Assembly: GCF_030815855.1 (NCBI RefSeq) | Contig: NZ_JAUSXG010000001.1 | Location: 5,766,001-5,830,000, forward strand | Reading direction: 5' to 3' | DNA: 64,000 nt | From: Variovorax paradoxus | GTDB lineage: Bacteria; Pseudomonadota; Gammaproteobacteria; Burkholderiales; Burkholderiaceae_C | Shown here: piece by piece, positions 1 to 64,000 of the stretch | How positions within the stretch are numbered: the stretch's first letter is position 1 | Layout: each line of letters opens with the position of its first letter | The notes under the pieces: generated by a model | Told to the model about the DNA's origin: nothing | What the model saw: the letters and a program-made list of their open reading frames with translations, nothing else | The model's database searches: none | Made by a program: the position numbers and the translations under genes

Positions 1-405
1 GCGGTCGGGGCGCGAGGTGGCGGCCGCGAGCTGCGTGATCGAGATCGACGAGGTGTTCGACGCGATGATGACTTCGGGCGCCACCAGCTCGTCGACCTGC
101 TTGAGGATCTTGAGCTTGAGCGCGTGGTTCTCGGTGGCGGCTTCGATCACCAGTTGCGCACCCTTCAGGTCCTCGTAGTTCGTCGAGCCCTTGATCAGCG
201 CGAGCGCCGCGGCCTTCTGCTCGGCCGTGAGCTTTTCTTTCTTGATCAGCCGGTCGAGGCTGCCCGACACGGTGGCCAGGCCCTTGTCGACGGCCGCCTG
301 GGCGACGTCGATCATCACCACGTTCACGCCGGACACCGCGCAGGCCTGCGCAATGCCATTGCCCATTGTTCCGGCGCCGATGATGCCGACGGTCTGGATC
401 GTCAT
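1..405 (-). CDS. 3-hydroxybutyryl-CoA dehydrogenase (N-terminal part, runs off the window)
   Basis: This enzyme oxidises 3-hydroxyacyl-CoA to 3-oxoacyl-CoA with NAD(P) in the cytoplasm, in beta-oxidation or butanoate metabolism. The first 135 residues are visible and open with a Rossmann dinucleotide motif GIIGAGTMGNGIAQAC. They continue into the second half of the NAD domain, with IEAATEN and the conserved ASNTSS stretch. A Shine-Dalgarno AAGGAG lies 7-8 bases before the ATG. The C-terminal catalytic domain lies outside the window. The gene is divergent from purT. The family is clear; whether the preferred substrate is C4 or longer cannot be read from this part. Confidence 0.9.
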   Translation of the reverse strand, partial: MTIQTVGIIGAGTMGNGIAQACAVSGVNVVMIDVAQAAVDKGLATVSGSLDRLIKKEKLTAEQKAAALALIKGSTNYEDLKGAQLVIEAATENHALKLKILKQVDELVAPEVIIASNTSSISITQLAAATSRPDR

Positions 406-588
406 GAGAAAACTCCTTGAATAAAAGGAAAACTGGGGAAGGGGCGGGTGGCGCGAGGGCCGCCGCCGCGGCAGGAGATCGATTGTGAAGCAGCCCCGCC
501 AAGCCGCTGTTGCCGCGAGCGACACGGGCGCCGCCGGGTGGCTTACAGTGCGGCGATTGCTTTTTCTTCTCTCTTTTCGACTCCGACC

Positions 589-1791
589 ATGACCACCCTC
601 GGCACCCCTCTTTCCCCTTCCGCCACCCGCGTGATGCTGCTCGGCTCCGGCGAACTCGGCAAGGAGGTGCTGATCGCCCTGCAGCGCCTCGGCGTCGAAA
701 CCATCGCGGTCGACCGCTACGAGAACGCGCCCGGCCAGCAGGTGGCGCACCACGCGCGCACCATCACCATGAGCGACCCCGAGCAGCTCAAGGCGCTGAT
801 CGAGGCCGAGAAGCCCATGCTCGTGGTGCCCGAGATCGAGGCCATCGCCACGCCGATGCTGCAGCAGCTCGAAGACGCCGGCGTGGTGCGTGTGATTCCC
901 ACGGCTCGCGCCGCCCGCCTCACGATGGACCGCGAAGGCATCCGCCGCCTGGCCGCCGAAACGCTGGGCGTGCCGACCAGCCCCTACAAATTCTGCGACT
1001 CGCTGGCCGAACTGCAGGCTGCCATCGACGAAGGCATTGGCTACCCCTGCATCGTCAAGCCCGTGATGAGCAGCTCCGGCAAGGGCCAAAGCAAGATCGA
1101 CGGCCCGGCCGACGTGCAGAAGGCCTGGGACTACGCCATGGCCGGCGGCCGCGTGAGCCACGGCCGCGTGATCGTCGAGGGCTTCATCGACTTCGACTAC
1201 GAGATCACGCTGCTCACCGTGCGTGCGAAGGATGAGGCCGGCGCCGTGCAGACGCAGTTCTGCGACCCGATCGGCCATGTGCAGGTGAGCGGCGACTACG
1301 TGGAGAGCTGGCAGCCGCATCCCATGGCGCCGGCCGCGCTGCAGAAGGCGCAGCAGATCGCACAGGCCGTCACGGCCGACCTCGGCGGCCAGGGTCTCTT
1401 CGGCGTCGAGCTGTTCGTGAAGGGCGACGAGGTGTGGTTCAGCGAAGTCAGCCCGCGTCCGCACGACACCGGCATGGTGACCATGGCCACGCAATGGCAG
1501 AACGAGTTCGAACTGCATGCGCGCGCCATCCTCGGCCTGCCGGTCGACACGTCGCTCAAGAGCCCGGGCGCCAGCGCGGTGATCTATGGCGGCGTGGACG
1601 CGACGGGCATCGCGTTCGACGGCGTGGCCGAGGCGCTGCAGGTGCCCGGCAGCGACATTCGTCTGTTCGGAAAGCCCGAGAGTTTCGCCAAGCGCCGCAT
1701 GGGCGTGGCGCTGGTGCATGCGGCCGACACCGACACCGCCCGCAAGCTCGCCAAGGAAGCCGCCGCGCGCGTGAAGCCGCGCAGGACCTGA
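589..1791 (+). CDS. purT: Formate-dependent phosphoribosylglycinamide formyltransferase (GAR transformylase 2)
   Basis: PurT is an ATP-grasp enzyme that makes formyl-GAR from GAR, formate and ATP in purine synthesis. The 400-residue product matches the usual length of about 390-400. It starts with the pre-ATP-grasp motif [12 protein letters not shown], has the ATP-grasp segment [13 protein letters not shown], and ends with the metal-binding [12 protein letters not shown] region. I chose the ATG at 589 because the family aligns from [12 protein letters not shown]; the frame is open further upstream to 448, but that stretch has no family similarity. No purine operon partner is adjacent. Confidence 0.95.
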
Positions 1792-1899
1792 GGAACGGCG
1801 CCGCCCAAGCACAGCCAGTTTTCGCAAGCGGCGCCGGACGCCTGCGGGCATCGTGCGGATGAGATCGGGAGAACGTCCGCCCGACCCACCGGAGACACC

Positions 1900-2844
1900 A
1901 TGCTGCACCCCCAGGCGCGCGCCTTGCTCGATTTCATCGAGGCGCGCGGCATTCCGCCGACCCACACGCTTTCGCCGGCCGACGCACGTGCGTTCTATCG
2001 CGACCGGCGCGCCGCCACCCAACCCGACGCCCCGCCGGTTGCCCAGGTCCGCGAGCTGAGGGCCGAAGGGCCGCACGGCACCATCCCGGTGCGCCTCTAC
2101 CGCTCGCTGGGGTCCACGGCCGATGCGCTGCTGCCGGTGCTGGTCTACTTTCACGGCGGCGGCTGGGTCGTCGGCGACCTCGACACGCACGACGTGCTGT
2201 GCCGGGAGCTCGCCAACGGCGCCGGCTGCGCAGTCGCATCGGTCGACTACCGCATGGGCCCGGAGCACCGTTTTCCCGCCGCCGTCGACGACGTGCTGGC
2301 CTCTACCCGTTGGGTGCGTCGCGGGGCTGCCGCGCTGGGGCTCGATGCGGGCCGCCTCGCGGTAGGCGGCGACAGTGCGGGCGGCAACCTCGCCGCGGTG
2401 GCAGCCATTGCGGCGCGCGATGCCGGCGACCTGCCCATCGCCTTTCAGCTGCTGATCTATCCCGCCACGGACATGCGCCGCGGCCACCCCTCGCACCAAG
2501 CCAATGGGCAGGGCTACCTGCTGACCCGCGACACGATGGCGTACTTCCACGATCACTACATCGACGACGCGCGGCACGACCTCGACTGGCGCGCGTCGCC
2601 GCTGCTGCACGCCGATCTTTCGGGCCTGCCGCCCGCGCTGGTGCTGACGGCCGGCTACGACCCGTTGCGCGACGAAGGCCTGGCTTACGCCGAGGCCCTG
2701 ACCGCCGCCGGCAACCGCGCCGCCCACGTCTGCTTCGAGCGCCAGATCCATGGCTTCATCACCATGGGCAAGGTGCTCGACGAGGCCGCGACGGCCATCG
2801 CGCTGTGCACCGCCGAGCTTCGCCGCGCGCTCGCAGCGGCCTAG
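1900..2844 (+). CDS. Alpha/beta hydrolase of the hormone-sensitive-lipase family (esterase)
   Basis: A predicted carboxylesterase acting on short or medium acyl esters. The 314-residue protein has the HSL-family oxyanion motif HGGG at residues 85-88 and the nucleophile elbow GDSAGG with Ser159. An Asp in YDPLRDEG and a His in QIHGF complete the probable triad. There is no signal peptide, so it is probably cytoplasmic. A GGAGA Shine-Dalgarno lies just before the ATG. It follows purT after about 100 bases and precedes an AraC-type regulator. The physiological substrate is not evident. Confidence 0.88.
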   Translation: MLHPQARALLDFIEARGIPPTHTLSPADARAFYRDRRAATQPDAPPVAQVRELRAEGPHGTIPVRLYRSLGSTADALLPVLVYFHGGGWVVGDLDTHDVLCRELANGAGCAVASVDYRMGPEHRFPAAVDDVLASTRWVRRGAAALGLDAGRLAVGGDSAGGNLAAVAAIAARDAGDLPIAFQLLIYPATDMRRGHPSHQANGQGYLLTRDTMAYFHDHYIDDARHDLDWRASPLLHADLSGLPPALVLTAGYDPLRDEGLAYAEALTAAGNRAAHVCFERQIHGFITMGKVLDEAATAIALCTAELRRALAAA

Positions 2845-2954
2845 GGAAAGTCCCCGCGCAAATGGACGCCGCGCAGCCGGCCCTCGCCGCTACGATCCAG
2901 CGAACGCAAGGCCGCTTCCCGGCTGGCGGCGGTCCGATGCAGGAGACAGACACC

Positions 2955-3782
2955 ATGCAGCGATCGAACACGACGCGGCCAGGCAGCGGCGCCGGGACGC
3001 GCGGAGAACGCCTGATGTGGCTCACGCGCCAGCGCGTGTTCTACGCAGGGCTGCTCGGCGCCGCGTCCGAACGCACGCTGGGCGGACACGGCGTGTACGT
3101 GTCGCCGGCCGGGGCGCCGCCGAACCGCTTGCGCGTCGGCGGCGGTGCCTGGCAGACGGGCGAACTGCTGGTGGTGCCGCCGCAGGTGCCGCACCGGGTG
3201 GAAAGCGCGCACTCGCTCATCCTCAACCTGCTGATCGAATCGGAGTCTGTCGATCCCGCGCGCATGCCGGGTTTTCTGCAGCACTGCGGGCCTGTCGATG
3301 CACCGGAGTTCGTCCGGCGCATGCGCGATACGCACGCGCACCTGCTGGCGATTTCGGGCCGCCAAAGTTTCGACGGTTTCGATTTCGACCGGCTGTTCTT
3401 CGGCGAGGCACTGGTGCCGCGTGTGCTCGACGCGCGCATTCGCAAGGTCATCGACGCCATCAACGCCGACCCGGCTGCGCCCGCCTCGGCCGAAGACTGC
3501 GCGGCTTCGGTGCACCTGTCCTTTTCGCGCTTCCTGCACCTGTTCAAGCAGGAAACCGGCATGGCGTTTCGCGCTTTCCGGGCCTGGAAGCGCGCGCGCA
3601 GCCTGCTGCGCTACGTGCGCCAGACCGGCACGCTGACCGACATCGCGCTGGACACCGGCTATCCCGATTCGACGCACTTCAGCCATTCGATCCGGCAGGT
3701 CTATGGCCTGAAGCCGAGCGACATCCTGGCCGGCTCGCGCCGCCTGGCGCTGCACGACGTGGCCGGCGGCTTCAGGCAGTAG
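2955..3782 (+). CDS. AraC-family transcriptional regulator
   Basis: A 275-residue regulator with an N-terminal cupin-like effector domain and a C-terminal double helix-turn-helix. The DNA-binding part spans roughly residues 155-265 and includes LSFSRFLHLFKQETG and the second-helix segment DIALDTGYPDSTHFSHS, both typical of AraC/XylS proteins. I chose the ATG at 2955 because AGGAG lies 9 bases upstream; a further in-frame ATG at 2937 is possible. The stop is 14 bases before the livH start, in the same direction, so the protein may control the ABC-importer genes that follow; this is an inference from position. Confidence 0.85.
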   Translation: MQRSNTTRPGSGAGTRGERLMWLTRQRVFYAGLLGAASERTLGGHGVYVSPAGAPPNRLRVGGGAWQTGELLVVPPQVPHRVESAHSLILNLLIESESVDPARMPGFLQHCGPVDAPEFVRRMRDTHAHLLAISGRQSFDGFDFDRLFFGEALVPRVLDARIRKVIDAINADPAAPASAEDCAASVHLSFSRFLHLFKQETGMAFRAFRAWKRARSLLRYVRQTGTLTDIALDTGYPDSTHFSHSIRQVYGLKPSDILAGSRRLALHDVAGGFRQ

Positions 3783-3796
3783 GCGCAAGGAGGCCC

Positions 3797-4672
3797 ATGC
3801 AGATTCTTCAACTCCTGCTGTCGGGCATTGCGCAAGGTTGCATCTATGGGCTGATCGCGCTGGGCTTCGTGCTGATCTACAAGGCCACCGAGACCGTGAG
3901 CTTCGCGCAGGGCGACCTGATGATGCTCGGCGCCTTCGGCGCGTTCGCCGGCATGTCGCTGATCGGCCTGCCGTTCTGGCTCGCGGCCGTTCTCGCGGTG
4001 GTGGCGATGGCGGCCTTCGGCGTGCTGCTCGAGCTGGTGGTGATCCGCCCGATCCTCGGCCAGCCGCAGTTCTCGATCGTGATGCTGACCATCGGCATTG
4101 CCTACGTGGCGCGCGGACTCATCACCATGGTGCCGGGCATCGGCACCGACACTCACACGCTGCCGGTGCCCTACAAGGACCAGATATGGAAGCTGGGCGG
4201 CCTGGTGGTCAACCTCGAGCAGCTGGCGATCATCGTCGCCACCGCCATCCTCTGTGCCCTGCTGTTCGCGATGTTCCGCTACAGCAAGCTCGGCATCGCG
4301 ATGCAGGCCTCGTCGCAGAACCAGCTTGCGGCCTACTACATGGGCATTCCGGTGAAGCGGCTCAACGGGCTGGTGTGGGGCCTCGCGGCTGCGGTCGCCG
4401 CCATTGCGGGCATGCTGCTCGCGCCCATCACCTTCGTGCACGCGAACATGGGCTTCATCGGGCTCAAGGCCTTTCCGGCCGCGGTGGTGGGCGGCTTCGG
4501 CAGCCTGCCGGGTGCCATCGTCGGCGGGCTGGTGATCGGCATCGTCGAATCGTTCGCGGGCTTCTATCTGCCGGACGGCTTCAAGGACACGGCGCCGTAC
4601 ATCGTGGTGCTGCTGATGCTGATGATCAAGCCCAACGGCCTGTTCGGCGAGAAGCTGCGCAAGAAAGTCTGA
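3797..4672 (+). CDS. livH: Branched-chain amino acid-type ABC transporter permease (LivH family)
   Basis: An inner-membrane permease of the hydrophobic amino acid uptake (HAAT) class of ABC importers. The 291-residue protein has about eight hydrophobic segments, opens with the typical SGIAQGCIYGLIALGF, and carries VVGGFGSLPGAIVGG near the C terminus, the cytoplasmic loop that contacts the ATPases. AAGGAGG sits 4 bases before the ATG. It is the first of a gene run livH-livM-livG-livF-ligase-binding protein. Leucine-type substrates are the family default, but the ligase in the cluster suggests an organic acid. Confidence 0.92.
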   Translation: MQILQLLLSGIAQGCIYGLIALGFVLIYKATETVSFAQGDLMMLGAFGAFAGMSLIGLPFWLAAVLAVVAMAAFGVLLELVVIRPILGQPQFSIVMLTIGIAYVARGLITMVPGIGTDTHTLPVPYKDQIWKLGGLVVNLEQLAIIVATAILCALLFAMFRYSKLGIAMQASSQNQLAAYYMGIPVKRLNGLVWGLAAAVAAIAGMLLAPITFVHANMGFIGLKAFPAAVVGGFGSLPGAIVGGLVIGIVESFAGFYLPDGFKDTAPYIVVLLMLMIKPNGLFGEKLRKKV

Positions 4673-4678
4673 ACGTTC

Positions 4679-5755
4679 ATGCGCTTCATCTTCAAGACCA
4701 GCTACGACCAGGACATCCGCCTTGCGCGGCATGGCGGCCATGTGTTCTGGTACGGCTTGCTGGCCGCGTTCCTCCTCGTCGCGCCATGGGTAATCGATGA
4801 GTACTGGCTCGCGCAGCTGACCTTCGTGCTGATCTACGGCATCGTCGGCCTCGGGCTGATGCTGCTGGCGGGCTTTACCGGGCAGTTTTCCATCGGCCAT
4901 GCGGCGTTTCTCGGCGCGGGCGCCTATACGCAAGGCGTGCTGACCAACCTGGGCGTGCCGTTTCCGCTGGCGCTGCTCGCGGCTGCAGCGCTGTCGGCGG
5001 GGGTGGGCGTGGTGGTGGCCTTGCCGGCCTTGCGCGTGAAGGGCATCTATCTCGGCATCGCCACGCTGTCGTTCGGCTTCATCGTCGAGGAAGTATTCGC
5101 ACGCTGGGAGAGCGTCACCGGCGGCAATGCGGGTCTGCATGTCAAGTCGCCCCAGCTCTTCGGCTGGTCGCTGGGGTCGGGCAACGGCTTCTACTTTCTG
5201 TGCCTGGTGGTGGCGGTGCTGAGCACGCTCGGCATCCTGAACCTGCTGCGCTCGCCGACGGGCCGTGCCTTCGTCGCCATTCGCGATTCGGAAATATCGG
5301 CGCAGAGCATGGGCATTCACCTGGCGCGTTACAAGACGATGTCGTTTGCGATCTCGGCCGCGCTCGCGGGTCTGGGCGGCGCGCTGTACGCGCACAAGCT
5401 CAGTTTCATCTCGCCGGACCAGTTCAACATCCTGCAGTCGATCGACTTGCTGCTGATGGTGGTGATCGGCGGGCTGGGCTCGGTGCATGGCGCGTTCCTG
5501 GGCGCAATTTTCCTGATTGCGATGCCGCAGCTGATCTCGATGGGCAAGGACTGGCTGCCGGCGGTGGTCGGCCAGGCGCCGGGGCTGCAGGGGCTGGTGT
5601 ACGGCATGGTGCTGATCGCCTTCGTGCTGTTCGAGCCGCTGGGCCTTTACGGCCGGTGGCTCAAGATTCGAACCTGGCTGCAGCTCTTTCCGTTCTACCG
5701 CCGGGGCTTGTTCAAGCGGCAGAAGTCGTTCACCAAGTCGGACCGGTTGAGATGA
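4679..5755 (+). CDS. livM: Branched-chain amino acid-type ABC transporter permease (LivM family)
   Basis: The second inner-membrane permease of the importer. The 358-residue protein has about ten hydrophobic segments and the LivM hallmarks [18 protein letters not shown] and [16 protein letters not shown], the latter being the ATPase-coupling loop. The C-terminal tail is basic ([12 protein letters not shown]) and presumably cytoplasmic. It begins 7 bases after livH, and its TGA overlaps the livG ATG (ATGA), which points to translational coupling. Confidence 0.92.
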
Positions 5756-6570
5756 GTGGCGACATCCTTCTTTCAGCGAAGGACCTGAGCGTGCGCTTCG
5801 GTGGTGTGCTCGCGGTCAACAAGGTGAGCTTCGATGTGCGGCGCGGCGAAGTGTTCACGCTGATCGGGCCGAACGGCGCGGGCAAGACGACGGTGTTCAA
5901 CCTGATCAGCCGCATCTACACGCCGACCATGGGCGAGATCACGTGGCACGGCGAAGCAGTCGGGCCTGTGGCCTTGACGCAGCAGGCACCGCACACCATC
6001 GCCGCGCTGGGCATTGCACGCACCTTCCAGAACATCGAGCTCTTCGAGCACGCGACGGTCTTGCACAACCTGCTGATCGGCCGCCACACGCACCGGCAGA
6101 CGGGGTTCTGGAGCGAGGTGTTCTTCACGCCGGCCACGCGGCGTGCCGAGATCCAGGCGCGTGAGAAGGCGGAGCAGGTGATCGAACTGCTGGACTTGCA
6201 GCACCATCGCGATTCGATGGTGGCCGGTTTGCCCTACGGCGTGCGCAAGGTGGTGGAGCTCGCGCGTGCGCTGTGCACCGAGCCCAAGCTGCTGCTGCTT
6301 GATGAGCCCTCGTCGGGGCTCAATGTCGAAGAGACGGCCGACATGGCGTTCTGGATCCAGGACATCCAGCATGAACTGGGCGTGTCGGTGCTGATGGTCG
6401 AGCACGACATGTCGCTGGTGTCGAAGGTGTCGGACCGGGTGCTCGCGATGAACATGGGCGAGGTGCTGGCCACCGGCACGCCGCGCGAGGTGCAGGCGGA
6501 TGCGCGGGTCATCGAAGCCTATCTTGGGACCGTCGACGATGTGAGCAGTTTGAGGAGGGTGGCGGCGTGA
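5752..6570 (+). CDS. livG: ABC transporter ATP-binding protein (LivG family)
   Basis: One of the two cytoplasmic ATPases driving the importer. The 272-residue protein has Walker [10 protein letters not shown], a degenerate signature region [14 protein letters not shown] typical of LivG, Walker [11 protein letters not shown] and the switch His in VEHDMS. The start ATG overlaps the livM stop. Unlike the other junctions in this run, livG is separated from livF by about 310 bases of GC-rich, hairpin-bearing spacer. Confidence 0.93.
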
Positions 6571-6880
6571 ACGCTTTGTCCGCTGCTTCGTTCGAAACGC
6601 CCGGTATGCGGCACGGCGCGGTCGCCCCCACTATGCCGGCCGCTTCGCGGCTCCCCTGCGGTGCTCGCGCTTCGCGGGGTCTCGCAGAACTCGCTTCGCT
6701 CAAACAGCTGCGAGCCCTGATCCGCGAAACACTGCGCTCCTCGGCGGCACAGAGGGGGCGCCCGCCCCGCACCGCACACCGGGCTTGGGAGTGGAGGAAA
6801 CACCCCAAGCGTGTCCACGGCGTCGGGGCCCGCCCGGGGCAGGGGCCCCAACGCCGCTCCCCCAGCGAAGGAGCCCGCAC
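6571..6880. other. GC-rich non-coding spacer inside the liv operon
   Basis: No convincing gene is seen between livG and livF. The open frames here show no family similarity and are low-complexity Arg/Pro/Ala. The stretch contains several short inverted repeats and one long hairpin near its 3' end. Its base composition and lack of coding signal are like other intergenic repeat stretches in this window, so it is probably a mobile or repetitive intergenic element placed between two genes that are normally adjacent. Confidence 0.5.
6818..6856. repeat. Inverted repeat (hairpin) upstream of livF
   Basis: The arms at 6818-6831 and 6843-6856 pair over 13 base pairs with a single C/A mismatch, leaving a loop of about 11 bases. 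It lies 11 bases upstream of the livF Shine-Dalgarno and is transcribed with the operon. No U-run follows, so it is not a classical terminator. It could stabilise upstream message or reduce livF translation. Confidence 0.6.
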
Positions 6881-7654
6881 GTGACCGACGTCGTCCTCCA
6901 GCTGCTCAACGTGGAAAGCGCCTATGGCCCCATCAAGGCCATCCGAGGCGTCAGCCTGACGGTCAGGCAAGGCGAGATCGTGACGGTGCTGGGCTCCAAC
7001 GGCGCGGGCAAGACAACCATCCTCAAGACCATCTCGGGAATCATCGACCCTAGAAAAGGCAGCATCGAATTCCAGGGCAAGGACATCACCGCCAAAGATC
7101 CGGCCTATATCGTGCAGCAGGGCCTGAGCCACGTGCCCGAGGGGCGCGAGGTGTTCCCGCTGCTGTCGGTAAAAGACAACCTGCTGATGGGCGCTTACAC
7201 GCGCAAGGACCGCGATGGGGTGATGCGGGACATGGAGAGCGTCTACAGCTACTTTCCGATCCTGCGCGAGCGTGCCATCCAGGACGCCGGTCTGCTCTCG
7301 GGCGGCCAGCAACAGATGCTCGCCATATCGCGCGCCATCATGGCCGCGCCGCATCTCATCCTGCTCGACGAGCCCAGCCTCGGCCTCAGTCCCAAGCTGA
7401 CGAAAGAGATCTTCGAGATCGTCGTGCGCATCAACCGCGAGCGCGGCACCACCATTTTGCTGGTCGAGCAGAACGCCAACATGGCGCTCAACGCCTCCGA
7501 CCACGGCTACGTGCTCGAGAACGGCCGCATCGTGATGGAAGACACCTGCGAACGCCTGCGCGAGAAAGAAGACATCAAGGAGTTCTACCTCGGCGTCAAG
7601 GACGACGGGGTGCGCGGCGAGCGGCGCTGGAAAAAGAAGAAGACCTGGAGATGA
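6881..7654 (+). CDS. livF: ABC transporter ATP-binding protein (LivF family)
   Basis: The second ATPase of the importer, 257 residues from a GTG start. It has Walker A GSNGAGKTT, a canonical signature LSGGQQQML, Walker B LILLDEPSLG and the switch His replaced by Gln in VEQNAN, as is usual for LivF. I chose the GTG at 6881 because GAAGGAG lies 7 bases upstream and because the family begins at about LLNVESAYG; an open frame extends upstream to 6785 without similarity. The C terminus has an extra basic tail (RRWKKKKTWR). Confidence 0.92.
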   Translation: MTDVVLQLLNVESAYGPIKAIRGVSLTVRQGEIVTVLGSNGAGKTTILKTISGIIDPRKGSIEFQGKDITAKDPAYIVQQGLSHVPEGREVFPLLSVKDNLLMGAYTRKDRDGVMRDMESVYSYFPILRERAIQDAGLLSGGQQQMLAISRAIMAAPHLILLDEPSLGLSPKLTKEIFEIVVRINRERGTTILLVEQNANMALNASDHGYVLENGRIVMEDTCERLREKEDIKEFYLGVKDDGVRGERRWKKKKTWR

Positions 7655-7671
7655 GCGATGAGCGCCGCGCC

Positions 7672-7734
7672 GGGCCGCCCCAAGCAAGCTCGCTCCCGCC
7701 TGGCGGGAAGGCGCGTAGCGCCAAGGGTGCATCA
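7672..7734. repeat. Probable intergenic repeat element between livF and the ligase gene
   Basis: This short stretch is rich in small inverted repeats, such as CCCGCCTGGCGGG and GGCGCGTAGCGCC. The frame of the following gene is open through it, but the encoded residues are low-complexity and not part of the ligase family. It resembles compact palindromic intergenic repeats known in Comamonadaceae; this resemblance is from memory and no second copy is visible here. Confidence 0.4.
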
Positions 7735-9615
7735 ATGACCACAACTGCCTTGCGCGCTCCCGCCGGCCTCTGGGACTTGGCGCACCTGCAGCCGAAGCCC
7801 GGCATCGTCGTGCCCGGCGACACCATTCCCGCCGTGTTCTGGAAGGCCGTGGAACTGCGCGGCGACAAGGTCTGGATGCGGCAGAAGGAATTCGGCATCT
7901 GGCGCAGCTGGACCTGGAAGCAGACCGCCGGCGCCGTGCGCGAAATCGCCGGAGGCCTGCTGGCACTCGGCTTCGGGCCGGGCGAGTGCGCGTCGATCCT
8001 CGCCAACACGGTCATCGAATGGGTGCTCTGCGACATTGCCGTGCTCAGCTGCGGCGGTGTGTCGAACGGCATCTACCCCACCGACGCGGCCTCGCAGGTT
8101 CACTACCTTTGCGAGGATTCGCGCACCACCGTGCTCTTCGTCGAGGACGACGAGCAGCTGGACAAGGCGCTCGAAGTGCGCGCGCGCCTGCCGCTGTTGC
8201 GCAAGATCGTCGTGTTCGACATGGAAGGCCTGCGCGAGCTCGACGACCCGGGCGTCATCAGCCTCGACGCATTGCGTGCGCTGGGCCGGGAGTACCTGCA
8301 GGCCCATCCTCAGGTGATGGAGCAGCGCATTGCTGCATGTCGAGCGGAAGACCTGGCCATCCTCGTCTACACCTCGGGCACCACCGGCAAGCCCAAGGGT
8401 GCCATGCACAGCCACCGCGGACTGGTGTACACCATGCGCGGCTACAACTCCCTGCTGGCGCAAGGCGAAGGCGACGAGCGCATGTGCTTCCTGCCGCTGT
8501 GCCACATCGCCGAGCGCATGGGCGGCGAGTACTTCGCGATGTACACCGGCTCGATCCTCAACTTCGTCGAGAACCCCGAGACGGTGCCCGAGAACGTGCG
8601 CGAGATTTCGCCCACGGTGTTCACGGCCGTGCCGCGCGTGTGGGAGAAGTTCTATTCCGGCGTGATGATCGCGCTGAAGGAGGCGAGCCGGCTGCAGCAG
8701 GCCGCCTACGGCTGGAGCATCGGCGTCGGCCAGCAGATTGCCGAACGCGTGCTCCAGGGCCAGCCGATAGGCGCGGGTCTGCGGCTCAAATTCCGCATGG
8801 CGCGTTGGCTCGCGCTGGACAACGTGCGCAAGCTCATCGGCATCCACCGCGCGCGGTTTCTCGTGACCGGCGCGGCGCCGATCTCGCCCGACCTCGTGCG
8901 CTGGTACCTCGCGCTGGGCGTGCCCATGCTGGAGGTGTGGGGCATGACCGAATCGTGCGGCGCCTCCACCGGCGTGCCGCCGTCGCGGATCATGCCGGGC
9001 TCGATCGGGCCGGCCACCAGCTACAACGAGGTGCGGCTCGACCCGCAGACCGGCGAAATCCTGGTGCGCGGGCCCAATGTCTTCATGGGCTACCTCAACC
9101 TGCCCGAGAAAACGGCCGAAACCATCGACGCGGACGGCTGGCTGCACACCGGCGACGTCGGAACGGTCGACGCGGGAGGGTATTTCCGCATCACCGACCG
9201 CATGAAGGACATCATCATCACGGCAGGTGGAAAGAACATCACGCCGAGCGAGCTGGAGAACGAACTCAAGTTCAGCCCCTACATCACCGATGCGGTGGTG
9301 ATCGGCGACAAGAAGCCCTACCTGACGGTGATCGTGATGATCGACCAGGAGAACGTCGAGAAGTTTGCGCAGGACCACGATGTGCCTTTCAGCAACTACG
9401 AAAGCCTGACGCGTGCGCAAGAGGTGCTGGACCTGATCCAGGGCGAGGTCGACCGCGTCAATGCCAAGTTTGCGCGGGTCGAGCAGATCAAGAAGTTCTT
9501 CCTGCTCGAAACGCAGTTGAGCGCCGAAGACGAAGAGCTCACGCCGACGATGAAGCTCAAGCGGAAATTGGTACAGGCCAAGTACGCCGGGCGCATCGAG
9601 GCGATGTACCGCTGA
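7735..9615 (+). CDS. AMP-dependent long-chain-type acyl-CoA synthetase
   Basis: This ligase activates a carboxylic acid to acyl-AMP and then acyl-CoA. The 626-residue product has the P-loop YTSGTTGKPKG, the adenylate-binding VWGMTESCG, the hinge motif ITDRMKDIIITAGGKN, and a C-terminal segment of the long-chain (ACSL/FadD15) subgroup. I prefer the ATG at 7735 because family similarity starts there; the ATG at 7651, overlapping the livF stop, would add 28 residues encoded by a repeat-like stretch. It lies between the ABC ATPase gene and the binding-protein gene, so it probably activates the imported substrate. Confidence 0.9.
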   Translation: MTTTALRAPAGLWDLAHLQPKPGIVVPGDTIPAVFWKAVELRGDKVWMRQKEFGIWRSWTWKQTAGAVREIAGGLLALGFGPGECASILANTVIEWVLCDIAVLSCGGVSNGIYPTDAASQVHYLCEDSRTTVLFVEDDEQLDKALEVRARLPLLRKIVVFDMEGLRELDDPGVISLDALRALGREYLQAHPQVMEQRIAACRAEDLAILVYTSGTTGKPKGAMHSHRGLVYTMRGYNSLLAQGEGDERMCFLPLCHIAERMGGEYFAMYTGSILNFVENPETVPENVREISPTVFTAVPRVWEKFYSGVMIALKEASRLQQAAYGWSIGVGQQIAERVLQGQPIGAGLRLKFRMARWLALDNVRKLIGIHRARFLVTGAAPISPDLVRWYLALGVPMLEVWGMTESCGASTGVPPSRIMPGSIGPATSYNEVRLDPQTGEILVRGPNVFMGYLNLPEKTAETIDADGWLHTGDVGTVDAGGYFRITDRMKDIIITAGGKNITPSELENELKFSPYITDAVVIGDKKPYLTVIVMIDQENVEKFAQDHDVPFSNYESLTRAQEVLDLIQGEVDRVNAKFARVEQIKKFFLLETQLSAEDEELTPTMKLKRKLVQAKYAGRIEAMYR

Positions 9616-9659
9616 CGGCCGCGCCGAACCGTTTTTGTCAAACCCGAGGAGACAACGCA

Positions 9660-10829
9660 ATGACGAAGCTCAAGACAGTGACGACTCTGGCCGTGCTGGG
9701 CCTTGCCGCAACGTTCGCGTCCGCGCAGCAGCAACAGGGCGTGAGCAAGGACGAGATCCGCATCGGCACGATCCAGGACCTTTCGGGGCCGCTCGCGGGC
9801 TTCGGCAAGCAGTCGCGCAACGGCATGCAGCTGCGCGTGGACGAACTCAACGAGCAGGGCAGCATCAACGGCCGCAAGCTCAAGCTCTTCGTCGAGGATT
9901 CGGGCTACGACCCGAAGAAGGCCGTGCTCGCGGCGCAGAAACTGGTCAACCAGGAAAAGATCTTCATCATGGCCGGCCACATCGGCACGGCGCAGAACAT
10001 GGCGGCGATGCCGGTGCAGTTCGAGAAGAACATCGTCAACTTCATGCCCATTACCGCGGCGCGCGAAATGTACGAGCCGCTGAACCGGCTCAAGTACTCG
10101 TTCGCGGCCACCTACTACGACCAGATCCGCCTGGCGCTGCCCAAGATGATCAAGGACAAGGGCGCCAAGAAGGTCTGCACCATCTACCAGGACGACGAGT
10201 TCGGGCTCGAAGTGCAGCGCGGCGCCGAGGCGGGCCTCAAGACGGCGGGCATGGAGCTGGCCGAGAAGACATCGTTCAAGCGCGGCGCCACCGACTTCAG
10301 CTCGCAGCTCGCAAAGATGAAGGCCGCCAACTGCGACCTCGTGGTGCTCGGCACCATCATCCGCGAAACCATCGGCACGGTGGGCGAGGCGCGCAAGACC
10401 GGCTTCAACCCCACTTTCCTGGGTTCGAGCGCGTCGTATACCGACCTGATCCACAAGCTCGGCGGCAAGGCGATGGACGGCGTCTACGCCACCATGACGG
10501 TGCAGAACCCCTACACCGACGAGCAGTCGCAGCCGCTGCGCTTCTGGGCCAACAAGTACAAGACCAAGTTCAACGAAGACCCGACGGTGTTCTCGGTGTA
10601 CGGCTACGTGATCATCGACTCGTTCATCAAGGCGGCGCAAAAGGCCGGCCCCGGCCTCTCGACCGACAGCTTCATCAAGGCCATGGACAGCATGACCTTC
10701 GAGCCCGACATGTTCGGCAGCCCGAAGAGCAGCTACACCGCGACCAAGCGCCTGGGCAACGACCAGTCCCGTTTGTCCCAGATCAAGGACGGGAAATGGG
10801 TCGTCGTGTCTGACTATGTGACACCATGA
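9660..10829 (+). CDS. ABC transporter periplasmic substrate-binding protein (LivK/HAAT type)
   Basis: The periplasmic receptor of the importer. The 389-residue protein has a signal peptide of about 22 residues ending FASA, followed by a type I periplasmic-binding fold that opens with IRIGTIQDLSGPLAGFGK. It resembles the receptors for aromatic or aliphatic acids and amides within the Leu/Ile/Val-binding family. GAGGAGA lies 8 bases before the ATG. The last gene of the cluster; its TGA overlaps the ATG of the EVE-domain gene. Confidence 0.92.
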   Translation: MTKLKTVTTLAVLGLAATFASAQQQQGVSKDEIRIGTIQDLSGPLAGFGKQSRNGMQLRVDELNEQGSINGRKLKLFVEDSGYDPKKAVLAAQKLVNQEKIFIMAGHIGTAQNMAAMPVQFEKNIVNFMPITAAREMYEPLNRLKYSFAATYYDQIRLALPKMIKDKGAKKVCTIYQDDEFGLEVQRGAEAGLKTAGMELAEKTSFKRGATDFSSQLAKMKAANCDLVVLGTIIRETIGTVGEARKTGFNPTFLGSSASYTDLIHKLGGKAMDGVYATMTVQNPYTDEQSQPLRFWANKYKTKFNEDPTVFSVYGYVIIDSFIKAAQKAGPGLSTDSFIKAMDSMTFEPDMFGSPKSSYTATKRLGNDQSRLSQIKDGKWVVVSDYVTP

Positions 10830-11299
10830 CGGGCACGATGCCCAATTACTGGTTGATGAAATCCGAGCCCGACGAGGTCTCGATCGACGATGCGCTCGCC
10901 GCGCCCAACGCTACCGTGGCGTGGACCGGCGTGCGCAACTATCAGGCACGCAATTTCATGCGGGACGGCATGAAGGTCGGAGACGGCGTGCTGTTCTACC
11001 ACTCGAGCTGCCCTGAGCCCGGTATCGCGGGCCTCGCACGCGTGGCCTCGGGCATCAAGCCCGATCCGACGCAGTTCGACGCGAAGTCGCCGTACTACGA
11101 CGCAGCCTCGAAGAAAGAGGAACCGCGCTGGCTGCTGGTCGACGTGCAGGCCGTGCGCAAGACCCGGCTGCTCGCGCTGCCCGAGCTGCGCGCCAAACCC
11201 GAACTGGCCGAGCTGGTCGTGCTGCGCAAGGGCAACCGTCTGTCGATCACGCCGGTCGAGCCTGCACACTGGAAAATCATCGAGAAGATGCTGGCCTGA
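10826..11299 (+). CDS. EVE-domain protein
   Basis: A small (157-residue) protein that is almost entirely an EVE domain, a PUA-like fold thought to bind modified bases in nucleic acid. The typical N terminus NYWLMKSEPDE and the central WTGVRNYQARNFMRD and VLFYHSS motifs are present. The ATG at 10826 overlaps the stop of the binding-protein gene; the ATG at 10838 would give 153 residues and matches the family start better. No restriction or modification gene is adjacent, so it looks like the stand-alone housekeeping form. Confidence 0.88.
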   Translation: MTGTMPNYWLMKSEPDEVSIDDALAAPNATVAWTGVRNYQARNFMRDGMKVGDGVLFYHSSCPEPGIAGLARVASGIKPDPTQFDAKSPYYDAASKKEEPRWLLVDVQAVRKTRLLALPELRAKPELAELVVLRKGNRLSITPVEPAHWKIIEKMLA

Positions 11300-11316
11300 C
11301 CTGAACCCTTCAGGCC
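11293..11316. terminator. Hairpin between convergent genes
   Basis: The sequence GGCCTGA pairs with TCAGGCC across a 10-base loop, and both stop codons of the convergent EVE and MarC genes lie in it. No U-run follows, so it may be a weak bidirectional terminator or a message-end stabiliser. Confidence 0.35.
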
Positions 11317-11963
11317 ACGCGCTGAAGAATGGGGAACAGCTTGCCGAGCCCGTCGGCCATGACCTCGACCGCGAGCGCCGCAAGGATCAGGCCCATGAGC
11401 CGCGTCATGATGTTGATGCCGGTCTTGCCGAGCACGCGCGCAATCGGCTGTGCGAGCGAAAAAGCCAGCGCGGTCGCCAGCGCCACCACCACGCCGTAGC
11501 CGACCAGCAGGCCAAGCTCCCACAGGTGCTGCGTCTTGTCGGCATAGATCACCACGGTGGAAATGGTGGCCGGCCCGGTGAGCAGCGGAATGGTGAGCGG
11601 CACCACCGCGATGGACGCGCCCATGGAGGCCTTCACTTCGGTGGCGCGCAGCTCCTCGACGTTGGTCTTGCTCTCCGCCGGCTTGGCATTGAGCATCGAC
11701 AGCGAGCTCATGAGCAGCAGCAGGCCTCCGCCCACCTGAAAGCTGGCAATCGAGATGCCGAAGAACGCCAGCAGCTGCAGCCCGATCAGCGCGCTGACTG
11801 CAATCACCACGAACGCGCTGAAGGCCGACATGCGCACCGTGTGCCGCCGCTGCGCATCGGAATACCCCTGCGTGTAGTGGATGAAGAACGGCACGATGGC
11901 CAGCGGGTTGACGATGGCCACCAGCGTGACCAGCGGCTTGATCAGGTCCATCGAGGTGCTCAT
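11310..11963 (-). CDS. MarC-family inner-membrane protein
   Basis: A 217-residue integral membrane protein of the MarC/UPF0056 family with about six hydrophobic segments. The family landmarks are VAIVNPLAIVPFFI near the N terminus and VVPLTIPLLTGPATIS in the middle. The function of the family is unresolved; a multidrug-resistance role once proposed for E. coli MarC was not upheld. The start ATG follows GGAGGAC, and the gene begins only 2 bases after the SDR stop, so the two are probably one transcript. Confidence 0.88.
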   Translation of the reverse strand: MSTSMDLIKPLVTLVAIVNPLAIVPFFIHYTQGYSDAQRRHTVRMSAFSAFVVIAVSALIGLQLLAFFGISIASFQVGGGLLLLMSSLSMLNAKPAESKTNVEELRATEVKASMGASIAVVPLTIPLLTGPATISTVVIYADKTQHLWELGLLVGYGVVVALATALAFSLAQPIARVLGKTGINIMTRLMGLILAALAVEVMADGLGKLFPILQRVA

Positions 11964-11965
11964 GC

Positions 11966-12712
11966 TCACCGTCCTCCGGTCACGTCGAGCAGGGCCATGG
12001 TGGTGTAGCTGGCCTCGGGCGACAGCAGCCACAGGATGGCGCCAGCGATTTCCTCCGGGCTGCCGGTGCGCTTCATCGGCACGGTGGGCGCGAGTTCGAA
12101 GGCGCGGTCGGGCATGCCGCCGGAGGCGTGGATTTCGGTGTCGATGAGGCCCGGACGCACGGCATTGACACGAATGCCTTCGTCGCCCACTTCCTTGGCC
12201 AGGCCGATGGTGAAGGTGTCGATGGCGCCCTTGCTGGCCGCGTAGTCGACGTACTGGCCGGGCGAGCCGAGCCGCGAGGCGCCGCTGGAAACATTGACGA
12301 TGGCGCCGCCCGATCCGCCGTGCCGCGTGCTCATGCGCCGCACCGCTTCGCGCGCGCAAATGAAACTGCCGATCACGTTGATGCGGAACATGCGCTCGAG
12401 GCGCGCCACGCTCATTTCGTCGACACGGGCCTGCACGTCGACGACGCCGGCGTTGTTGACCAGCGCGGTGAGGCGCCCGAGCTTGGCGTCGACCTTCTCG
12501 AACATGGCGATGACCTGGGCTTCGTCGCCCACGTCGGCCTGCACGGCCATGGCGGTTCCGCCGTTCGCGCGAATGCTGCGGACCACCTCGTCCGCCGCGA
12601 GCGAGTTGCTCGCATAGTTGACGGCCACCGCGTAGCCGCGCTGCGCCGCGAGCAAGGCGGTGGCGGCGCCAATGCCGCGGCCGCCGCCCGTGATCAAGAG
12701 TACCTGGTCCAA
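11966..12712 (-). CDS. Short-chain dehydrogenase/reductase (SDR) oxidoreductase
   Basis: A cytoplasmic NAD(P)-dependent oxidoreductase of 248 residues. It has the classical SDR nucleotide motif TGGGRGIG near the N terminus, NNAG, the catalytic Ser in NVSSGAS, and the YAASK catalytic Tyr/Lys motif. The TTG start at 12712 is supported by AGGAGG six bases upstream. It lies directly before the MarC gene. The sequence is close to the glucose-dehydrogenase/3-oxoacyl-ACP-reductase branch; the substrate cannot be assigned. Confidence 0.88.
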   Translation of the reverse strand: MDQVLLITGGGRGIGAATALLAAQRGYAVAVNYASNSLAADEVVRSIRANGGTAMAVQADVGDEAQVIAMFEKVDAKLGRLTALVNNAGVVDVQARVDEMSVARLERMFRINVIGSFICAREAVRRMSTRHGGSGGAIVNVSSGASRLGSPGQYVDYAASKGAIDTFTIGLAKEVGDEGIRVNAVRPGLIDTEIHASGGMPDRAFELAPTVPMKRTGSPEEIAGAILWLLSPEASYTTMALLDVTGGR

Positions 12713-12785
12713 ATCCGACCTCCTGCAGGAAAACTGCGTGTCAGTTAAAACGGTTGGCTTGGATTACATCATCGAGGGCGAGCGC

Positions 12786-13397
12786 ATGAGCAACGGCAAG
12801 ACGATTGACTACTACTTTGCGCCCCAGAGCCCATGGACTTATCTGGGTCATACCCGGTTCGAGGCGATTGCAGCAGCGGCCGACGCCACGGTGCGGGTGC
12901 GGCCGATCGACCTGGGGAGCGTGTTTCCCGTTTCCGGCGGACTGCCGCTGGGCAAGCGCGCGCCGCAGCGGCAGGCCTACCGGCTGGTCGACCTGACACG
13001 CTGCTCCCGGCATCTGGGCCTGCCGCTGAATCCCAAGCCCAAGTTCTTTCCGGTCGCGAGCGACGACGCGGCGCGTCTCATCATCGCGGTCGACATCAAC
13101 GACGGCGCCAAGGCCGCCATGCGCATGTGCGCTGCGGTGTTTGCCGCAGTGTGGGTGCAGGAGCGCAACATTGGCGACCCGAACGTGCTCGAAGCGCTGG
13201 TCGCTGAATGCGGACTGCCTGCCAAGCGCTCGGAGCAGTCGCAGAGCCAAGCGGTGCAGGAGCGCTACGAGGCGTACACGCAGGAAGCCATCGACATCCA
13301 GGTGTTCGGCGCGCCGAGCTATGTCATCGACGGCGAGATTTTCTGGGGCCAGGACCGGCTCGACTTCGTCGAGCGCGCACTGCAGCAACCGCGGTAG
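12786..13397 (+). CDS. 2-hydroxychromene-2-carboxylate isomerase family protein (DsbA-like fold)
   Basis: A 203-residue protein of the kappa-class glutathione-transferase/DsbA superfamily. The N-terminal YYFAPQSPWTYLGH matches the HCCA-isomerase active-site region, where a Ser replaces the redox Cys. The C-terminal FGAPSYVIDGEIFWGQDRL is the conserved GxPxFxxxxxxFWGQDR motif. Known members isomerise 2-hydroxychromene-2-carboxylate during naphthalene breakdown with glutathione, but many are generalists of unknown substrate. A dienelactone-hydrolase gene follows, which fits an aromatic-degradation theme. Confidence 0.85.
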   Translation: MSNGKTIDYYFAPQSPWTYLGHTRFEAIAAAADATVRVRPIDLGSVFPVSGGLPLGKRAPQRQAYRLVDLTRCSRHLGLPLNPKPKFFPVASDDAARLIIAVDINDGAKAAMRMCAAVFAAVWVQERNIGDPNVLEALVAECGLPAKRSEQSQSQAVQERYEAYTQEAIDIQVFGAPSYVIDGEIFWGQDRLDFVERALQQPR

Positions 13398-13410
13398 CGC
13401 AACTCGCTCG

Positions 13411-13464
13411 TTCATTCATTCATTCATCCATTCATCCATTCATCCATTCATCCATTCATCCATC
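13411..13464. repeat. CATY microsatellite with five perfect CATTCATC octamers
   Basis: The octamer CATTCATC is repeated five times without error at 13421-13460, preceded by two CATT units and followed by one CATC unit. This gives about 13 consecutive tetranucleotides. It lies between the isomerase stop and the Shine-Dalgarno of the dienelactone-hydrolase gene, in what should be transcribed leader. Such tracts can change length by slipped-strand mispairing. Confidence 0.95.
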
Positions 13465-13497
13465 AGTCACGCATTCGCAATTCAAGGAGCAAGCAAC

Positions 13498-14181
13498 ATG
13501 GGCCAATTCATCGATCTCACCGCCAAGGACGGCTTCGTTTTTCCGGCCTACGTGGCCGAACCGGCCGGCAAGCCGCGCGGCGCGGTGGTCGTGGTGCCGG
13601 AGATCTTCGGCGTCAACTCGCACATCCGTTCGGTGGCCGACGGCTATGCGGCGGACGGCTATCTCGCGGTATCGCCCTCGACCTTTCATCGCGTGAAGCC
13701 CGGCGTCGAGATGGGCTACAGCGACGAGGACATGAAGGCCGGCTTCGCGCTCAAGACCGCGGTCGAGGCGCTGCCCGCGCCCGGCGTGCTGCAGGACATC
13801 GAAGCCGCCATCGCCTATGCGGCCAAGGCCGGCAAGGTGGGCATCGTCGGTTTTTGCTGGGGCGGCCTCTTGGTCTGGCGCGCCGCGAGCCTGCTTCCCG
13901 GGCTTGCCGCCGCGGCGCCGTACTACGGCGGCGGCATGACCACGCCGGAAGAAACCGCGCGCCAGCCCAAGGTGCCGGTTCTGGCGCATTTCGGTAACCA
14001 GGATCACTGGATTCCGTTGGACACCATCGAAGCCTTCAAGAAGGCGCACCCCGAGGTGGAAGTGCATGTCTATGAGTCGGGTCACGGCTTCAACTGCGAT
14101 CAGCGCGGCTCGTACAACGCCGAGGCTGCCCAGCTGGCGCGTGCACGCACGCTCGAGTTCTTTGCCAGGCATGTCGGCTGA
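13498..14181 (+). CDS. Dienelactone hydrolase family protein
   Basis: An alpha/beta hydrolase of 227 residues that in its best-known role opens dienelactone to maleylacetate in chloroaromatic degradation; many members act on other esters or lactones. The Cys nucleophile is C120 in GFCWGG, with an Asp in NQDHW and a His in ESGHGF completing the triad. AAGGAG lies 8 bases before the ATG, just downstream of the microsatellite. It is probably co-transcribed with the upstream isomerase and ends at a convergent terminator. Confidence 0.9.
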   Translation: MGQFIDLTAKDGFVFPAYVAEPAGKPRGAVVVVPEIFGVNSHIRSVADGYAADGYLAVSPSTFHRVKPGVEMGYSDEDMKAGFALKTAVEALPAPGVLQDIEAAIAYAAKAGKVGIVGFCWGGLLVWRAASLLPGLAAAAPYYGGGMTTPEETARQPKVPVLAHFGNQDHWIPLDTIEAFKKAHPEVEVHVYESGHGFNCDQRGSYNAEAAQLARARTLEFFARHVG

Positions 14182-14226
14182 ATAGCCGGCCGGCCGCAGC
14201 CGAGGCAAGCGCCTCGGCCACCCGAG

Positions 14227-14248
14227 ACCCGGCCCCGGCCGGGTTTTT
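14227..14248 (+). terminator. Rho-independent terminator of the dienelactone-hydrolase gene
   Basis: A 7-bp GC-rich stem (ACCCGGC with GCCGGGT) closes a CCCG loop and is followed by TTTTT. It lies between two convergent genes, immediately before the 3' end of the LysR gene. Confidence 0.75.
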
Positions 14249-15154
14249 CTATTTCTTGCGAGATTGCGGCCCGGTGCCGATGCGGGTCTGGAGAAAGTCG
14301 AGCAGCGCACGCAGAGCGGCGCTGTTGTGGCGCCGCTGCAGATAGGCGGCCGAGAGCCACATGTCCTTGCGCGCATAGCCCTGCAGCACCGGCACCAGTT
14401 CGCCGCTGTCGATGTGCGACTGCACGAGGATGGAGGGCAGGTAGATCACGCCGAAGCCGCGCATCGCGACCCGGATCAACGGCGCGCCCTCGGTGCAGTC
14501 CATGCGGCTTTTCACCGGCACATCGAGCGGCTGGCCGCCTTCGTCGAAGCGCCACACGGGCTGGGCGCCCAGCAGGGAATGGGTGAGCGCGTCGTGGCCG
14601 GCAAGGTCGCGTGGATGCGCGGGTTCACCGTGCTTTTTCCAGTAGACCGGCGAGGCGCAGACCACCATCTCCATCAGCATGAGCTTGCGCACGATCAGGT
14701 TGGCATCCGCGACCGGTCCGCTGCGAATGTCGACGTCGATGCCTTCTTCCGCAAGATCGACCGTGCGATTGGTCAGCTGCAGGCTGATGCTCACGTCCGG
14801 GTAGTAGCGCATGAAGTCGGCCAGCAGGCCGGGGAATTCGCCGTTGCCCATGCCGTGCGGCGCCGAAATGCGGAGGCGGCCGCCGGGCTGCCTGGCGCGT
14901 TCCTGCAGTTCGGCTTGGGTGAGTTCCACCATCTCGAGCACCGGGGTGCTGCGCTCGAGCAGCAATTGCCCTGCGTCCGTCAGGCTCACCGAACGCGTGG
15001 AACGGTTGAGAAGACGCACGCCGAAGCGCGTTTCGAGTTCGGCCACATACTTGCTGACGGTGGCTTTCGACATGTCGAGCTTCTTGGCCGCATGCGAGAA
15101 GCTGCCGTGCGAAGCAACCTCCCGGAAGGTTCTGATCAGATCGAGACTGTCCAT
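14249..15154 (-). CDS. LysR-family transcriptional regulator
   Basis: A 301-residue LysR-type regulator. The N-terminal winged helix-turn-helix spans about residues 1-60, with FREVASHGSFSHAAKKLDMSKA and LLNRSTRSVSLTDAG, and a periplasmic-binding-like effector domain follows. It belongs to the DsdC/AaeR-like 'CrgA' group often found next to oxidoreductases. It is convergent with the dienelactone-hydrolase gene and divergent from the small secreted protein gene, so the 220-base region upstream is a possible control site. Confidence 0.9.
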   Translation of the reverse strand: MDSLDLIRTFREVASHGSFSHAAKKLDMSKATVSKYVAELETRFGVRLLNRSTRSVSLTDAGQLLLERSTPVLEMVELTQAELQERARQPGGRLRISAPHGMGNGEFPGLLADFMRYYPDVSISLQLTNRTVDLAEEGIDVDIRSGPVADANLIVRKLMLMEMVVCASPVYWKKHGEPAHPRDLAGHDALTHSLLGAQPVWRFDEGGQPLDVPVKSRMDCTEGAPLIRVAMRGFGVIYLPSILVQSHIDSGELVPVLQGYARKDMWLSAAYLQRRHNSAALRALLDFLQTRIGTGPQSRKK

Positions 15155-15243
15155 GTCAAAGCGCCTATTGTTTCTGTTCCGGGAACGGCAAGCGCCGATT
15201 TTCCAGCGAGCACGTTCAATCAGCTGCTTGCCTTTGGGCTGTC

Positions 15244-15290
15244 ATTGTTTCAATAGAGGAAACACGGTGTCTCTGTTCCACGTGTTTTCC
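15244..15290. promoter_or_regulatory. Candidate operator region between the LysR gene and the small secreted protein gene
   Basis: A perfect dyad ATTGTTTCAAT lies at 15244-15254, of the T-Nx-A kind bound by LysR proteins, and a second ATTGTTT occurs at 15167, near the LysR start. An inverted repeat GGAAACACG (15258-15266) with CGTGTTTTCC (15281-15290) follows. These are visible sequence features; their use by the divergent LysR protein is a guess. Confidence 0.3.
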
Positions 15291-15376
15291 CGAGGTCATT
15301 CAGTTGGAAACTCGCCGCACAGGTGAGCAACCAGCGAGCCTGGTGGACGAACCATCCAACGAACAAGGAACTGAAA

Positions 15377-15745
15377 ATGAAGACCTCGCACATCCTCGCC
15401 GCCGCTGCCCTGACCCTTTTGGCCGCCACCGGCGCCCAAGCCGAATCCTACGATGGCGTGAACACCGCCGTCTCGACCAAGAGCCGCGACGAAGTCAACG
15501 CCGAAGCCGTGCGCACCGCATCGGCTCCGAACCAGAACGTGACCCGCGGTTCGCGCGGCCCGGAAACGGTCGCCGTGTCGAAGGACCGCGCGCTCGTCGA
15601 AGCCGAAGCCGTTCGCACTGCCTACGCTCCCGACCAGAACGTGACCGGCGGCTCGCGCGTCAACAGCAAGGTCATCTCGACGATGGCCCACCCGATGGAC
15701 GCACGCGTTCAAGCCCAGCAAGGCTCGGGCGCCGTCGCCAAGTAA
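15377..15745 (+). CDS. Small secreted protein with two 34-residue repeats
   Basis: I do not recognise a function. The 122-residue protein has a signal peptide of about 22 residues ending GAQA. The mature part consists of two adjacent 34-residue units with the shared core AEAVRTAxAPxQNVTxGSR, followed by a short tail with VNSKVIST and MDAR. The mature protein lacks Cys and is hydrophilic. A paralogue lies at 42630-43001 with the same layout. A GAAAATG context with AAGGAA upstream supports the start. A strong terminator follows, so it is a single-gene transcript. It may be a periplasmic or exported structural or stress protein. Confidence 0.8.
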   Translation: MKTSHILAAAALTLLAATGAQAESYDGVNTAVSTKSRDEVNAEAVRTASAPNQNVTRGSRGPETVAVSKDRALVEAEAVRTAYAPDQNVTGGSRVNSKVISTMAHPMDARVQAQQGSGAVAK

Positions 15746-15780
15746 TTGAAGCCGCCCTTCGGGGCTGCCGAGATGCAAAA

Positions 15781-15807
15781 GGGCCACGCGAAAGCGTGGC
15801 CCTTTTT
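15781..15807 (+). terminator. Rho-independent terminator
   Basis: A perfect 9-bp stem (GGGCCACGC with GCGTGGCCC) closes a GAAA tetraloop and is followed by five T. It ends the small secreted protein transcript and, since AAAA precedes the stem, may also stop the convergent CorA-family transcript. Confidence 0.9.
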
Positions 15808-15831
15808 CGTTGTGGTGCGGATGGGCCGAGA

Positions 15832-16992
15832 TCAGCGCGTGCGGGCCAGGTAGCGCTTGCGCCAGAACACCAGCACCAGCACCAGCGCAATGACCAGCAT
15901 TGCGGTCATCGCGATCCAGAAGCCGTCCGCCTTGTGCACGAGCGGAATGAACTCGAAGTTCATGCCGAAGATGCCGGCGATGAGATTGAGCGGCAGGAAG
16001 ATGGCGGTCAGCACGGTGAGCACCCGCATGATGTCGTTGGCGCGGTGCCCCTGCACGCTGAAATGCATCTGCACCGCGGTTTCCGCGTTCTGCTCGAGCC
16101 GATGCACATGGTGCACCACGCGTTCGATGTGCTCGAGCACGTCGCGGCTGCGCACCATGATCAGTTCCCGCTCGCGTTGTTCCACTTCGCCCTTTGGAGA
16201 AGGCAGCGTTTCCTGCGAATCGATCCAGTCCTGGATGGCGGCGCGCTGGTCTTCGCAGATTTCGTCCAGGTGATGCAGCGACTGCCGCGCTTCCATCAGC
16301 GCGCCCCAGTTGGTGAAGCGGCTGCGCGGATCGATCAGCTCGGTCTGCCAGTGGTCGAGTTGGCGCGTGAGCTCTCGGCGCATGTCCAGGTAGCCGTCGA
16401 CGATCTGGTTGACGACGCGCAGCATCAGGTCGGCGGTGCCGGTGGGCACGCGGGCCGAGGTGGCGCGCACGTCGAGCGCCGGGGCGCCCTTGTCGTCCGG
16501 CGATCCGGCGGCGAGCAGGCGGGCGGCAAAGGCGTCGCGCACCGCGCCGTCTTCGGGGTGCACCGACAGCAGCACGCGGTCGAACAGTGCAAAACCCACC
16601 GGACGGGTGTCGACCCGGCGCAGCACCGGAGGGCCGCGGCGCGACGGTGTGGGAAGGGGCGGTTCGCCAGCCGTGGTCCCCTTGCCATTGCCCAGGGCGG
16701 CTTGGCCGGGGCCCGCGGAGAGGCGCCGGAACACCAGCACGTCGTACTGCGAGGTGAAGTCGTAGTGCGAAGGCAACTGGTCGTTGAGCAGGTCGGCCAC
16801 GTGCAGGTCGACCAGCTGGGTCAGGCAGAGGGACTGCAGGATCTGCTGAACCTCCGCCAGTGATGCGCGAAACTCGTCCCGCGTGAGCGAAATCCAGACG
16901 TAGCCTTGCGCGCCGCAGGCGCCCGGCACCGTGAGCGGCGCCAGCGCCGGATGCTCGCTCACTTGCGAGCGGTTGATTTCGAAAATGCGCAT
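15832..16992 (-). CDS. CorA-family divalent metal transporter (ZntB-like)
   Basis: An inner-membrane metal channel of the CorA/ZntB family, 386 residues. A long cytoplasmic N-terminal part is followed by two C-terminal transmembrane helices, and the signature GMN occurs in GIFGMNFEF between them. The periplasmic loop is short and carries HKADGF. Substrate could be Mg2+, Co2+ or Zn2+; the sequence does not decide this. A Gly/Pro-rich insert around residues 95-120 is unusual for the family. It follows hemB by 65 bases in the same direction. Confidence 0.88.
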   Translation of the reverse strand: MRIFEINRSQVSEHPALAPLTVPGACGAQGYVWISLTRDEFRASLAEVQQILQSLCLTQLVDLHVADLLNDQLPSHYDFTSQYDVLVFRRLSAGPGQAALGNGKGTTAGEPPLPTPSRRGPPVLRRVDTRPVGFALFDRVLLSVHPEDGAVRDAFAARLLAAGSPDDKGAPALDVRATSARVPTGTADLMLRVVNQIVDGYLDMRRELTRQLDHWQTELIDPRSRFTNWGALMEARQSLHHLDEICEDQRAAIQDWIDSQETLPSPKGEVEQRERELIMVRSRDVLEHIERVVHHVHRLEQNAETAVQMHFSVQGHRANDIMRVLTVLTAIFLPLNLIAGIFGMNFEFIPLVHKADGFWIAMTAMLVIALVLVLVFWRKRYLARTR

Positions 16993-17057
16993 GGCCGGCC
17001 TGTCGCTCTCTTTGTTGGGATGTCGCTCGGCCCGCGCTGCAGGTCCGAAGCACTGCG

Positions 17058-18149
<1,092 letters not shown>

Positions 18150-18209
18150 TTAGTAGCTCGAAGGTTCTCTTTTTTTCAACAAAAATGTCAAAGAAAGTGG
18201 TCAAGTCGC

Positions 18210-18238
18210 TTGAAACCTTGTTTCGTCTTTGTTAAATT
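18210..18238 (+). promoter_or_regulatory. Sigma-70-type promoter of the candidate small RNA
   Basis: TTGAAA at 18210-18215 and TAAATT at 18233-18238 are separated by 17 bases, matching five and four of six consensus positions. No open reading frame with family similarity starts downstream before the terminator at 18317, so the predicted transcript would begin near 18245 and be about 100 bases long. Confidence 0.5.
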
Positions 18239-18243
18239 CTGAA

Positions 18244-18348
18244 GCGGGCGGCTTGCCGCTCCCCGCTTTTCCTCCCTGAGCGGGTGCCTTGATGTGTGAC
18301 AGCAAAAGGGCTTCCCAGCCCGGCGTGAAGACGTCGGGCTTTTTTTTT
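18244..18348 (+). ncRNA. Candidate small RNA between hemB and the hemJ-like gene
   Basis: The stretch between a sigma-70-like promoter and a strong terminator would give a transcript of about 105 nucleotides. The 5' part can form a hairpin (GCGGG with CCCGC around CGGCTTGCCG), the middle (TCCTCCCTGAG to GTGTGACAG) looks single-stranded, and the 3' end is a terminator with nine T, as in Hfq-dependent regulatory RNAs. It does not look like SRP RNA, and 6S RNA could not be shown. Alternatively it is a terminated leader of the downstream gene. Confidence 0.4.
18317..18348 (+). terminator. Strong Rho-independent terminator without an upstream protein gene
   Basis: A 10-bp stem (AGCCCGGCGT with ACGTCGGGCT, one G-U pair) closes a GAAG loop and is followed by nine T. 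On the plus strand no protein gene precedes it for more than 2 kb, so it must end a short non-coding transcript or act as an attenuator. Confidence 0.85.
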
Positions 18349-18404
18349 GCCTGCTGACCGGCCGGGTGGCTCGCCAAAGGCCGGGAGATGGCGCAGTCGA
18401 CCAC

Positions 18405-18410
18405 TAAACT
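18405..18410 (+). promoter_or_regulatory. Possible -10 element directly before the hemJ-like start
   Basis: TAAACT ends 6 bases before the ATG at 18417, which would put transcription start at about the first base of the gene and make the message leaderless. The -35 position shows no good match, so this is weak. Confidence 0.25.
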
Positions 18411-18416
18411 GCCTCC

Positions 18417-18845
18417 ATGCTCTGGGTCAAATCGCTTCACATCGTCTTCATTGCCAGCTGGTTCGCCGGGTTGTTCTATCTTCCCCGGATCTTCGTCAAC
18501 TTGGCGATGGTTCCGCCCGAGTCCGTCGCGGAGCGCGAGCGCCTGCTGCTCATGGCGCGCAAGCTGTTGCGTTTCACCTCCTTCCTGGCCGTTCCGGCGC
18601 TGGGCTTCGGCCTGTGGCTTTGGCTGGGCTACGGCATCGGGCGAGGCCCCGGCAACGGCTGGATGCACGCCAAGCTCGCCCTGGTGCTGGCGGCCATCGG
18701 TTATCACCATGGCTGCGGCGTGCTGTTGCGCCGCTTCGTGGCCGGGGGCCAGCAGCGCAGCCACCGCTGGTACCGCTGGTACAACGAACTCCCGGTTCTG
18801 CTGCTGCTCGGCATCGTGGTGCTGGTGGTCGTCAAGCCGTTCTGA
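18417..18845 (+). CDS. HemJ-like/CopD-family membrane protein (probable protoporphyrinogen IX oxidase)
   Basis: A 142-residue protein with four hydrophobic segments. The N terminus WVKSLHIVFIASWFAGLFYLPR, including His8, and the third-helix start GWMHAKLALV match the conserved His and Lys positions of HemJ, the heme-containing protoporphyrinogen oxidase used by many bacteria lacking HemG and HemY. The neighbouring divergent hemB supports a heme role. A general CopD-family copper protein is the alternative. It is followed after 15 bases by the VanZ-like gene. Confidence 0.75.
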   Translation: MLWVKSLHIVFIASWFAGLFYLPRIFVNLAMVPPESVAERERLLLMARKLLRFTSFLAVPALGFGLWLWLGYGIGRGPGNGWMHAKLALVLAAIGYHHGCGVLLRRFVAGGQQRSHRWYRWYNELPVLLLLGIVVLVVVKPF

Positions 18846-18860
18846 GCCGGGTACCGGACG

Positions 18861-19979
18861 GTGGAGACCCAGCATAAGTCCGCCGCGCTGCCCCTTGCGC
18901 TCGCCTATGCGGCGCTGATCGTCTACGCCAGCCTGTATCCGTTCGCCGACTGGCGGGACCAGGGCATCGCGCCCTGGGCCTACTTGTCGGCGTCCTGGCC
19001 CAAATACTGGACGGGTTTCGATTTCGCGGTCAATGTCGCCGGCTATGTTCCCTTCGGCTTCCTGTGTGCGCTGGCCGTGCTGCGCGCGCGGCCGGGCGCC
19101 CGCGGCTGGCGTGCCATGCTGCAAGCCACCGTCGCGGGCGCGTTGTTGGCTTTCGCCATGGAGACGCTGCAGAGCTATCTTCCAGCCCGTATTCCGTCGA
19201 ACGTGGACCTGGGCCTGAACACCTCCGGCGCCCTTCTGGGGGCCATGCTGGCAGCGGGGCTGGAGCGCCTCGGGGCGGTGGCCCGCTGGAGCCGCACGCG
19301 TTCGCAGTGGTTTGTCGAAGATTCCCGCGGCGCGCTGGTGCTGCTGGCACTGTGGCCTTTCGCACTGCTGTTTCCGGCGGCCGTGACCTTCGGGCTCGGC
19401 CAGGTGTTCGAGCGGCTGGAGGTCGCCGTGTCGGAGTGGTTGCTCGACACGCCCTTCATCGACTGGATGCCGCTGCGGCAGTTCGAACTCGAGCCGCTGG
19501 TGCCTGCCGTCGAACTGCTGTGCGTGATGCTCGGAGCCCTGGTGCCGTGCCTGCTGGCCTTCCTGGTGACGCGCACGGTGGCCCGGCGTGCCGTGCTGCT
19601 GCCGCTCACGCTGCTGGCGGGCATCGGCGCCTCGGCGCTGTCGGCGGCGCTGAGCTATGGGCCCGAGCACGCATGGGCCTGGCTGGGCTTGCCGGCACAG
19701 GTCGGCATTGCGACGGCTCTTGTTGCCGGCATGCTGTTGCTGGGGGCGCCGCGCCGGCTGTGCGCAGCCTTGCTGCTGGTGGGGCTCGTGATCCAGCTGA
19801 GCCTGTTGAACCAGGCGCCCGAGAGCGCGTATTTCGCACAGACCCTGGCCACCTGGGAGCAGGGGCGCTTCATCCGCTTCCATGGCTTGGCGCAGTGGCT
19901 GGGATGGGTCTGGCCGTTCGCGGTGCTTGCCTACGTGGTGGCCGCGCTGTCGCGCCGGGGCCAACCGGCAGCGGCCTGA
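18861..19979 (+). CDS. VanZ-like-domain membrane protein
   Basis: A 372-residue integral membrane protein from a GTG start. The N-terminal third is a VanZ-like domain: a first helix ending ASLYPFADW, then DFAVNVAGYVPFGFL and AMETLQSYLPARIPSNVDLGLNTSGALLGAML, the typical order. The C-terminal part adds about five more hydrophobic segments. VanZ itself gives low-level teicoplanin resistance by an unknown route; the broad family is of unknown function. It probably shares a transcript with the hemJ-like gene. Confidence 0.8.
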   Translation: METQHKSAALPLALAYAALIVYASLYPFADWRDQGIAPWAYLSASWPKYWTGFDFAVNVAGYVPFGFLCALAVLRARPGARGWRAMLQATVAGALLAFAMETLQSYLPARIPSNVDLGLNTSGALLGAMLAAGLERLGAVARWSRTRSQWFVEDSRGALVLLALWPFALLFPAAVTFGLGQVFERLEVAVSEWLLDTPFIDWMPLRQFELEPLVPAVELLCVMLGALVPCLLAFLVTRTVARRAVLLPLTLLAGIGASALSAALSYGPEHAWAWLGLPAQVGIATALVAGMLLLGAPRRLCAALLLVGLVIQLSLLNQAPESAYFAQTLATWEQGRFIRFHGLAQWLGWVWPFAVLAYVVAALSRRGQPAAA

Positions 19980-19998
19980 AGCGCGCGGCCGGCGTCAC

Positions 19999-20004
19999 TA
20001 AAAT
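19999..20004 (+). promoter_or_regulatory. Possible -10 element directly before the ferredoxin-like gene
   Basis: TAAAAT followed by CG ends 6 bases before the ATG at 20011. This matches the TANAATCG form seen upstream of rplC and places the transcript start at about the initiation codon, so the message may be leaderless. No clear -35 is seen. Confidence 0.35.
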
Positions 20005-20010
20005 CGCCTG

Positions 20011-20364
20011 ATGCCCAGTTCCAATCCTGCCGCGCCGCGCGGCTACTACGGCCGCCACATCTTCTTTTGCCTCAACGAGCGCAAGAACGGAGAAGACAGC
20101 TGCGCCCTGCACAACGCCCAGCAAGGCTTCGACCGCTGCAAGGCAAAGGTCAAGGAAGCCGGGCTGGCCGGGCCGGGCAAGGTGCGGGTCAACAAGGCGG
20201 GCTGCCTCGACCGTTGCGCGGGAGGCCCCGTGGCGGTGGTCTACCCGGAAGCGGTCTGGTACACCTTTGTGGATGCCGACGACATCGACGAAATCGTCGA
20301 GTCGCATCTGAAGAACGGCGAAGTCGTCGAGCGGCTGTTGCTGCCTCCGGATGTCGGCCGCTGA
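20011..20364 (+). CDS. Thioredoxin-like [2Fe-2S] ferredoxin
   Basis: A 117-residue protein of the thioredoxin-fold 2Fe-2S ferredoxin family, like Azotobacter Shethna protein I and the NuoE-type domain. It opens with YGRHIFFCLNER, and Cys20, Cys31, Cys65 and Cys69 are placed as cluster ligands, the latter two in AGCLDRCAGGP. A conserved YPEAVWY follows. It probably carries electrons in the cytoplasm; the partner is unknown. Upstream lies the VanZ-like gene, downstream an alpha/beta hydrolase. Confidence 0.88.
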   Translation: MPSSNPAAPRGYYGRHIFFCLNERKNGEDSCALHNAQQGFDRCKAKVKEAGLAGPGKVRVNKAGCLDRCAGGPVAVVYPEAVWYTFVDADDIDEIVESHLKNGEVVERLLLPPDVGR

Positions 20365-20436
20365 ACTTTATCGGGGTTGCCGCGCTCGTACTGTGCGCTC
20401 GGCGCATCGCATCCGCTCAGTTCCATTTCTTGCACC

Positions 20437-21069
20437 ATGAATTCCCAGACCGAAAAGATCCGTCTCCAAGGCGCCGCCGGCGTCATCGAGGTCCAGCGCG
20501 ATCTACCGGCCGAGGCCTCGCGCGGCATTGCGGTCATCGCCCATCCGCATCCGCTGTTCGGTGGCACCATGGACAACAAGGTGGTGCAGACCTTGGCGCG
20601 TGCCTTCGTCTCCTGCGGCTGGACCGCGGTGCGTTTCAACTTCCGCGGCGTGGGCGCGAGCGAAGGCGTGCATGACGAAGGGCGCGGCGAGTGCGAGGAC
20701 ATGCTGGATGTGGTGCGCCAGCTCGCACCCGAAGGCCCGCTGGCCATCGCCGGCTTTTCGTTCGGCGCCTTTGTCGCGAGCCGCGCGGCCGAAAAGCTCT
20801 GGGCTTCGCGCGACGTGCGGCAGCTCGTGCTCGTGGGAACCGCGGCCTCTCGTTTCTCCGTGGCCACGCTGCCGACCGAGGTGCACGAGCGCACGCTCGT
20901 GGTCCATGGCGAAGCCGATGACACCGTGCCGCTGGCCGCCGTCATGAACTGGGCGCGGTCGCAGTCACTTCCTGTCACGGTTGTCCCCGGGGGCGGCCAT
21001 TTCTTTCACGGACAATTGCCGCTGCTCAAAAGCTTGGTTGTCCGCCATCTTCGCGCGGACGCTGCATGA
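20437..21069 (+). CDS. Alpha/beta hydrolase (COG2945 type)
   Basis: A 210-residue cytoplasmic hydrolase of unknown substrate. The N-terminal part carries AHPHPLFGGTMDNKVV and FNFRGVGASEG, the hallmarks of the COG2945 branch. The nucleophile elbow is GFSFGAF, an Asp lies in EADDTVP, and the His is in GGGHFFHG. The ATG at 20437 matches the family start. It lies between the ferredoxin-like gene and the penicillin-binding protein gene, 42 bases before the latter. Confidence 0.85.
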   Translation: MNSQTEKIRLQGAAGVIEVQRDLPAEASRGIAVIAHPHPLFGGTMDNKVVQTLARAFVSCGWTAVRFNFRGVGASEGVHDEGRGECEDMLDVVRQLAPEGPLAIAGFSFGAFVASRAAEKLWASRDVRQLVLVGTAASRFSVATLPTEVHERTLVVHGEADDTVPLAAVMNWARSQSLPVTVVPGGGHFFHGQLPLLKSLVVRHLRADAA

Positions 21070-21111
21070 AAGCCCCGCGGGCTTTGTTTTCGTTTTCTCC
21101 CCATCTTTCCC

Positions 21112-22281
21112 ATGAATCGTTTTCTTGACGCGTTTCGCGCGCTGGTGCTGACCGCCGCCGCTTCGGTTGGCGTGATCGCCGCGGCCCAGGTGCCGGCACC
21201 GCCCGAAATTGCCGCGCGCAGCTACCTGCTGCTCGACGTCACGGCCAACCAGATCCTCGCGCAGAAGGACATCGACAGCCCCGTCGAGCCGGCCTCGCTC
21301 ACCAAGCTGATGTCGGCCTACATCGTGTTCGACGCGCTGCGCGCCAAGAAGATCACGCTGGCGCAGACGCTGCCGGTCAGCCAGCGCGCCTGGAAGATGC
21401 CCGGCTCGCGCATGTTCATCGACCCCAAGATGCAGGTGCCGGTCGAAGACCTGATCAAGGGCTTGATCGTCCAGTCGGGCAACGACGCCACCGTGGCGCT
21501 GGCCGAAGGCGTGGGCGGCACCGTGGAGCATTTCGTCGAGCTCATGAACGCCCAGGCCAAGGCGCTGGGCATGAAGAACACGAGCTACAAGAACCCCGAA
21601 GGACTCACGGCGCCCGGTCACACCACCACGGCGCGCGACCTGAGCATTCTGGCGACGCGCCTGGTGCGCGACTTCCCGGAAGAAGCCAAGTACTACGCCA
21701 TCAAGAAGTACCGCTACCCCGGTACGCCGTCGACCAATGACACCAACCGCAACCTGTTGCTGTTTCGCGACCCGACCGTCGACGGCCTGAAGACCGGCCA
21801 TACCGAGGCCGCCGGCTACTGCATGATCGCCACCGCCAAGCGCGATTTCCCGAACCTGACCGGCGGCCGCCGTCTGCTGTCGATCGTTCTGGGCACTTCG
21901 GGCGAAACGGTGCGCGCCAACGAGTCGCAAAAGCTCTTGAACTGGGGCTACACCGCCTACGACGCCGTTCGCCTGTTCGACGCCGGCCAGCCGGCCGCCA
22001 CGCCTGCGGTCTGGAAGGGCAAGGCCAATACGCTCAAGCTGGGCCGGCCCGAGGCCATCGTGGTCGCGGTACCGGCAGGAACCGCCAGCAAGATCAAGAC
22101 CCAGGTGGCGCGCCCCGAGCCGCTGGTGGCGCCGTTCGCCAAATACCAGCCCGTGGGTTCGCTCAAGGTGACCCTGGACGACCAGCCTTTGGCCGACGTG
22201 CCGCTGGTGGCGCTGGAAGGCGTCGAGCAGGCAGGCATTTTTGGCCGCGCCTGGGACGCCGTGCGGCTCTGGATCAAGTGA
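21112..22281 (+). CDS. dacC: D-alanyl-D-alanine carboxypeptidase (PBP5/6 family)
   Basis: A periplasmic, membrane-anchored DD-carboxypeptidase that trims the terminal D-Ala of peptidoglycan stem peptides. The 389-residue protein has a signal sequence of about 25 residues and the three penicillin-binding motifs: SLTK (Ser62-Lys65), SGN (122-124) and KTG (227-229). The C-terminal end, WDAVRLWIK, is an amphipathic anchor as in PBP5. In related genomes this gene often heads the dat-ybeD-lipB-lipA run, but here that run lies 36 kb away. The symbol could equally be dacA. Confidence 0.9.
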   Translation: MNRFLDAFRALVLTAAASVGVIAAAQVPAPPEIAARSYLLLDVTANQILAQKDIDSPVEPASLTKLMSAYIVFDALRAKKITLAQTLPVSQRAWKMPGSRMFIDPKMQVPVEDLIKGLIVQSGNDATVALAEGVGGTVEHFVELMNAQAKALGMKNTSYKNPEGLTAPGHTTTARDLSILATRLVRDFPEEAKYYAIKKYRYPGTPSTNDTNRNLLLFRDPTVDGLKTGHTEAAGYCMIATAKRDFPNLTGGRRLLSIVLGTSGETVRANESQKLLNWGYTAYDAVRLFDAGQPAATPAVWKGKANTLKLGRPEAIVVAVPAGTASKIKTQVARPEPLVAPFAKYQPVGSLKVTLDDQPLADVPLVALEGVEQAGIFGRAWDAVRLWIK

Positions 22282-22297
22282 TGTCGGCACGCCGGAA

Positions 22298-22326
22298 TTG
22301 CTGACGGCGGGGCCGACTGCTATACT
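22298..22326 (+). promoter_or_regulatory. Promoter of the str operon (rpsL)
   Basis: TTGCTG at 22298-22303 and TATACT at 22321-22326 are separated by 17 bases. The -10 matches five of six positions. Transcription would start near 22333, giving an untranslated leader of about 120 bases before rpsL that contains a small hairpin with arms CCTTG and CAAGG. Confidence 0.6.
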
Positions 22327-22454
22327 CGTGGGCTTTTCGGAATTTTCCGAAGGGTTTCACGTTTTCGTTATTCCCGGCTTCCTTGCCTTGCGTCACGTCA
22401 AGACAAGGGCGGTTTTCACAGCCAAGGCCGGGTTGTTTTGGGACTAATTCATTC

Positions 22455-22832
22455 ATGCCAACCATCAATCAACTGGTGCGTCAGGGTCGAACGGTCGAAA
22501 AGATCAATTCGAAGAGCCCTGCCATGCAGAACTCGCCGCAACGCCGCGGTGTCTGCACCCGCGTCTACACCACGACGCCAAAGAAGCCCAACTCGGCGCT
22601 TCGTAAAGTTGCCAAGGTCCGTCTGACCAATGGCTTCGAAGTCATTTCCTACATCGGCGGCGAAGGCCACAACCTGCAGGAACACAGCGTCGTGCTGGTT
22701 CGCGGCGGTCGTGTCAAGGACTTGCCCGGTGTTCGCTACCACATCGTGCGCGGTTCGCTCGACTTGCAAGGCGTGAAAGACCGCAAGCAGTCGCGTTCCA
22801 AGTACGGCGCGAAGCGTCCCAAGAAGGCTTAA
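22455..22832 (+). CDS. rpsL: 30S ribosomal protein S12
   Basis: S12 sits at the decoding centre of the small subunit. The 125-residue product is full length, and the sites where streptomycin-resistance changes arise are wild type (Lys43 in TPKKPNS and Lys88 in VKDLPG). It is the first gene of the str operon. The ATG at 22455 gives the family N terminus [11 protein letters not shown]; the frame is open upstream to 22383 without similarity. Confidence 0.98.
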
Positions 22833-22981
22833 GCCTTCTTCTTGTCGAAAAACAAACGGTGTTCGGTTGCCTTGGCGGGCACATCGAACGAAGTGACCCA
22901 ATCCCGGGTCGAGTAAGTGAGAGTCCGAACTGGCTCTCGCGGTGCCGGAAACGGTGCCAACTGAAGCAAAGAGGTTAAAAA
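22833..22981. other. rpsL-rpsG intercistronic region
   Basis: This stretch of about 150 bases holds no gene. It contains a possible hairpin GAGAG/CTCTC around 22919-22940 and two copies of GGTGCC. In E. coli, S7 represses translation by binding the corresponding region; whether the same happens here cannot be read from the sequence. Confidence 0.4.
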
Positions 22982-23455
22982 ATGCCACGTCGTCGCGAAG
23001 TCCCCAAACGTGAAATCCTGCCGGATCCCAAGTACGGCAATGTCGAGCTGTCGAAATTCATGAACGTGATCATGGAAGGCGGCAAGAAGGCTGTTGCCGA
23101 GCGCATCATTTACGGTGCACTCGACTTCATCGAAAAGAAGAACCCTGACAAGGACCCGCTCGAAGCGTTCACCGTTGCCATCAACAACGTGAAGCCGATG
23201 GTCGAAGTCAAGTCGCGCCGTGTCGGTGGTGCGAACTACCAGGTGCCGGTCGAAGTGCGCCCGGTGCGCCGTCTGGCGCTGTCGATGCGCTGGATCAAGG
23301 AAGCCGCCCGCAAGCGTGGCGAAAAGTCGATGGCCCTGCGTCTGGCCAACGAACTCATGGAAGCCACGGAAGGCCGTGGCGGCGCCATGAAGAAGCGCGA
23401 TGAAGTGCACCGCATGGCAGAAGCCAACCGCGCCTTCAGCCACTTCCGCTTCTAA
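22982..23455 (+). CDS. rpsG: 30S ribosomal protein S7
   Basis: S7 nucleates assembly of the 30S head and binds 16S rRNA. The 157-residue protein is typical in length and opens [18 protein letters not shown], with [16 protein letters not shown] in the middle. An AAAGAGG Shine-Dalgarno precedes the ATG. It is the second gene of the str operon. Confidence 0.98.
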
Positions 23456-23483
23456 AAATCAAACTTCGCTTGGGCGTTGGGTG

Positions 23484-23514
23484 TTGAGTGTCGGGCGGTG
23501 TCGCCCGGACTCAA
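23484..23514. other. Hairpin in the rpsG-fusA intergenic region
   Basis: TTGAGTGTCGGGCG (23484-23497) pairs with CGCCCGGACTCAA (23502-23514) over about 13 base pairs with one bulge and one wobble pair. No U-run follows, so it is more likely a processing or stability element than a terminator. Confidence 0.5.
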
Positions 23515-23551
23515 GGCCCAGCGCTCAACGCATTTAACCCGAAAGTAAATC

Positions 23552-25651
23552 ATGTCCCGCAAGACCCCCATCGAGCGCTACCGCAACATCGGTATCTCCG
23601 CGCACATCGACGCCGGCAAGACCACGACGACCGAGCGCATCCTGTTCTACACCGGCGTGAACCACAAGATCGGTGAAGTGCACGATGGCGCCGCCACGAT
23701 GGACTGGATGGAGCAAGAGCAAGAGCGCGGCATCACGATCACCTCGGCTGCCACCACCTGCTTCTGGAAGGGCATGGCCGGCAAGTTCGAAGAACACCGC
23801 ATCAACATCATCGACACCCCCGGCCACGTGGACTTCACCATTGAAGTCGAGCGCTCGATGCGCGTGCTGGACGGCGCCGTCATGGTGTACGACGCGGTCG
23901 GCGGCGTGCAGCCCCAGTCGGAAACCGTCTGGCGCCAGGCCAACAAGTACAAGGTTCCGCGTCTCGCGTTCGTCAACAAGATGGACCGCACCGGCGCCGA
24001 CTTCCTGCGCGTGCGCCAGATGATGGTGGACCGCCTGAAGGCCAACCCCGTCGTGATCCAGATCCCAATCGGTGCCGAAGAGCACTTCCAGGGCATCGTC
24101 GACCTCGTGAAGATGAAGGCGATCATCTGGGACGAAGACAAGGGCGTGACCTTCACCTACGGTGAAATCCCCGCGAACCTGACCGACGTCTGCAACGAAT
24201 ACCGCGAAAAGCTCGTCGAAGCCGCTGCCGAAGCGAGCGAAGAGCTGATGAACAAGTACCTCGAAGGCGGCGAGCTGTCCGAGGAAGAAATCAAGGCGGC
24301 CATCCGTCAGCGCACCATCGCCGGCGAAATCCAGCCGATGCTGTGCGGTTCGGCCTTCAAGAACAAGGGCGTGCAGGCCATGCTCGACGCCGTCATCGAA
24401 TACATGCCCGCGCCGACCGACATTCCCCCGGTCAACGGCACCGACGAAGACGAAGCCCCCGTCACCCGCAAGGCTGACGACAGCGAGAAGTTCTCGGCGC
24501 TGGCATTCAAGCTGATGACCGACCCGTTCGTGGGCCAGTTGACCTTCGTGCGCGTCTACTCAGGCGTGCTGACCAAGGGCGACAGCGTCTACAACCCGGT
24601 GCGCGGCAAGAAGGAACGTATCGGCCGTATCGTGCAGATGCACGCGAACAACCGCGAAGAAGTCAACGAAATCCGCGCCGGTGACATCGCCGCCTGCGTG
24701 GGCCTGAAGGAAGTCACCACGGGCGAAACCCTGTGCGACCCGGCAGCCGTCGTGACGCTCGAGCGCATGGTGTTCCCGGAATCGGTGATCTCGCAGGCCG
24801 TCGAGCCCAAGACCAAGGCCGACCAGGAAAAGATGGGCATCGCCCTGCAGCGCCTCGCTCAGGAAGATCCGTCGTTCCGCGTCAAGACCGACGAAGAATC
24901 GGGCCAGACCATCATCGCCGGCATGGGCGAGCTCCACCTTGAAATCATCGTGGACCGCATGAAGCGCGAATTCGGCGTGGAAGCCAACGTGGGCAAGCCG
25001 CAAGTGGCTTACCGCGAAACGATCCGCAAGACCGTCGAAGATGCCGAAGGCAAGTTCGTTCGCCAGTCGGGCGGCAAGGGCCAGTACGGTCACGTCATCC
25101 TGAAGCTCGAGCCGCAGGAAGCCGGCAAGGGCTTCGAGTTCGTCGACGCCATCAAGGGCGGTGTGGTTCCTCGCGAATACATCCCCGCGGTGGAAAAGGG
25201 CGTTGTGGAAGCGCTGACGCAGGGCGTGCTGGCGGGCTACCCCGTCGTGGACGTCAAGGTCACGCTGCACTTCGGCTCGTACCACGACGTGGACTCGAAC
25301 GAAATGGCGTTCAAGATGGCCGCGATCTTCGGTTTCAAGGAAGGCGCCCGCAAGGCCAACCCCGTGATTCTCGAGCCGATGATGGCCGTGGAAGTCGAAA
25401 CGCCTGAAGACTACGCCGGCAACGTGATGGGCGACCTGTCCTCACGCCGCGGCATGGTGCAGGGCATGGACGACATGATCGGTGGCGGCAAGTCCATCAA
25501 GGCCGAAGTGCCGCTGTCGGAAATGTTCGGCTACTCGACCACGCTGCGCTCGATGTCGCAAGGCCGTGCCACGTACACGATGGAGTTCAAGCACTACGCC
25601 GAAGCTCCCCGTAACGTTGCGGAAGCCATCGTGGCTGCTCGCGCCAAGTAA
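23552..25651 (+). CDS. fusA: Elongation factor G
   Basis: EF-G is the GTPase that drives translocation and ribosome recycling. The 699-residue product has the G1 motif [10 protein letters not shown]2 [12 protein letters not shown]3 [10 protein letters not shown]4 NKMD, and C-terminal domain V ending in the typical [16 protein letters not shown]. Codon use is strongly biased, as in the neighbouring ribosomal protein genes. Third gene of the str operon. Confidence 0.98.
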
Positions 25652-25665
25652 GTTTTGAAGAATGC

Positions 25666-25690
25666 AGGGCCACGCAGTGCGTGGCTCTCT
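25666..25690 (+). terminator. Hairpin between fusA and tuf
   Basis: A stem of about 10 bp (AGGGCCACGC with GCGTGGCTCT, one wobble) closes an AGT loop. It is followed by only CTTT before a G, so it would be a partial terminator or attenuator that lets some transcription continue into tuf. Confidence 0.45.
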
Positions 25691-25792
25691 TTGTCTGCGA
25701 TCCGGTGCCGCCGCGTTCCCGTGCGAGGCGAACCAGCAATCGGGTGCAGACATAAAACCAATGCACGGGAATGCTCTTTCAAGGATTGAAAA

Positions 25793-26986
<1,194 letters not shown>

Positions 26987-27007
26987 GCCGGACGCAAAGG
27001 AATCATC

Positions 27008-27322
27008 ATGGCTACCAAGCAAAAAATCCGCATCCGCCTGAAGGCGTTCGACTACAAGCTGATCGACCAGTCGGCAGCCGAAATCGTTGATACCGCCAAG
27101 CGCACCGGCGCGATCGTCAAGGGCCCCGTGCCCCTGCCGACCCGCATGAAGCGTTTCGACATCCTGCGTTCGCCGCACGTCAACAAGACCTCGCGCGACC
27201 AGCTCGAAATCCGCACGCACCAGCGCCTGATGGACATCGTCGACCCGACCGACAAGACCGTGGACGCGCTGATGAAGCTCGACCTGCCGGCCGGCGTGGA
27301 CGTCGAAATCAAGCTGCAATAA
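27008..27322 (+). CDS. rpsJ: 30S ribosomal protein S10
   Basis: S10 is a 30S head protein that also acts in antitermination as NusE. The 104-residue product is full length with [17 protein letters not shown] and GPVPLPTR. It starts 21 bases after tuf and, unlike in E. coli where it heads the S10 operon, it is the last gene of the str transcript here: a strong terminator follows within 60 bases. Confidence 0.97.
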
Positions 27323-27353
27323 GCAACTGCGGCTTCGCGCCGCGTTCCTGATG

Positions 27354-27391
27354 AAGCCCGGCTGCAGAAATGCAGGCGGGCTTTGTTTTTT
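27354..27391 (+). terminator. Rho-independent terminator of the str operon
   Basis: AAGCCCGGCTGCA (27354-27366) pairs with TGCAGGCGGGCTT (27371-27383) over 13 positions with one mismatch, around a GAAA tetraloop. A T-rich tail, TGTTTTTT, follows. It separates rpsJ from the lipoprotein gene downstream. Confidence 0.88.
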
Positions 27392-27473
27392 GCCGCGCGG
27401 ATGTGGCATCCTCGCCGAAGCGGCGGCCTCGATGGGCCGAGGCGTTGGTCAGCTGAAACGAAGGCAGCACAGC

Positions 27474-29081
27474 ATGAGACACGGCAACTCTTTTGCATCG
27501 GGCGTGATGGCATGTATCGCAGCGGCGGCCTTGCTGGTCGGCTGTGGTGGTGGGGGCGGAGGAGGAGGCGGAGGCGGCCTTCCCTTCTTGCCTACAACGA
27601 CTCCGCCGACAACCCCACCGGCGGGTTCAGTGACGCTGAGCGGTAAGGCCACTTATGAGTCCGTCCCGAATCCGAACGGCACCTTGGTCTATGCCAGTTC
27701 CGCTGCCAAGCCCGTGCGTGGTGCCGTGGTGGAGGTACTCGATGGAGCCACTTCCGCGCAGCTGGCCACGGCAACCACCGACGACAACGGCGCCTACTCC
27801 GTGCCCGTTCCGGCCAACACGGCGGTTGCGGTGCGCGTGAAGGCCCAACTGGCGCGAAGCGCGCCGGGCGCGAGCTGGGATGTGACGGTGCGCGACAACA
27901 CCCGTTCCAGTGCGCTGTATGCCATGCAGACCGAGGCTTTCTCGTCGGGGACGGTGGCGTTGGTGCGCGACGTCCATGCGCCTTCGGGCTGGGGCGGTTC
28001 GAGCTACACCGGGGATCGGGTGGCGGCGCCTTTCGCCATCCTCGATACGGTCTACACCGCCATCCAGAAGGTGGTGTCGGTGGCGCCGGCAACGGCATTT
28101 CCGGCGCTGCGGGTGTTCTGGAGCGCCAACAACGCGCCCTCATCCGGCAGTATCGCGGCGGGGCAAATCGGCACCACGTTCTTCATCAGCAGAGCCAGCG
28201 GCCGTGAAATCTACGTGCTGGGCAAGGAAGACGTGGACACCGACGAGTACGACGCCCCGGTCATCGCGCACGAATGGGGGCACTACTACCAGTCTGCCTT
28301 CAGCCGCGACGATTCGACCGGCGGCGAGCACAGCCAAGGCCAGCTTCTCGATCGCCGGCTCGCCTTCTCCGAAGGCTGGGGCAACGCCTGGTCGGGCATT
28401 GCGCTGGGACGGCGCAATTATGTCGATTCGGGTGGTGCCCGGCAGGCCTCGGCGCAGTTCAGCAGCAATATCGATCTTTCCGTGGGCCCGGCGACCACGC
28501 CGGGCTGGTACCGCGAGCCGTCGATCCAATCGATTTTCTGGAACCTCAATCAGCAGGTCGGTTTCAAGCCGATCCACGATGCGCTGACCGGGAGCCAGTT
28601 CAGGAACGGCGTGGCGGTTACCTCGATCCATCCTTTCTCGGCCGCTTTCAACGCGGTGGCGCCGGGCAGCGCTTCTGTACTGGCCGGCCTGATGGCCGGG
28701 CAAAGCATCAATGGCGCCGGCAACGATCCGTTCGGGGGAGCGGAAACGAACGACGGCGGAATTCCGATCACACTTCCGATGTACCGGTCCGCGACCGTGG
28801 GAGGCGCCACAACACAAGCTTGCGTCTCCAATGCCGCGGGCGACGACAACAAGCACGGCAGCTTCTCTTATGTCCGCTTCACCGCGCCCGCCAGCCGCAG
28901 CTACCAGATCGTCGTGGACGGCGGTCCGGCAGGGTCCAGCCCGGACTTCGATATCTATAGGGGCGGGTTGATAGCCCGAAGCAGCAACACGGTCAGCCTG
29001 CCGGCCGGCGAACACGTTCTGGCGGTGACCGACCTCAATAATTCCGGAGCGCAGACATGCTTCAACGTCTCGATCCTGTAG
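27474..29081 (+). CDS. Predicted zinc-metalloprotease lipoprotein
   Basis: I see no close named family for the full protein. It has 535 residues: a lipoprotein signal with lipobox LVGC (Cys24), an 11-residue glycine run (25-35), a Thr/Pro-rich linker, a carboxypeptidase-regulatory-like beta domain (about 50-125), and a central domain with HEWGH at 266-270. A Glu at 300 in FSEGWGNAW fits a third zinc ligand of the gluzincin type. The C-terminal 90 residues resemble a bacterial pre-peptidase C-terminal (PPC) domain. It is probably anchored to the outer membrane. It interrupts the order rpsJ-rplC and is followed 14 bases later by another secreted-protein gene. Confidence 0.75.
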
Positions 29082-29095
29082 GAAGAAAGGCCGCC

Positions 29096-29632
29096 ATGAA
29101 CATCCGCTCGAATTCGATGATGGCAATCGTGTGCCTCGCGTTGGCGACCTTGTCGGTGCCGGCTGGGGCGGGCGGCGAGCCTGCGCCACATGTTGCCAAG
29201 CATCAGGCATCGCAGCGCCATGCCGCTCCCCTGACGACGGCACCCCAGAAGCCCAATGGCGCCGGCGTCAAACTGCGATACCGCATGGACGCCACGCCGC
29301 AGCTGGGCCGGGCCACGCCCGTCGTGCTGCAATTTGACGGCGTGACCGAGACCGACGGCGCCACGGTCCGCTTGAGCGCCGACAGCGGCTTGACCCTCCA
29401 GGGAAACAGCACGCTGACGCTGCCGGCGGGCAAGCGAACCACGGCCACCGTGGTCGTGGTCAGCGAGGCCGAGGGCCTGGCCTACCTCAATGTGTTCATC
29501 AACCAGGGGGGCGCCTCGAGTGCGGTTTCCATCCCCGTCCAGACCGGCACGGCGGCGCCGGCCCTGAAGTCCTCCGGCGAGATGAAGTCCACGCCGGACG
29601 GCGACAGCATCATCACGATGCCTGTCAAATAG
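29096..29632 (+). CDS. Secreted protein of unknown function
   Basis: A 178-residue protein with a signal peptide of about 22-25 residues ending VPAGAGG. The mature part is beta-rich by composition (Val, Thr, Gly), with stretches such as ATPVVLQFDGVTETDGATVRLS and KRTTATVVVVS that resemble an immunoglobulin-like or adhesin-type fold. A GGAAGAAAGG Shine-Dalgarno precedes the ATG, and the gene is only 14 bases after the protease lipoprotein gene, so the two are likely one transcript. No catalytic motif is visible. It could be a partner or inhibitor of the protease. Confidence 0.65.
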   Translation: MNIRSNSMMAIVCLALATLSVPAGAGGEPAPHVAKHQASQRHAAPLTTAPQKPNGAGVKLRYRMDATPQLGRATPVVLQFDGVTETDGATVRLSADSGLTLQGNSTLTLPAGKRTTATVVVVSEAEGLAYLNVFINQGGASSAVSIPVQTGTAAPALKSSGEMKSTPDGDSIITMPVK

Positions 29633-29689
29633 GCAAAAAGCGGCCAAAAACGAAGCTGAAAGTCCCTGGCAGTGCGCCCATAACGCTGC

Positions 29690-29719
29690 TTGCACAGCGC
29701 CCGCATAGCGGGCTATAAT
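29690..29719 (+). promoter_or_regulatory. Promoter of the S10-type operon (rplC)
   Basis: A perfect TATAAT at 29714-29719 follows TTGCAC at 29690-29695 with an 18-base spacer. Transcription would start near 29726, leaving a leader of about 160 bases before rplC. This promoter replaces the usual supply from rpsJ, which lies upstream of a terminator. Confidence 0.75.
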
Positions 29720-29887
29720 CGCTGGCTCTGCCCTTGTTGCGTCTATCTGGATGCCGTGAGTGCGGAGATTTATCAACCTTCTTTCGCAGGCCGGGCATCC
29801 TCTGGGAAACCTCAGGAAATCGGCCAAACGCTGTCGCCAATTGAAGTGGCAGCGGCGAAGGGAGCTTCCATTTTTTGGAGAAAACAA
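29720..29887 (+). other. Untranslated leader of the rplC operon
   Basis: No gene is seen. The leader is about 160 bases long and ends with a TTTTTTGGAGAAAACAA Shine-Dalgarno region. In E. coli the S10 operon leader is the target of L4 feedback; a similar role here is possible but not shown. Confidence 0.4.
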
Positions 29888-30568
29888 ATGAGTCTGAGCA
29901 ACTCCCTCGGGTTGCTGGGCCGCAAGGTGGGGATGATGCGTCTCTTCACCGATGACGGGGACGCAGTTCCTGTCACGGTGGTGGATGTGTCCAACAACCG
30001 TGTGACCCAGATCAAGTCGCAAGAGACCGACGGCTACGTCGCATTGCAAGTGACGTTCGGTTCGCGCAAAGCATCGCGCGTGACCAAGCCGCAAGCCGGC
30101 CACCTCGCCAAGGCGGGTGTCGAAGCTGGCGAAATCATCCGCGAATTCCGCGTGACCGCCGATACCGCAGGTCAGCACAAGGCTGGCGGCGTCATTGCCG
30201 CGAGCAGCGTGTTCTCGGTGGGTCAGAAGGTCGACGTGCAAGGCACCTCGATCGGCAAGGGCTTCGCCGGCACGATCAAGCGCCACAACATGAGCTCGCA
30301 ACGCGCGTCGCACGGTAACAGCCGTTCGCACAACGTTCCCGGCTCGATCGGCATGGCACAAGACCCCGGTCGCGTGTTCCCCGGCAAGCGCATGACGGGC
30401 CATCTGGGCGACGTCACCAAGACCACGCAGAACCTCGATGTCTTCCGCATCGACGAAGCGCGTCAACTGTTGCTCATCAAGGGCGCGATCCCGGGTTCGA
30501 AGGGTGGCTTCGTCACCGTGCGTCCCGCCATCAAGGCCAAGCCGCAAGCGGCTGAAGGAGCGAAGTAA
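29888..30568 (+). CDS. rplC: 50S ribosomal protein L3
   Basis: L3 is an early 50S assembly protein near the peptidyl-transferase centre. The 226-residue product has [16 protein letters not shown] at the N terminus and the conserved loop [14 protein letters not shown], which includes the methylated-Gln region downstream ([15 protein letters not shown]). GGAG lies 9-10 bases before the ATG. Its stop overlaps the rplD start by one base. Confidence 0.97.
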
Positions 30569-31188
30569 TGCAACTCGAACTCCTGAACGAACAAGGCCAG
30601 GCCGCGTCGAAGTACGACGCTCCCGAGACCGTGTTCGGCCGCGACTACAACGAAGACCTGGTTCACCAGATCGTCGTTGCATTCCAGGCCAACGCCCGCC
30701 AAGGTACGCGCGCCCAGAAGGACCGCGAACAGGTCAAGCACTCGACCAAGAAGCCTTTCAAGCAAAAGGGAACGGGCCGCGCCCGTGCCGGTATGACGTC
30801 CTCGCCGCTGTGGCGCGGGGGTGGCCGGATTTTCCCGAACATGCCTGACGAAAACTTCTCGCAGAAGATCAACAAGAAGATGTACCGCGCCGGCATGGCC
30901 GCCATCTTCTCGCAGCTCGCTCGCGAAGGCCGTCTGGCCGTGGTGGATTCGCTGACCGTGGATTCGCCCAAGACGAAGCCGCTGGCAGCCCGTTTCAAGG
31001 CAATGAATCTCGAGTCCGTGCTCGTGATTGCCGAAGAAGTCGACGAAAACCTGTATCTTGCCTCGCGCAATCTGGTCAACATCCTCGTGGTCGAACCTCG
31101 TTACGCCGATCCGGTGTCGCTGGTTCACTACAAGAAGGTGCTGGTCACCAAGGGTGCCGTCGACAAGCTCAAGGAGATGTTCGCATGA
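30568..31188 (+). CDS. rplD: 50S ribosomal protein L4
   Basis: L4 binds 23S rRNA and, in E. coli, represses its own operon. The 206-residue product contains the internal extension [26 protein letters not shown] that reaches into the exit tunnel. It overlaps rplC by one base and rplW by four, which implies coupled translation. Confidence 0.97.
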
Positions 31189-31520
31189 GCCGCGTGAACC
31201 CTACCGCCGCTGAACGTACGTTCGAAGAAGGCCGCCTGATGGCGGTGCTGGTCGCCCCGATCGTGTCCGAAAAGGCCACGATGGTCGGCGAGAAGTCGAA
31301 CGCTGTCACTTTCAAGGTGCTGCAAGACGCCACCAAGCCCGAGATCAAGGCCGCTGTCGAACTGATGTTCAAGGTCGAAGTCCAGGGCGTGTCGGTGCTC
31401 AACACCAAGGGCAAGACCAAGCGCTTTGGCAAGTCCATCGGCCGCCGCGACAACGTTCGCAAGGCCTATGTGACGCTGAAGCCGGGTCAAGAGCTCAACC
31501 TCGTCGGGGAAGGCGCTTAA
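31185..31520 (+). CDS. rplW: 50S ribosomal protein L23
   Basis: L23 lines the exit of the peptide tunnel and docks trigger factor and SRP. The 111-residue product has the family core [16 protein letters not shown] and [16 protein letters not shown] basic loop, preceded by an N-terminal extension of about ten residues compared with E. coli. The start overlaps the rplD stop (ATGA). Confidence 0.96.
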
Positions 31521-31522
31521 TC

Positions 31523-32347
31523 ATGGCCGTCATCAAGATGAAACCCACTTCGCCGGGCCAACGCGGCGCGGTGAAGATCTCGCGTGACCACCTGTACAAG
31601 GGTGCTCCTCACGCAGCCCTGCTGGAACCCCAGTTCCAGAAGGCCGGCCGTAACAACAACGGTCACATCACGATCCGTCACCGCGGCGGTGGTTCCAAGC
31701 ACCACTACCGCGTTGTCGACTTCGTGCGCAACAAGGACGGCATCCCGGCCAAGGTCGAACGCATCGAATACGACCCGAACCGTACCGCCCACATCGCTCT
31801 GGTCTGCTACGCCGACGGCGAGCGCCGCTACATCATCGCCCCGCGCGGTCTTGAAGCGGGCGCAACGCTGCTGTCGGGCGCCGAAGCCCCGATCCGCGCC
31901 GGCAATACCCTGCCGATCCGCAATATCCCGGTCGGCTCGACGATCCACTGCATCGAACTGCAACCCGGCAAGGGCGCGCAGATCGCGCGTTCGGCCGGCA
32001 CGTCGGCCACGCTGCTGGCTCGCGAAGGCGTCTACGCCCAGGTCCGCATGCGTTCGGGTGAGGTGCGTCGCGTTCACATCGAATGCCGCGCAACCATCGG
32101 CGAAGTGGCCAACGAAGAGCACAGCCTGCGCCAACTCGGCAAGGCAGGCGCCAAGCGCTGGAAGGGCATTCGCCCGACCGTTCGCGGCGTCGTGATGAAC
32201 CCGGTCGACCACCCGCACGGTGGCGGCGAAGGCAAGACTGGCGAAGGCCGCCATCCTGTCGACCCATGGGGCAATCTGACCAAGGGCTACCGTACCCGTA
32301 ACAACAAGCGCACGCAGGTCTTCATCGTGTCGCGTCGCAAGAAGTAA
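31523..32347 (+). CDS. rplB: 50S ribosomal protein L2
   Basis: L2 is needed for subunit association and peptidyl-transferase activity. The 274-residue product has the conserved C-terminal [17 protein letters not shown] loop with the essential His, and the RNA-binding core with [16 protein letters not shown]. It begins two bases after rplW. Confidence 0.98.
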
Positions 32348-32357
32348 GGGATAGCCA

Positions 32358-32636
32358 ATGACTCGCTCTCTCAAAAAGGGTCCTTTCGTCGACCATCACC
32401 TCGTGGCCAAGGCCGACAAGGCTGTGACGACGAAGGACAAGAAGCCGATCAAGACCTGGTCGCGCCGCTCGATGGTCCTGCCCGAGTTCATCGGCCTGAC
32501 CATTGCCGTGCACAACGGCAAGCAGCACGTGCCTGTCTACATCACCGACCAGATGGTCGGCCACAAGCTCGGCGAATTTGCGCTCACCCGCACGTTCAAG
32601 GGGCACCCCGCGGACAAGAAAGTCCAGAAGAAGTAA
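32358..32636 (+). CDS. rpsS: 30S ribosomal protein S19
   Basis: S19 is in the 30S head next to S13. The 92-residue product is standard, with [14 protein letters not shown] at the N terminus and [19 protein letters not shown]. It is followed by rplV after nine bases. Confidence 0.97.
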
Positions 32637-32645
32637 GGAACGACC

Positions 32646-32978
32646 ATGTCTGAAACACGTGCAGTCCTCCGCGGTGTCCGCCTCTCGGTCGACAAGGGCC
32701 GTCTGGTCGCTGACCTGATCCGCGGCAAGAAGGTTGATCAAGCGCTCAATGTTCTGCAATTCACGCAGAAAAAAGCCGCTGTGATCATCAAGAAGGTGCT
32801 CGAGTCGGCAATTGCCAACGCCGAGCACAACGATGGCGCCGATATCGACGAGCTGAAGGTCAAGACCATCTACGTCGAACAGGGCGCAACGCTCAAGCGC
32901 TTCACCGCGCGAGCCAAGGGTCGCGGTAATCGCATCAGCAAGCCCACGTGCCATGTGTACGTGACGGTTGGCAACTAA
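32646..32978 (+). CDS. rplV: 50S ribosomal protein L22
   Basis: L22 lines the nascent-peptide tunnel, and its beta-hairpin loop is a site of macrolide resistance. The 110-residue product has the family features [18 protein letters not shown] and [16 protein letters not shown]. It lies between rpsS and rpsC in the conserved order. Confidence 0.97.
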
Positions 32979-32995
32979 GAACGCCTGGAAGAAAT

Positions 32996-33919
32996 ATGGG
33001 ACAGAAAATCCATCCGACCGGCTTCCGCCTTGCGGTTACCCGTAACTGGTCCAGCCGCTGGTACGCAAGCGACCGCGATTTCGCGGGCATGCTGGCCGAA
33101 GACATCAAGGTGCGCGAATACCTGAAGAAGAAGCTGAAGAACGCTTCGGTGTCGCGCGTCATGATCGAGCGTCCCGCCAAGAACGCACGCATCACGATCT
33201 ACTCGGCTCGTCCGGGCGTCGTGATCGGCAAGAAGGGCGAAGACATCGAGAACCTCAAGCGCGAACTGGGCAAGCAGCTCGGCGTGCCGGTGGCAGTGAA
33301 CATCGAAGAAGTGCGCAAGCCCGAAATCGATGCCCAGCTGATCGCCGACAGCATCACGCAGCAGCTCGAAAAGCGGATCATGTTCCGCCGCGCCATGAAG
33401 CGTGCCATGCAAAACGCCATGCGCCTGGGTGCCCTGGGCATCAAGATCATGTCGTCGGGCCGCCTGAACGGCATCGAAATCGCTCGTTGCGAGTGGTACC
33501 GCGAAGGTCGCGTGCCGCTTCACACGCTGCGCGCCGACATCGACTACGGCACCTCGGAAGCCAAGACCACGTACGGCGTCATCGGCGTCAAGGTCTGGGT
33601 CTACAAGGGCGACACGCTGGGTCGCAACGACCTGCCGGCCGTCGAAACGCCGCGTCCCGACGAAGAGCGCCGCCCGCGTGGTCCCCGCCGTGATGGTCGC
33701 CCTGGCGACCGTCCGGGTGGCGACCGTCGTGGTCCCGGCCCGCGTGCCGGTGCCCGTGGTCCGATCGGTGGCAACACCGCCCCGGCCGACGGCAGCGACA
33801 AGCCCGCAGAAGCCACCGGTGCCGCTCCCGCAGCACCGGGTGCAGACTCGAAACCCGCCGTTAAGCGCGTCCGCAAAGCCGCGCCAGCTGCAGCAGCTGA
33901 CGGTGCCAAGACCGAGTGA
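32996..33919 (+). CDS. rpsC: 30S ribosomal protein S3 with a long low-complexity C-terminal tail
   Basis: S3 is at the mRNA entry channel and has helicase activity with S4. The first 210 or so residues are canonical, with [12 protein letters not shown], the KH domain [16 protein letters not shown] and the basic helicase region. The protein is 307 residues, about 70 longer than E. coli S3 (233), because of a tail: an Arg/Gly/Pro-rich part (about 218-255) then an Ala/Pro/Lys-rich part to the end. The ATG at 32996 gives the family N terminus. The tail is in frame and part of one open frame. Confidence 0.96.
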
Positions 33920-33947
33920 TCGGTCTTAGAACTACGGAGTAACAAAA

Positions 33948-34364
33948 ATGCTGCAACCTGCACGCAGAAAGTTCCGCAAGGAACAAAAGGGCCGCAACAC
34001 CGGCATCGCAACCCGGGGTAACTCGGTTGCCTTCGGTGACTTCGGTCTCAAATGCACCGACCGCGGTCGCCTCACGGCGCGCCAGATCGAAGCCGCTCGC
34101 CGCGCGATTTCGCGTCACGTGAAGCGCGGTGGCCGTATCTGGATCCGCGTGTTCCCGGACAAGCCCATCTCGACCAAGCCCGCCGAAGTTCGGATGGGTA
34201 ACGGCAAGGGCAACCCCGAGTACTACGTCGCTGAAATCCAGCCTGGCAAGATCGTGTTCGAGATCGTCGGCGTGCCCGAAGAACTCGCCCGCGAAGCGTT
34301 CCGCCTGGCCGCCGCCAAGCTTCCGCTGCGTACGACGTTCGTCGCTCGCCAGCTCGGCGCCTGA
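33948..34364 (+). CDS. rplP: 50S ribosomal protein L16
   Basis: L16 organises the A-site side of the 50S subunit. The 138-residue product has [48 protein letters not shown] and the Arg (ATRGN segment) region expected for the family. It follows the rpsC tail by 28 bases. Confidence 0.97.
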
Positions 34365-34377
34365 GAGGAGAACATCC

Positions 34378-34629
34378 ATGGCAACACGTAAGAAAAAAGA
34401 AACCGTGGCTCCGGCCAAGGTGACCAAGGCTGCAACCCTGCGCACGAAAGACGTTGCAGCGCTGCAGACCGAAGTCAAGGAACTGCAAAAGGCCCATTTC
34501 GGCCTTCGCATGCAGAAAGCCACGCAACAGCTGTCGAACACTTCGACGCTGCGCGTGACGCGTCGCGACATCGCGCGCGCCAAGACCATTCTTGCGCAGA
34601 AGCAGCAAGAAACCCAAGCCGCCAAGTAA
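34378..34629 (+). CDS. rpmC: 50S ribosomal protein L29 with N-terminal extension
   Basis: L29 sits near the tunnel exit. The C-terminal part, with [26 protein letters not shown] and [13 protein letters not shown], is the canonical two-helix L29. The 83-residue product is about 20 residues longer than in E. coli (63) because of a basic Ala/Lys/Thr-rich N terminus starting [21 protein letters not shown] lies before the ATG at 34378, which supports the extended start. Confidence 0.94.
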
Positions 34630-34638
34630 GGAGTGAAC

Positions 34639-34908
34639 ATGACGGAAGCTAAAAAATCCCTCAAGCGCACCTTGATCGGCAAGGTGGTCAGCGACAAGCG
34701 TGCCAAGACCGTGACCGTGCTGGTCGAGCGCCGTGTGAAGCACGAGCTCTACGGCAAGATCGTGGCCAAGACGAGCAAGTACCACGCGCATGACGAAAAC
34801 GGCCAGTACAAGCTGGGCGACACCATCGAGATCACGGAAAGCCGTCCGATCTCGAAGACCAAGAACTGGGTCGTGACCCGTCTGGTCGAAAAGGCCGCGC
34901 TGGTCTGA
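34639..34908 (+). CDS. rpsQ: 30S ribosomal protein S17
   Basis: S17 binds 16S rRNA helix 11 early in assembly. The 89-residue product has [21 protein letters not shown] and the conserved [21 protein letters not shown] lies 5 bases before the ATG at 34639; an in-frame GTG at 34633 is inside this Shine-Dalgarno and unlikely to be used. Last gene of the S10-type operon. Confidence 0.97.
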
Positions 34909-34941
34909 TCGTCCCGAGCCGAGTCGCCTGCGACTCAACCG

Positions 34942-34969
34942 AAAACGGCCCACAATGTGGGCCGTTTTT
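34942..34969 (+). terminator. Rho-independent terminator of the S10-type operon
   Basis: An 8-bp stem (CGGCCCAC with GTGGGCCG) closes an AAT loop, is flanked by AAAA on the left and followed by TTTTTCTTTTT. It lies between rpsQ and the peroxiredoxin gene, so the spc operon does not follow here. Confidence 0.9.
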
Positions 34970-34988
34970 CTTTTTCAGGAGCATTGAC

Positions 34989-35495
34989 ATGATCAAAGTC
35001 GGCGACACCCTTCCTTCGGCCACCCTGCAGGAATATTCAGAGGTCGAGGGCGAGGGTTGCAGCATCGGTCCGAACGCCGTGGATGTGAGCAAGGCCACGG
35101 CTGGCAAGACCATTGCGCTGTTCGCGCTGCCGGGTGCCTTCACGCCGACCTGTTCGGCCAAGCATGTGCCCGGCTATGTGCAGCACTTCGACGACTTCAA
35201 GGCCGCCGGCGTGGACGAGATCTGGTGCGTGAGCGTGAACGACGCCTTCGTGATGGGCGCCTGGGCGCGCGACCAGAAGACCGGCACCAAGGTGCGCATG
35301 CTGGCCGACGGCAGCGCCGATTTCGCCAAGGCCACCGGCCTCACGCTCGACCTGACCGGCCGCGGCATGGGCCTGCGCAGCAACCGCTATTCGATGCTCG
35401 TGAAAGACGGCAAGGTGGTGACGCTCAACGTCGAGGCGCCAGGCAAGTTCGAGGTCAGCAACGCCGAGACGCTGTTGGCGCAAGCGCGCGGCTGA
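34989..35495 (+). CDS. Peroxiredoxin (Prx5 type)
   Basis: A cytoplasmic thiol peroxidase that reduces hydrogen peroxide and alkyl peroxides. The 168-residue protein has the peroxidatic motif PGAFTPTCSAKH with Cys55 and a second Cys80 in IWCVSVND, as in the glutaredoxin- or glutathione-dependent Prx5 group. AGGAG lies 9 bases before the ATG. It stands alone between the S10-operon terminator and the convergent acetyltransferase gene. Confidence 0.92.
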   Translation: MIKVGDTLPSATLQEYSEVEGEGCSIGPNAVDVSKATAGKTIALFALPGAFTPTCSAKHVPGYVQHFDDFKAAGVDEIWCVSVNDAFVMGAWARDQKTGTKVRMLADGSADFAKATGLTLDLTGRGMGLRSNRYSMLVKDGKVVTLNVEAPGKFEVSNAETLLAQARG

Positions 35496-35501
35496 GGCCG
35501 G

Positions 35502-36089
35502 CTAAAGCTCCGCCTTGAGGTAGTGCGCGCCCGGAATCGGGTTGTGATAGTAGGGCGGCACTTCCTCGAAGCCCAGGTCTTCATAGAGCGCGCGGGCCGA
35601 CTCCATGTCGTCCAGCGTGTCGAGCAGCACGCAGGCATAGCCCGCGCCGCGCGCGGCGTCGAGAATGGCTTCGGCGAGTTGCCGGCCGACGCCCAACCCG
35701 CGAAAGCCGGGCCGCACATACAGGCGCTTCATCTCGGCGGCGTTCGCGTAGTCGGCATTGTCGAGCGGGCGCAATGCGCAGCAGCCAGCCACGTGCGCCA
35801 GCGTTCCGTCGGGGCGCACGAGGGTCGGCGCCTGCTGCCCGGCGGCTTCCTTGATATGGGCCGGATCGACCAGCGCAAGCAGCAGCGCACCGCGCGGCTC
35901 GGCGTAGTCGCCCGGCAGCCCAGCCACCTCCTCTTCGAAGTTCTGGAAGCACAGGTCGATGCCCAGCGACGAGGCGTAGTCGCGAAAGATCGCGCGCGCC
36001 GCATCGAGTTCATGGGCTTCGTCCGGCGTCAGAAGCACGACGGCCGGCGTGTCGGCCAGCGGCAGGGGGCGTGAAACGGAAAAGCTCAT
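35502..36089 (-). CDS. GNAT-family N-acetyltransferase
   Basis: A 195-residue acetyl-CoA-dependent transferase of unknown substrate. The acetyl-CoA site is KRLYVRPGFRGLGVGRQLAEAI, and the C-terminal ALYEDLGFEEVPPYYHNP is typical of small-molecule acetyltransferases of this group. The start ATG overlaps the stop of the cytochrome b561 gene (ATGA), so the two are translated together. It is convergent with the peroxiredoxin gene, with 6 bases between the stops. Confidence 0.87.
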   Translation of the reverse strand: MSFSVSRPLPLADTPAVVLLTPDEAHELDAARAIFRDYASSLGIDLCFQNFEEEVAGLPGDYAEPRGALLLALVDPAHIKEAAGQQAPTLVRPDGTLAHVAGCCALRPLDNADYANAAEMKRLYVRPGFRGLGVGRQLAEAILDAARGAGYACVLLDTLDDMESARALYEDLGFEEVPPYYHNPIPGAHYLKAEL

Positions 36090-36799
36090 AGGCGCAACGA
36101 CGCAATCCAGTACGCCGCTCCGGCGCACACCGCAAACAGGACCAGCGCGAGACCGCGCGAAGCGGCGTCGTCGCGGCTCGGCGCCACGCGATGGCCGGCG
36201 GCCCCGATCAGCTTGTCGCCCGACACCATGGGCCGCACCAGGCGATGCCGCTTGACCAGCACATAGAAGAGCACCGCCAGCACGTGCAGGCTCACCAGGG
36301 CGATGACGATCGTTTTTCCCTGCGCCTTGTGCCAACCCGTGGCCAGACTCACCACTTCGCCGGAAACAAAGCGCGTGAGCGGCCCCGCAGCGGAAATTTC
36401 GTCGTCCGCCACCAAGCCCGTTGCCACCTGCACCGCGAGTACCGTGAGCACGGCGAATACCGACAGGGCACCCAGCGGTGTGTGGCCGATCACATGATCG
36501 GGATGAGCCCGCCCGCGCAGGTACGCGACGATGGAGCCCGGGCCATAGAAGAACGAGGCGAAGCGCGACCAGCGCCCGCCCACGAAGCCCCACAGCAGCC
36601 GGAACAGCAGCAGGGCAAGCACCGCGTAGCCCAGGCGGAAGTGCCATTCCATGACGCCGCCCAGCCCTGTGGCGATCAGGCCGATGACGGCGACGCTCAA
36701 TGCCCAATGGAAAACACGCGTCGGCAAATCCCAGATGCGCGCCCGCACGGGTGTGTCGGGCGCAGCGGCACGCATGGCGGCCACGGAAGAGTCGGTCAT
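36086..36799 (-). CDS. Cytochrome b561-family membrane protein
   Basis: An inner-membrane b-type cytochrome of 237 residues with about five hydrophobic segments. Haem-ligand histidines are expected in VFHWALS (first helix), in the WHFRLGYAVL segment, in LSVFA and in SLHVLAVLFYVLVKRHRL. It belongs to the NiFe-hydrogenase-type cytochrome b / b561 group that shuttles electrons from the quinone pool to a periplasmic acceptor. It is divergent from a cytochrome c' gene, a common pairing, so it may reduce that protein. Confidence 0.85.
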   Translation of the reverse strand: MTDSSVAAMRAAAPDTPVRARIWDLPTRVFHWALSVAVIGLIATGLGGVMEWHFRLGYAVLALLLFRLLWGFVGGRWSRFASFFYGPGSIVAYLRGRAHPDHVIGHTPLGALSVFAVLTVLAVQVATGLVADDEISAAGPLTRFVSGEVVSLATGWHKAQGKTIVIALVSLHVLAVLFYVLVKRHRLVRPMVSGDKLIGAAGHRVAPSRDDAASRGLALVLFAVCAGAAYWIASLRL

Positions 36800-36956
36800 C
36801 GAAGAGGCAAAGTGCGCAAAAAATTGCGGAAGGCGCAGATTAGCAAAGTCCGGCCCGCCGCATGCATCGGGTTGTTGCTATGCCGGCGGCAATGCTGCCC
36901 CTACACTCGGCGCGGCGCCGCTTCCGGCGGTGCCGAACCCACAACAAGGACCCCCG

Positions 36957-37403
36957 ATGATTCGACTTGCTTCGTTCGCCCTGGCCGCTGCCTGCGCCGC
37001 GATTTCCCTGCCGGCCGCGGCCCAGTTTGCCAAGCCCGAGGACGCCATCAAGTACCGCCAGAGCGCGTTGTTCGTGATGGGCCAGCATTTCAGCCGCGTC
37101 GGCGCCATGGCCAATGGCCGCGTCCCCTACGACGCAGCCGCCGCTACTGCCAATGCAGACATCGTGGCCGAAATGGCCAAACTGCCTTGGACCGGTTTCG
37201 CCGCCGGTGCCGAGGGCGGCAAGAGCAAGCCCGAGGTCTGGAAGGAAGCCGCCAAGTTCAAGGAGCACCAGGACAAGATGATCGCCGAGACCGGCAAGCT
37301 GGCGGTCGCCGCCAAGGCGGGCAACATCGACGCACTCAAGGCCCAGTTCGGCACCACCGCCGGCAGCTGCAAGACTTGCCACGACAGCTTCCGCAACCAG
37401 TAA
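36957..37403 (+). CDS. Cytochrome c' (class II periplasmic c-type cytochrome)
   Basis: A 148-residue periplasmic protein with a signal peptide of about 22 residues ending PAAAQ. The haem-binding CKTCH motif lies near the C terminus (Cys138, Cys141, His142), as in class II four-helix cytochromes, and the N-terminal segment EDAIKYRQSALFVMGQHF fits helix 1. A CAAGGA Shine-Dalgarno precedes the ATG at 36957. It is divergent from the b561 gene. Functions proposed for the family include NO binding and electron transfer. Confidence 0.9.
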   Translation: MIRLASFALAAACAAISLPAAAQFAKPEDAIKYRQSALFVMGQHFSRVGAMANGRVPYDAAAATANADIVAEMAKLPWTGFAAGAEGGKSKPEVWKEAAKFKEHQDKMIAETGKLAVAAKAGNIDALKAQFGTTAGSCKTCHDSFRNQ

Positions 37404-37481
37404 GCCGCCGCAAAAAGACAAAAGGCGTTTCTTAGAGCCCGGTTTCCAACAGCCCAGGCCGGCCGCGCCTGCCCCTTCCAG

Positions 37482-37570
37482 AAACACCGAGGAACCGGCT
37501 TTGCCGGGTCTCTGGTGTTGCCCCCGGTAGGGGTGGGAGAAGCGACACGAAGTGCGCGGAGCCTGGGGGC
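37482..37570 (+). repeat. Dispersed intergenic repeat, copy 1
   Basis: The stretch contains the blocks ACACCGAGGAACCGG and GAAGCGACACGAAGTGCGCG (37539-37558), followed by GAGCCTGGGGG. The second copy of these blocks, in the same order on the minus strand, is at 43519-43612. It fills the space between the convergent cytochrome c' and TlpA-like genes. Confidence 0.75.
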
Positions 37571-37579
37571 GAGCCAAGG

Positions 37580-38077
37580 CTACGCTTCGGCGAGCAATTT
37601 CTCGATCAGCTTGTGGAGTTCCGCGAAATCGGGCTCGCCCACATAGCGCTTCACGATCTCGCCTTTCTTGTTGACCAGGTAGGTGGTGGGCGTGAGCTTC
37701 ACGTCCCCCCAGGCCTGTGCCACGCTGCCGGTGTTATCGATCGCCACCTTGAACGGCAGCTTGCGGGTTTCGGCAAAGTTGACGACGTAGCTGGGCGGGT
37801 CGTAGCTCATGGCCACCGCCAGCGTGTCGTAGCCCTTCGACTTGTACTTGTCATAGGTCGCGATGACCTTCGGCATTTCGGCCACGCAGGTCACGCAGCT
37901 CGTGGCCCAGAAGTTGACCAGGGTGACCTTGCCCCTCAGGTCGTCGGTGCTTTTCTTGCTGCCGTCGAGCAGCACGAAGGTCGAGGCAGGCGCCGCCGTG
38001 GCGCCGGAGCCGAAGTACACGCCCACGCCGGCGGCCGAGGCAAGGACGACTGCGGCGGCGACGATGTATTTTTTCAT
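37580..38077 (-). CDS. TlpA-like thioredoxin-fold protein, periplasmic
   Basis: A 165-residue protein with an N-terminal signal/anchor helix (about residues 4-22) and a thioredoxin-like domain. The redox motif is CVTC (Cys61 and Cys64), in NFWATSCVTCVAEMPK, and the cis-Pro lies in LTPTTYLV. The AhpC/TSA-Redoxin fold and export signal suggest a reductant for periplasmic disulphides, possibly in cytochrome c maturation. The cytochrome c' gene is the neighbour, but across a repeat and convergent. Confidence 0.88.
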   Translation of the reverse strand: MKKYIVAAAVVLASAAGVGVYFGSGATAAPASTFVLLDGSKKSTDDLRGKVTLVNFWATSCVTCVAEMPKVIATYDKYKSKGYDTLAVAMSYDPPSYVVNFAETRKLPFKVAIDNTGSVAQAWGDVKLTPTTYLVNKKGEIVKRYVGEPDFAELHKLIEKLLAEA

Positions 38078-38166
38078 GGCAACAGGAAGAGAGGGGCTGC
38101 GCGATTTTAGTTCCGCCGGGCGGATCGCGCTCGGGCGTGGCCCGCCGGCTCGATAATCGGCCTCCG

Positions 38167-38712
38167 ATGCCGTCGACCGTTTTCCGCTCCTGGCCTGCGC
38201 TGTTCGCAGTTGCCGCCGCCCTCGCGCTTGCCGCCTGCAGTCCCACCTTCAACTGGCGCGAGGTGCCGATTGCCGATGCCGGCCTGGTCGCGTTGCTGCC
38301 CTGCAAGCCCGATCGCGCCAACCGCGCCCTGCCGCTCGGCGCCGAGTCGGTGCAGGTCGACATGGCGGGTTGCGAGACCGGTGGCGCGACCTTCGCCATC
38401 GCCCATGCCTCCGCCAGCGGCCCCGAACAGGCAGAGACCTGGCTCAACGCGTGGCGTGCTGCCACGCGCGGCCAGCTGGGCAATGCGCAAGTGACGGAAG
38501 CCCCTGCCACGCTGAAGCGCGCCACTGCGGCGCCCGCGCCGGTGCGGCTCGATGCGCAGCCGCCGCAACAGGGCGCCGCGCCCATCCAGGTCCTCTGGTT
38601 CGCCCAATCGCAAAAGGACGGCCGCGTCGCGCTCTACCAGGCCACGGTGCTCGGCCGGCCCTCGGCCCCCGAGGCGGCGAAAACCTTCTTCGACGGCCTG
38701 CGCCTCCCGTGA
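38167..38712 (+). CDS. Lipoprotein of unknown function
   Basis: A 181-residue protein with a lipoprotein signal; the lipobox is LAAC with Cys24. No family is recognised. The mature part contains FNWREVPIADAGLVALLPCKPD and FFDGLRLP, a pattern seen in a group of conserved betaproteobacterial lipoproteins of unknown role. It overlaps or abuts the MFS permease gene that follows, so they are probably co-transcribed. A GATAAT lies 9 bases before the ATG. Confidence 0.7.
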   Translation: MPSTVFRSWPALFAVAAALALAACSPTFNWREVPIADAGLVALLPCKPDRANRALPLGAESVQVDMAGCETGGATFAIAHASASGPEQAETWLNAWRAATRGQLGNAQVTEAPATLKRATAAPAPVRLDAQPPQQGAAPIQVLWFAQSQKDGRVALYQATVLGRPSAPEAAKTFFDGLRLP

Positions 38713-38726
38713 GCGCGACGCGCCCG

Positions 38727-40010
38727 ATGAACGGCAGCCTGCTCGCCGGAAGGCGGCGAGTTGCCACGGTTTTCCTGGCCTTTGCCGTCGCCTACTTTTT
38801 CTCCACGCTGGTGCGCGCCATCACGGCCACGCTCTCGCCAACGCTCACGGCCGAGTTCGAACTCGAGTCGCGCGATCTCGGCCTGCTGGCGGGCGGCTAC
38901 TTCCTGGGTTTCGCGTTCACGCAGCTGCCCATGGGCACCTGGCTCGACCGGCATGGTCCGAAGCGCGTGATCGTCTGTTTCCTGTCCGTCGCAGTCATCG
39001 GCTGCCTGCTGTTTTCCGTGGCGACGAATTTTCCGGTGCTGCTGGCCGCGCGCGTGCTGACCGGTGTCGGCGTGAGCGCCTGCCTGATGGCGCCGCTCAC
39101 CGGCTACCGGCGCTGGTTGACGCCGCCGATGCAGCTGCGCAGCAACTCGTGGATGCTGATGGTGGGCTCCTTCGGCCTCGTCGGCGCCACCCTGCCGGTG
39201 CAATGGCTGATGCCGCTCCTCGGCTGGCGACCGTTGTTCTGGCTGTTGGCCGCGGGAGTGCTGGTGTCGATGGCGCTGATCGCCTGGGCGGCACCTGCAT
39301 GGCGCGACGGCGGCGCGGCCGATGCCAAGGAAGAGATGCACAAAGCGAGCGATCGAGAAGAGCGTGCTCGCGAAGAGCGCGGCTACGCGGCCGTATGGCG
39401 TGACCCCTTCTTCCGCAAGCTCGCGCCCGTCGGCTTTTTCAACTATGGCGGCTTCGTCGCGATGCAGACGCTCTGGGTCGTGCCGTGGCTCACGCGCGTG
39501 GCGGGCTACACACCGCAAGAAGCGGCCGGCGCGCTGTTCTGGATCAGCATCGCGCTGCTTGCGACTTACTGGCTCTGGGGCGTGGCCAATCCAAGGCTCG
39601 CGCAGCGCGGCATCCGGGCTGCCAGGCTCCTGAGCTGGGGCATGCCGCTCGGGATGCTCGTGCTCGCTCTTATTTTGATAGCTGGTCCGGCGGCGGGAAC
39701 CATCGCGTGGATCTGTTTTCTGTGTGCTTCCACGGTCGTCACGCTGGCCCAGCCCGCCGTGGCGCTGGCTTTGCCGACCGCCCTCGCGGGTCGCGCGCTG
39801 TCGGCCTACAACCTGGTGGTCTTCGCGGGTGTATTCGTCGTCCAGTGGGGCATCGGCTTGCTGATCGACCTGTTCGCCCGCGCCGGGCTCGATGCTGTGG
39901 CGTCGTTCCGTGCCGCGTTGGCCGTTTTCCTGGCCTGCTGCGTTATGTCGTATACCTACTTCCTTTGGGCGCCCCCGCATAATCGGCGCGTAGTCCCCCG
40001 ACCCGCATGA
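38727..40010 (+). CDS. Major facilitator superfamily transporter
   Basis: A 12-helix permease of 427 residues with the MFS loop-2/3 signature as GTWLDRHGPKRV and the A-motif-like ARVLTGVGVSACLMAPLTGYRRW. The central cytoplasmic loop is charged (KEEMHKASDREERAREERGY). I chose the ATG at 38727; a GTG at 38709 that overlaps the upstream stop is possible. The stop overlaps the EIIA start (ATGA at 40007-40010). The substrate is not evident. Confidence 0.85.
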   Translation: MNGSLLAGRRRVATVFLAFAVAYFFSTLVRAITATLSPTLTAEFELESRDLGLLAGGYFLGFAFTQLPMGTWLDRHGPKRVIVCFLSVAVIGCLLFSVATNFPVLLAARVLTGVGVSACLMAPLTGYRRWLTPPMQLRSNSWMLMVGSFGLVGATLPVQWLMPLLGWRPLFWLLAAGVLVSMALIAWAAPAWRDGGAADAKEEMHKASDREERAREERGYAAVWRDPFFRKLAPVGFFNYGGFVAMQTLWVVPWLTRVAGYTPQEAAGALFWISIALLATYWLWGVANPRLAQRGIRAARLLSWGMPLGMLVLALILIAGPAAGTIAWICFLCASTVVTLAQPAVALALPTALAGRALSAYNLVVFAGVFVVQWGIGLLIDLFARAGLDAVASFRAALAVFLACCVMSYTYFLWAPPHNRRVVPRPA

Positions 40011-40462
40011 ACAGCATTCTCATCATCGCCCACTCACCGTTCGCGCAGGCGCTGCGGCGGTGCGCGCTGCATGTATTCCCCGACTGCGAGCAGGCCGTGG
40101 TCGCGCTCGACGTGCTGCCCAACGTGTCGCCCGAAGAAACGCTGGCCGCGGCCCGCATCACGCTCGAGCAGCAGCTCATTGCGCCGCGCTCGCAGGTGCT
40201 GGTGCTGGCCGACGTGTTCGGCGCCACGCCCTGCAACGTGGCCCAGAAGCTGGTGGACGGTGTCCGCTCGCGGCTGGTGGCGGGTGTCAACCTGCCGATG
40301 CTGCTGCGTGCGGTGACCTACCGCCACGAGCCCCTCGAAACGCTGGTGCAGCGCGCCATCGCGGGCGGCACGGCAGGTGTCATGCAGGTGGCGGTGGCCG
40401 CACCCCAGAATCAGGCGAAGAGAAAGCACAGTGATCAAGAAATCCGTGACCATCAGCAATAA
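40007..40462 (+). CDS. PTS EIIA component (mannose family)
   Basis: A cytoplasmic phosphocarrier of the EIIA-Man type, 151 residues. The phosphorylated His is His9 in LIIAHSPFAQAL, and DVFGATPCNVAQ matches the second family motif. No EIIB, EIIC or EIID gene is present nearby, so it probably regulates rather than transports, as in other Burkholderiales where EIIA, HPr and EI stand alone. It overlaps the HPr gene by 32 bases and the MFS gene by 4. Confidence 0.9.
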   Translation: MNSILIIAHSPFAQALRRCALHVFPDCEQAVVALDVLPNVSPEETLAAARITLEQQLIAPRSQVLVLADVFGATPCNVAQKLVDGVRSRLVAGVNLPMLLRAVTYRHEPLETLVQRAIAGGTAGVMQVAVAAPQNQAKRKHSDQEIRDHQQ

Positions 40463-40700
40463 GCTGGGCTTGCATGCGCGCGCATCGGCCAAGCTCACCA
40501 AACTCGCAGGCAGCTTTCCTTGCGAGGTGTGGCTTTCGCGCGGCGACCGCCGCATCAATGCCAAGAGCATCATGGGCGTCATGATGCTCGCCGCCGGACT
40601 CGGCTCCACCGTCGAGCTCGAGACCGATGGCGCGCAGGAGGAAGAGGCCATGGACGCCATCGTCCAGCTGATGAACGACAAGTTCGGCGAAGGCGAATGA
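40431..40700 (+). CDS. ptsH: Phosphocarrier protein HPr
   Basis: HPr passes phosphate from EI to EIIA. The 89-residue product from a GTG start has the phosphorylated His15 in NKLGLHARAS and a Ser46 in AKSIMGVMML at the regulatory position that HPr kinase targets. The GTG at 40431 is inside the EIIA gene. Its TGA overlaps the EI start (ATGA). Confidence 0.93.
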   Translation: MIKKSVTISNKLGLHARASAKLTKLAGSFPCEVWLSRGDRRINAKSIMGVMMLAAGLGSTVELETDGAQEEEAMDAIVQLMNDKFGEGE

Positions 40701-42493
40701 CCTTCGCAGTCCACGGCCTCCCCGTCGCCCGTGGCATCGCCATCGGCCGCGCGGTGCTGGTGGTGTCGAGCCGCATCGACGTGGCGCACTACTTCATCAA
40801 GCCCGAAGAGATCGACACCGAGATCGATCGCGTCCGCACAGCGCGCAACGCGGTGGCCGACGAACTCGCCAAGCTGCAGACCAACGTCGCGCAGATGGGG
40901 CCCAACGACGCGCCGCACGAGCTTGCGGCCCTGCTCGAAGTGCACCAGATGCTGCTGCAGGACGAAGCCCTCACCGGCGGCGTGAAGCACTGGATCACCG
41001 ATCGTCTCTACAACGCCGAGTGGGCGCTGACCACGCAGCTCGAAATCATCGCGCGCCAGTTCGACGAGATGGAAGACGAGTACCTGCGCGAGCGCAAGGC
41101 CGACCTCGAGCAGGTGGTCGAGCGGCTGCTGCACCGCATGAAGGGCACGGCCGCGGTGCTCGCGCCGAGCCCCCCGCGCCGCAAGCGCCCTGCGGCCGAA
41201 GATGACGACGACCCCACCGCGGGCGACGGCATCGACGCGCCGCTGGTGCTGATTGCGCACGACCTTTCGCCGGCCGACATGCTCCAGTTCAAGAAGAGCG
41301 TGTTCGCCGGCTTCGTGACCGACGTGGGCGGGCGCACTTCGCACACCGCCATTGTCGCGCGCAGCATGGACATTCCGGCCGTGGTGGGCGCGCGCACCGC
41401 GAGCCAGCTGGTGCGCCAGGACGACTGGGTGATCATCGACGGCGACGCCGGCGTGGTGATCGTCGATCCGTCGCCGATCATCCTGGCCGAGTACGGCTTC
41501 AAGCAGCGCCAGGGCGATCTCGAGCGCGGCCGGCTGGCGCGCCTGCGCCACAAGCCCGCGGTGACGCTCGATGGCCAACGCGTCGAGCTGCTCGCCAACA
41601 TCGAGATGCCCGAGGACACCGTGGGCGCCATGAAGGCCGGGGCGGTCGGCGTGGGGCTGTTCCGCAGCGAGTTTCTTTTCATGGGCCGCGAGTCGCAGCG
41701 CCAGACCCGCCTGCCCGACGAAGAAGAGCAGTACCAGGCCTACAAGCGCGCGGTGGAGGGCATGCAGGGCATGCCGGTCACCATCCGCACCATCGACGTG
41801 GGCGCCGACAAGCCGCTCGACGGCAAGGCGGGCGTCAAGCAGGAGCACCTGAACCCCGCGCTCGGCTTGCGCGCCATCCGGTGGAGCCTGGCCGATCCGG
41901 CGATGTTCCTCACGCAATTGCGCGCCATCCTGCGAGCGGCCGCGCACGGTGAAATCCACCTGCTGATCCCCATGCTCGCGCACGCCAGCGAGATTCGGCA
42001 GACGCTGTCGCTGATCGACTTCGCACGCACGGAACTCGACAACCGCGGCGCCGTGTACGGGGCGGTCAAGCTCGGCGCAATGATCGAGATTCCCGCCGCG
42101 GCGCTCACGCTCAAGATCTTCCTGAAGTATTTCGACTTCCTGTCGATCGGCACCAACGACCTGATCCAGTACACGCTGGCCATCGACCGCGCCGACGAGG
42201 CGGTCGCCCATCTCTACGACCCTGCCCATCCGGCGGTGCTCAGGCTCGTGGCCGACACCATTGCCGAATGCCGCCGCCAGGGCAAGGGCGTGGCCGTGTG
42301 CGGCGAAATGGCCGGCGACGTGGCCTTCACGCGCCTGTTGCTCGGCCTCGGACTGCGCAGCTTTTCGATGCATCCCTCGCGCATCCTCGCCGTCAAGCAG
42401 GAAGTGCTGCGCGCCGACACCGGCAAGCTCGAAGCCTGGGCGAAGAGCGTGCTCGAGTCGGACGATCCGGCGTCGGTCCTCGCCGGAAGTTAA
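40697..42493 (+). CDS. ptsI: Phosphoenolpyruvate-protein phosphotransferase (enzyme I)
   Basis: EI takes phosphate from PEP and gives it to HPr. The 598-residue product has the phospho-His in GGRTSHTAIVARS (His216), the PEP-binding VGLFRSEFLFM and the C-terminal VCGEMAGD. Compared with E. coli EI (575 residues) it carries an extra charged Arg/Asp/Pro-rich stretch at about residues 158-180 between the HPr-binding helices and the phospho-His domain. Final gene of the EIIA-HPr-EI operon. Confidence 0.95.
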   Translation: MTFAVHGLPVARGIAIGRAVLVVSSRIDVAHYFIKPEEIDTEIDRVRTARNAVADELAKLQTNVAQMGPNDAPHELAALLEVHQMLLQDEALTGGVKHWITDRLYNAEWALTTQLEIIARQFDEMEDEYLRERKADLEQVVERLLHRMKGTAAVLAPSPPRRKRPAAEDDDDPTAGDGIDAPLVLIAHDLSPADMLQFKKSVFAGFVTDVGGRTSHTAIVARSMDIPAVVGARTASQLVRQDDWVIIDGDAGVVIVDPSPIILAEYGFKQRQGDLERGRLARLRHKPAVTLDGQRVELLANIEMPEDTVGAMKAGAVGVGLFRSEFLFMGRESQRQTRLPDEEEQYQAYKRAVEGMQGMPVTIRTIDVGADKPLDGKAGVKQEHLNPALGLRAIRWSLADPAMFLTQLRAILRAAAHGEIHLLIPMLAHASEIRQTLSLIDFARTELDNRGAVYGAVKLGAMIEIPAAALTLKIFLKYFDFLSIGTNDLIQYTLAIDRADEAVAHLYDPAHPAVLRLVADTIAECRRQGKGVAVCGEMAGDVAFTRLLLGLGLRSFSMHPSRILAVKQEVLRADTGKLEAWAKSVLESDDPASVLAGS

Positions 42494-42629
42494 CTCTTCC
42501 GGCTTCCATTCGCTCAAATGCAAGGGCGAGGCGAAACATAACGAAACACGCCGAAACCGCGGCGAAAGGACTTGCCGCACCCCGGCAAGCACCATCAGGT
42601 CTCCTCTTCCACAACAGAAAGGCCTGACC

Positions 42630-43001
42630 ATGAAAGCTCTCTCCCTCACCCAAATCGTCGCCGTCGGCTCCTTCGCCCTGCTCGCCGCAGCCGGCGCCAA
42701 GGCTGAATCCTACGAAGGCGTCCAGCCGCTCGCCTCGGCGAAGAGCCGCGCTGAAGTAAGCGCCGAAGCCGTGCGCACCGCTTCCGCGCCGGACCAGAAC
42801 GTCGTGCGCGGTTCGCGCGGCGCGGAGACCATGGCTGTGTCGCGTGATCGCGCAGGCGTTGTCTTCGAAGCCATGCGCACCGCCGCCGCACCCGACCAGA
42901 ACGTGACCTCGGGCTCGCGCGTGAACAGCAAGGTCATCTCGACGCTGCAGAACCCGCTCGACGCGCGTGCCGCAGCGGCCGGTAACAGCAACAAGCTCTA
43001 A
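42630..43001 (+). CDS. Small secreted protein with two repeats (paralogue of the 15377 gene)
   Basis: I do not recognise a function. The 123-residue protein has a signal peptide of about 24 residues ending GAKA. The mature part has the unit AEAVRTASAPDQNVVRGSR, then FEAMRTAAAPDQNVTSGSR 34 residues later, then VNSKVIST and LDAR. It shares layout and most of its residues with the product of 15377-15745, including the SKSR and AVSRDR linkers. GAAAGG precedes the ATG. It is followed by the Spy/CpxP-like gene, 42 bases on, so it may be part of an envelope-stress group. Confidence 0.8.
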   Translation: MKALSLTQIVAVGSFALLAAAGAKAESYEGVQPLASAKSRAEVSAEAVRTASAPDQNVVRGSRGAETMAVSRDRAGVVFEAMRTAAAPDQNVTSGSRVNSKVISTLQNPLDARAAAAGNSNKL

Positions 43002-43043
43002 GACCCACGCCTGCAGGGCATCCCTGGGGCCGCAAGGAACATC

Positions 43044-43511
43044 ATGAAATACTGGATCAAACGCACTCTCTTCGGTTTCGCCGGCCTCGCGGTGGCGGCG
43101 GGCAGCATTGCGGGCTGCGCCGGCCATCGGCACGGCTGGGGCGGCGGTGACAGCGCCGAATTCCGCACCAAGATGGTCGAGCGTGTCGGCAGCAAGCTGG
43201 AACTCGATGCTTCGCAAAAGCAGAAGCTCACCGTGCTGGCGGAGAAACTCCAGGCACAGCGCGAAGCGATGCGCGGCGCGGGCGGTTCGGGCGATCCACG
43301 GTCGCAATTCAAGGCGCTGTTCGCGGGCAACAAGCTCGACCAGGCCGGCGCCACGCGGCTCGTCGACGAGAAGACCACCGCCGTGCGCAACGGCAGCCCC
43401 GAAATCATCGCGGCTGCCGCCGACTTCTACGACAGCCTGAATGCCGCGCAGCAACAGAAGGTGCGGGACTTCATGGACCGCGGCGGCCGCCGCTGGGGCC
43501 ATCGTGGCTGA
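43044..43511 (+). CDS. Spy/CpxP-family periplasmic protein (probable lipoprotein)
   Basis: A 155-residue exported protein of the Spy/CpxP type, ATP-independent periplasmic chaperones and stress sensors. It has an N-terminal export signal with a possible lipobox IAGC, a His/Gly-rich start GHRHGWGGG, and two LTxxQ-like motifs, LDASQKQKLTVLAEKLQ and LNAAQQQKVRDFM. The family normally responds to misfolded envelope proteins under CpxAR control, and a CpxR/CpxA-like pair lies 0.6 kb downstream. Confidence 0.8.
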   Translation: MKYWIKRTLFGFAGLAVAAGSIAGCAGHRHGWGGGDSAEFRTKMVERVGSKLELDASQKQKLTVLAEKLQAQREAMRGAGGSGDPRSQFKALFAGNKLDQAGATRLVDEKTTAVRNGSPEIIAAAADFYDSLNAAQQQKVRDFMDRGGRRWGHRG

Positions 43512-43518
43512 GTTGGAC

Positions 43519-43612
43519 TCACCCCGGGTCTTCGCGCACTTCGTGTCGCTTCGCCAATCCCCTTCCAGGGCGCGGCGCCTGTGGGCCGGAGAGACCGGTT
43601 CCGCGGTGTCCC
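43519..43612 (-). repeat. Dispersed intergenic repeat, copy 2 (inverted relative to copy 1)
   Basis: The minus strand reads ACACCGCGGAACCGG then GAAGCGACACGAAGTGCGCG (plus-strand 43533-43552), then GAAGACCCGGGG. The 20-base block is identical to that at 37539-37558, and the 15-base block differs by one base. It lies between the Spy-like gene and the DUF4260 gene and may cover the start of the latter. Confidence 0.75.
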
Positions 43613-43998
43613 GCGAACAGGCGGTCTCGGGCGGCGTGCGCACGCTGCTGCGGCTCGAAGGCGTGGTCGTGCTGGGCGCGGCGCTGGCGGCCTATGCACA
43701 GTTCGGCGCGGGCTGGGGCGTATTCGCGCTCTGGCTGCTCGTGCCCGATCTCGCGATGCTGGGTTACCTCGCGGGGCCGCGCGTGGGCGCGGCGCTCTAC
43801 AACGCAGCGCATTCGTACACTGGCGCGGTTTCGCTGCTGGCACTCGGCGCTCTTGCCGCAATGCCATGGGCGGTGGCCGGCGGCTTGATCTGGTGCGCGC
43901 ACATCGGCCTCGATCGGGCGCTCGGCTACGGGCTCAAGTACGGCGCCGAATTTGGCGCCACGCACCTGGGCCGCATCGGGCGGGCCGATCCGTGGTGA
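43606..43998 (+). CDS. DUF4260-family membrane protein
   Basis: A small membrane protein with about four hydrophobic segments, of unknown function. The family motifs are present: LLRLEGVVVLGAALAAYAQFG, PDLAMLGYLAGPRVGAALYNAAHSY and IGLDRALGYGLKY, ending THLGRIGR. No ATG precedes the family start in frame. I chose the GTG at 43606, giving 130 residues; a GTG at 43636 is as likely. The upstream open frame overlaps a dispersed repeat and is probably not translated. Confidence 0.7.
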   Translation: MSREQAVSGGVRTLLRLEGVVVLGAALAAYAQFGAGWGVFALWLLVPDLAMLGYLAGPRVGAALYNAAHSYTGAVSLLALGALAAMPWAVAGGLIWCAHIGLDRALGYGLKYGAEFGATHLGRIGRADPW

Positions 43999-44113
43999 GG
44001 ACCGGGCGATGGCGCACACCGCGCTCGCCGATCGGAACGGCCATGACAGCGGCGGTGCGATGCCCGCGGGCCTGATCGTCAGCCAATTGTTCGCCAGGAG
44101 GCACAATCCCGCC

Positions 44114-44818
44114 ATGCCGCGCATCCTGCTGATCGACGACGACGAACACCTCGCCGCGCCGCTGACCACCTACTTCGCACGCTTCGGCTGCACGCTCGAA
44201 AGCGCCGTGCGGCCGAGCGAGGGGCTCACCAAGCTGCGTGCCGGCCACTACGACGCGGCGATCCTCGACGTGATGCTGCCCGAGATGGATGGCTTTGCGC
44301 TGTGCCGCGAGATCCGCAAGGAGAGCGACATTCCCATCGTGATGCTCACCGCGCGCGGCGAGGTGATGGACCGCGTGGTCGGCCTCGAGCTCGGGGCCGA
44401 CGACTACGTGCCCAAGCCCTTCGAGCCGCGAGAGTTAGTCGCACGCGTGCAGACCATCCTGCGGCGCCAGCGCAGCACGCCGGCTCCGGCAAACGGCAAT
44501 GGCAACGGCACGCAGCACCGCGTGTTCGACGGCCTGTCGATCGATCTCGACCGGCGCCAGGTGCTGCGCCATGGCGAGCGCATCGAGCTCACCGGCACCG
44601 AGTTCGAACTGCTCGCGTTGCTGGCGGCCGAGCCCGGCAAAGTCTTCAGCCGCGACGACATCCTGAATCGCCTGCGCGGCCACGAAGCCGAGCTTTACAC
44701 CCGGGCGGTCGACATCGTGGTGAGCCGCTTGCGCAAGAAGCTCGAGCCGCTGGACTGCATCAAGACGCTGCGAAACGCCGGCTATGCGCTGGCCGTCGCG
44801 CGCAGCGAGCCCGCATGA
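44114..44818 (+). CDS. OmpR-family response regulator (CpxR-like)
   Basis: A 234-residue DNA-binding response regulator. The receiver domain has the acidic pair DD at 8-9, the phosphorylated Asp52 in ILDVMLPEMDG, Thr in MLTARG and Lys in VPKPFEP. A winged-helix OmpR domain follows with LTGTEFELLALLA and YTRAVDIVVSRLRKKL. The ATG at 44114 is preceded by AGGAGG and by CACAAT 6 bases away. It overlaps the kinase start (ATGA). Confidence 0.92.
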   Translation: MPRILLIDDDEHLAAPLTTYFARFGCTLESAVRPSEGLTKLRAGHYDAAILDVMLPEMDGFALCREIRKESDIPIVMLTARGEVMDRVVGLELGADDYVPKPFEPRELVARVQTILRRQRSTPAPANGNGNGTQHRVFDGLSIDLDRRQVLRHGERIELTGTEFELLALLAAEPGKVFSRDDILNRLRGHEAELYTRAVDIVVSRLRKKLEPLDCIKTLRNAGYALAVARSEPA

Positions 44819-46209
44819 GATCTCGTCGCGGAGGCTGGCGCAAGGCATGGCGCGAGATGGCCTGCCGCCGCGAGGAGTTGCACAGGCAATGGCACGAGCA
44901 ATGGCACGAGAAGGTTCAGGGCAAGCGCCGCTGGCGCCGCTCGCTGCGCATTCGGCTCGTGATGATGTTCGTGTTGCTGGCGTTGGTCATGGCCGTGGTG
45001 TTCATGGGGGGCATGAAGAGATCCTTCTCCACCGGATGGGCCGAAGCCGCCAAGCCAATGCTGGTGGACTATGCCGACCGGCTCGTCGCCGAGATCGGCA
45101 CACCGCCCGATATTGCACGCGCGCAGGCGCTGGTGGCCCGGCTGCCCATCACCATCCGCATCGTGGGCCCCACGGTCAACTGGGATTCCAACCCCGGCGG
45201 CGGCAACGGCCGCGGTGGCTGGATGCACGACCGCGACGAAGAGCCGTGGAACGACAAATGGTTCATCCGCCCCACGGCCGACGGCCACCGCGTGATCTTC
45301 GGCTGGGCGCCCAAGCTCTGGAAGCTCGCGCCGCGCGCCGTGGCCTGGGCCACGCTCGGCGCGCTGCTGCTGCTCGTGGTGCTGGGCTATGCCTATGTGA
45401 GCCGGCTGCTGCGGCCGCTGATCGACATCCGCGAGGGCGCGCAGCGCTTTGGCCGCGGCGAGTTCACGCAGCCCATTCCCGTGCGCCGCAACGACGACCT
45501 TGGCGACCTCGCGGAGCGCATCAACACCATGGCCGACGACATCCAGGCCATGCTCGACGCCAAGCGCGGCCTGCTGCTTGCTCTGAGCCATGAACTGCGA
45601 TCGCCGCTCACGCGCGCCCGGCTCAATGCCGAGCTGCTGCCCGCCACGCCCGAGGGCGCTGCCGAGCGCGAGGCGCTGCTGCGTGATCTGAACGAGATGC
45701 GCGACCTGATCAGCGACCTGCTCGAAAGCGAGCGCCTTGCAAGCCCGCACGTGGCGCTGCAGCGCGAGCCGGTCGATTTGGCCGTGCTGGTGCGCGAAAT
45801 CGTGGCCGAGATGGCGGGCACGCAGAACGTGCATCTCGACTTGGCGGAAGGCCTGCCGCCGCATGCCGTCGATCGCATGCGCATTCGCCTGCTGGTGCGC
45901 AACCTGCTGGACAACGCCTTGCGCTACAGCACCGGCGCGCCCCGGCCGCCGAGCGTGTCGCTGCGGGCCGCAGTGGACGGCAAGACACAGGGCGTCGAAC
46001 TCGAGGTGCGGGACTATGGGCCCGGTGTCGACGAAGCCCAGGTCGATCGGCTGACCGAGCCCTTCTATCGCACCGACGGTGCGCGGGCGCGTGCCACGGG
46101 CGGCGTTGGGCTCGGCATGTACCTGTGCCGGCTGATTGCCGAGGCGCATGGCGGCACATTGACGGTGCGCAACGCGCAACCAGGCCTGCAGATCGTCGTC
46201 CGGGTCTAG
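44815..46209 (+). CDS. Sensor histidine kinase (CpxA-like)
   Basis: A 464-residue membrane kinase partner of the regulator upstream. A basic N-terminal cytoplasmic stretch (about residues 1-45) is followed by a transmembrane helix, a periplasmic sensor of about 90 residues with a GGGNGRGGW loop, a second helix (about 178-197), a HAMP linker, then the phospho-acceptor His259 in LSHELRSPLTRARL. The ATPase domain shows NLLDNALRYS, DYGPGVDE and GVGLGMYLC. The two-gene order and overlap fit an envelope-stress pair. Confidence 0.92.
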   Translation: MRSRRGGWRKAWREMACRREELHRQWHEQWHEKVQGKRRWRRSLRIRLVMMFVLLALVMAVVFMGGMKRSFSTGWAEAAKPMLVDYADRLVAEIGTPPDIARAQALVARLPITIRIVGPTVNWDSNPGGGNGRGGWMHDRDEEPWNDKWFIRPTADGHRVIFGWAPKLWKLAPRAVAWATLGALLLLVVLGYAYVSRLLRPLIDIREGAQRFGRGEFTQPIPVRRNDDLGDLAERINTMADDIQAMLDAKRGLLLALSHELRSPLTRARLNAELLPATPEGAAEREALLRDLNEMRDLISDLLESERLASPHVALQREPVDLAVLVREIVAEMAGTQNVHLDLAEGLPPHAVDRMRIRLLVRNLLDNALRYSTGAPRPPSVSLRAAVDGKTQGVELEVRDYGPGVDEAQVDRLTEPFYRTDGARARATGGVGLGMYLCRLIAEAHGGTLTVRNAQPGLQIVVRV

Positions 46210-46310
46210 GCTCGCCGCGGCGTTTTCGCTGTCGCCTGCGCTACCAGCAGGGGCGCCGTGCGAGGCTACGATGCGCCTCCGTGCCAGCGCCCGCCATACA
46301 AGGAGACACC

Positions 46311-47354
46311 ATGAGCAGCCCCCTCGCCAACCACCAGGTCCGCCTCGCCCAACGCCCCGAGGGCACGGCCACCCGCGAGAACTGGAAGTTCACCACCGAA
46401 CCCGTCGGCGAGCCGGCCGAGGGCGGTGTGCTGGTCAAGACGCTGTCGCTGTCGCTCGACCCCGCGATGCGCGGCTGGCTCAACGATGCCAAGAGCTACA
46501 TCGCGCCCGTGGCCATCGACGAAGTGATGCGCGCTGGCGGCGTCGGCCGCGTCATCGCCTCGAAGAACCCGCAGTTCGCCGTGGGCGATACCGTCTACGG
46601 CACGCTGGGCGTGCAGGAATACATCCTGATCCCCGAAGCCCAGATCAAGCGCAACGGGCTGGTCAAGATCGACCTGCGCGTGGGCTCCATCAACCAGTGG
46701 CTCAACGTGCTCGGTATGCCGGGCATGACCGGCTACTTCGGCCTGATGGACGTGGGCCAGCCCCAGCCCGGCGAAACGGTGGTCGTCTCCGGCGCGGCCG
46801 GCGCCGTGGGGCAGACGGTGGGCCAATTGGCGAAGATCAAAGGCTGCCGCGTCGTCGGCATCGCGGGCGGCGCCGCCAAGTGCGACTGGGTGGTGAAGGA
46901 GCTGGGATTCGACGCCTGCATCGACTACAAGGCTGGCGCCGGCGCGGTGCGGGAAGGCCTCAAGGCGCATTGCCCGAAGGGCGTGGACATCTACTTCGAC
47001 AACGTCGGCGGCGAGATCCTCGACGCGGTGCTGGCGCGGCTCGCGCGCAAGGCGCGGGTCATCATCTGCGGCGCCATCAGCCAGTACAACAACGCCAACA
47101 GCATGCCGGGCGCGGGTCCCAGGAACTACCTGAGCCTGCTGGTGAACCGGGCCCGCATGGAAGGCATCGTGGTGTTCGACTACGCCGACCGGTACCACAT
47201 CGCCATCGCCGAGATGGCCGGCTACCTGAAGGACGGGCGCATGAAGAGCAAGGAAGACGTCGTGAAGGGTCTCGACACTTTTCCCGAATCGCTCAACAAG
47301 CTCTTTGCCGGGGAGAACTTCGGCAAGCTGATCCTGCAGGTGGCCGAAGACTGA
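46311..47354 (+). CDS. NADP-dependent zinc-independent oxidoreductase (CurA/LTB4DH-like)
   Basis: A 347-residue medium-chain reductase of the leukotriene-B4-dehydrogenase/CurA group, which reduces alpha,beta-unsaturated ketones and aldehydes with NADPH. The substrate-binding N-terminal half has LSLSLDPAMRGWLN and the cofactor domain has VVSGAAGAVGQTVGQLAKIKGC and YFDNVGGEILD. No zinc-binding Cys cluster is present. AAGGAGA lies 8 bases before the ATG. It is convergent with a small gene on the other strand. Confidence 0.9.
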   Translation: MSSPLANHQVRLAQRPEGTATRENWKFTTEPVGEPAEGGVLVKTLSLSLDPAMRGWLNDAKSYIAPVAIDEVMRAGGVGRVIASKNPQFAVGDTVYGTLGVQEYILIPEAQIKRNGLVKIDLRVGSINQWLNVLGMPGMTGYFGLMDVGQPQPGETVVVSGAAGAVGQTVGQLAKIKGCRVVGIAGGAAKCDWVVKELGFDACIDYKAGAGAVREGLKAHCPKGVDIYFDNVGGEILDAVLARLARKARVIICGAISQYNNANSMPGAGPRNYLSLLVNRARMEGIVVFDYADRYHIAIAEMAGYLKDGRMKSKEDVVKGLDTFPESLNKLFAGENFGKLILQVAED

Positions 47355-47361
47355 CGCCGGC

Positions 47362-47685
47362 TCAGGGCTCGCTCGGGCGCATCGGGATGTCGCCCATCGC
47401 CTCGTCTTCGCGCAGGCCGCGGGCGGCCTTCAGGGTTTCGATCGAGAGGCCGTCGCCGTGGCCCGCGAAGCCCTTGGCGACGCTCTCCAGCACCGTCGAC
47501 AGATCCGTTTCGCCGTCGGCACCGGCGTCCATGCTGATGTTGAGCACCCGCGCGGCCATCTGGCGGTAGGTGATGGCGCCGGCGCCTTCGAGCGCGGCCA
47601 CCAGGTCGAGGTACAGCGCCAGGTTCAGGTCGAACACCAGCTTGGGGGTGATCTCGAAATCCTCATTCTTGTTCTTGTTGTCCAT
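47362..47685 (-). CDS. Small protein of unknown function
   Basis: I do not recognise this gene. It encodes 107 residues, acidic, with no signal peptide or membrane segment. A helix-rich stretch FDLNLALYLDLVAALEGAGAITYRQMAARVL follows a polar N terminus. AAGGAG lies 7 bases before the ATG, which supports it being real. It is the last of the minus-strand run and abuts the oxidoreductase gene tail to tail. Confidence 0.55.
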   Translation of the reverse strand: MDNKNKNEDFEITPKLVFDLNLALYLDLVAALEGAGAITYRQMAARVLNISMDAGADGETDLSTVLESVAKGFAGHGDGLSIETLKAARGLREDEAMGDIPMRPSEP

Positions 47686-47759
47686 GGGTCGGCTCCTTTT
47701 ATTCCGGAGCTTCCACTCTAGCCAGAAAACGGGCGCCGATCCGTCGGACGCGAACGTAT

Positions 47760-48611
47760 TCAGCGCGCGCGTGTGCCCATGACGGCGGCCGAGATGATCA
47801 GCCCCGCGGCGAGCGCGATGCTCCAGGTGAGCGGCCGGCCGGTCACGGCCAGCAGCAGCGCGGTGGAACCCAGCGGCGTGAGGTAGCTCAGGATGCCGAT
47901 CTGCCGCGCATCCCCGCGCTTGAGCGCCATGTCCCAGACGAAGAATGCCGCGCCGAGCGGGCCCAGGCCGCACAGCGCGACCAGCAGCCAGTCTTTGGCG
48001 GAGAGCACCGCCGAGGGCTCGAGCAGCGCATGGCAAGCCAGCGACAGCACGCCCGAGACCAGGCCGAACAAGCCGATGGCCGAGGTCGGAAACGCCGCCA
48101 CGCGCTTCGTCCAGAGCGAGTAGCTGGCCCAGATGAACGCCGAGCCGAGCGCCGGCAGAAAGCCCCAGTACTCGGCCGAGGCACCGGGCGTGGCAGCGGA
48201 GCCGTCGCGCGCGCCGAGAATCGCGATCGCGGCCCCCGCGAAGCCCAGCAAGGCCGCGACCACATGCAGCGGCCGCAGCGACATGCCCGGCAGCAGCGCC
48301 GGCGCCAGCACCACCATGAAGAGCGGCCACAGGTAGTTGACCAGGTTGGCCTCGACCGGGGGGGCATGCCGCAGCGCGATGAACAGCAGGAAGTGAAAAC
48401 CGAACAGGCCATAGATGCCCAGCCCCAGCGTGCGCGGCGGTACTTTCCAGGCGCTGCGGTCGCGCAGCACGAGCGGCCAGCTCGGGATGCTGCCGATGAT
48501 CAGCGCGAGGCCGGTCAGCAGGAAGGGCGGCAGGTGCGAGAGCGCGGTGCCCAGCGAGGCGAGCGTGGCCCACAGGGCGATGGCGGCAAGGGCAAGAAGC
48601 GTGGGCGACAT
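47760..48611 (-). CDS. EamA-family transporter (DMT superfamily)
   Basis: A 283-residue permease with about ten hydrophobic segments in two EamA halves; the second repeat starts near GFLPALGSAFIWASYSLWTKR. Members export amino acids, nucleotides or other metabolites. I chose the ATG at 48611, giving MSPTLLAL; an open frame extends to 48656. It lies 75 bases after the AraC-type gene. The substrate cannot be assigned. Confidence 0.85.
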   Translation of the reverse strand: MSPTLLALAAIALWATLASLGTALSHLPPFLLTGLALIIGSIPSWPLVLRDRSAWKVPPRTLGLGIYGLFGFHFLLFIALRHAPPVEANLVNYLWPLFMVVLAPALLPGMSLRPLHVVAALLGFAGAAIAILGARDGSAATPGASAEYWGFLPALGSAFIWASYSLWTKRVAAFPTSAIGLFGLVSGVLSLACHALLEPSAVLSAKDWLLVALCGLGPLGAAFFVWDMALKRGDARQIGILSYLTPLGSTALLLAVTGRPLTWSIALAAGLIISAAVMGTRAR

Positions 48612-48686
48612 CGCTTCGAGCTTAAGCGGCGCGGTCGTCGCGCAACACCGGCGCATCGTCGCGCGGCGACGGTCCTTGCGGCAAGC

Positions 48687-49403
48687 TCAACGGCCCAGCC
48701 TGCGCAATGCCGCAGTGAGCGCCGAGGGCGAACGGTAGCCCGTGCGGCGCGCCGTTTCCGCCACGCCCACGCCGGCCAGGCGCAGTTCGCGCGCATGCGC
48801 GAGCCGCATCGTGCGCAGCCACTGCATCGCGCTCACGCCCTGCTCGTCGCGGCAGCGCTCTGCGAACTGGCCGGGGCTCAAGCACGCCACGCTGGCGAGA
48901 TCGGCAACGCTCAGCGCTTCGTGCCAGCGCGAACCCGCCCAGGCGGCGAGTGCGGTCCAGTCGATGACGCGGCGGCTTCTCGCGTTGGCCGGTGCGGCCG
49001 CGCCCCACGTTTCGAGCAACAGGGCGGGGCCGTGTTGCAGTGCCATGACGGAGGCTTGCGGATGCTGCGTGCAGGTCGCCAGGTACTGCGCCAGTGCCTG
49101 CAGCCGCAAAGCATCTGCGGGCGGGCGCTCGGCGCAACGCGCCCAGGTGGCTTGGCGGGTATCGAGCACGAGGCATAGGCTGCCGCTGCGCGATTCGAAG
49201 TCGTGCCGGTCGCCGGGTGCCACCACCCGGGCATCGCCGGCGCCGACACGCGCGCCGCGGCCTTCCACTTCGAGTTCGAGCACGCCGGCCAGGCCGATCA
49301 GCACCTGGAAGTGGTCGTGCGCATGGCTGCCGCGCGAGGCGCCGTAGTCGCGCAGCGAAAGCCCGAGCGGCTGATCGTGGGGAGGCGTTGCTGGCGTTCG
49401 CAT
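48687..49403 (-). CDS. AraC-family transcriptional regulator with cupin domain
   Basis: A 238-residue regulator. The N-terminal half is a cupin-like sensor with SHAHDHFQVLIGLAGVLELEVEG, and the C-terminal AraC helix-turn-helix pair spans about residues 150-235, with LSVADLASVACLSPGQFAERCRDEQG and RLAGVGVAETARRTGYRSPSALTAALRR. Upstream, 37 bases away, is the permease of the glyco-operon and downstream the EamA exporter, so it may control either. Confidence 0.82.
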   Translation of the reverse strand: MRTPATPPHDQPLGLSLRDYGASRGSHAHDHFQVLIGLAGVLELEVEGRGARVGAGDARVVAPGDRHDFESRSGSLCLVLDTRQATWARCAERPPADALRLQALAQYLATCTQHPQASVMALQHGPALLLETWGAAAPANARSRRVIDWTALAAWAGSRWHEALSVADLASVACLSPGQFAERCRDEQGVSAMQWLRTMRLAHARELRLAGVGVAETARRTGYRSPSALTAALRRLGR

Positions 49404-49440
49404 GGGCAGGAGCGAATTGTCCTCTCGCGTTCCGCGGCTG

Positions 49441-50574
49441 TCACGCGAGCCGCAGCAGCAGCGCGGAGAGCGCGCACACCAGCAGGAACGGAATGCTGAT
49501 GCGGTGGAATTCGCGCAGCCCGTTCGGCAGCCTGGCGAGCCGCAACGCGATCAGGTTGGCCAGCGAGCCCAGCACGCAGCCGAAGCCGCCGACGCTCACG
49601 CCGGCCGCGAGCGCGGGCAGGTCGCGCATATGGCCGTCGAGCAGGATCGCGGCCGGCACGTTGCTGATGAATTGCGAGGCCACGATGGCGGCGAGGTAGG
49701 CGCGCCATCCCTCGGTGATCGGCCAATGGTTCAGCAGCGATACGACGGCAGGCAGCTCGGCCAGTTGCCGCAGGTCCACGAACATCAGCGCGATGATCGC
49801 AAGCAAGGCCCAGTCGATGCCTCGCAGCACGCGCGGATACGTCACCAGGAATACGCCGAACACCACGCCCAGGCCCGCGAGCAGCCAATGCCGGTCGAGC
49901 GCGATGACGAAGCCGACGAACAGCACACCCGCCAAGGCCAGCAGCCGGGGCTGCACTGGAGTGGCCTCGGCCTCGGGCTTCAGAGCGATGGGCGTGCGCG
50001 GCACCAGCAGCCAGGCCGCCGTGAAGAGCCAGAACAGCATCACCGCGACGGTCGGCCCCATCATTGCCATGAAGGCGAAGAAACTTTCGCCCGAGCGGTG
50101 CCACAGATAGAGGTTCTGCGGATTGCCGATGGGCGTGAGCGCGGAGCCCGCATTCACGGCCAGCGCCTCGAGCACCACGAGCCGCGCAAGCGGCAGATGC
50201 GCCTGGTTGGCGAGCACGCGCGTGAGCGGCACCAGCAGGAACAGACTCACGTCGTTGGTCACGAGGGCCGAGAGAAAGGCCGCGCTCGCGGTCAGCAGCA
50301 GCGCGAGGCTGCGCTGGTTGTGCGTGCGCGCGAGCAGGCGCTGCGCGGCGGCCTGCAGCATGCCGCTTTTTTCCACGCCTTGCGTGATGGCGAGCAGGCC
50401 CGCCAACGCGCCCACGGTCTGCCAGTCGACCAGCTTGAGCCAATCCATCGGCGCGCGCGGGCGCACAAAGGCAAACAGCACCGCAACGGCGGCCAGCAGC
50501 CACAGCAGGCCGTTGCCGCCGCCGCCATGTTCGGCCGGCGCCGCCGCTTTGTTTTCAGCGGCCGACAAGCTCAC
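49441..50574 (-). CDS. SLC13/ArsB-like anion permease
   Basis: A 377-residue membrane protein with about ten hydrophobic segments, of the ion-transporter superfamily that includes SLC13 carboxylate carriers, NhaD and ArsB. It shows LLTASAAFLSALVTNDVSLFLLVPLTR and GSALTPIGNPQNLYLW, the family's repeated N-x-[DG]-x-x motif regions. The start is probably the GTG at 50574, 17 bases inside the ligase gene. It is likely the transporter for the product or substrate of the operon upstream. Confidence 0.8.
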   Translation of the reverse strand: MSLSAAENKAAAPAEHGGGGNGLLWLLAAVAVLFAFVRPRAPMDWLKLVDWQTVGALAGLLAITQGVEKSGMLQAAAQRLLARTHNQRSLALLLTASAAFLSALVTNDVSLFLLVPLTRVLANQAHLPLARLVVLEALAVNAGSALTPIGNPQNLYLWHRSGESFFAFMAMMGPTVAVMLFWLFTAAWLLVPRTPIALKPEAEATPVQPRLLALAGVLFVGFVIALDRHWLLAGLGVVFGVFLVTYPRVLRGIDWALLAIIALMFVDLRQLAELPAVVSLLNHWPITEGWRAYLAAIVASQFISNVPAAILLDGHMRDLPALAAGVSVGGFGCVLGSLANLIALRLARLPNGLREFHRISIPFLLVCALSALLLRLA

Positions 50575-52093
50575 GCAACTCGCGCTTGAGTACTTTGCCG
50601 ATCGCGCTGCGCGGCAGTTCGTCGATGAAGTGGAGGTGTGCCAGGCGCTGCGTCTTGCCGAGCTGGGCGTTGACCCATTGCAGCAGAGCGTCTTCGGTGG
50701 TGCCGTCGCCCTCGCGGCGCACCACGAAGGCCACGGGCGTTTCGCCCCATTGCTCCGAAGGCACGCCGACCACCGCCGTGTCGGCCACCGCGGCATGGCC
50801 GCGCAGCACCGCTTCCAGATCGCTCGGGTAGATATTGAAGCCGCCGCTGATGATCATGTCCTTCTTGCGGTCGAACAGCGTCAGAAAGCCGTCGGCATCG
50901 AAGCGCCCCACGTCGCCGGTGCGGATGAAGCGCTTGCCCGTCGCGTCGAACCATTCCGCCTCGCGCGTCTTGGCGGGCTGGCGGTGGTAGCCGGTCATCA
51001 TGCCGGCCGAATGCCCCACGACCTCGCCGGCCTGTTCGATGTTGGCGCGAGGGATCTCCCGGGCTTCTTCGTCGATCAGCCGGATGTCGCTGCCCTCGGC
51101 CGGGCAGCCCACCGTATGCAGCTTGCCGGGGTGCAGGTGGGCTTCGAGAATGCAGGTGCCGCCGCCTTCGGTCATGCCGTAGAACTCGATCAGCCCGCCC
51201 GGCCAGCGCTCGAGCACATCGGCCTTGAGCGCGGCGTTGAAGGGTGCGCTGGTACTGAACTTGAAGCGGAAGGATGAGAGGTCGTGCGCGTCGAAGCGCG
51301 GGTGCGCCATCAGGCGCTGGTATTGCACCGGCACCAGCATGGTGTGCGTCACGCGGTGCTGCTCGGCCAGCTGCAGGTAGCCGAGCGCGTCGAACTTCGG
51401 CATCAGCACCACGCAGCCGCCGAAGGCGAGGGTGGGGAAGAACACCACCAGCGTGGTGTTCGAATACAGCGGTGTCGACAGCAGCGTGACGGTGCCGGGG
51501 CCGTACCCGTACTTGGCGCCGCGCTGCACATGGGCCCAGCGCATGCCGTGGCCCTGCACGATGCCCTTGGGCTCGCCGGTAGTACCCGAGGAATAGATGA
51601 TGTTGAAGGGCGATGAAGGCTGCACCTCGACCGCTTCGGGCTGCGCGCCGACGGGTGCCAGCCATTCGTCGAGGCTGCGGCCCGCCTTGGAGCCGTCCAA
51701 TGCAATGCGCGGGATGGATCCTTCTACCGGCGCTCCGATGACCTCGGCCGCGCCGGTATCGACGAAGAGAACGCGCGCCTCGGCATCGTCGATCATCCGC
51801 GCGAGGCTGGCCGGCGTGGACCCGGGCGCCAGCGGCGCGACCGCGATACCCGCGCGCAATGCACCGAGGAAGACTGCCGCATAGTTCACCGAAGACGCCG
51901 CGCAGACCGCGATGGCGTCGCCGGGCTTGAGGCCGCCCTGCTGAAGGCTGGCGGCGATGCGGTCCATCAGCGCATCGAGTGCGCCGTAGTCCAGGACTCG
52001 CTCGTTGTCGATCAGCGCAATGCGCCGGGGCGCCTGTGCTGCGTGCTCGCGAACCCGCTGGGCGATAGTGCCGAACTCCTGCATCGTGTTCAT
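50555..52093 (-). CDS. Class I adenylate-forming ligase (AMP-dependent synthetase)
   Basis: A 512-residue acid-thiol ligase or adenylase. It has the P-loop YSSGTTGEPKG (residues 167-177), YGMTEGGG, the hinge region GDVGRFDADGFLTLFDRKKDMIISGG, and a C-terminal catalytic Lys in PRSAIGKVLKREL. The N-terminal part lacks a carrier domain. Its start overlaps the stop of the aminotransferase gene (ATGA), and the permease start lies inside its 3' end. In this setting it could activate an acid that is attached to the amino group of a sugar. Confidence 0.88.
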   Translation of the reverse strand: MNTMQEFGTIAQRVREHAAQAPRRIALIDNERVLDYGALDALMDRIAASLQQGGLKPGDAIAVCAASSVNYAAVFLGALRAGIAVAPLAPGSTPASLARMIDDAEARVLFVDTGAAEVIGAPVEGSIPRIALDGSKAGRSLDEWLAPVGAQPEAVEVQPSSPFNIIYSSGTTGEPKGIVQGHGMRWAHVQRGAKYGYGPGTVTLLSTPLYSNTTLVVFFPTLAFGGCVVLMPKFDALGYLQLAEQHRVTHTMLVPVQYQRLMAHPRFDAHDLSSFRFKFSTSAPFNAALKADVLERWPGGLIEFYGMTEGGGTCILEAHLHPGKLHTVGCPAEGSDIRLIDEEAREIPRANIEQAGEVVGHSAGMMTGYHRQPAKTREAEWFDATGKRFIRTGDVGRFDADGFLTLFDRKKDMIISGGFNIYPSDLEAVLRGHAAVADTAVVGVPSEQWGETPVAFVVRREGDGTTEDALLQWVNAQLGKTQRLAHLHFIDELPRSAIGKVLKRELRELVGR

Positions 52094-53244
52094 GTCTGGC
52101 TGTGCCTGTTGACGTCGCCGACGGCTTGCCGTACGGCGTGAATGATGTATTCGATTTCCTCGTCGCCGAGCATCGGGTAAAGCGGCAGGGCCAGCGAACA
52201 GCGGGCCAGCCGCTCGCTGCTCGGCAGCGAGCCCGTGCCTTGCCAGTGGCGCAGCGCCTCGTGCAGATGCAACGGTTGTTCATAGTAAACGCGCGTGTCG
52301 ATTCCCTTTGTCGCCAGTTGGACCGCCAGTGCATTCCGCTCGCGCGGGCCGCGCAGGACGACGACGAAATAGTTCCAGGCGTGGCCGGCCGCGTTGCGCG
52401 GCAACTGCATCGGGCAATCCGCCCACGCCTCCAGATAGCGCGCAGCGATGGCGCGACGCCGGGCGATGGCGGCAGGAAAATCGTCCAACGCCACCTGAAG
52501 GAGGCACGCCTGCAATTCGTCCATGCGGCTGTTCTGGCCCAGACAAATGTGCAAGCCGTCCTGGTACCCGTGGTTGCGCAGCAGTCGCGCCTTCTCGGCG
52601 TGGCGCGGATTCCTGAAGGCCAAGGCTCCCGCGTCCCCGGCGGCGCCCAGCGTCTTGGTTGGGTAGAAGCTCATCGCCGCTACGTCGCCCCAGCTGCCGG
52701 CGGGCCGCGTGTGTCCGTCCGCGCCGCAAGCACCGGCACCCAGGCACTGGGCCACGTCTTCGACAAGGTGCAACTGCTCGTCGCGGCAATAGGCGGCCAG
52801 TTCGGGCAAACCGGTGGGATCGCCGAAGAGTCCGACCGCGAGAATGGCGCGGGTGCGCGGCGTTCTCGCATTCCGGAAGTGCGCGAGCGGCGCGAGAAAG
52901 TCGTCGTCGGCACTGTCGACGAACACCGGCCGCGCACCGGCAGCGATCACCGCCTCGGCGCAGGCGGCGAAGGTATAGGAGGGAAGCAGCACTTCGTCTT
53001 CCGGGTGCCCTCCGGCCGCACCGCCGACACCCAGGCTCTTGAAGGCCAGCAGCAGCGCGTCGGAGCCTGATTTCACGGCCACCGTCTCGCGCTGTTGCAG
53101 CTGGTCCGACAGCCGGGCTTCCAACGCGCGAACCTGCGGACCGAGTACGTAGACGCCGCTGCGCAACACCGTGGCACACGCCTGGATCTGGCGTTCGGCC
53201 ATGGACTCGGCACATCCGGCCGAACGGAACAACGGGATCTTCAC
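52090..53244 (-). CDS. DegT/DnrJ/EryC1/StrS-type sugar aminotransferase
   Basis: A PLP-dependent enzyme that places an amino group on a keto-sugar nucleotide. The 384-residue product has the PLP-binding VKSGSDALLLA (about residues 57-67), VEDVAQCLGAG (His-less variant of the active-site loop) and the Lys197 Schiff-base site in FYPTKTLGAAGDAGAL. The GTG start at 53244 overlaps the stop of the oxidoreductase (GTGA). The partner oxidoreductase upstream would supply the 3-keto sugar. Confidence 0.88.
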   Translation of the reverse strand: MKIPLFRSAGCAESMAERQIQACATVLRSGVYVLGPQVRALEARLSDQLQQRETVAVKSGSDALLLAFKSLGVGGAAGGHPEDEVLLPSYTFAACAEAVIAAGARPVFVDSADDDFLAPLAHFRNARTPRTRAILAVGLFGDPTGLPELAAYCRDEQLHLVEDVAQCLGAGACGADGHTRPAGSWGDVAAMSFYPTKTLGAAGDAGALAFRNPRHAEKARLLRNHGYQDGLHICLGQNSRMDELQACLLQVALDDFPAAIARRRAIAARYLEAWADCPMQLPRNAAGHAWNYFVVVLRGPRERNALAVQLATKGIDTRVYYEQPLHLHEALRHWQGTGSLPSSERLARCSLALPLYPMLGDEEIEYIIHAVRQAVGDVNRHSQT

Positions 53245-54197
53245 GCGTGCTGTACCTGGGACGCGCGGGTTACCGCGGCGAGGCCGTCGGCGCCGGAGGC
53301 AATGCGCCTGCCGTTGCCCTGCACGGCGCGGCGAAAGTCCTGGTACTGGCGTGCCAGCGCGTCGTCGCTGTCCGGCGTCGTCCTGCGGGGATCGCGCAAG
53401 TCCAGCACGTGTTGGCGCCCGCCATTGCACACCTGCAGCCGCGCGGAGGACGCCATGCTGTCATAGCCGCTCTCGAGTTCCGCGGCAAGGCCGCCCAGGC
53501 GCACCCGGACACGGGCACTGCGCACGTCGATCTGCCGGCTGACCACCTGCAACGGCGCGTCCGCCGGAATGGCGCAGAGCCAGGCGAGCAGATCGAGATC
53601 GTGCACCATCAGATCCAGCACGCTGTCCAGCGCATTCGCTTCGCGGCAGGAGAAGCGGCGGAATCGCAGAAACGGATGGGCGCTGCCCCGATGCCGCAGG
53701 GCTGCGCGGCGTATCCATGCCAGCGTGGCCGCATCGAACGCCGGATTGAAGCGCTCGATGTGGCCCGTGCTCAGGACGACGCCGCATTGCTGCGCCGTTC
53801 GGATCATCAGCATGCCGTCTCGACGGTCGGTACAGAGCGGCTTTTCGACCAGGACGTGGCAGCCGCGTCGCATGAGCGCCATCGCGACTTCGGCGTGCGT
53901 TCCGTCGCTGGTCGCGACCGTGGCCGACTCGATGCCTGGCGGCAGCGCGTCGATCCCGGACAACAGCGGCAGCGCGGCGAGATCGGCGACGGGCTTGGCT
54001 GACGGAGAACTGTCCACCATGCCGCACAGGCGGAAGCCCGGCAGGCTGCCGAGCTTGCGCGCGTGGGTGCTGCCGAAACGACCCAGGCCCACGAGGGCAT
54101 GAGCCAGATCGGCGGCGGCGAGAACGGACTCTGGCTCGGCGTCATCGCCGCAAGGGGCTGCCGGAAGCTTGTCGATTGCGGACGTTGTGAAGCTCAT
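53241..54197 (-). CDS. Gfo/Idh/MocA-family oxidoreductase (sugar 3-dehydrogenase-like)
   Basis: A 318-residue NAD(P)-dependent oxidoreductase with the Rossmann motif GLGRFG at residues 37-42 and the EKP motif (Glu118-Pro120) followed by a GHIERFNPAF segment typical of the WlbA/WbpB-like group, which oxidises C3 of a UDP-sugar. An unusual N-terminal lead of about 35 residues precedes the nucleotide domain. The pairing with a DegT aminotransferase mirrors the 3-amino-sugar pathway. It starts 57 bases after the PIG-L gene stop. Confidence 0.85.
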   Translation of the reverse strand: MSFTTSAIDKLPAAPCGDDAEPESVLAAADLAHALVGLGRFGSTHARKLGSLPGFRLCGMVDSSPSAKPVADLAALPLLSGIDALPPGIESATVATSDGTHAEVAMALMRRGCHVLVEKPLCTDRRDGMLMIRTAQQCGVVLSTGHIERFNPAFDAATLAWIRRAALRHRGSAHPFLRFRRFSCREANALDSVLDLMVHDLDLLAWLCAIPADAPLQVVSRQIDVRSARVRVRLGGLAAELESGYDSMASSARLQVCNGGRQHVLDLRDPRRTTPDSDDALARQYQDFRRAVQGNGRRIASGADGLAAVTRASQVQHA

Positions 54198-54254
54198 CGA
54201 CGGCGTGCCGGGTGCCGCGAGCGTGCAAACGCCAAATCGGCACGCATCGATGCT

Positions 54255-55031
54255 TCAGCGATGCTGGCCGCGAAGCCGGTCGGCCACGGCTTGCAGGTGG
54301 GCACCGCGAATGACGTGCTTGTAGACGCCGGCCGCGACGCGCTCTTCGCCGGCGATCTCGAAGAAGGGCTTGGCCACGGGGGCTTCGGCCTGCTCGTAGC
54401 GCGTAGGCCCGGCGGCGAACAGGCATTCCCTGCCATAGGCTTGCGCGCCGAATTCCGCGATGAACCCATCGAGTTCCCGCTGCAGTTGTCCGCCGAAGCG
54501 CTGGGCGTAGCCGTGCATGTCGGCCAGCTTGGCCTGCAGCTCCTGCGCATCGAGCTCGACCACGAGATGGTTCTCGACCGCGAGGCGCGCCGGCGGGCTG
54601 GGATGGCCGACGGTCGGGTAGCTGAAAGACAGAACCGGATGGCCGCGCGCCGTGGCGTGGGCGGCAATCTGATTGGCCAGAAGGCGGCACAGGTCGTGGG
54701 AGGGGTTGTAGTCCTCCGCTTCGTCGGCGACGATGCACTCGATGCCCTGCGACACCACGTGCGCCGTCAGTCGGTCGAGCCATTGCGCGAACATGTGCGC
54801 GTTGCCATCCAATAGGGCTTGGTAGATCTCGGCATCGGCTACGGGCTCCACCACGTGAGAAGCCCAGTTCGCGCCCGCCCGCGCAAGGTTGTCGATCGTG
54901 GGGGCCAGCCGCTGCGCGTCGTTCGATCCTGCGCCGTTGGTGAGCACCACCACATCGGGCCGTTCATTCCGAAGCCACTTCCACAGCAGCAGCTCGTGGC
55001 CCGGATGAGCGGCGATCAGCAGGTGCTTCAT
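54255..55031 (-). CDS. PIG-L family deacetylase-like protein with altered active-site motif
   Basis: A 258-residue zinc-dependent GlcNAc-type deacetylase by fold. The N-terminal zinc motif reads AHPGHE (residues 8-13) instead of AHPDDE, so the catalytic Asp is Gly and the zinc-ligand Asp is His. A second conserved region, DYNPSHDLCRLLANQI, supplies a His. The two changes may keep zinc but alter chemistry. It overlaps the glycosyltransferase stop (ATGA) and precedes the oxidoreductase by about 57 bases. Confidence 0.78.
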   Translation of the reverse strand: MKHLLIAAHPGHELLLWKWLRNERPDVVVLTNGAGSNDAQRLAPTIDNLARAGANWASHVVEPVADAEIYQALLDGNAHMFAQWLDRLTAHVVSQGIECIVADEAEDYNPSHDLCRLLANQIAAHATARGHPVLSFSYPTVGHPSPPARLAVENHLVVELDAQELQAKLADMHGYAQRFGGQLQRELDGFIAEFGAQAYGRECLFAAGPTRYEQAEAPVAKPFFEIAGEERVAAGVYKHVIRGAHLQAVADRLRGQHR

Positions 55032-56452
55032 GTGCGATGGATTCTGGCCCGGAGGAAGGTCGATATTTGCCGCAGCGGCGCGGTGATGCGCCAGGAGCGG
55101 CTAGCATAAACCTCGCGCAACCGAGCGTCCATGCCGGCGGCATCGTCGAGCGCTTGCCGCTCGGCGTCCGCCAGGCGCGCGCCGAGTGCGGCATGCGCAG
55201 TCGATGCCGCCGCCAATGCGGCTTTGGCCGACTGAAACTGCGCGGCCTGCGCGGCTTCGGCCGCCTGCAATTGCGCGGCCAGTGCGGCGGCATGTTCCGA
55301 CTGCCGCTGCACTTCGGCACGCCAGGTCCCGATCTGAGCCTGATGCGCGCGCTGCTGATCGTTGAAGGCCTGCTGCAGCCCCGCAATGTGCTGATGCAGT
55401 GAAGCCAGGCCAAGATGCGCCGTCGTGGCGCTTCCGCGCCGAATCCAGTCGTCCATGTAGTGCGCGATTTCGCGCGCACGCTGCTCGGCGGGCACCGCGA
55501 CAATCGGGTGGGCATCCCTCATGCGCTTCGCGCAGTCCTCGAGCGCGCCCAGTGTCGTATCCAGGCCGCCGTTCGCGCGCATCCAGGCTGCGGCCTCGCG
55601 TGCATCCTCCGCATCGAACTTGTCGAGCTCGGCCACTACGTTCTGCCGCGTGATCGGCCGCGTCATGAGTGCCCGGCCGAAATTCCAGCGCCGCGCGTGC
55701 GCGACCGTGCCGGCCGTCACCATCTCGCCCATGCCCGAACTTGGATCGAGCACCACCACGGCGTTGCCGGTGACCAGCGCCTCCGTGGCGCAGCGCCCCT
55801 TGCCGAACACGATGTCGTAGCGGCCCAGCGCGGCGGCAGGATCGGGCAGGTGATTGCCGGTGCCGCTGCCGATCACGTCGAGCGTGAGGCCTCGCTCCGC
55901 GCACGCGGCGCGAACCTCTTCGAGTTGCGCATCGTGCGAGGCATAGTTGCTGAAGAGCAGCGCCGAGCGAGCCGCGGCCGGCAGGGGCGCGCGCGGCACG
56001 AAGCGTGAAAGATCGACCCCGTTCTGGATGAGTTCGATGCGCTCGCGTTCGATGCCGAACTCGTGCACCAACCGCTCGGCGCAGTTCTCGTCGACGGCGA
56101 TATGGCGCACGACCTGCGAGAACTGCGCAGGGCGGCCATGCTCCGCACTGCGGTCGTGGCAGATCGTGAGAACGGGCACGTCATGAAAATGAAGCAGGGC
56201 ACGCACCGTCTCGTGGTGGGTGTTGCCGATGATCACATCGGGCCGGGCGGCCATGTCGGCCACATCGGTGATGCACGCGATCGACGCATGGCGCAACTCG
56301 TCGGCCATGTCGCCGAAGGCCGTTGCAAAAATGGTCACGGCATGGCCGCGCCGCCGCAGCCACAGCGCGAGATCGCGGGTGAACATTTCGGCGCCCGTGC
56401 GGTGCACGAGGTAGCACATCGCGAGCAGGATGCGCAGCGGGGGCCCGGTCAT
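55028..56452 (-). CDS. Glycosyltransferase (GT4-like) with C-terminal coiled coil
   Basis: A GT-B-type sugar transferase of 474 residues. The first domain has LRILLAMCYLVHRTGAEMFTRDLALWLRRRGHAV, typical of family 4, and the second has an E-x7-E-like region within RCATEALVTGNAVVVLDPSSGMGEM. Residues 345-445 form a long Gln/Ala-rich coiled coil, and the end SRSWRITAPLR is found in many surface-polysaccharide transferases. I chose the ATG at 56452, with GGAGG 11 bases upstream; a TTG at 56491 overlapping the lipA stop would add 13 residues. First gene of the glyco-operon. Confidence 0.83.
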   Translation of the reverse strand: MTGPPLRILLAMCYLVHRTGAEMFTRDLALWLRRRGHAVTIFATAFGDMADELRHASIACITDVADMAARPDVIIGNTHHETVRALLHFHDVPVLTICHDRSAEHGRPAQFSQVVRHIAVDENCAERLVHEFGIERERIELIQNGVDLSRFVPRAPLPAAARSALLFSNYASHDAQLEEVRAACAERGLTLDVIGSGTGNHLPDPAAALGRYDIVFGKGRCATEALVTGNAVVVLDPSSGMGEMVTAGTVAHARRWNFGRALMTRPITRQNVVAELDKFDAEDAREAAAWMRANGGLDTTLGALEDCAKRMRDAHPIVAVPAEQRAREIAHYMDDWIRRGSATTAHLGLASLHQHIAGLQQAFNDQQRAHQAQIGTWRAEVQRQSEHAAALAAQLQAAEAAQAAQFQSAKAALAAASTAHAALGARLADAERQALDDAAGMDARLREVYASRSWRITAPLRQISTFLRARIHRT

Positions 56453-56487
56453 GGGGGCGTCTGCCTCCGCTGCGGGCGCGGACGTGT

Positions 56488-57507
56488 TCAATCGTTGGCT
56501 GGCGTGCCCGCCAGAACGTGTCCGGCCTGCTGATCCGCGTGGTAGCTCGAACGCACCATCGCGCCCACCGCCGCATGGCTGAAGCCCATCTTGTAGGCTT
56601 CTTCCTCGAACATCTTGAAGGTGTCGGGGTGCACGTAGCGGCGCACCGGCAGGTGCGAACCCGACGGCGACAGGTACTGGCCGATGGTCAGCATGTCGAT
56701 GCCGTGGGCGCGCATGTCGCGCATCACCTGAAGGATCTCTTCGTCGGTTTCGCCCAGGCCCACCATGATGCCGCTCTTGGTCGGCACGCTGGGGTGCAGC
56801 GCCTTGAACTTCTTGAGCAGGTTGAGGCTGAACTGGTAGTCGCTGCCCGGGCGCGCTTCTTTATAAAGGCGCGGCGCGGTCTCGAGGTTGTGGTTCATCA
56901 CGTCCGGCGGCGCGGCCTTGAGAATTTCCAAGGCGCGGTCGTCGCGGCCGCGGAAGTCGGGCACGAGAATTTCGATCTGCGTCATCGGCGAGAGCTCGCG
57001 GATGTTCTTGATGCAATCGACGAAATGCTGGCTGCCGCCGTCGCGCAGGTCGTCGCGGTCGACGCTGGTGATCACCACGTACTTCAGGCGCAGCTTGGCG
57101 ATGGTCTTGGCGAGGTTGAGCGGCTCGTCCTTATCGAGCGGATCGGGGCGGCCATGGCCCACGTCGCAGAACGGGCAGCGGCGCGTGCACTTGTCGCCCA
57201 TGATCATGAAGGTGGCGGTGCCGTTGCCGAAGCATTCGCCGATGTTCGGGCACGAGGCTTCTTCGCAGACGGTGTGCAGGTTGCTTTCGCGCAGGATCTG
57301 CTTGATTTCGTAGAAGCGGGTGGTGGGGCTGCCGGCCTTCACGCGGATCCACTCGGGCTTCTTGAGCACCTCGCCGCTCTGCACCACCTTGACGGGAATG
57401 CGCGAGAGCTTGGCCGCGGCCTTCTGCTTGGCCAGCGGGTTGTAGTTTTCGGCGCTTTGTGCCTCCCTGACGACGGGTGCAGGGACGACTTCGGTGGTGG
57501 TGCTCAT
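56488..57507 (-). CDS. lipA: Lipoyl synthase
   Basis: A radical SAM enzyme that inserts two sulphurs into protein-bound octanoyl groups. The 339-residue product has the auxiliary cluster Cys81, Cys86 and Cys92 ([13 protein letters not shown]) and the radical SAM cluster Cys107, Cys111 and Cys114 (KCTRRCPFC). The N-terminal 40 residues are an extension found in betaproteobacteria. It starts seven bases after lipB. Confidence 0.97.
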
Positions 57508-57514
57508 TGGATTG

Positions 57515-58216
57515 CTAGGGCGCCAGGTAGGTGGTGAGCTTTTGGCTCAGGACCCGGGCGGCGTCTTCCCATGTGGTTTGGACCCCGATTGTAGAAAGAT
57601 CGACCGTTTGCAGCCCGGCATAGCCGCAAGGGTTGATCCGGGAGAAGGGTTCGAGGTCCATTTCCACGTTGAGCGCCACGCCGTGGTAGGTGGCGTGGCG
57701 GCTCACCTTGATGCCCAGCGCGGCGATCTTTCCGAGGCCTCGGAACGGGTCGCTGGCGGGCAGCGGGCCGGTCAGCGCCGCATGGGAGAACGGGTCGTCC
57801 AGCCGGACGTAGATGCCCGGCGCGCCCGCCACGCGATGGCCGGTGACGCCGAAGTGGGCCAGCGTGCGCAGCACCGATTCCTCGATGCGGTACACATATT
57901 CCTTCACGTAGTAGCCGGCACGGCGCAGGTCGACCAGCGGATAGCCCACCACCTGGCCCGGGCCGTGGAAGGTGACCTGGCCGCCGCGATCGGTCTGCAC
58001 CACGGGAATGCCGCCGGGGTTCAGGACGTGGTCCTGCTTGCCGGCGATGCCTTGCGTGAACACGGGTGCGTGCTCGCACATCCATAGCGCATCGGGCGTT
58101 TCCGGCCCGCGCTCGAGCGTGAACTGCTTCATTGCCGCGAAGGTCTCGGCATAGTCGGCGCGGCCGAGCCACCGCGGCGCGATGGCGGTGATCGTCGGTT
58201 GCTCTGCGACCGTCAT
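57515..58216 (-). CDS. lipB: Octanoyl-ACP:protein N-octanoyltransferase
   Basis: LipB moves octanoate from acyl carrier protein to lipoate-dependent enzymes. The 233-residue product has [18 protein letters not shown], the catalytic Lys163 in [10 protein letters not shown] and Cys197 in RINPCGYAG, spaced as in E. coli (Lys135/Cys169). It lies between ybeD and lipA in the usual gene order. Confidence 0.96.
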
Positions 58217-58227
58217 CGAAGCCTTGG

Positions 58228-58536
58228 TTAAAGGACGACCTTGACCGAGGGATGCGACGACAGCGCGCGATACAGATCGTCGAGTTGTTCGCGGCTGGTG
58301 GCGGTCACGGTGATCGTCACGCCCAGGTAGTTGCCGGCCTTGCTGTCGCGCAGCTCGACCGTGGTGGCGTCGAAGGCCGGGTCGAAGCGCTCGGCGATCT
58401 GCGTGATCGCGTGCACGAGGCCGTCGGTCTTGGCGCCCATGACCTTGATCGGAAACTGCGAGGGGTACTCGATCAGCGATTCCTTGCGCGGATCGGGAAT
58501 CGGAGTGCTCGTGTCGGTGTCGGTGCTGCTGGTCAT
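58228..58536 (-). CDS. ybeD: YbeD-family (DUF493) protein
   Basis: A 102-residue cytoplasmic protein of the DUF493/YbeD family, an ACT-like fold of unknown role that is found with lipB and dat genes. It has [16 protein letters not shown] at the N terminus and [23 protein letters not shown] at the end. Its start overlaps the dat stop (ATGA). Confidence 0.9.
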
Positions 58537-59447
58537 GCGGGGGTCACTCCTTGCGTCTGTGGCTTGTGTGGCGTCTGTGCGTTGCGCTGCTTGGCCTCTT
58601 GGTAAGCCGCGTACAAGGCTTGGTAGATGGGGCCGGGGCGGCCGTTCCCAATGGCGTGGCCGTCGAGCGTCACGACGGGCAGCACTTCCTTGCTGGCCGA
58701 AGAGAGCAGCAGTTCGTCCGCGCCGAACACCTCGCCCTTCGAAATGCGGCGCAGTGCAAATGGAATGCCGTGTTCGGCGCAGAGGCGTTCGAGCAGTCCG
58801 TAGCGGATGCCGGTCAGCACCAGGTTGTCCTTGGGCGGGCCGATGAGTTGGCCATCCTTCGCGATCCACACGTTGCTGGAGGAGGCCTCGCTGAGCCATT
58901 CGCCCCTGAACATGACGGTCTCGGCCGCACCGGCCTCGACGCTGATCTGGCGCGCCAGCACCGCGCCCAAAAGGCTGGTGCTCTTGATGTGCGCCTTCTC
59001 CCAGCGGAAGTCGGCCGCGGTCACGCAGGCCACGCCCTTGGCGCGCACGGCATCCGGCACCGGCGGCAGCGGATTCACCATCACGAAGACCGTCGGGCGC
59101 ACGCCCTGGGTCATGGCATGATCGCGCGGCGCCACACCGCGGGTAATCTGAAAGTACACGGCTTGCGGGGCATCGCCGCCCGGTTCGGTCAGCCGCAACA
59201 CGATGTCGCGCCACTGGGCGAGCGTGAGCGGGTTGGCAATCTGCAACTCGGCCAGGGAACGATCGAGCCGCGCCATGTGCTCTTCGAAGCAGAAGGGTTG
59301 GCCGCCGTAGACGGGGACGACTTCGTAGATGCCGTCGCCGAAAATGAAGCCTCGGTCGAGCACGCTGATCTTCGCGTCGCGGAGGGCGGTGTACTCGCCG
59401 TCGAGATAGCAGAGCGTGGTGGGGAGTGCGGCAGTGAGAGGGTGCAT
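58533..59447 (-). CDS. dat: D-amino-acid aminotransferase (class IV)
   Basis: A fold-type IV PLP enzyme that interconverts D-alanine and D-glutamate or similar keto acids. The 304-residue product has [19 protein letters not shown], the PLP Lys155 in [11 protein letters not shown] and the region [11 protein letters not shown]. It leads the dat-ybeD-lipB-lipA run and overlaps ybeD by four bases. Branched-chain aminotransferase is a less likely alternative. Confidence 0.88.
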
Positions 59448-59551
59448 GCGGGAATTATGGTTGGGCGCGCCCGGTCGGGTTCCGGTCAGCCAGCGAAGCC
59501 TCGTTTTGCGAACGTGACAGTTCGGGTGGCCGGGCAGGCTGGGTTTCTACT

Positions 59552-59557
59552 TATAAT
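59552..59557 (+). promoter_or_regulatory. Probable -10 element of the atp operon
   Basis: TATAAT at 59552-59557 lies 46 bases before the atpI ATG. No good -35 is seen at 16-18 bases. It is the only consensus hexamer between the divergent dat and atpI genes. Confidence 0.55.
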
Positions 59558-59603
59558 CAATGGCTTTGTTAAATTCACGGCTGACAACGCGAGCGGCATT
59601 CCA

Positions 59604-60077
59604 ATGACAACCAGCGCTCCTGTCTCCGAGATCGATGCTGAAGTCTCCGACTTCAAGCCACTGACGGCCGAAGAGGCTCAGCGGCTTCGCGAGAAAAATC
59701 CCGAAATGTCGCCCTGGTGGGTGATTGGGGCCCAGGTGGCCATGGGAGTTCTTGTGGCCGGAGCGGCATGGATGTGGACGCAGCGGCTTGGTGCCGCGGC
59801 GTCGGCGTTTTACGGAGCGATGGCGGTGGCGATCCCGGCGGCGTTGTTCGTGCGGGGTGTGCGGCGGGCACGGGGTGCCGTGTCGCAATCTGCTGTCATG
59901 CTGCGATTTTTTGTGTGGGAGTTGATCAAGATCGGACTGACCGTTGCCTTGCTGGCGGCGGCACCGTGGCTGATCGAGGGCATCAGTTGGCTGGCCTTGC
60001 TGGCCGGCGTGGTGGTCGCCATGAAGATGTACTGGGTGGCCCTGCTGGTGCGGCCCGGATTGTTGAACCGGATTTGA
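59604..60077 (+). CDS. atpI: ATP synthase protein I
   Basis: AtpI assists assembly of the c-ring or acts as a chaperone. The 157-residue product has a polar N terminus of about 38 residues, then four hydrophobic segments, with FYGAMAVAIPAALFVRG and VAMKMYWVALLVRPGLL. It precedes atpB by 25 bases, in the standard order. Confidence 0.88.
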   Translation: MTTSAPVSEIDAEVSDFKPLTAEEAQRLREKNPEMSPWWVIGAQVAMGVLVAGAAWMWTQRLGAAASAFYGAMAVAIPAALFVRGVRRARGAVSQSAVMLRFFVWELIKIGLTVALLAAAPWLIEGISWLALLAGVVVAMKMYWVALLVRPGLLNRI

Positions 60078-60099
60078 CTGTTTAAAAAAGAGACGCTGA

Positions 60100-60981
<882 letters not shown>

Positions 60982-61021
60982 GTTTTCTTTTTTCTTTTCG
61001 TTTGCTTTCAATCTGTATTAA

Positions 61022-61288
<267 letters not shown>

Positions 61289-61322
61289 TTTCCGTTCAAC
61301 GCCACTCCAGAAAGGTGTTGCC

Positions 61323-61793
61323 GTGAGTATCAACGCGACCCTGTTTGTTCAGGCCATCGTCTTCCTGCTGCTCGTGCTGTTCACGATGAAATTCGTGTGG
61401 CCGCCGATCGCGAAGGCATTGGACGAACGAGCACAAAAGATCGCTGCGGGCCTGGCGGCCGCCGAGAAGGCCAAGGCCGAACTGGCTTCCGCCAACCAGC
61501 GCGTCGAGCAGGAACTGGTGGCGTCTCGCAACGAGACCACCAGCCGCCTGGCCGATGCCGAGCGCCGTGCCCAGCAGATCATCGAAGAGGCCAAGAGCCG
61601 CGCCACCGAGGAGGCCAACAAGATCGTGGCCGCCGCGCGCGACGAGGCCGACCAGCAGTCCGTGCGTGCGCGTGAAGCGCTGCGCGAGCAGGTGGCCGCA
61701 CTGGCCGTCAAGGGTGCCGAGCAGATTCTCCGCAAGGAAGTCAATGCCGGCGTTCATGCCGACTTGCTCAGCCGCCTGAAGACCGAGCTCTGA
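61323..61793 (+). CDS. atpF: ATP synthase subunit b
   Basis: The peripheral stalk. The 156-residue product from a GTG start has one N-terminal membrane helix ([24 protein letters not shown]) and a long charged helix with [24 protein letters not shown] lies before the GTG at 61323. Between atpE and atpH. Confidence 0.95.
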
Positions 61794-61800
61794 GGACGAC

Positions 61801-62331
61801 ATGGCCGAACTCGCGACCATTGCCCGTCCCTACGCCGAAGCGCTGTTCAAGGCATGCCCGGGCGACCTCGAGGGCACGGCCGGCTGGCTCGACCAGCTGG
61901 CGTCCCTCGCCGGCAACCCGCAGCTCCTGGAGTTTGCGGCCAACCCGAAGGTGCAGCCCGAGCAGGTGTTCGAGCTCATCACCGGGCTTTCGAAGCAGCC
62001 CTTGCCCGATGCGGGCAAGAACTTTCTGCGCGCCGTGATCGACAACGGCCGGCTGGCGGCATTGCCCGAAGTGGCAATCCAGTTCCGTGCCTTGTGCAAT
62101 GCGCGCAGCGGGTCTGCCGATGCCGTGATCTACAGCGCTTTTCCGATCGACGACGCGGCGCTGCAGGAAGTTGGCGCGGCGCTGGAGCGGCGCTTTGCGC
62201 GCAAGCTCACGACGCGGGTCGAACTCGACCCCTCGCTGATCGGCGGCATCCGCGCCGTGGTCGGCGACGAAGTGCTCGACACCTCGGTCAAGGCGCGCCT
62301 CGAACAAATGAAAGCGGCGCTGACCGCCTGA
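61801..62331 (+). CDS. atpH: ATP synthase subunit delta
   Basis: Delta joins the stalk to F1. The 176-residue product has [14 protein letters not shown] at the N terminus and [23 protein letters not shown] near the end, as in the OSCP family. It lies 7 bases after atpF. Confidence 0.95.
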
Positions 62332-62380
62332 CGGCGGCCGGCAGCCAGTTGGCCCCATTTACAGAAAGAAGGAAAGAGTC

Positions 62381-63934
<1,554 letters not shown>

Positions 63935-63942
63935 TGAATCGG

Positions 63943-64000
63943 TCCACCCCCGAAGCGGCCTTTGGCCGCCTCCCCCTCACGGGGGCACCGCCAGTGGCCC
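63943..64000. repeat. Palindromic intergenic element downstream of atpA
   Basis: GCGGCC and GGCCGC (63955-63969) form a perfect six-base hairpin with a TTT loop, and CCCCCTCACGGGGG is nearby. The base composition and palindromes resemble intergenic repeats in Comamonadaceae. The element is cut by the window end. Confidence 0.4.

Follow-up and report, generated by a model that had tools for sequence, protein, structure and literature searches.

The window, a stretch of 64,000 nucleotides from Variovorax paradoxus (NZ_JAUSXG010000001.1, positions 5,766,001 to 5,830,000), carries six co-directed open reading frames downstream of lipA, all on the minus strand and at the positions given by the first-pass annotation (Table 1). 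That annotation had counted four overlapping junctions, and these hold: ATGA, GTGA and ATGA are read directly in the window, and the GTG start of the permease lies 20 nt inside the end of the ligase gene. A fifth overlap joins lipA to the glycosyltransferase (GT) gene, whose TTG start overlaps the lipA stop (TTGA) and has an in-frame ATG 13 codons downstream. The only junction among the six genes without overlap lies between the PIG-L-like gene and MocA. Pfam agrees with the identities given to the GT, MocA, DegT, AMP-binding and CitMHS genes, while the PIG-L assignment comes from profile-profile comparison. The EamA exporter reaches 238.9 bits against NF050091, below the NCBIfam cut-off of 300.

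Table 1 Features at the lipA locus, with positions in the window
Feature	Position	Strand	Basis and remarks
lipA (lipoyl synthase)	56488..57507	-	Radical_SAM and LIAS_N (Pfam); insertion site
Glycosyltransferase, GT4-like N-terminal domain	55028..56491	-	Pfam PF13439 (Glyco_transf_4)
Divergent LmbE/PIG-L-superfamily protein, HPGHE...YNPSHD	54255..55031	-	hhalign to PF02585 proteins
Deletion scar between PIG-L-like gene and MocA	54198..54254	-	DNA comparison with L008, L009 and L010
Gfo/Idh/MocA oxidoreductase, probably sugar-substrate 3-dehydrogenase	53241..54197	-	PF01408
DegT/DnrJ/EryC1 aminotransferase, GTG start	52090..53244	-	PF01041
AMP-binding acyl-CoA-ligase-like gene	50555..52093	-	PF00501 and PF13193; genus block, outside cassette
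CitMHS/ArsB-like permease, GTG start	49441..50574	-	PF03600; genus block
AraC-family regulator	48687..49403	-	PF12833; same block as ligase and permease
EamA exporter, YddG-like	47760..48656	-	PF00892; same block as ligase and permease

We looked for the gene order in other genomes and found that GT-PIG-L-MocA-DegT recurs in other Variovorax and in Hydrogenophaga, as well as in other genera of the family at about 31-50 % identity; the order is thus not a chance arrangement. With at most six candidates scored per genome, the cassette search matched the source genome alone in the order sample (1 of 399) and, source genome included, 8 of 399 genomes in a family sample and 6 of 398 in the phylum sample; another family sample gave matches in 5 of 200 genomes, the source genome again among them. 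Nothing pointed to a phage or plasmid origin: searched at E 1e-3 against 72,556 plasmid and 50,697 phage records, the PIG-L-like protein gave no hit, and of 32 pattern matches in viral contigs not one was confirmed to be related to it. Among the matches listed, literature on Variovorax O-antigen, LPS, glycans, flagellin glycosylation, sulfotransferases, genomic islands or lipA hotspots had no title on the locus.

The first-pass annotation had read the ligase and the permease as members of the same pathway. Their distribution speaks against this: the acyl-CoA-ligase-like gene is present in 98 of 101 genomes of the genus, whereas the PIG-L-like gene, which serves as marker of the cassette, is present in 16 of 101 and absent from 82 of the 98 that carry the ligase. 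Among 20 fetched genomes without the cassette, mostly leading entries of the ligase list so that the count is not a genus frequency, the ligase directly follows lipA in 8. The interval between the two genes, measured like all gap sizes here between aligned protein ends, is about 2.7 kb in five other cassette-free contexts, 7.4 kb in one and 1.3 kb in one; a second-GT gene lies between lipA and ligase in 2 of the 20, and lipA falls outside the fetched stretch in three (L085, L086, L087).

The cassette itself follows lipA in 14 of the 16 genomes that bear it and lies elsewhere in two (G247, G288). In 6 of these 14 the DegT and ligase genes overlap, namely in the window (the only one in which the letters ATGA were read) and in five close relatives. 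Eight genomes outside the window's group have the cassette at lipA; in seven of them a single fetched stretch contains both DegT and ligase, at distances of 1046-8743 bp and in several cases with a second GT gene between them. No ligase or permease match lies close to the four genes in L023, L024, L026, L119 and L120 or to the Hydrogenophaga cassettes.

These results bear on the view that the six genes are one functional operon, in which an acyl or amino acid, activated by the ligase, is attached to the 3-amino group and the permease belongs to the same pathway. The overlapping starts, including that of DegT and ligase in the window and its five close relatives, are what one would expect from it, but the many ligase-bearing genomes that lack the PIG-L-like gene, the distances outside the window's group and the cassettes with neither gene nearby make it most unlikely. 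We rejected the ligase as N-acylating partner from its distribution relative to the PIG-L-like gene and from the empty-site order. The first-pass annotation had named a grouping of ligase and permease with catabolic genes elsewhere as a result that would refute its reading. Both do group elsewhere, though their partners are a regulator and an exporter-like gene and not demonstrated catabolic genes. The "six-gene pathway" probably combines two units that differ in origin, a glycan cassette (GT-PIG-L-MocA-DegT) and an older block (ligase-permease-AraC-YddG). In the genomes where DegT and ligase overlap, the two may share a transcript without sharing a pathway.

Within Variovorax, insertion is accompanied by a change in the C-terminal tail of LipA. 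Where the cassette lies at lipA the tail is G/EHVLAG (14 of 14 genomes), the window's 11 tail residues being of this type, and it is HAAGV/F in 15 of 15 other genomes read; the tails of L075, L081 and L091 were missed by the search pattern and are left out of these counts. Of 29 other genera read, 8 have the HAAGV tail as well. HVL-type tails are found in other genera too, and the tails at two Hydrogenophaga loci are of still other types, so the tail marks insertion only within Variovorax. A ligase tree of 40 of the 98 ligase-bearing genomes contains six changes of cassette state, five of them forced by starred branches, and it seems probable that the cassette has been repeatedly gained or lost within the genus.

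The junction between the PIG-L-like gene and MocA is, by DNA comparison, a deletion scar of an APS kinase and a sulfotransferase gene: the start of the cysC-like gene runs directly into sequence that relatives have behind their sulfotransferase gene. Two of the relatives (L008 and L010) carry both genes at this position, and L009 has the same scar as the window. The reading of scars covered 9 of the 10 Variovorax cassettes without the sulfation pair outside the window's group. Sulfation genes are present in 4 of 16 Variovorax cassettes and in all three distinct Hydrogenophaga loci; another sulfotransferase adjoins the genes in L023, and a Stf0 sulfotransferase is found in L173. A search for a sulfotransferase elsewhere in the source genome gave no match, an empty answer that shows nothing as the search had no positive control. 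Sulfated polysaccharide clusters, such as that described for Vibrio sp. KMM 8419 with cysC and sulfotransferases (PMC11641403), resemble the relatives of the cassette in their APS kinase and sulfotransferase, and an ABC exporter adjoins the four genes in another genus; unlike them, the cassette comprises a few genes and not a whole cluster, and its copy in the window has lost both sulfation genes.

No Pfam family, PF02585 included, and no NCBIfam model matches the PIG-L-like protein. We compared it with 13 PF02585 proteins using hhalign and obtained a probability of 95.5, an E-value of 1.4e-8 for this single comparison and a score of 62.9, compared to at most 20.9 for 60 column shuffles; with only 5 narrow references the probability was about 1 % or less. 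The match spans about 165 residues with two motif regions in register and places the protein on a remote branch of the LmbE superfamily, a kinship that goes no closer. According to PMC4101496, all characterised LmbE-like members use an HxD1D2 plus H motif for metal and base. Here, D1 and D2 are absent, and in 11 of 11 aligned members HxxHE...YNPxHD stands in place of HxDD plus H, with H9, H12, E13, D103, Y108, N109, P110, H112 and D113 invariant throughout. The protein resembles the deacetylases MshB, BshB and BtrD in the aligned motif regions but differs in both replaced aspartates, in the YNPxHD second motif and in the missing PF02585 match. A homologous glycosyltransferase adjoins 4 of 5 distant relatives. 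It is conceivable, if rather unlikely, that the HxxHE...YNPxHD proteins form a new enzyme family whose LmbE-derived fold has a metal site of three histidines and lacks a canonical base, and which is paired with a GT4 protein across distant members of the phylum and with a sulfotransferase in several lineages. Such a family could catalyse a reaction that differs from ordinary hydrolysis, or it could supply the deacetylating partner in a bacterial N-deacetylation/N-sulfation pair made of unrelated parts.

The 3-amino-sugar route proposed by the first-pass annotation fits the C-3-type oxidoreductase/aminotransferase pair of the cassette, with UDP-GlcNAc as a candidate substrate. In WlbA/WlbC, genes for a MocA oxidoreductase and a DegT aminotransferase are adjacent, and EKP and D-x3-H motifs mark the MocA-fold dehydrogenase of the GnnA/WlbA-type route. 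VEKP and DLMVHD are invariant in 14 of 14 MocA sequences, with DegT adjacent. MocA has 7bvj, which we take to be GnnA, as its best solved relative, and scores 68.9 bits against NF040723 (UDP-GlcNAc 3-dehydrogenase; cut-off 450), while DegT scores 166.3 bits against PseC (cut-off 423.5); with both below curated cut-offs, UDP-GlcNAc is not established as substrate. DegT ranks 2oga, 7b0d, 3frk (QdtB), 4qgr and 3uwc ahead of WbpE among PDB entries, and several of these are C-3 sugar aminotransferases. GnnA/GnnB likewise combine a MocA-type oxidoreductase and a DegT aminotransferase from adjacent genes (PMC5644692); unlike both of these systems, the cassette has no acyltransferase gene and its matches stay below the cut-offs. 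The 7bvj relationship and the chemistry described for GnnA/GnnB would also suit a MocA/DegT pair that feeds lipid A with GlcN3N, the GT and the LmbE-like protein acting elsewhere. We consider this very unlikely: a change of the lipid A backbone would be oddly placed in an accessory cassette of patchy distribution that brings its own GT and, in relatives, also a sulfotransferase, and the best solved DegT relatives are other sugar aminotransferases.

The combination of GT4, LmbE-like, DegT and MocA proteins also resembles aminoglycoside and mycothiol logic, and the product could be a small diffusible amino-sugar or aminocyclitol compound instead of a surface glycan. MocA and DegT do match inositol dehydrogenases and scyllo-inositol transaminase, and BtrD of butirosin and MshB are LmbE-like (PMC4101496). 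We nevertheless find this unlikely. In one other genus of the family (L024, L026, L119 and L120, by open reading frame reading, with Pfam on L026 only) the same four genes have ABC-2 permease-like genes next to them, and such polysaccharide-export-type neighbours appear to favour a surface glycan; in addition, sulfotransferases recur, and by Pfam none of the four cassette genes resembles a resistance or drug-export gene. These neighbours, together with an ABC-export-type locus of the source genome at 4.46 Mb, offer a possible answer to the missing flippase. Wzm/Wzt-type ABC genes do not lie beside lipA in the window; one related gene is at C1:4462679 of the source genome (36 % identity). The GT has no PDB sequence match at E 0.01, and its C-terminal SWRxTxPxR motif was not found in that locus.

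Taken together, we think it probable that GT-PIG-L-MocA-DegT, a repeatedly gained or lost cassette placed at the lipA 3' end, serves to modify a glycan of the cell surface, and that the ligase-permease-AraC-YddG block is older and has another function. Against this reading count the two cassettes away from lipA, the HVL-type tails in other genera, the MocA and DegT scores below the curated cut-offs, the loss of residues that define known deacetylases from the LmbE-like protein, and the failure to find the GT's SWR motif in the ABC-export locus. As we infer the direction of transfer, the cassette would have been inserted at the lipA 3' end, upstream of this block. MocA would oxidise C-3 of a sugar nucleotide, UDP-GlcNAc being the first candidate, DegT would transaminate the oxidised sugar to a 3-amino sugar, and the GT would transfer it to a glycan made elsewhere. 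The LmbE-like protein would then process an N-acetyl group, or one like it, on the product, to which APS kinase and sulfotransferase would add sulfate in relatives; with the sulfation genes deleted, the product of the window's cassette should lack that sulfate. Export would proceed via an ABC-transporter system, whose genes adjoin the cassette in another genus and occupy a locus of their own in this genome. The ligase and permease, captured behind the cassette, may sit on its transcript but would belong to another function.

Tight gene overlaps can mislead, as a mobile glycan cassette may come to overlap with resident genes of other function. The locus also brings to light an LmbE-like family without a name, with a changed active-site motif and a glycosyltransferase partner. 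One genus holds a natural series of empty site, cassette with sulfation genes and cassette with a sulfation deletion, so that the product can be compared between strains.

The six minus-strand genes that the first-pass annotation described downstream of lipA are present, in a host with a 5.95 Mb genome on a single contig. Its enzyme identities agree with Pfam for the glycosyltransferase (GT; Glyco_transf_4), GFO_IDH_MocA, DegT, the AMP-binding ligase and the CitMHS permease, while the PIG-L-like protein has no match in Pfam or NCBIfam; the closest named relatives of its gene are in Variovorax, to which the host probably belongs. The proposal of a single six-gene pathway gives way to two units: the ligase is found in 98 of 101 genus genomes (E 1e-150 or better) versus 16 of 101 for the PIG-L-like gene (E 1e-3), and all 16 carry the ligase too.

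We fetched 20 ligase contexts, all from genomes without the PIG-L-like gene. In eight, lipA is followed by the ligase with 101-444 bp between aligned ends and no cassette gene between, and permease, AraC regulator and YddG-like exporter come next in six of these (L090 has no permease and AraC hits, L091 no AraC hit). The ligase-permease pair is not fixed either, since about 5 kb separates the two in some Variovorax (L085, L087, L093, L098, L101); in L085 and L093 the ORFs of this interval look like a sensor kinase and a response regulator. Overlap of DegT with the ligase is seen in 6/14 genomes with the cassette at lipA, namely the window's own and five relatives; in seven of the other eight, a single fetched stretch contains both genes, 1046-8743 bp from each other. 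The ligase leader of cassette-free genomes, compared with window 52001-57600, gave matches at chance level only.

The cassette GT-PIG-L-MocA-DegT stands directly after lipA in 14/16 cassette genomes and elsewhere in G247 and G288. What lies between lipA and the ligase varies within the genus. Besides the cassette, the cassette-free contexts show there about 2.7 kb (5/20; MFS-like and LysR-like by ORF reading in L074), 7.4 kb of sugar-related ORFs (L084), 1.3 kb (L089) or a GT34-like gene alone (2/20); lipA lies beyond the fetched stretch in 3/20. The product of the GT34-like gene has 461 aa and matches GT34 (GMA12/MNN10) weakly; the gene is also seen after DegT in several Variovorax cassettes.

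Coordinates and loci of features discussed in the text
Feature	Location	Remark
PIG-L/MocA gap	window 54198-54254	
lipA-ligase gap	window 50555-57507; L074-L084	variable site
461-aa GT34-like protein	L015:12933-14318; L082, L083, L095, L097-L099, L106	
Second lipA-like gene	G000:C1:2565286-2566191	window's genome; 65% identity to window lipA
Relative of g19 ABC-2 permease	C1:4462679	window's genome, only one; 36% identity

The Variovorax LipA tail reads HADQQA-HAAGV/F in 15/15 genes without the cassette at lipA (G288 included) and HADQQA-G/EHVLAG in 14/14 genomes with it. Among 29 other genera whose tails were read, 8 have exactly HAAGV, and two of these 8 (L137 = G018, L140 = G003) have the cassette elsewhere. 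This distribution suggests that Variovorax probably had HAAGV first and that the lipA 3' end was probably altered along with cassette insertion. Because HVL-type tails are present in other genera as well, and Hydrogenophaga L012 and L018 have yet other types, the tail does not mark the cassette family-wide. On a tree of the ligases from 40 genomes, cassette state must change six times, five of them forced by starred branches.

Relatives have two further genes between PIG-L and MocA, one for an APS kinase and one for a Sulfotransfer_3 protein (identified by Pfam in L018): in 4/16 Variovorax cassette genomes (G230, G232, G237, G280; kinase read from DNA in G230 and G237) and in 3/3 distinct Hydrogenophaga loci (L012, L017 and L018; L118 is a repeat of L012). 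In the window and L009, the PIG-L/MocA gap holds the first kinase codons joined to sequence found after the sulfotransferase gene in relatives, so the sole non-overlapping junction of the operon is a deletion scar. Nine of the ten other Variovorax cassettes were read at this position; they too lack the pair there, but show no clear scar. A sulfotransferase query, run without a positive control, found no match in the window's genome.

A phylum sample of 398 contains five distant relatives of the LmbE-like (PIG-L-like) protein. A homologue of the window GT adjoins the gene in four, overlapping, adjacent or divergent, and a GT2 gene lies at the fifth; searches around the five gave no match to MocA or DegT. 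GT and LmbE-like gene thus look like a deep core that MocA and DegT accompany in the family studied. In one distant relative (L173) a Stf0 sulfotransferase is next in line.

Against 13 PF02585 proteins from relatives, hhalign gave the LmbE-like protein probability 93.2 (score 53.9), or 95.5 (62.9) with the wider alignment A3; 60 column shuffles of each gave at most 20.9. With five references no kinship to PF02585 was detected. PMC4101496 describes HxD1D2+H as common to all LmbE-like enzymes characterised by then, with D1 the base and D2 a metal ligand, whereas this family has HPGHE (some HSGHE or HPRHE) and YNPxHD at these positions. H9, H12, E13, D103, Y108, N109, P110, H112 and D113 are invariant in 11/11 aligned members. 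By these motifs, possible metal ligands are kept and both defining aspartates are gone.

The best solved relative of MocA is 7bvj, which we take to be GnnA; those of DegT are 2oga, 7b0d and QdtB. PMC5644692 describes the GnnA/GnnB chemistry.

Other genera of the family also carry the four cassette genes, at about 31-50% identity. In four genomes of one such genus, g19 (L024, L026, L119, L120; Pfam check on L026), an ABC-2-permease-like gene adjoins them, with an ATPase-like gene also called in three; then comes a GT2-like gene, accompanied by a cupin in three of the genomes. L025, from another genus, has a permease-like gene with GT, PIG-L and MocA (DegT distant, 29%); L023 has no recognised ABC gene beside the cassette genes. 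The g19 arrangement favours a surface glycan as the product. Around the related permease in the window's genome, ORF reading gives an ATPase-like gene and many sugar genes.

As a mobile surface-glycan cassette, the locus is in our view of an ordinary type. It is an instructive case of a misleading operon, and its LmbE-like protein is an unnamed branch worth testing.
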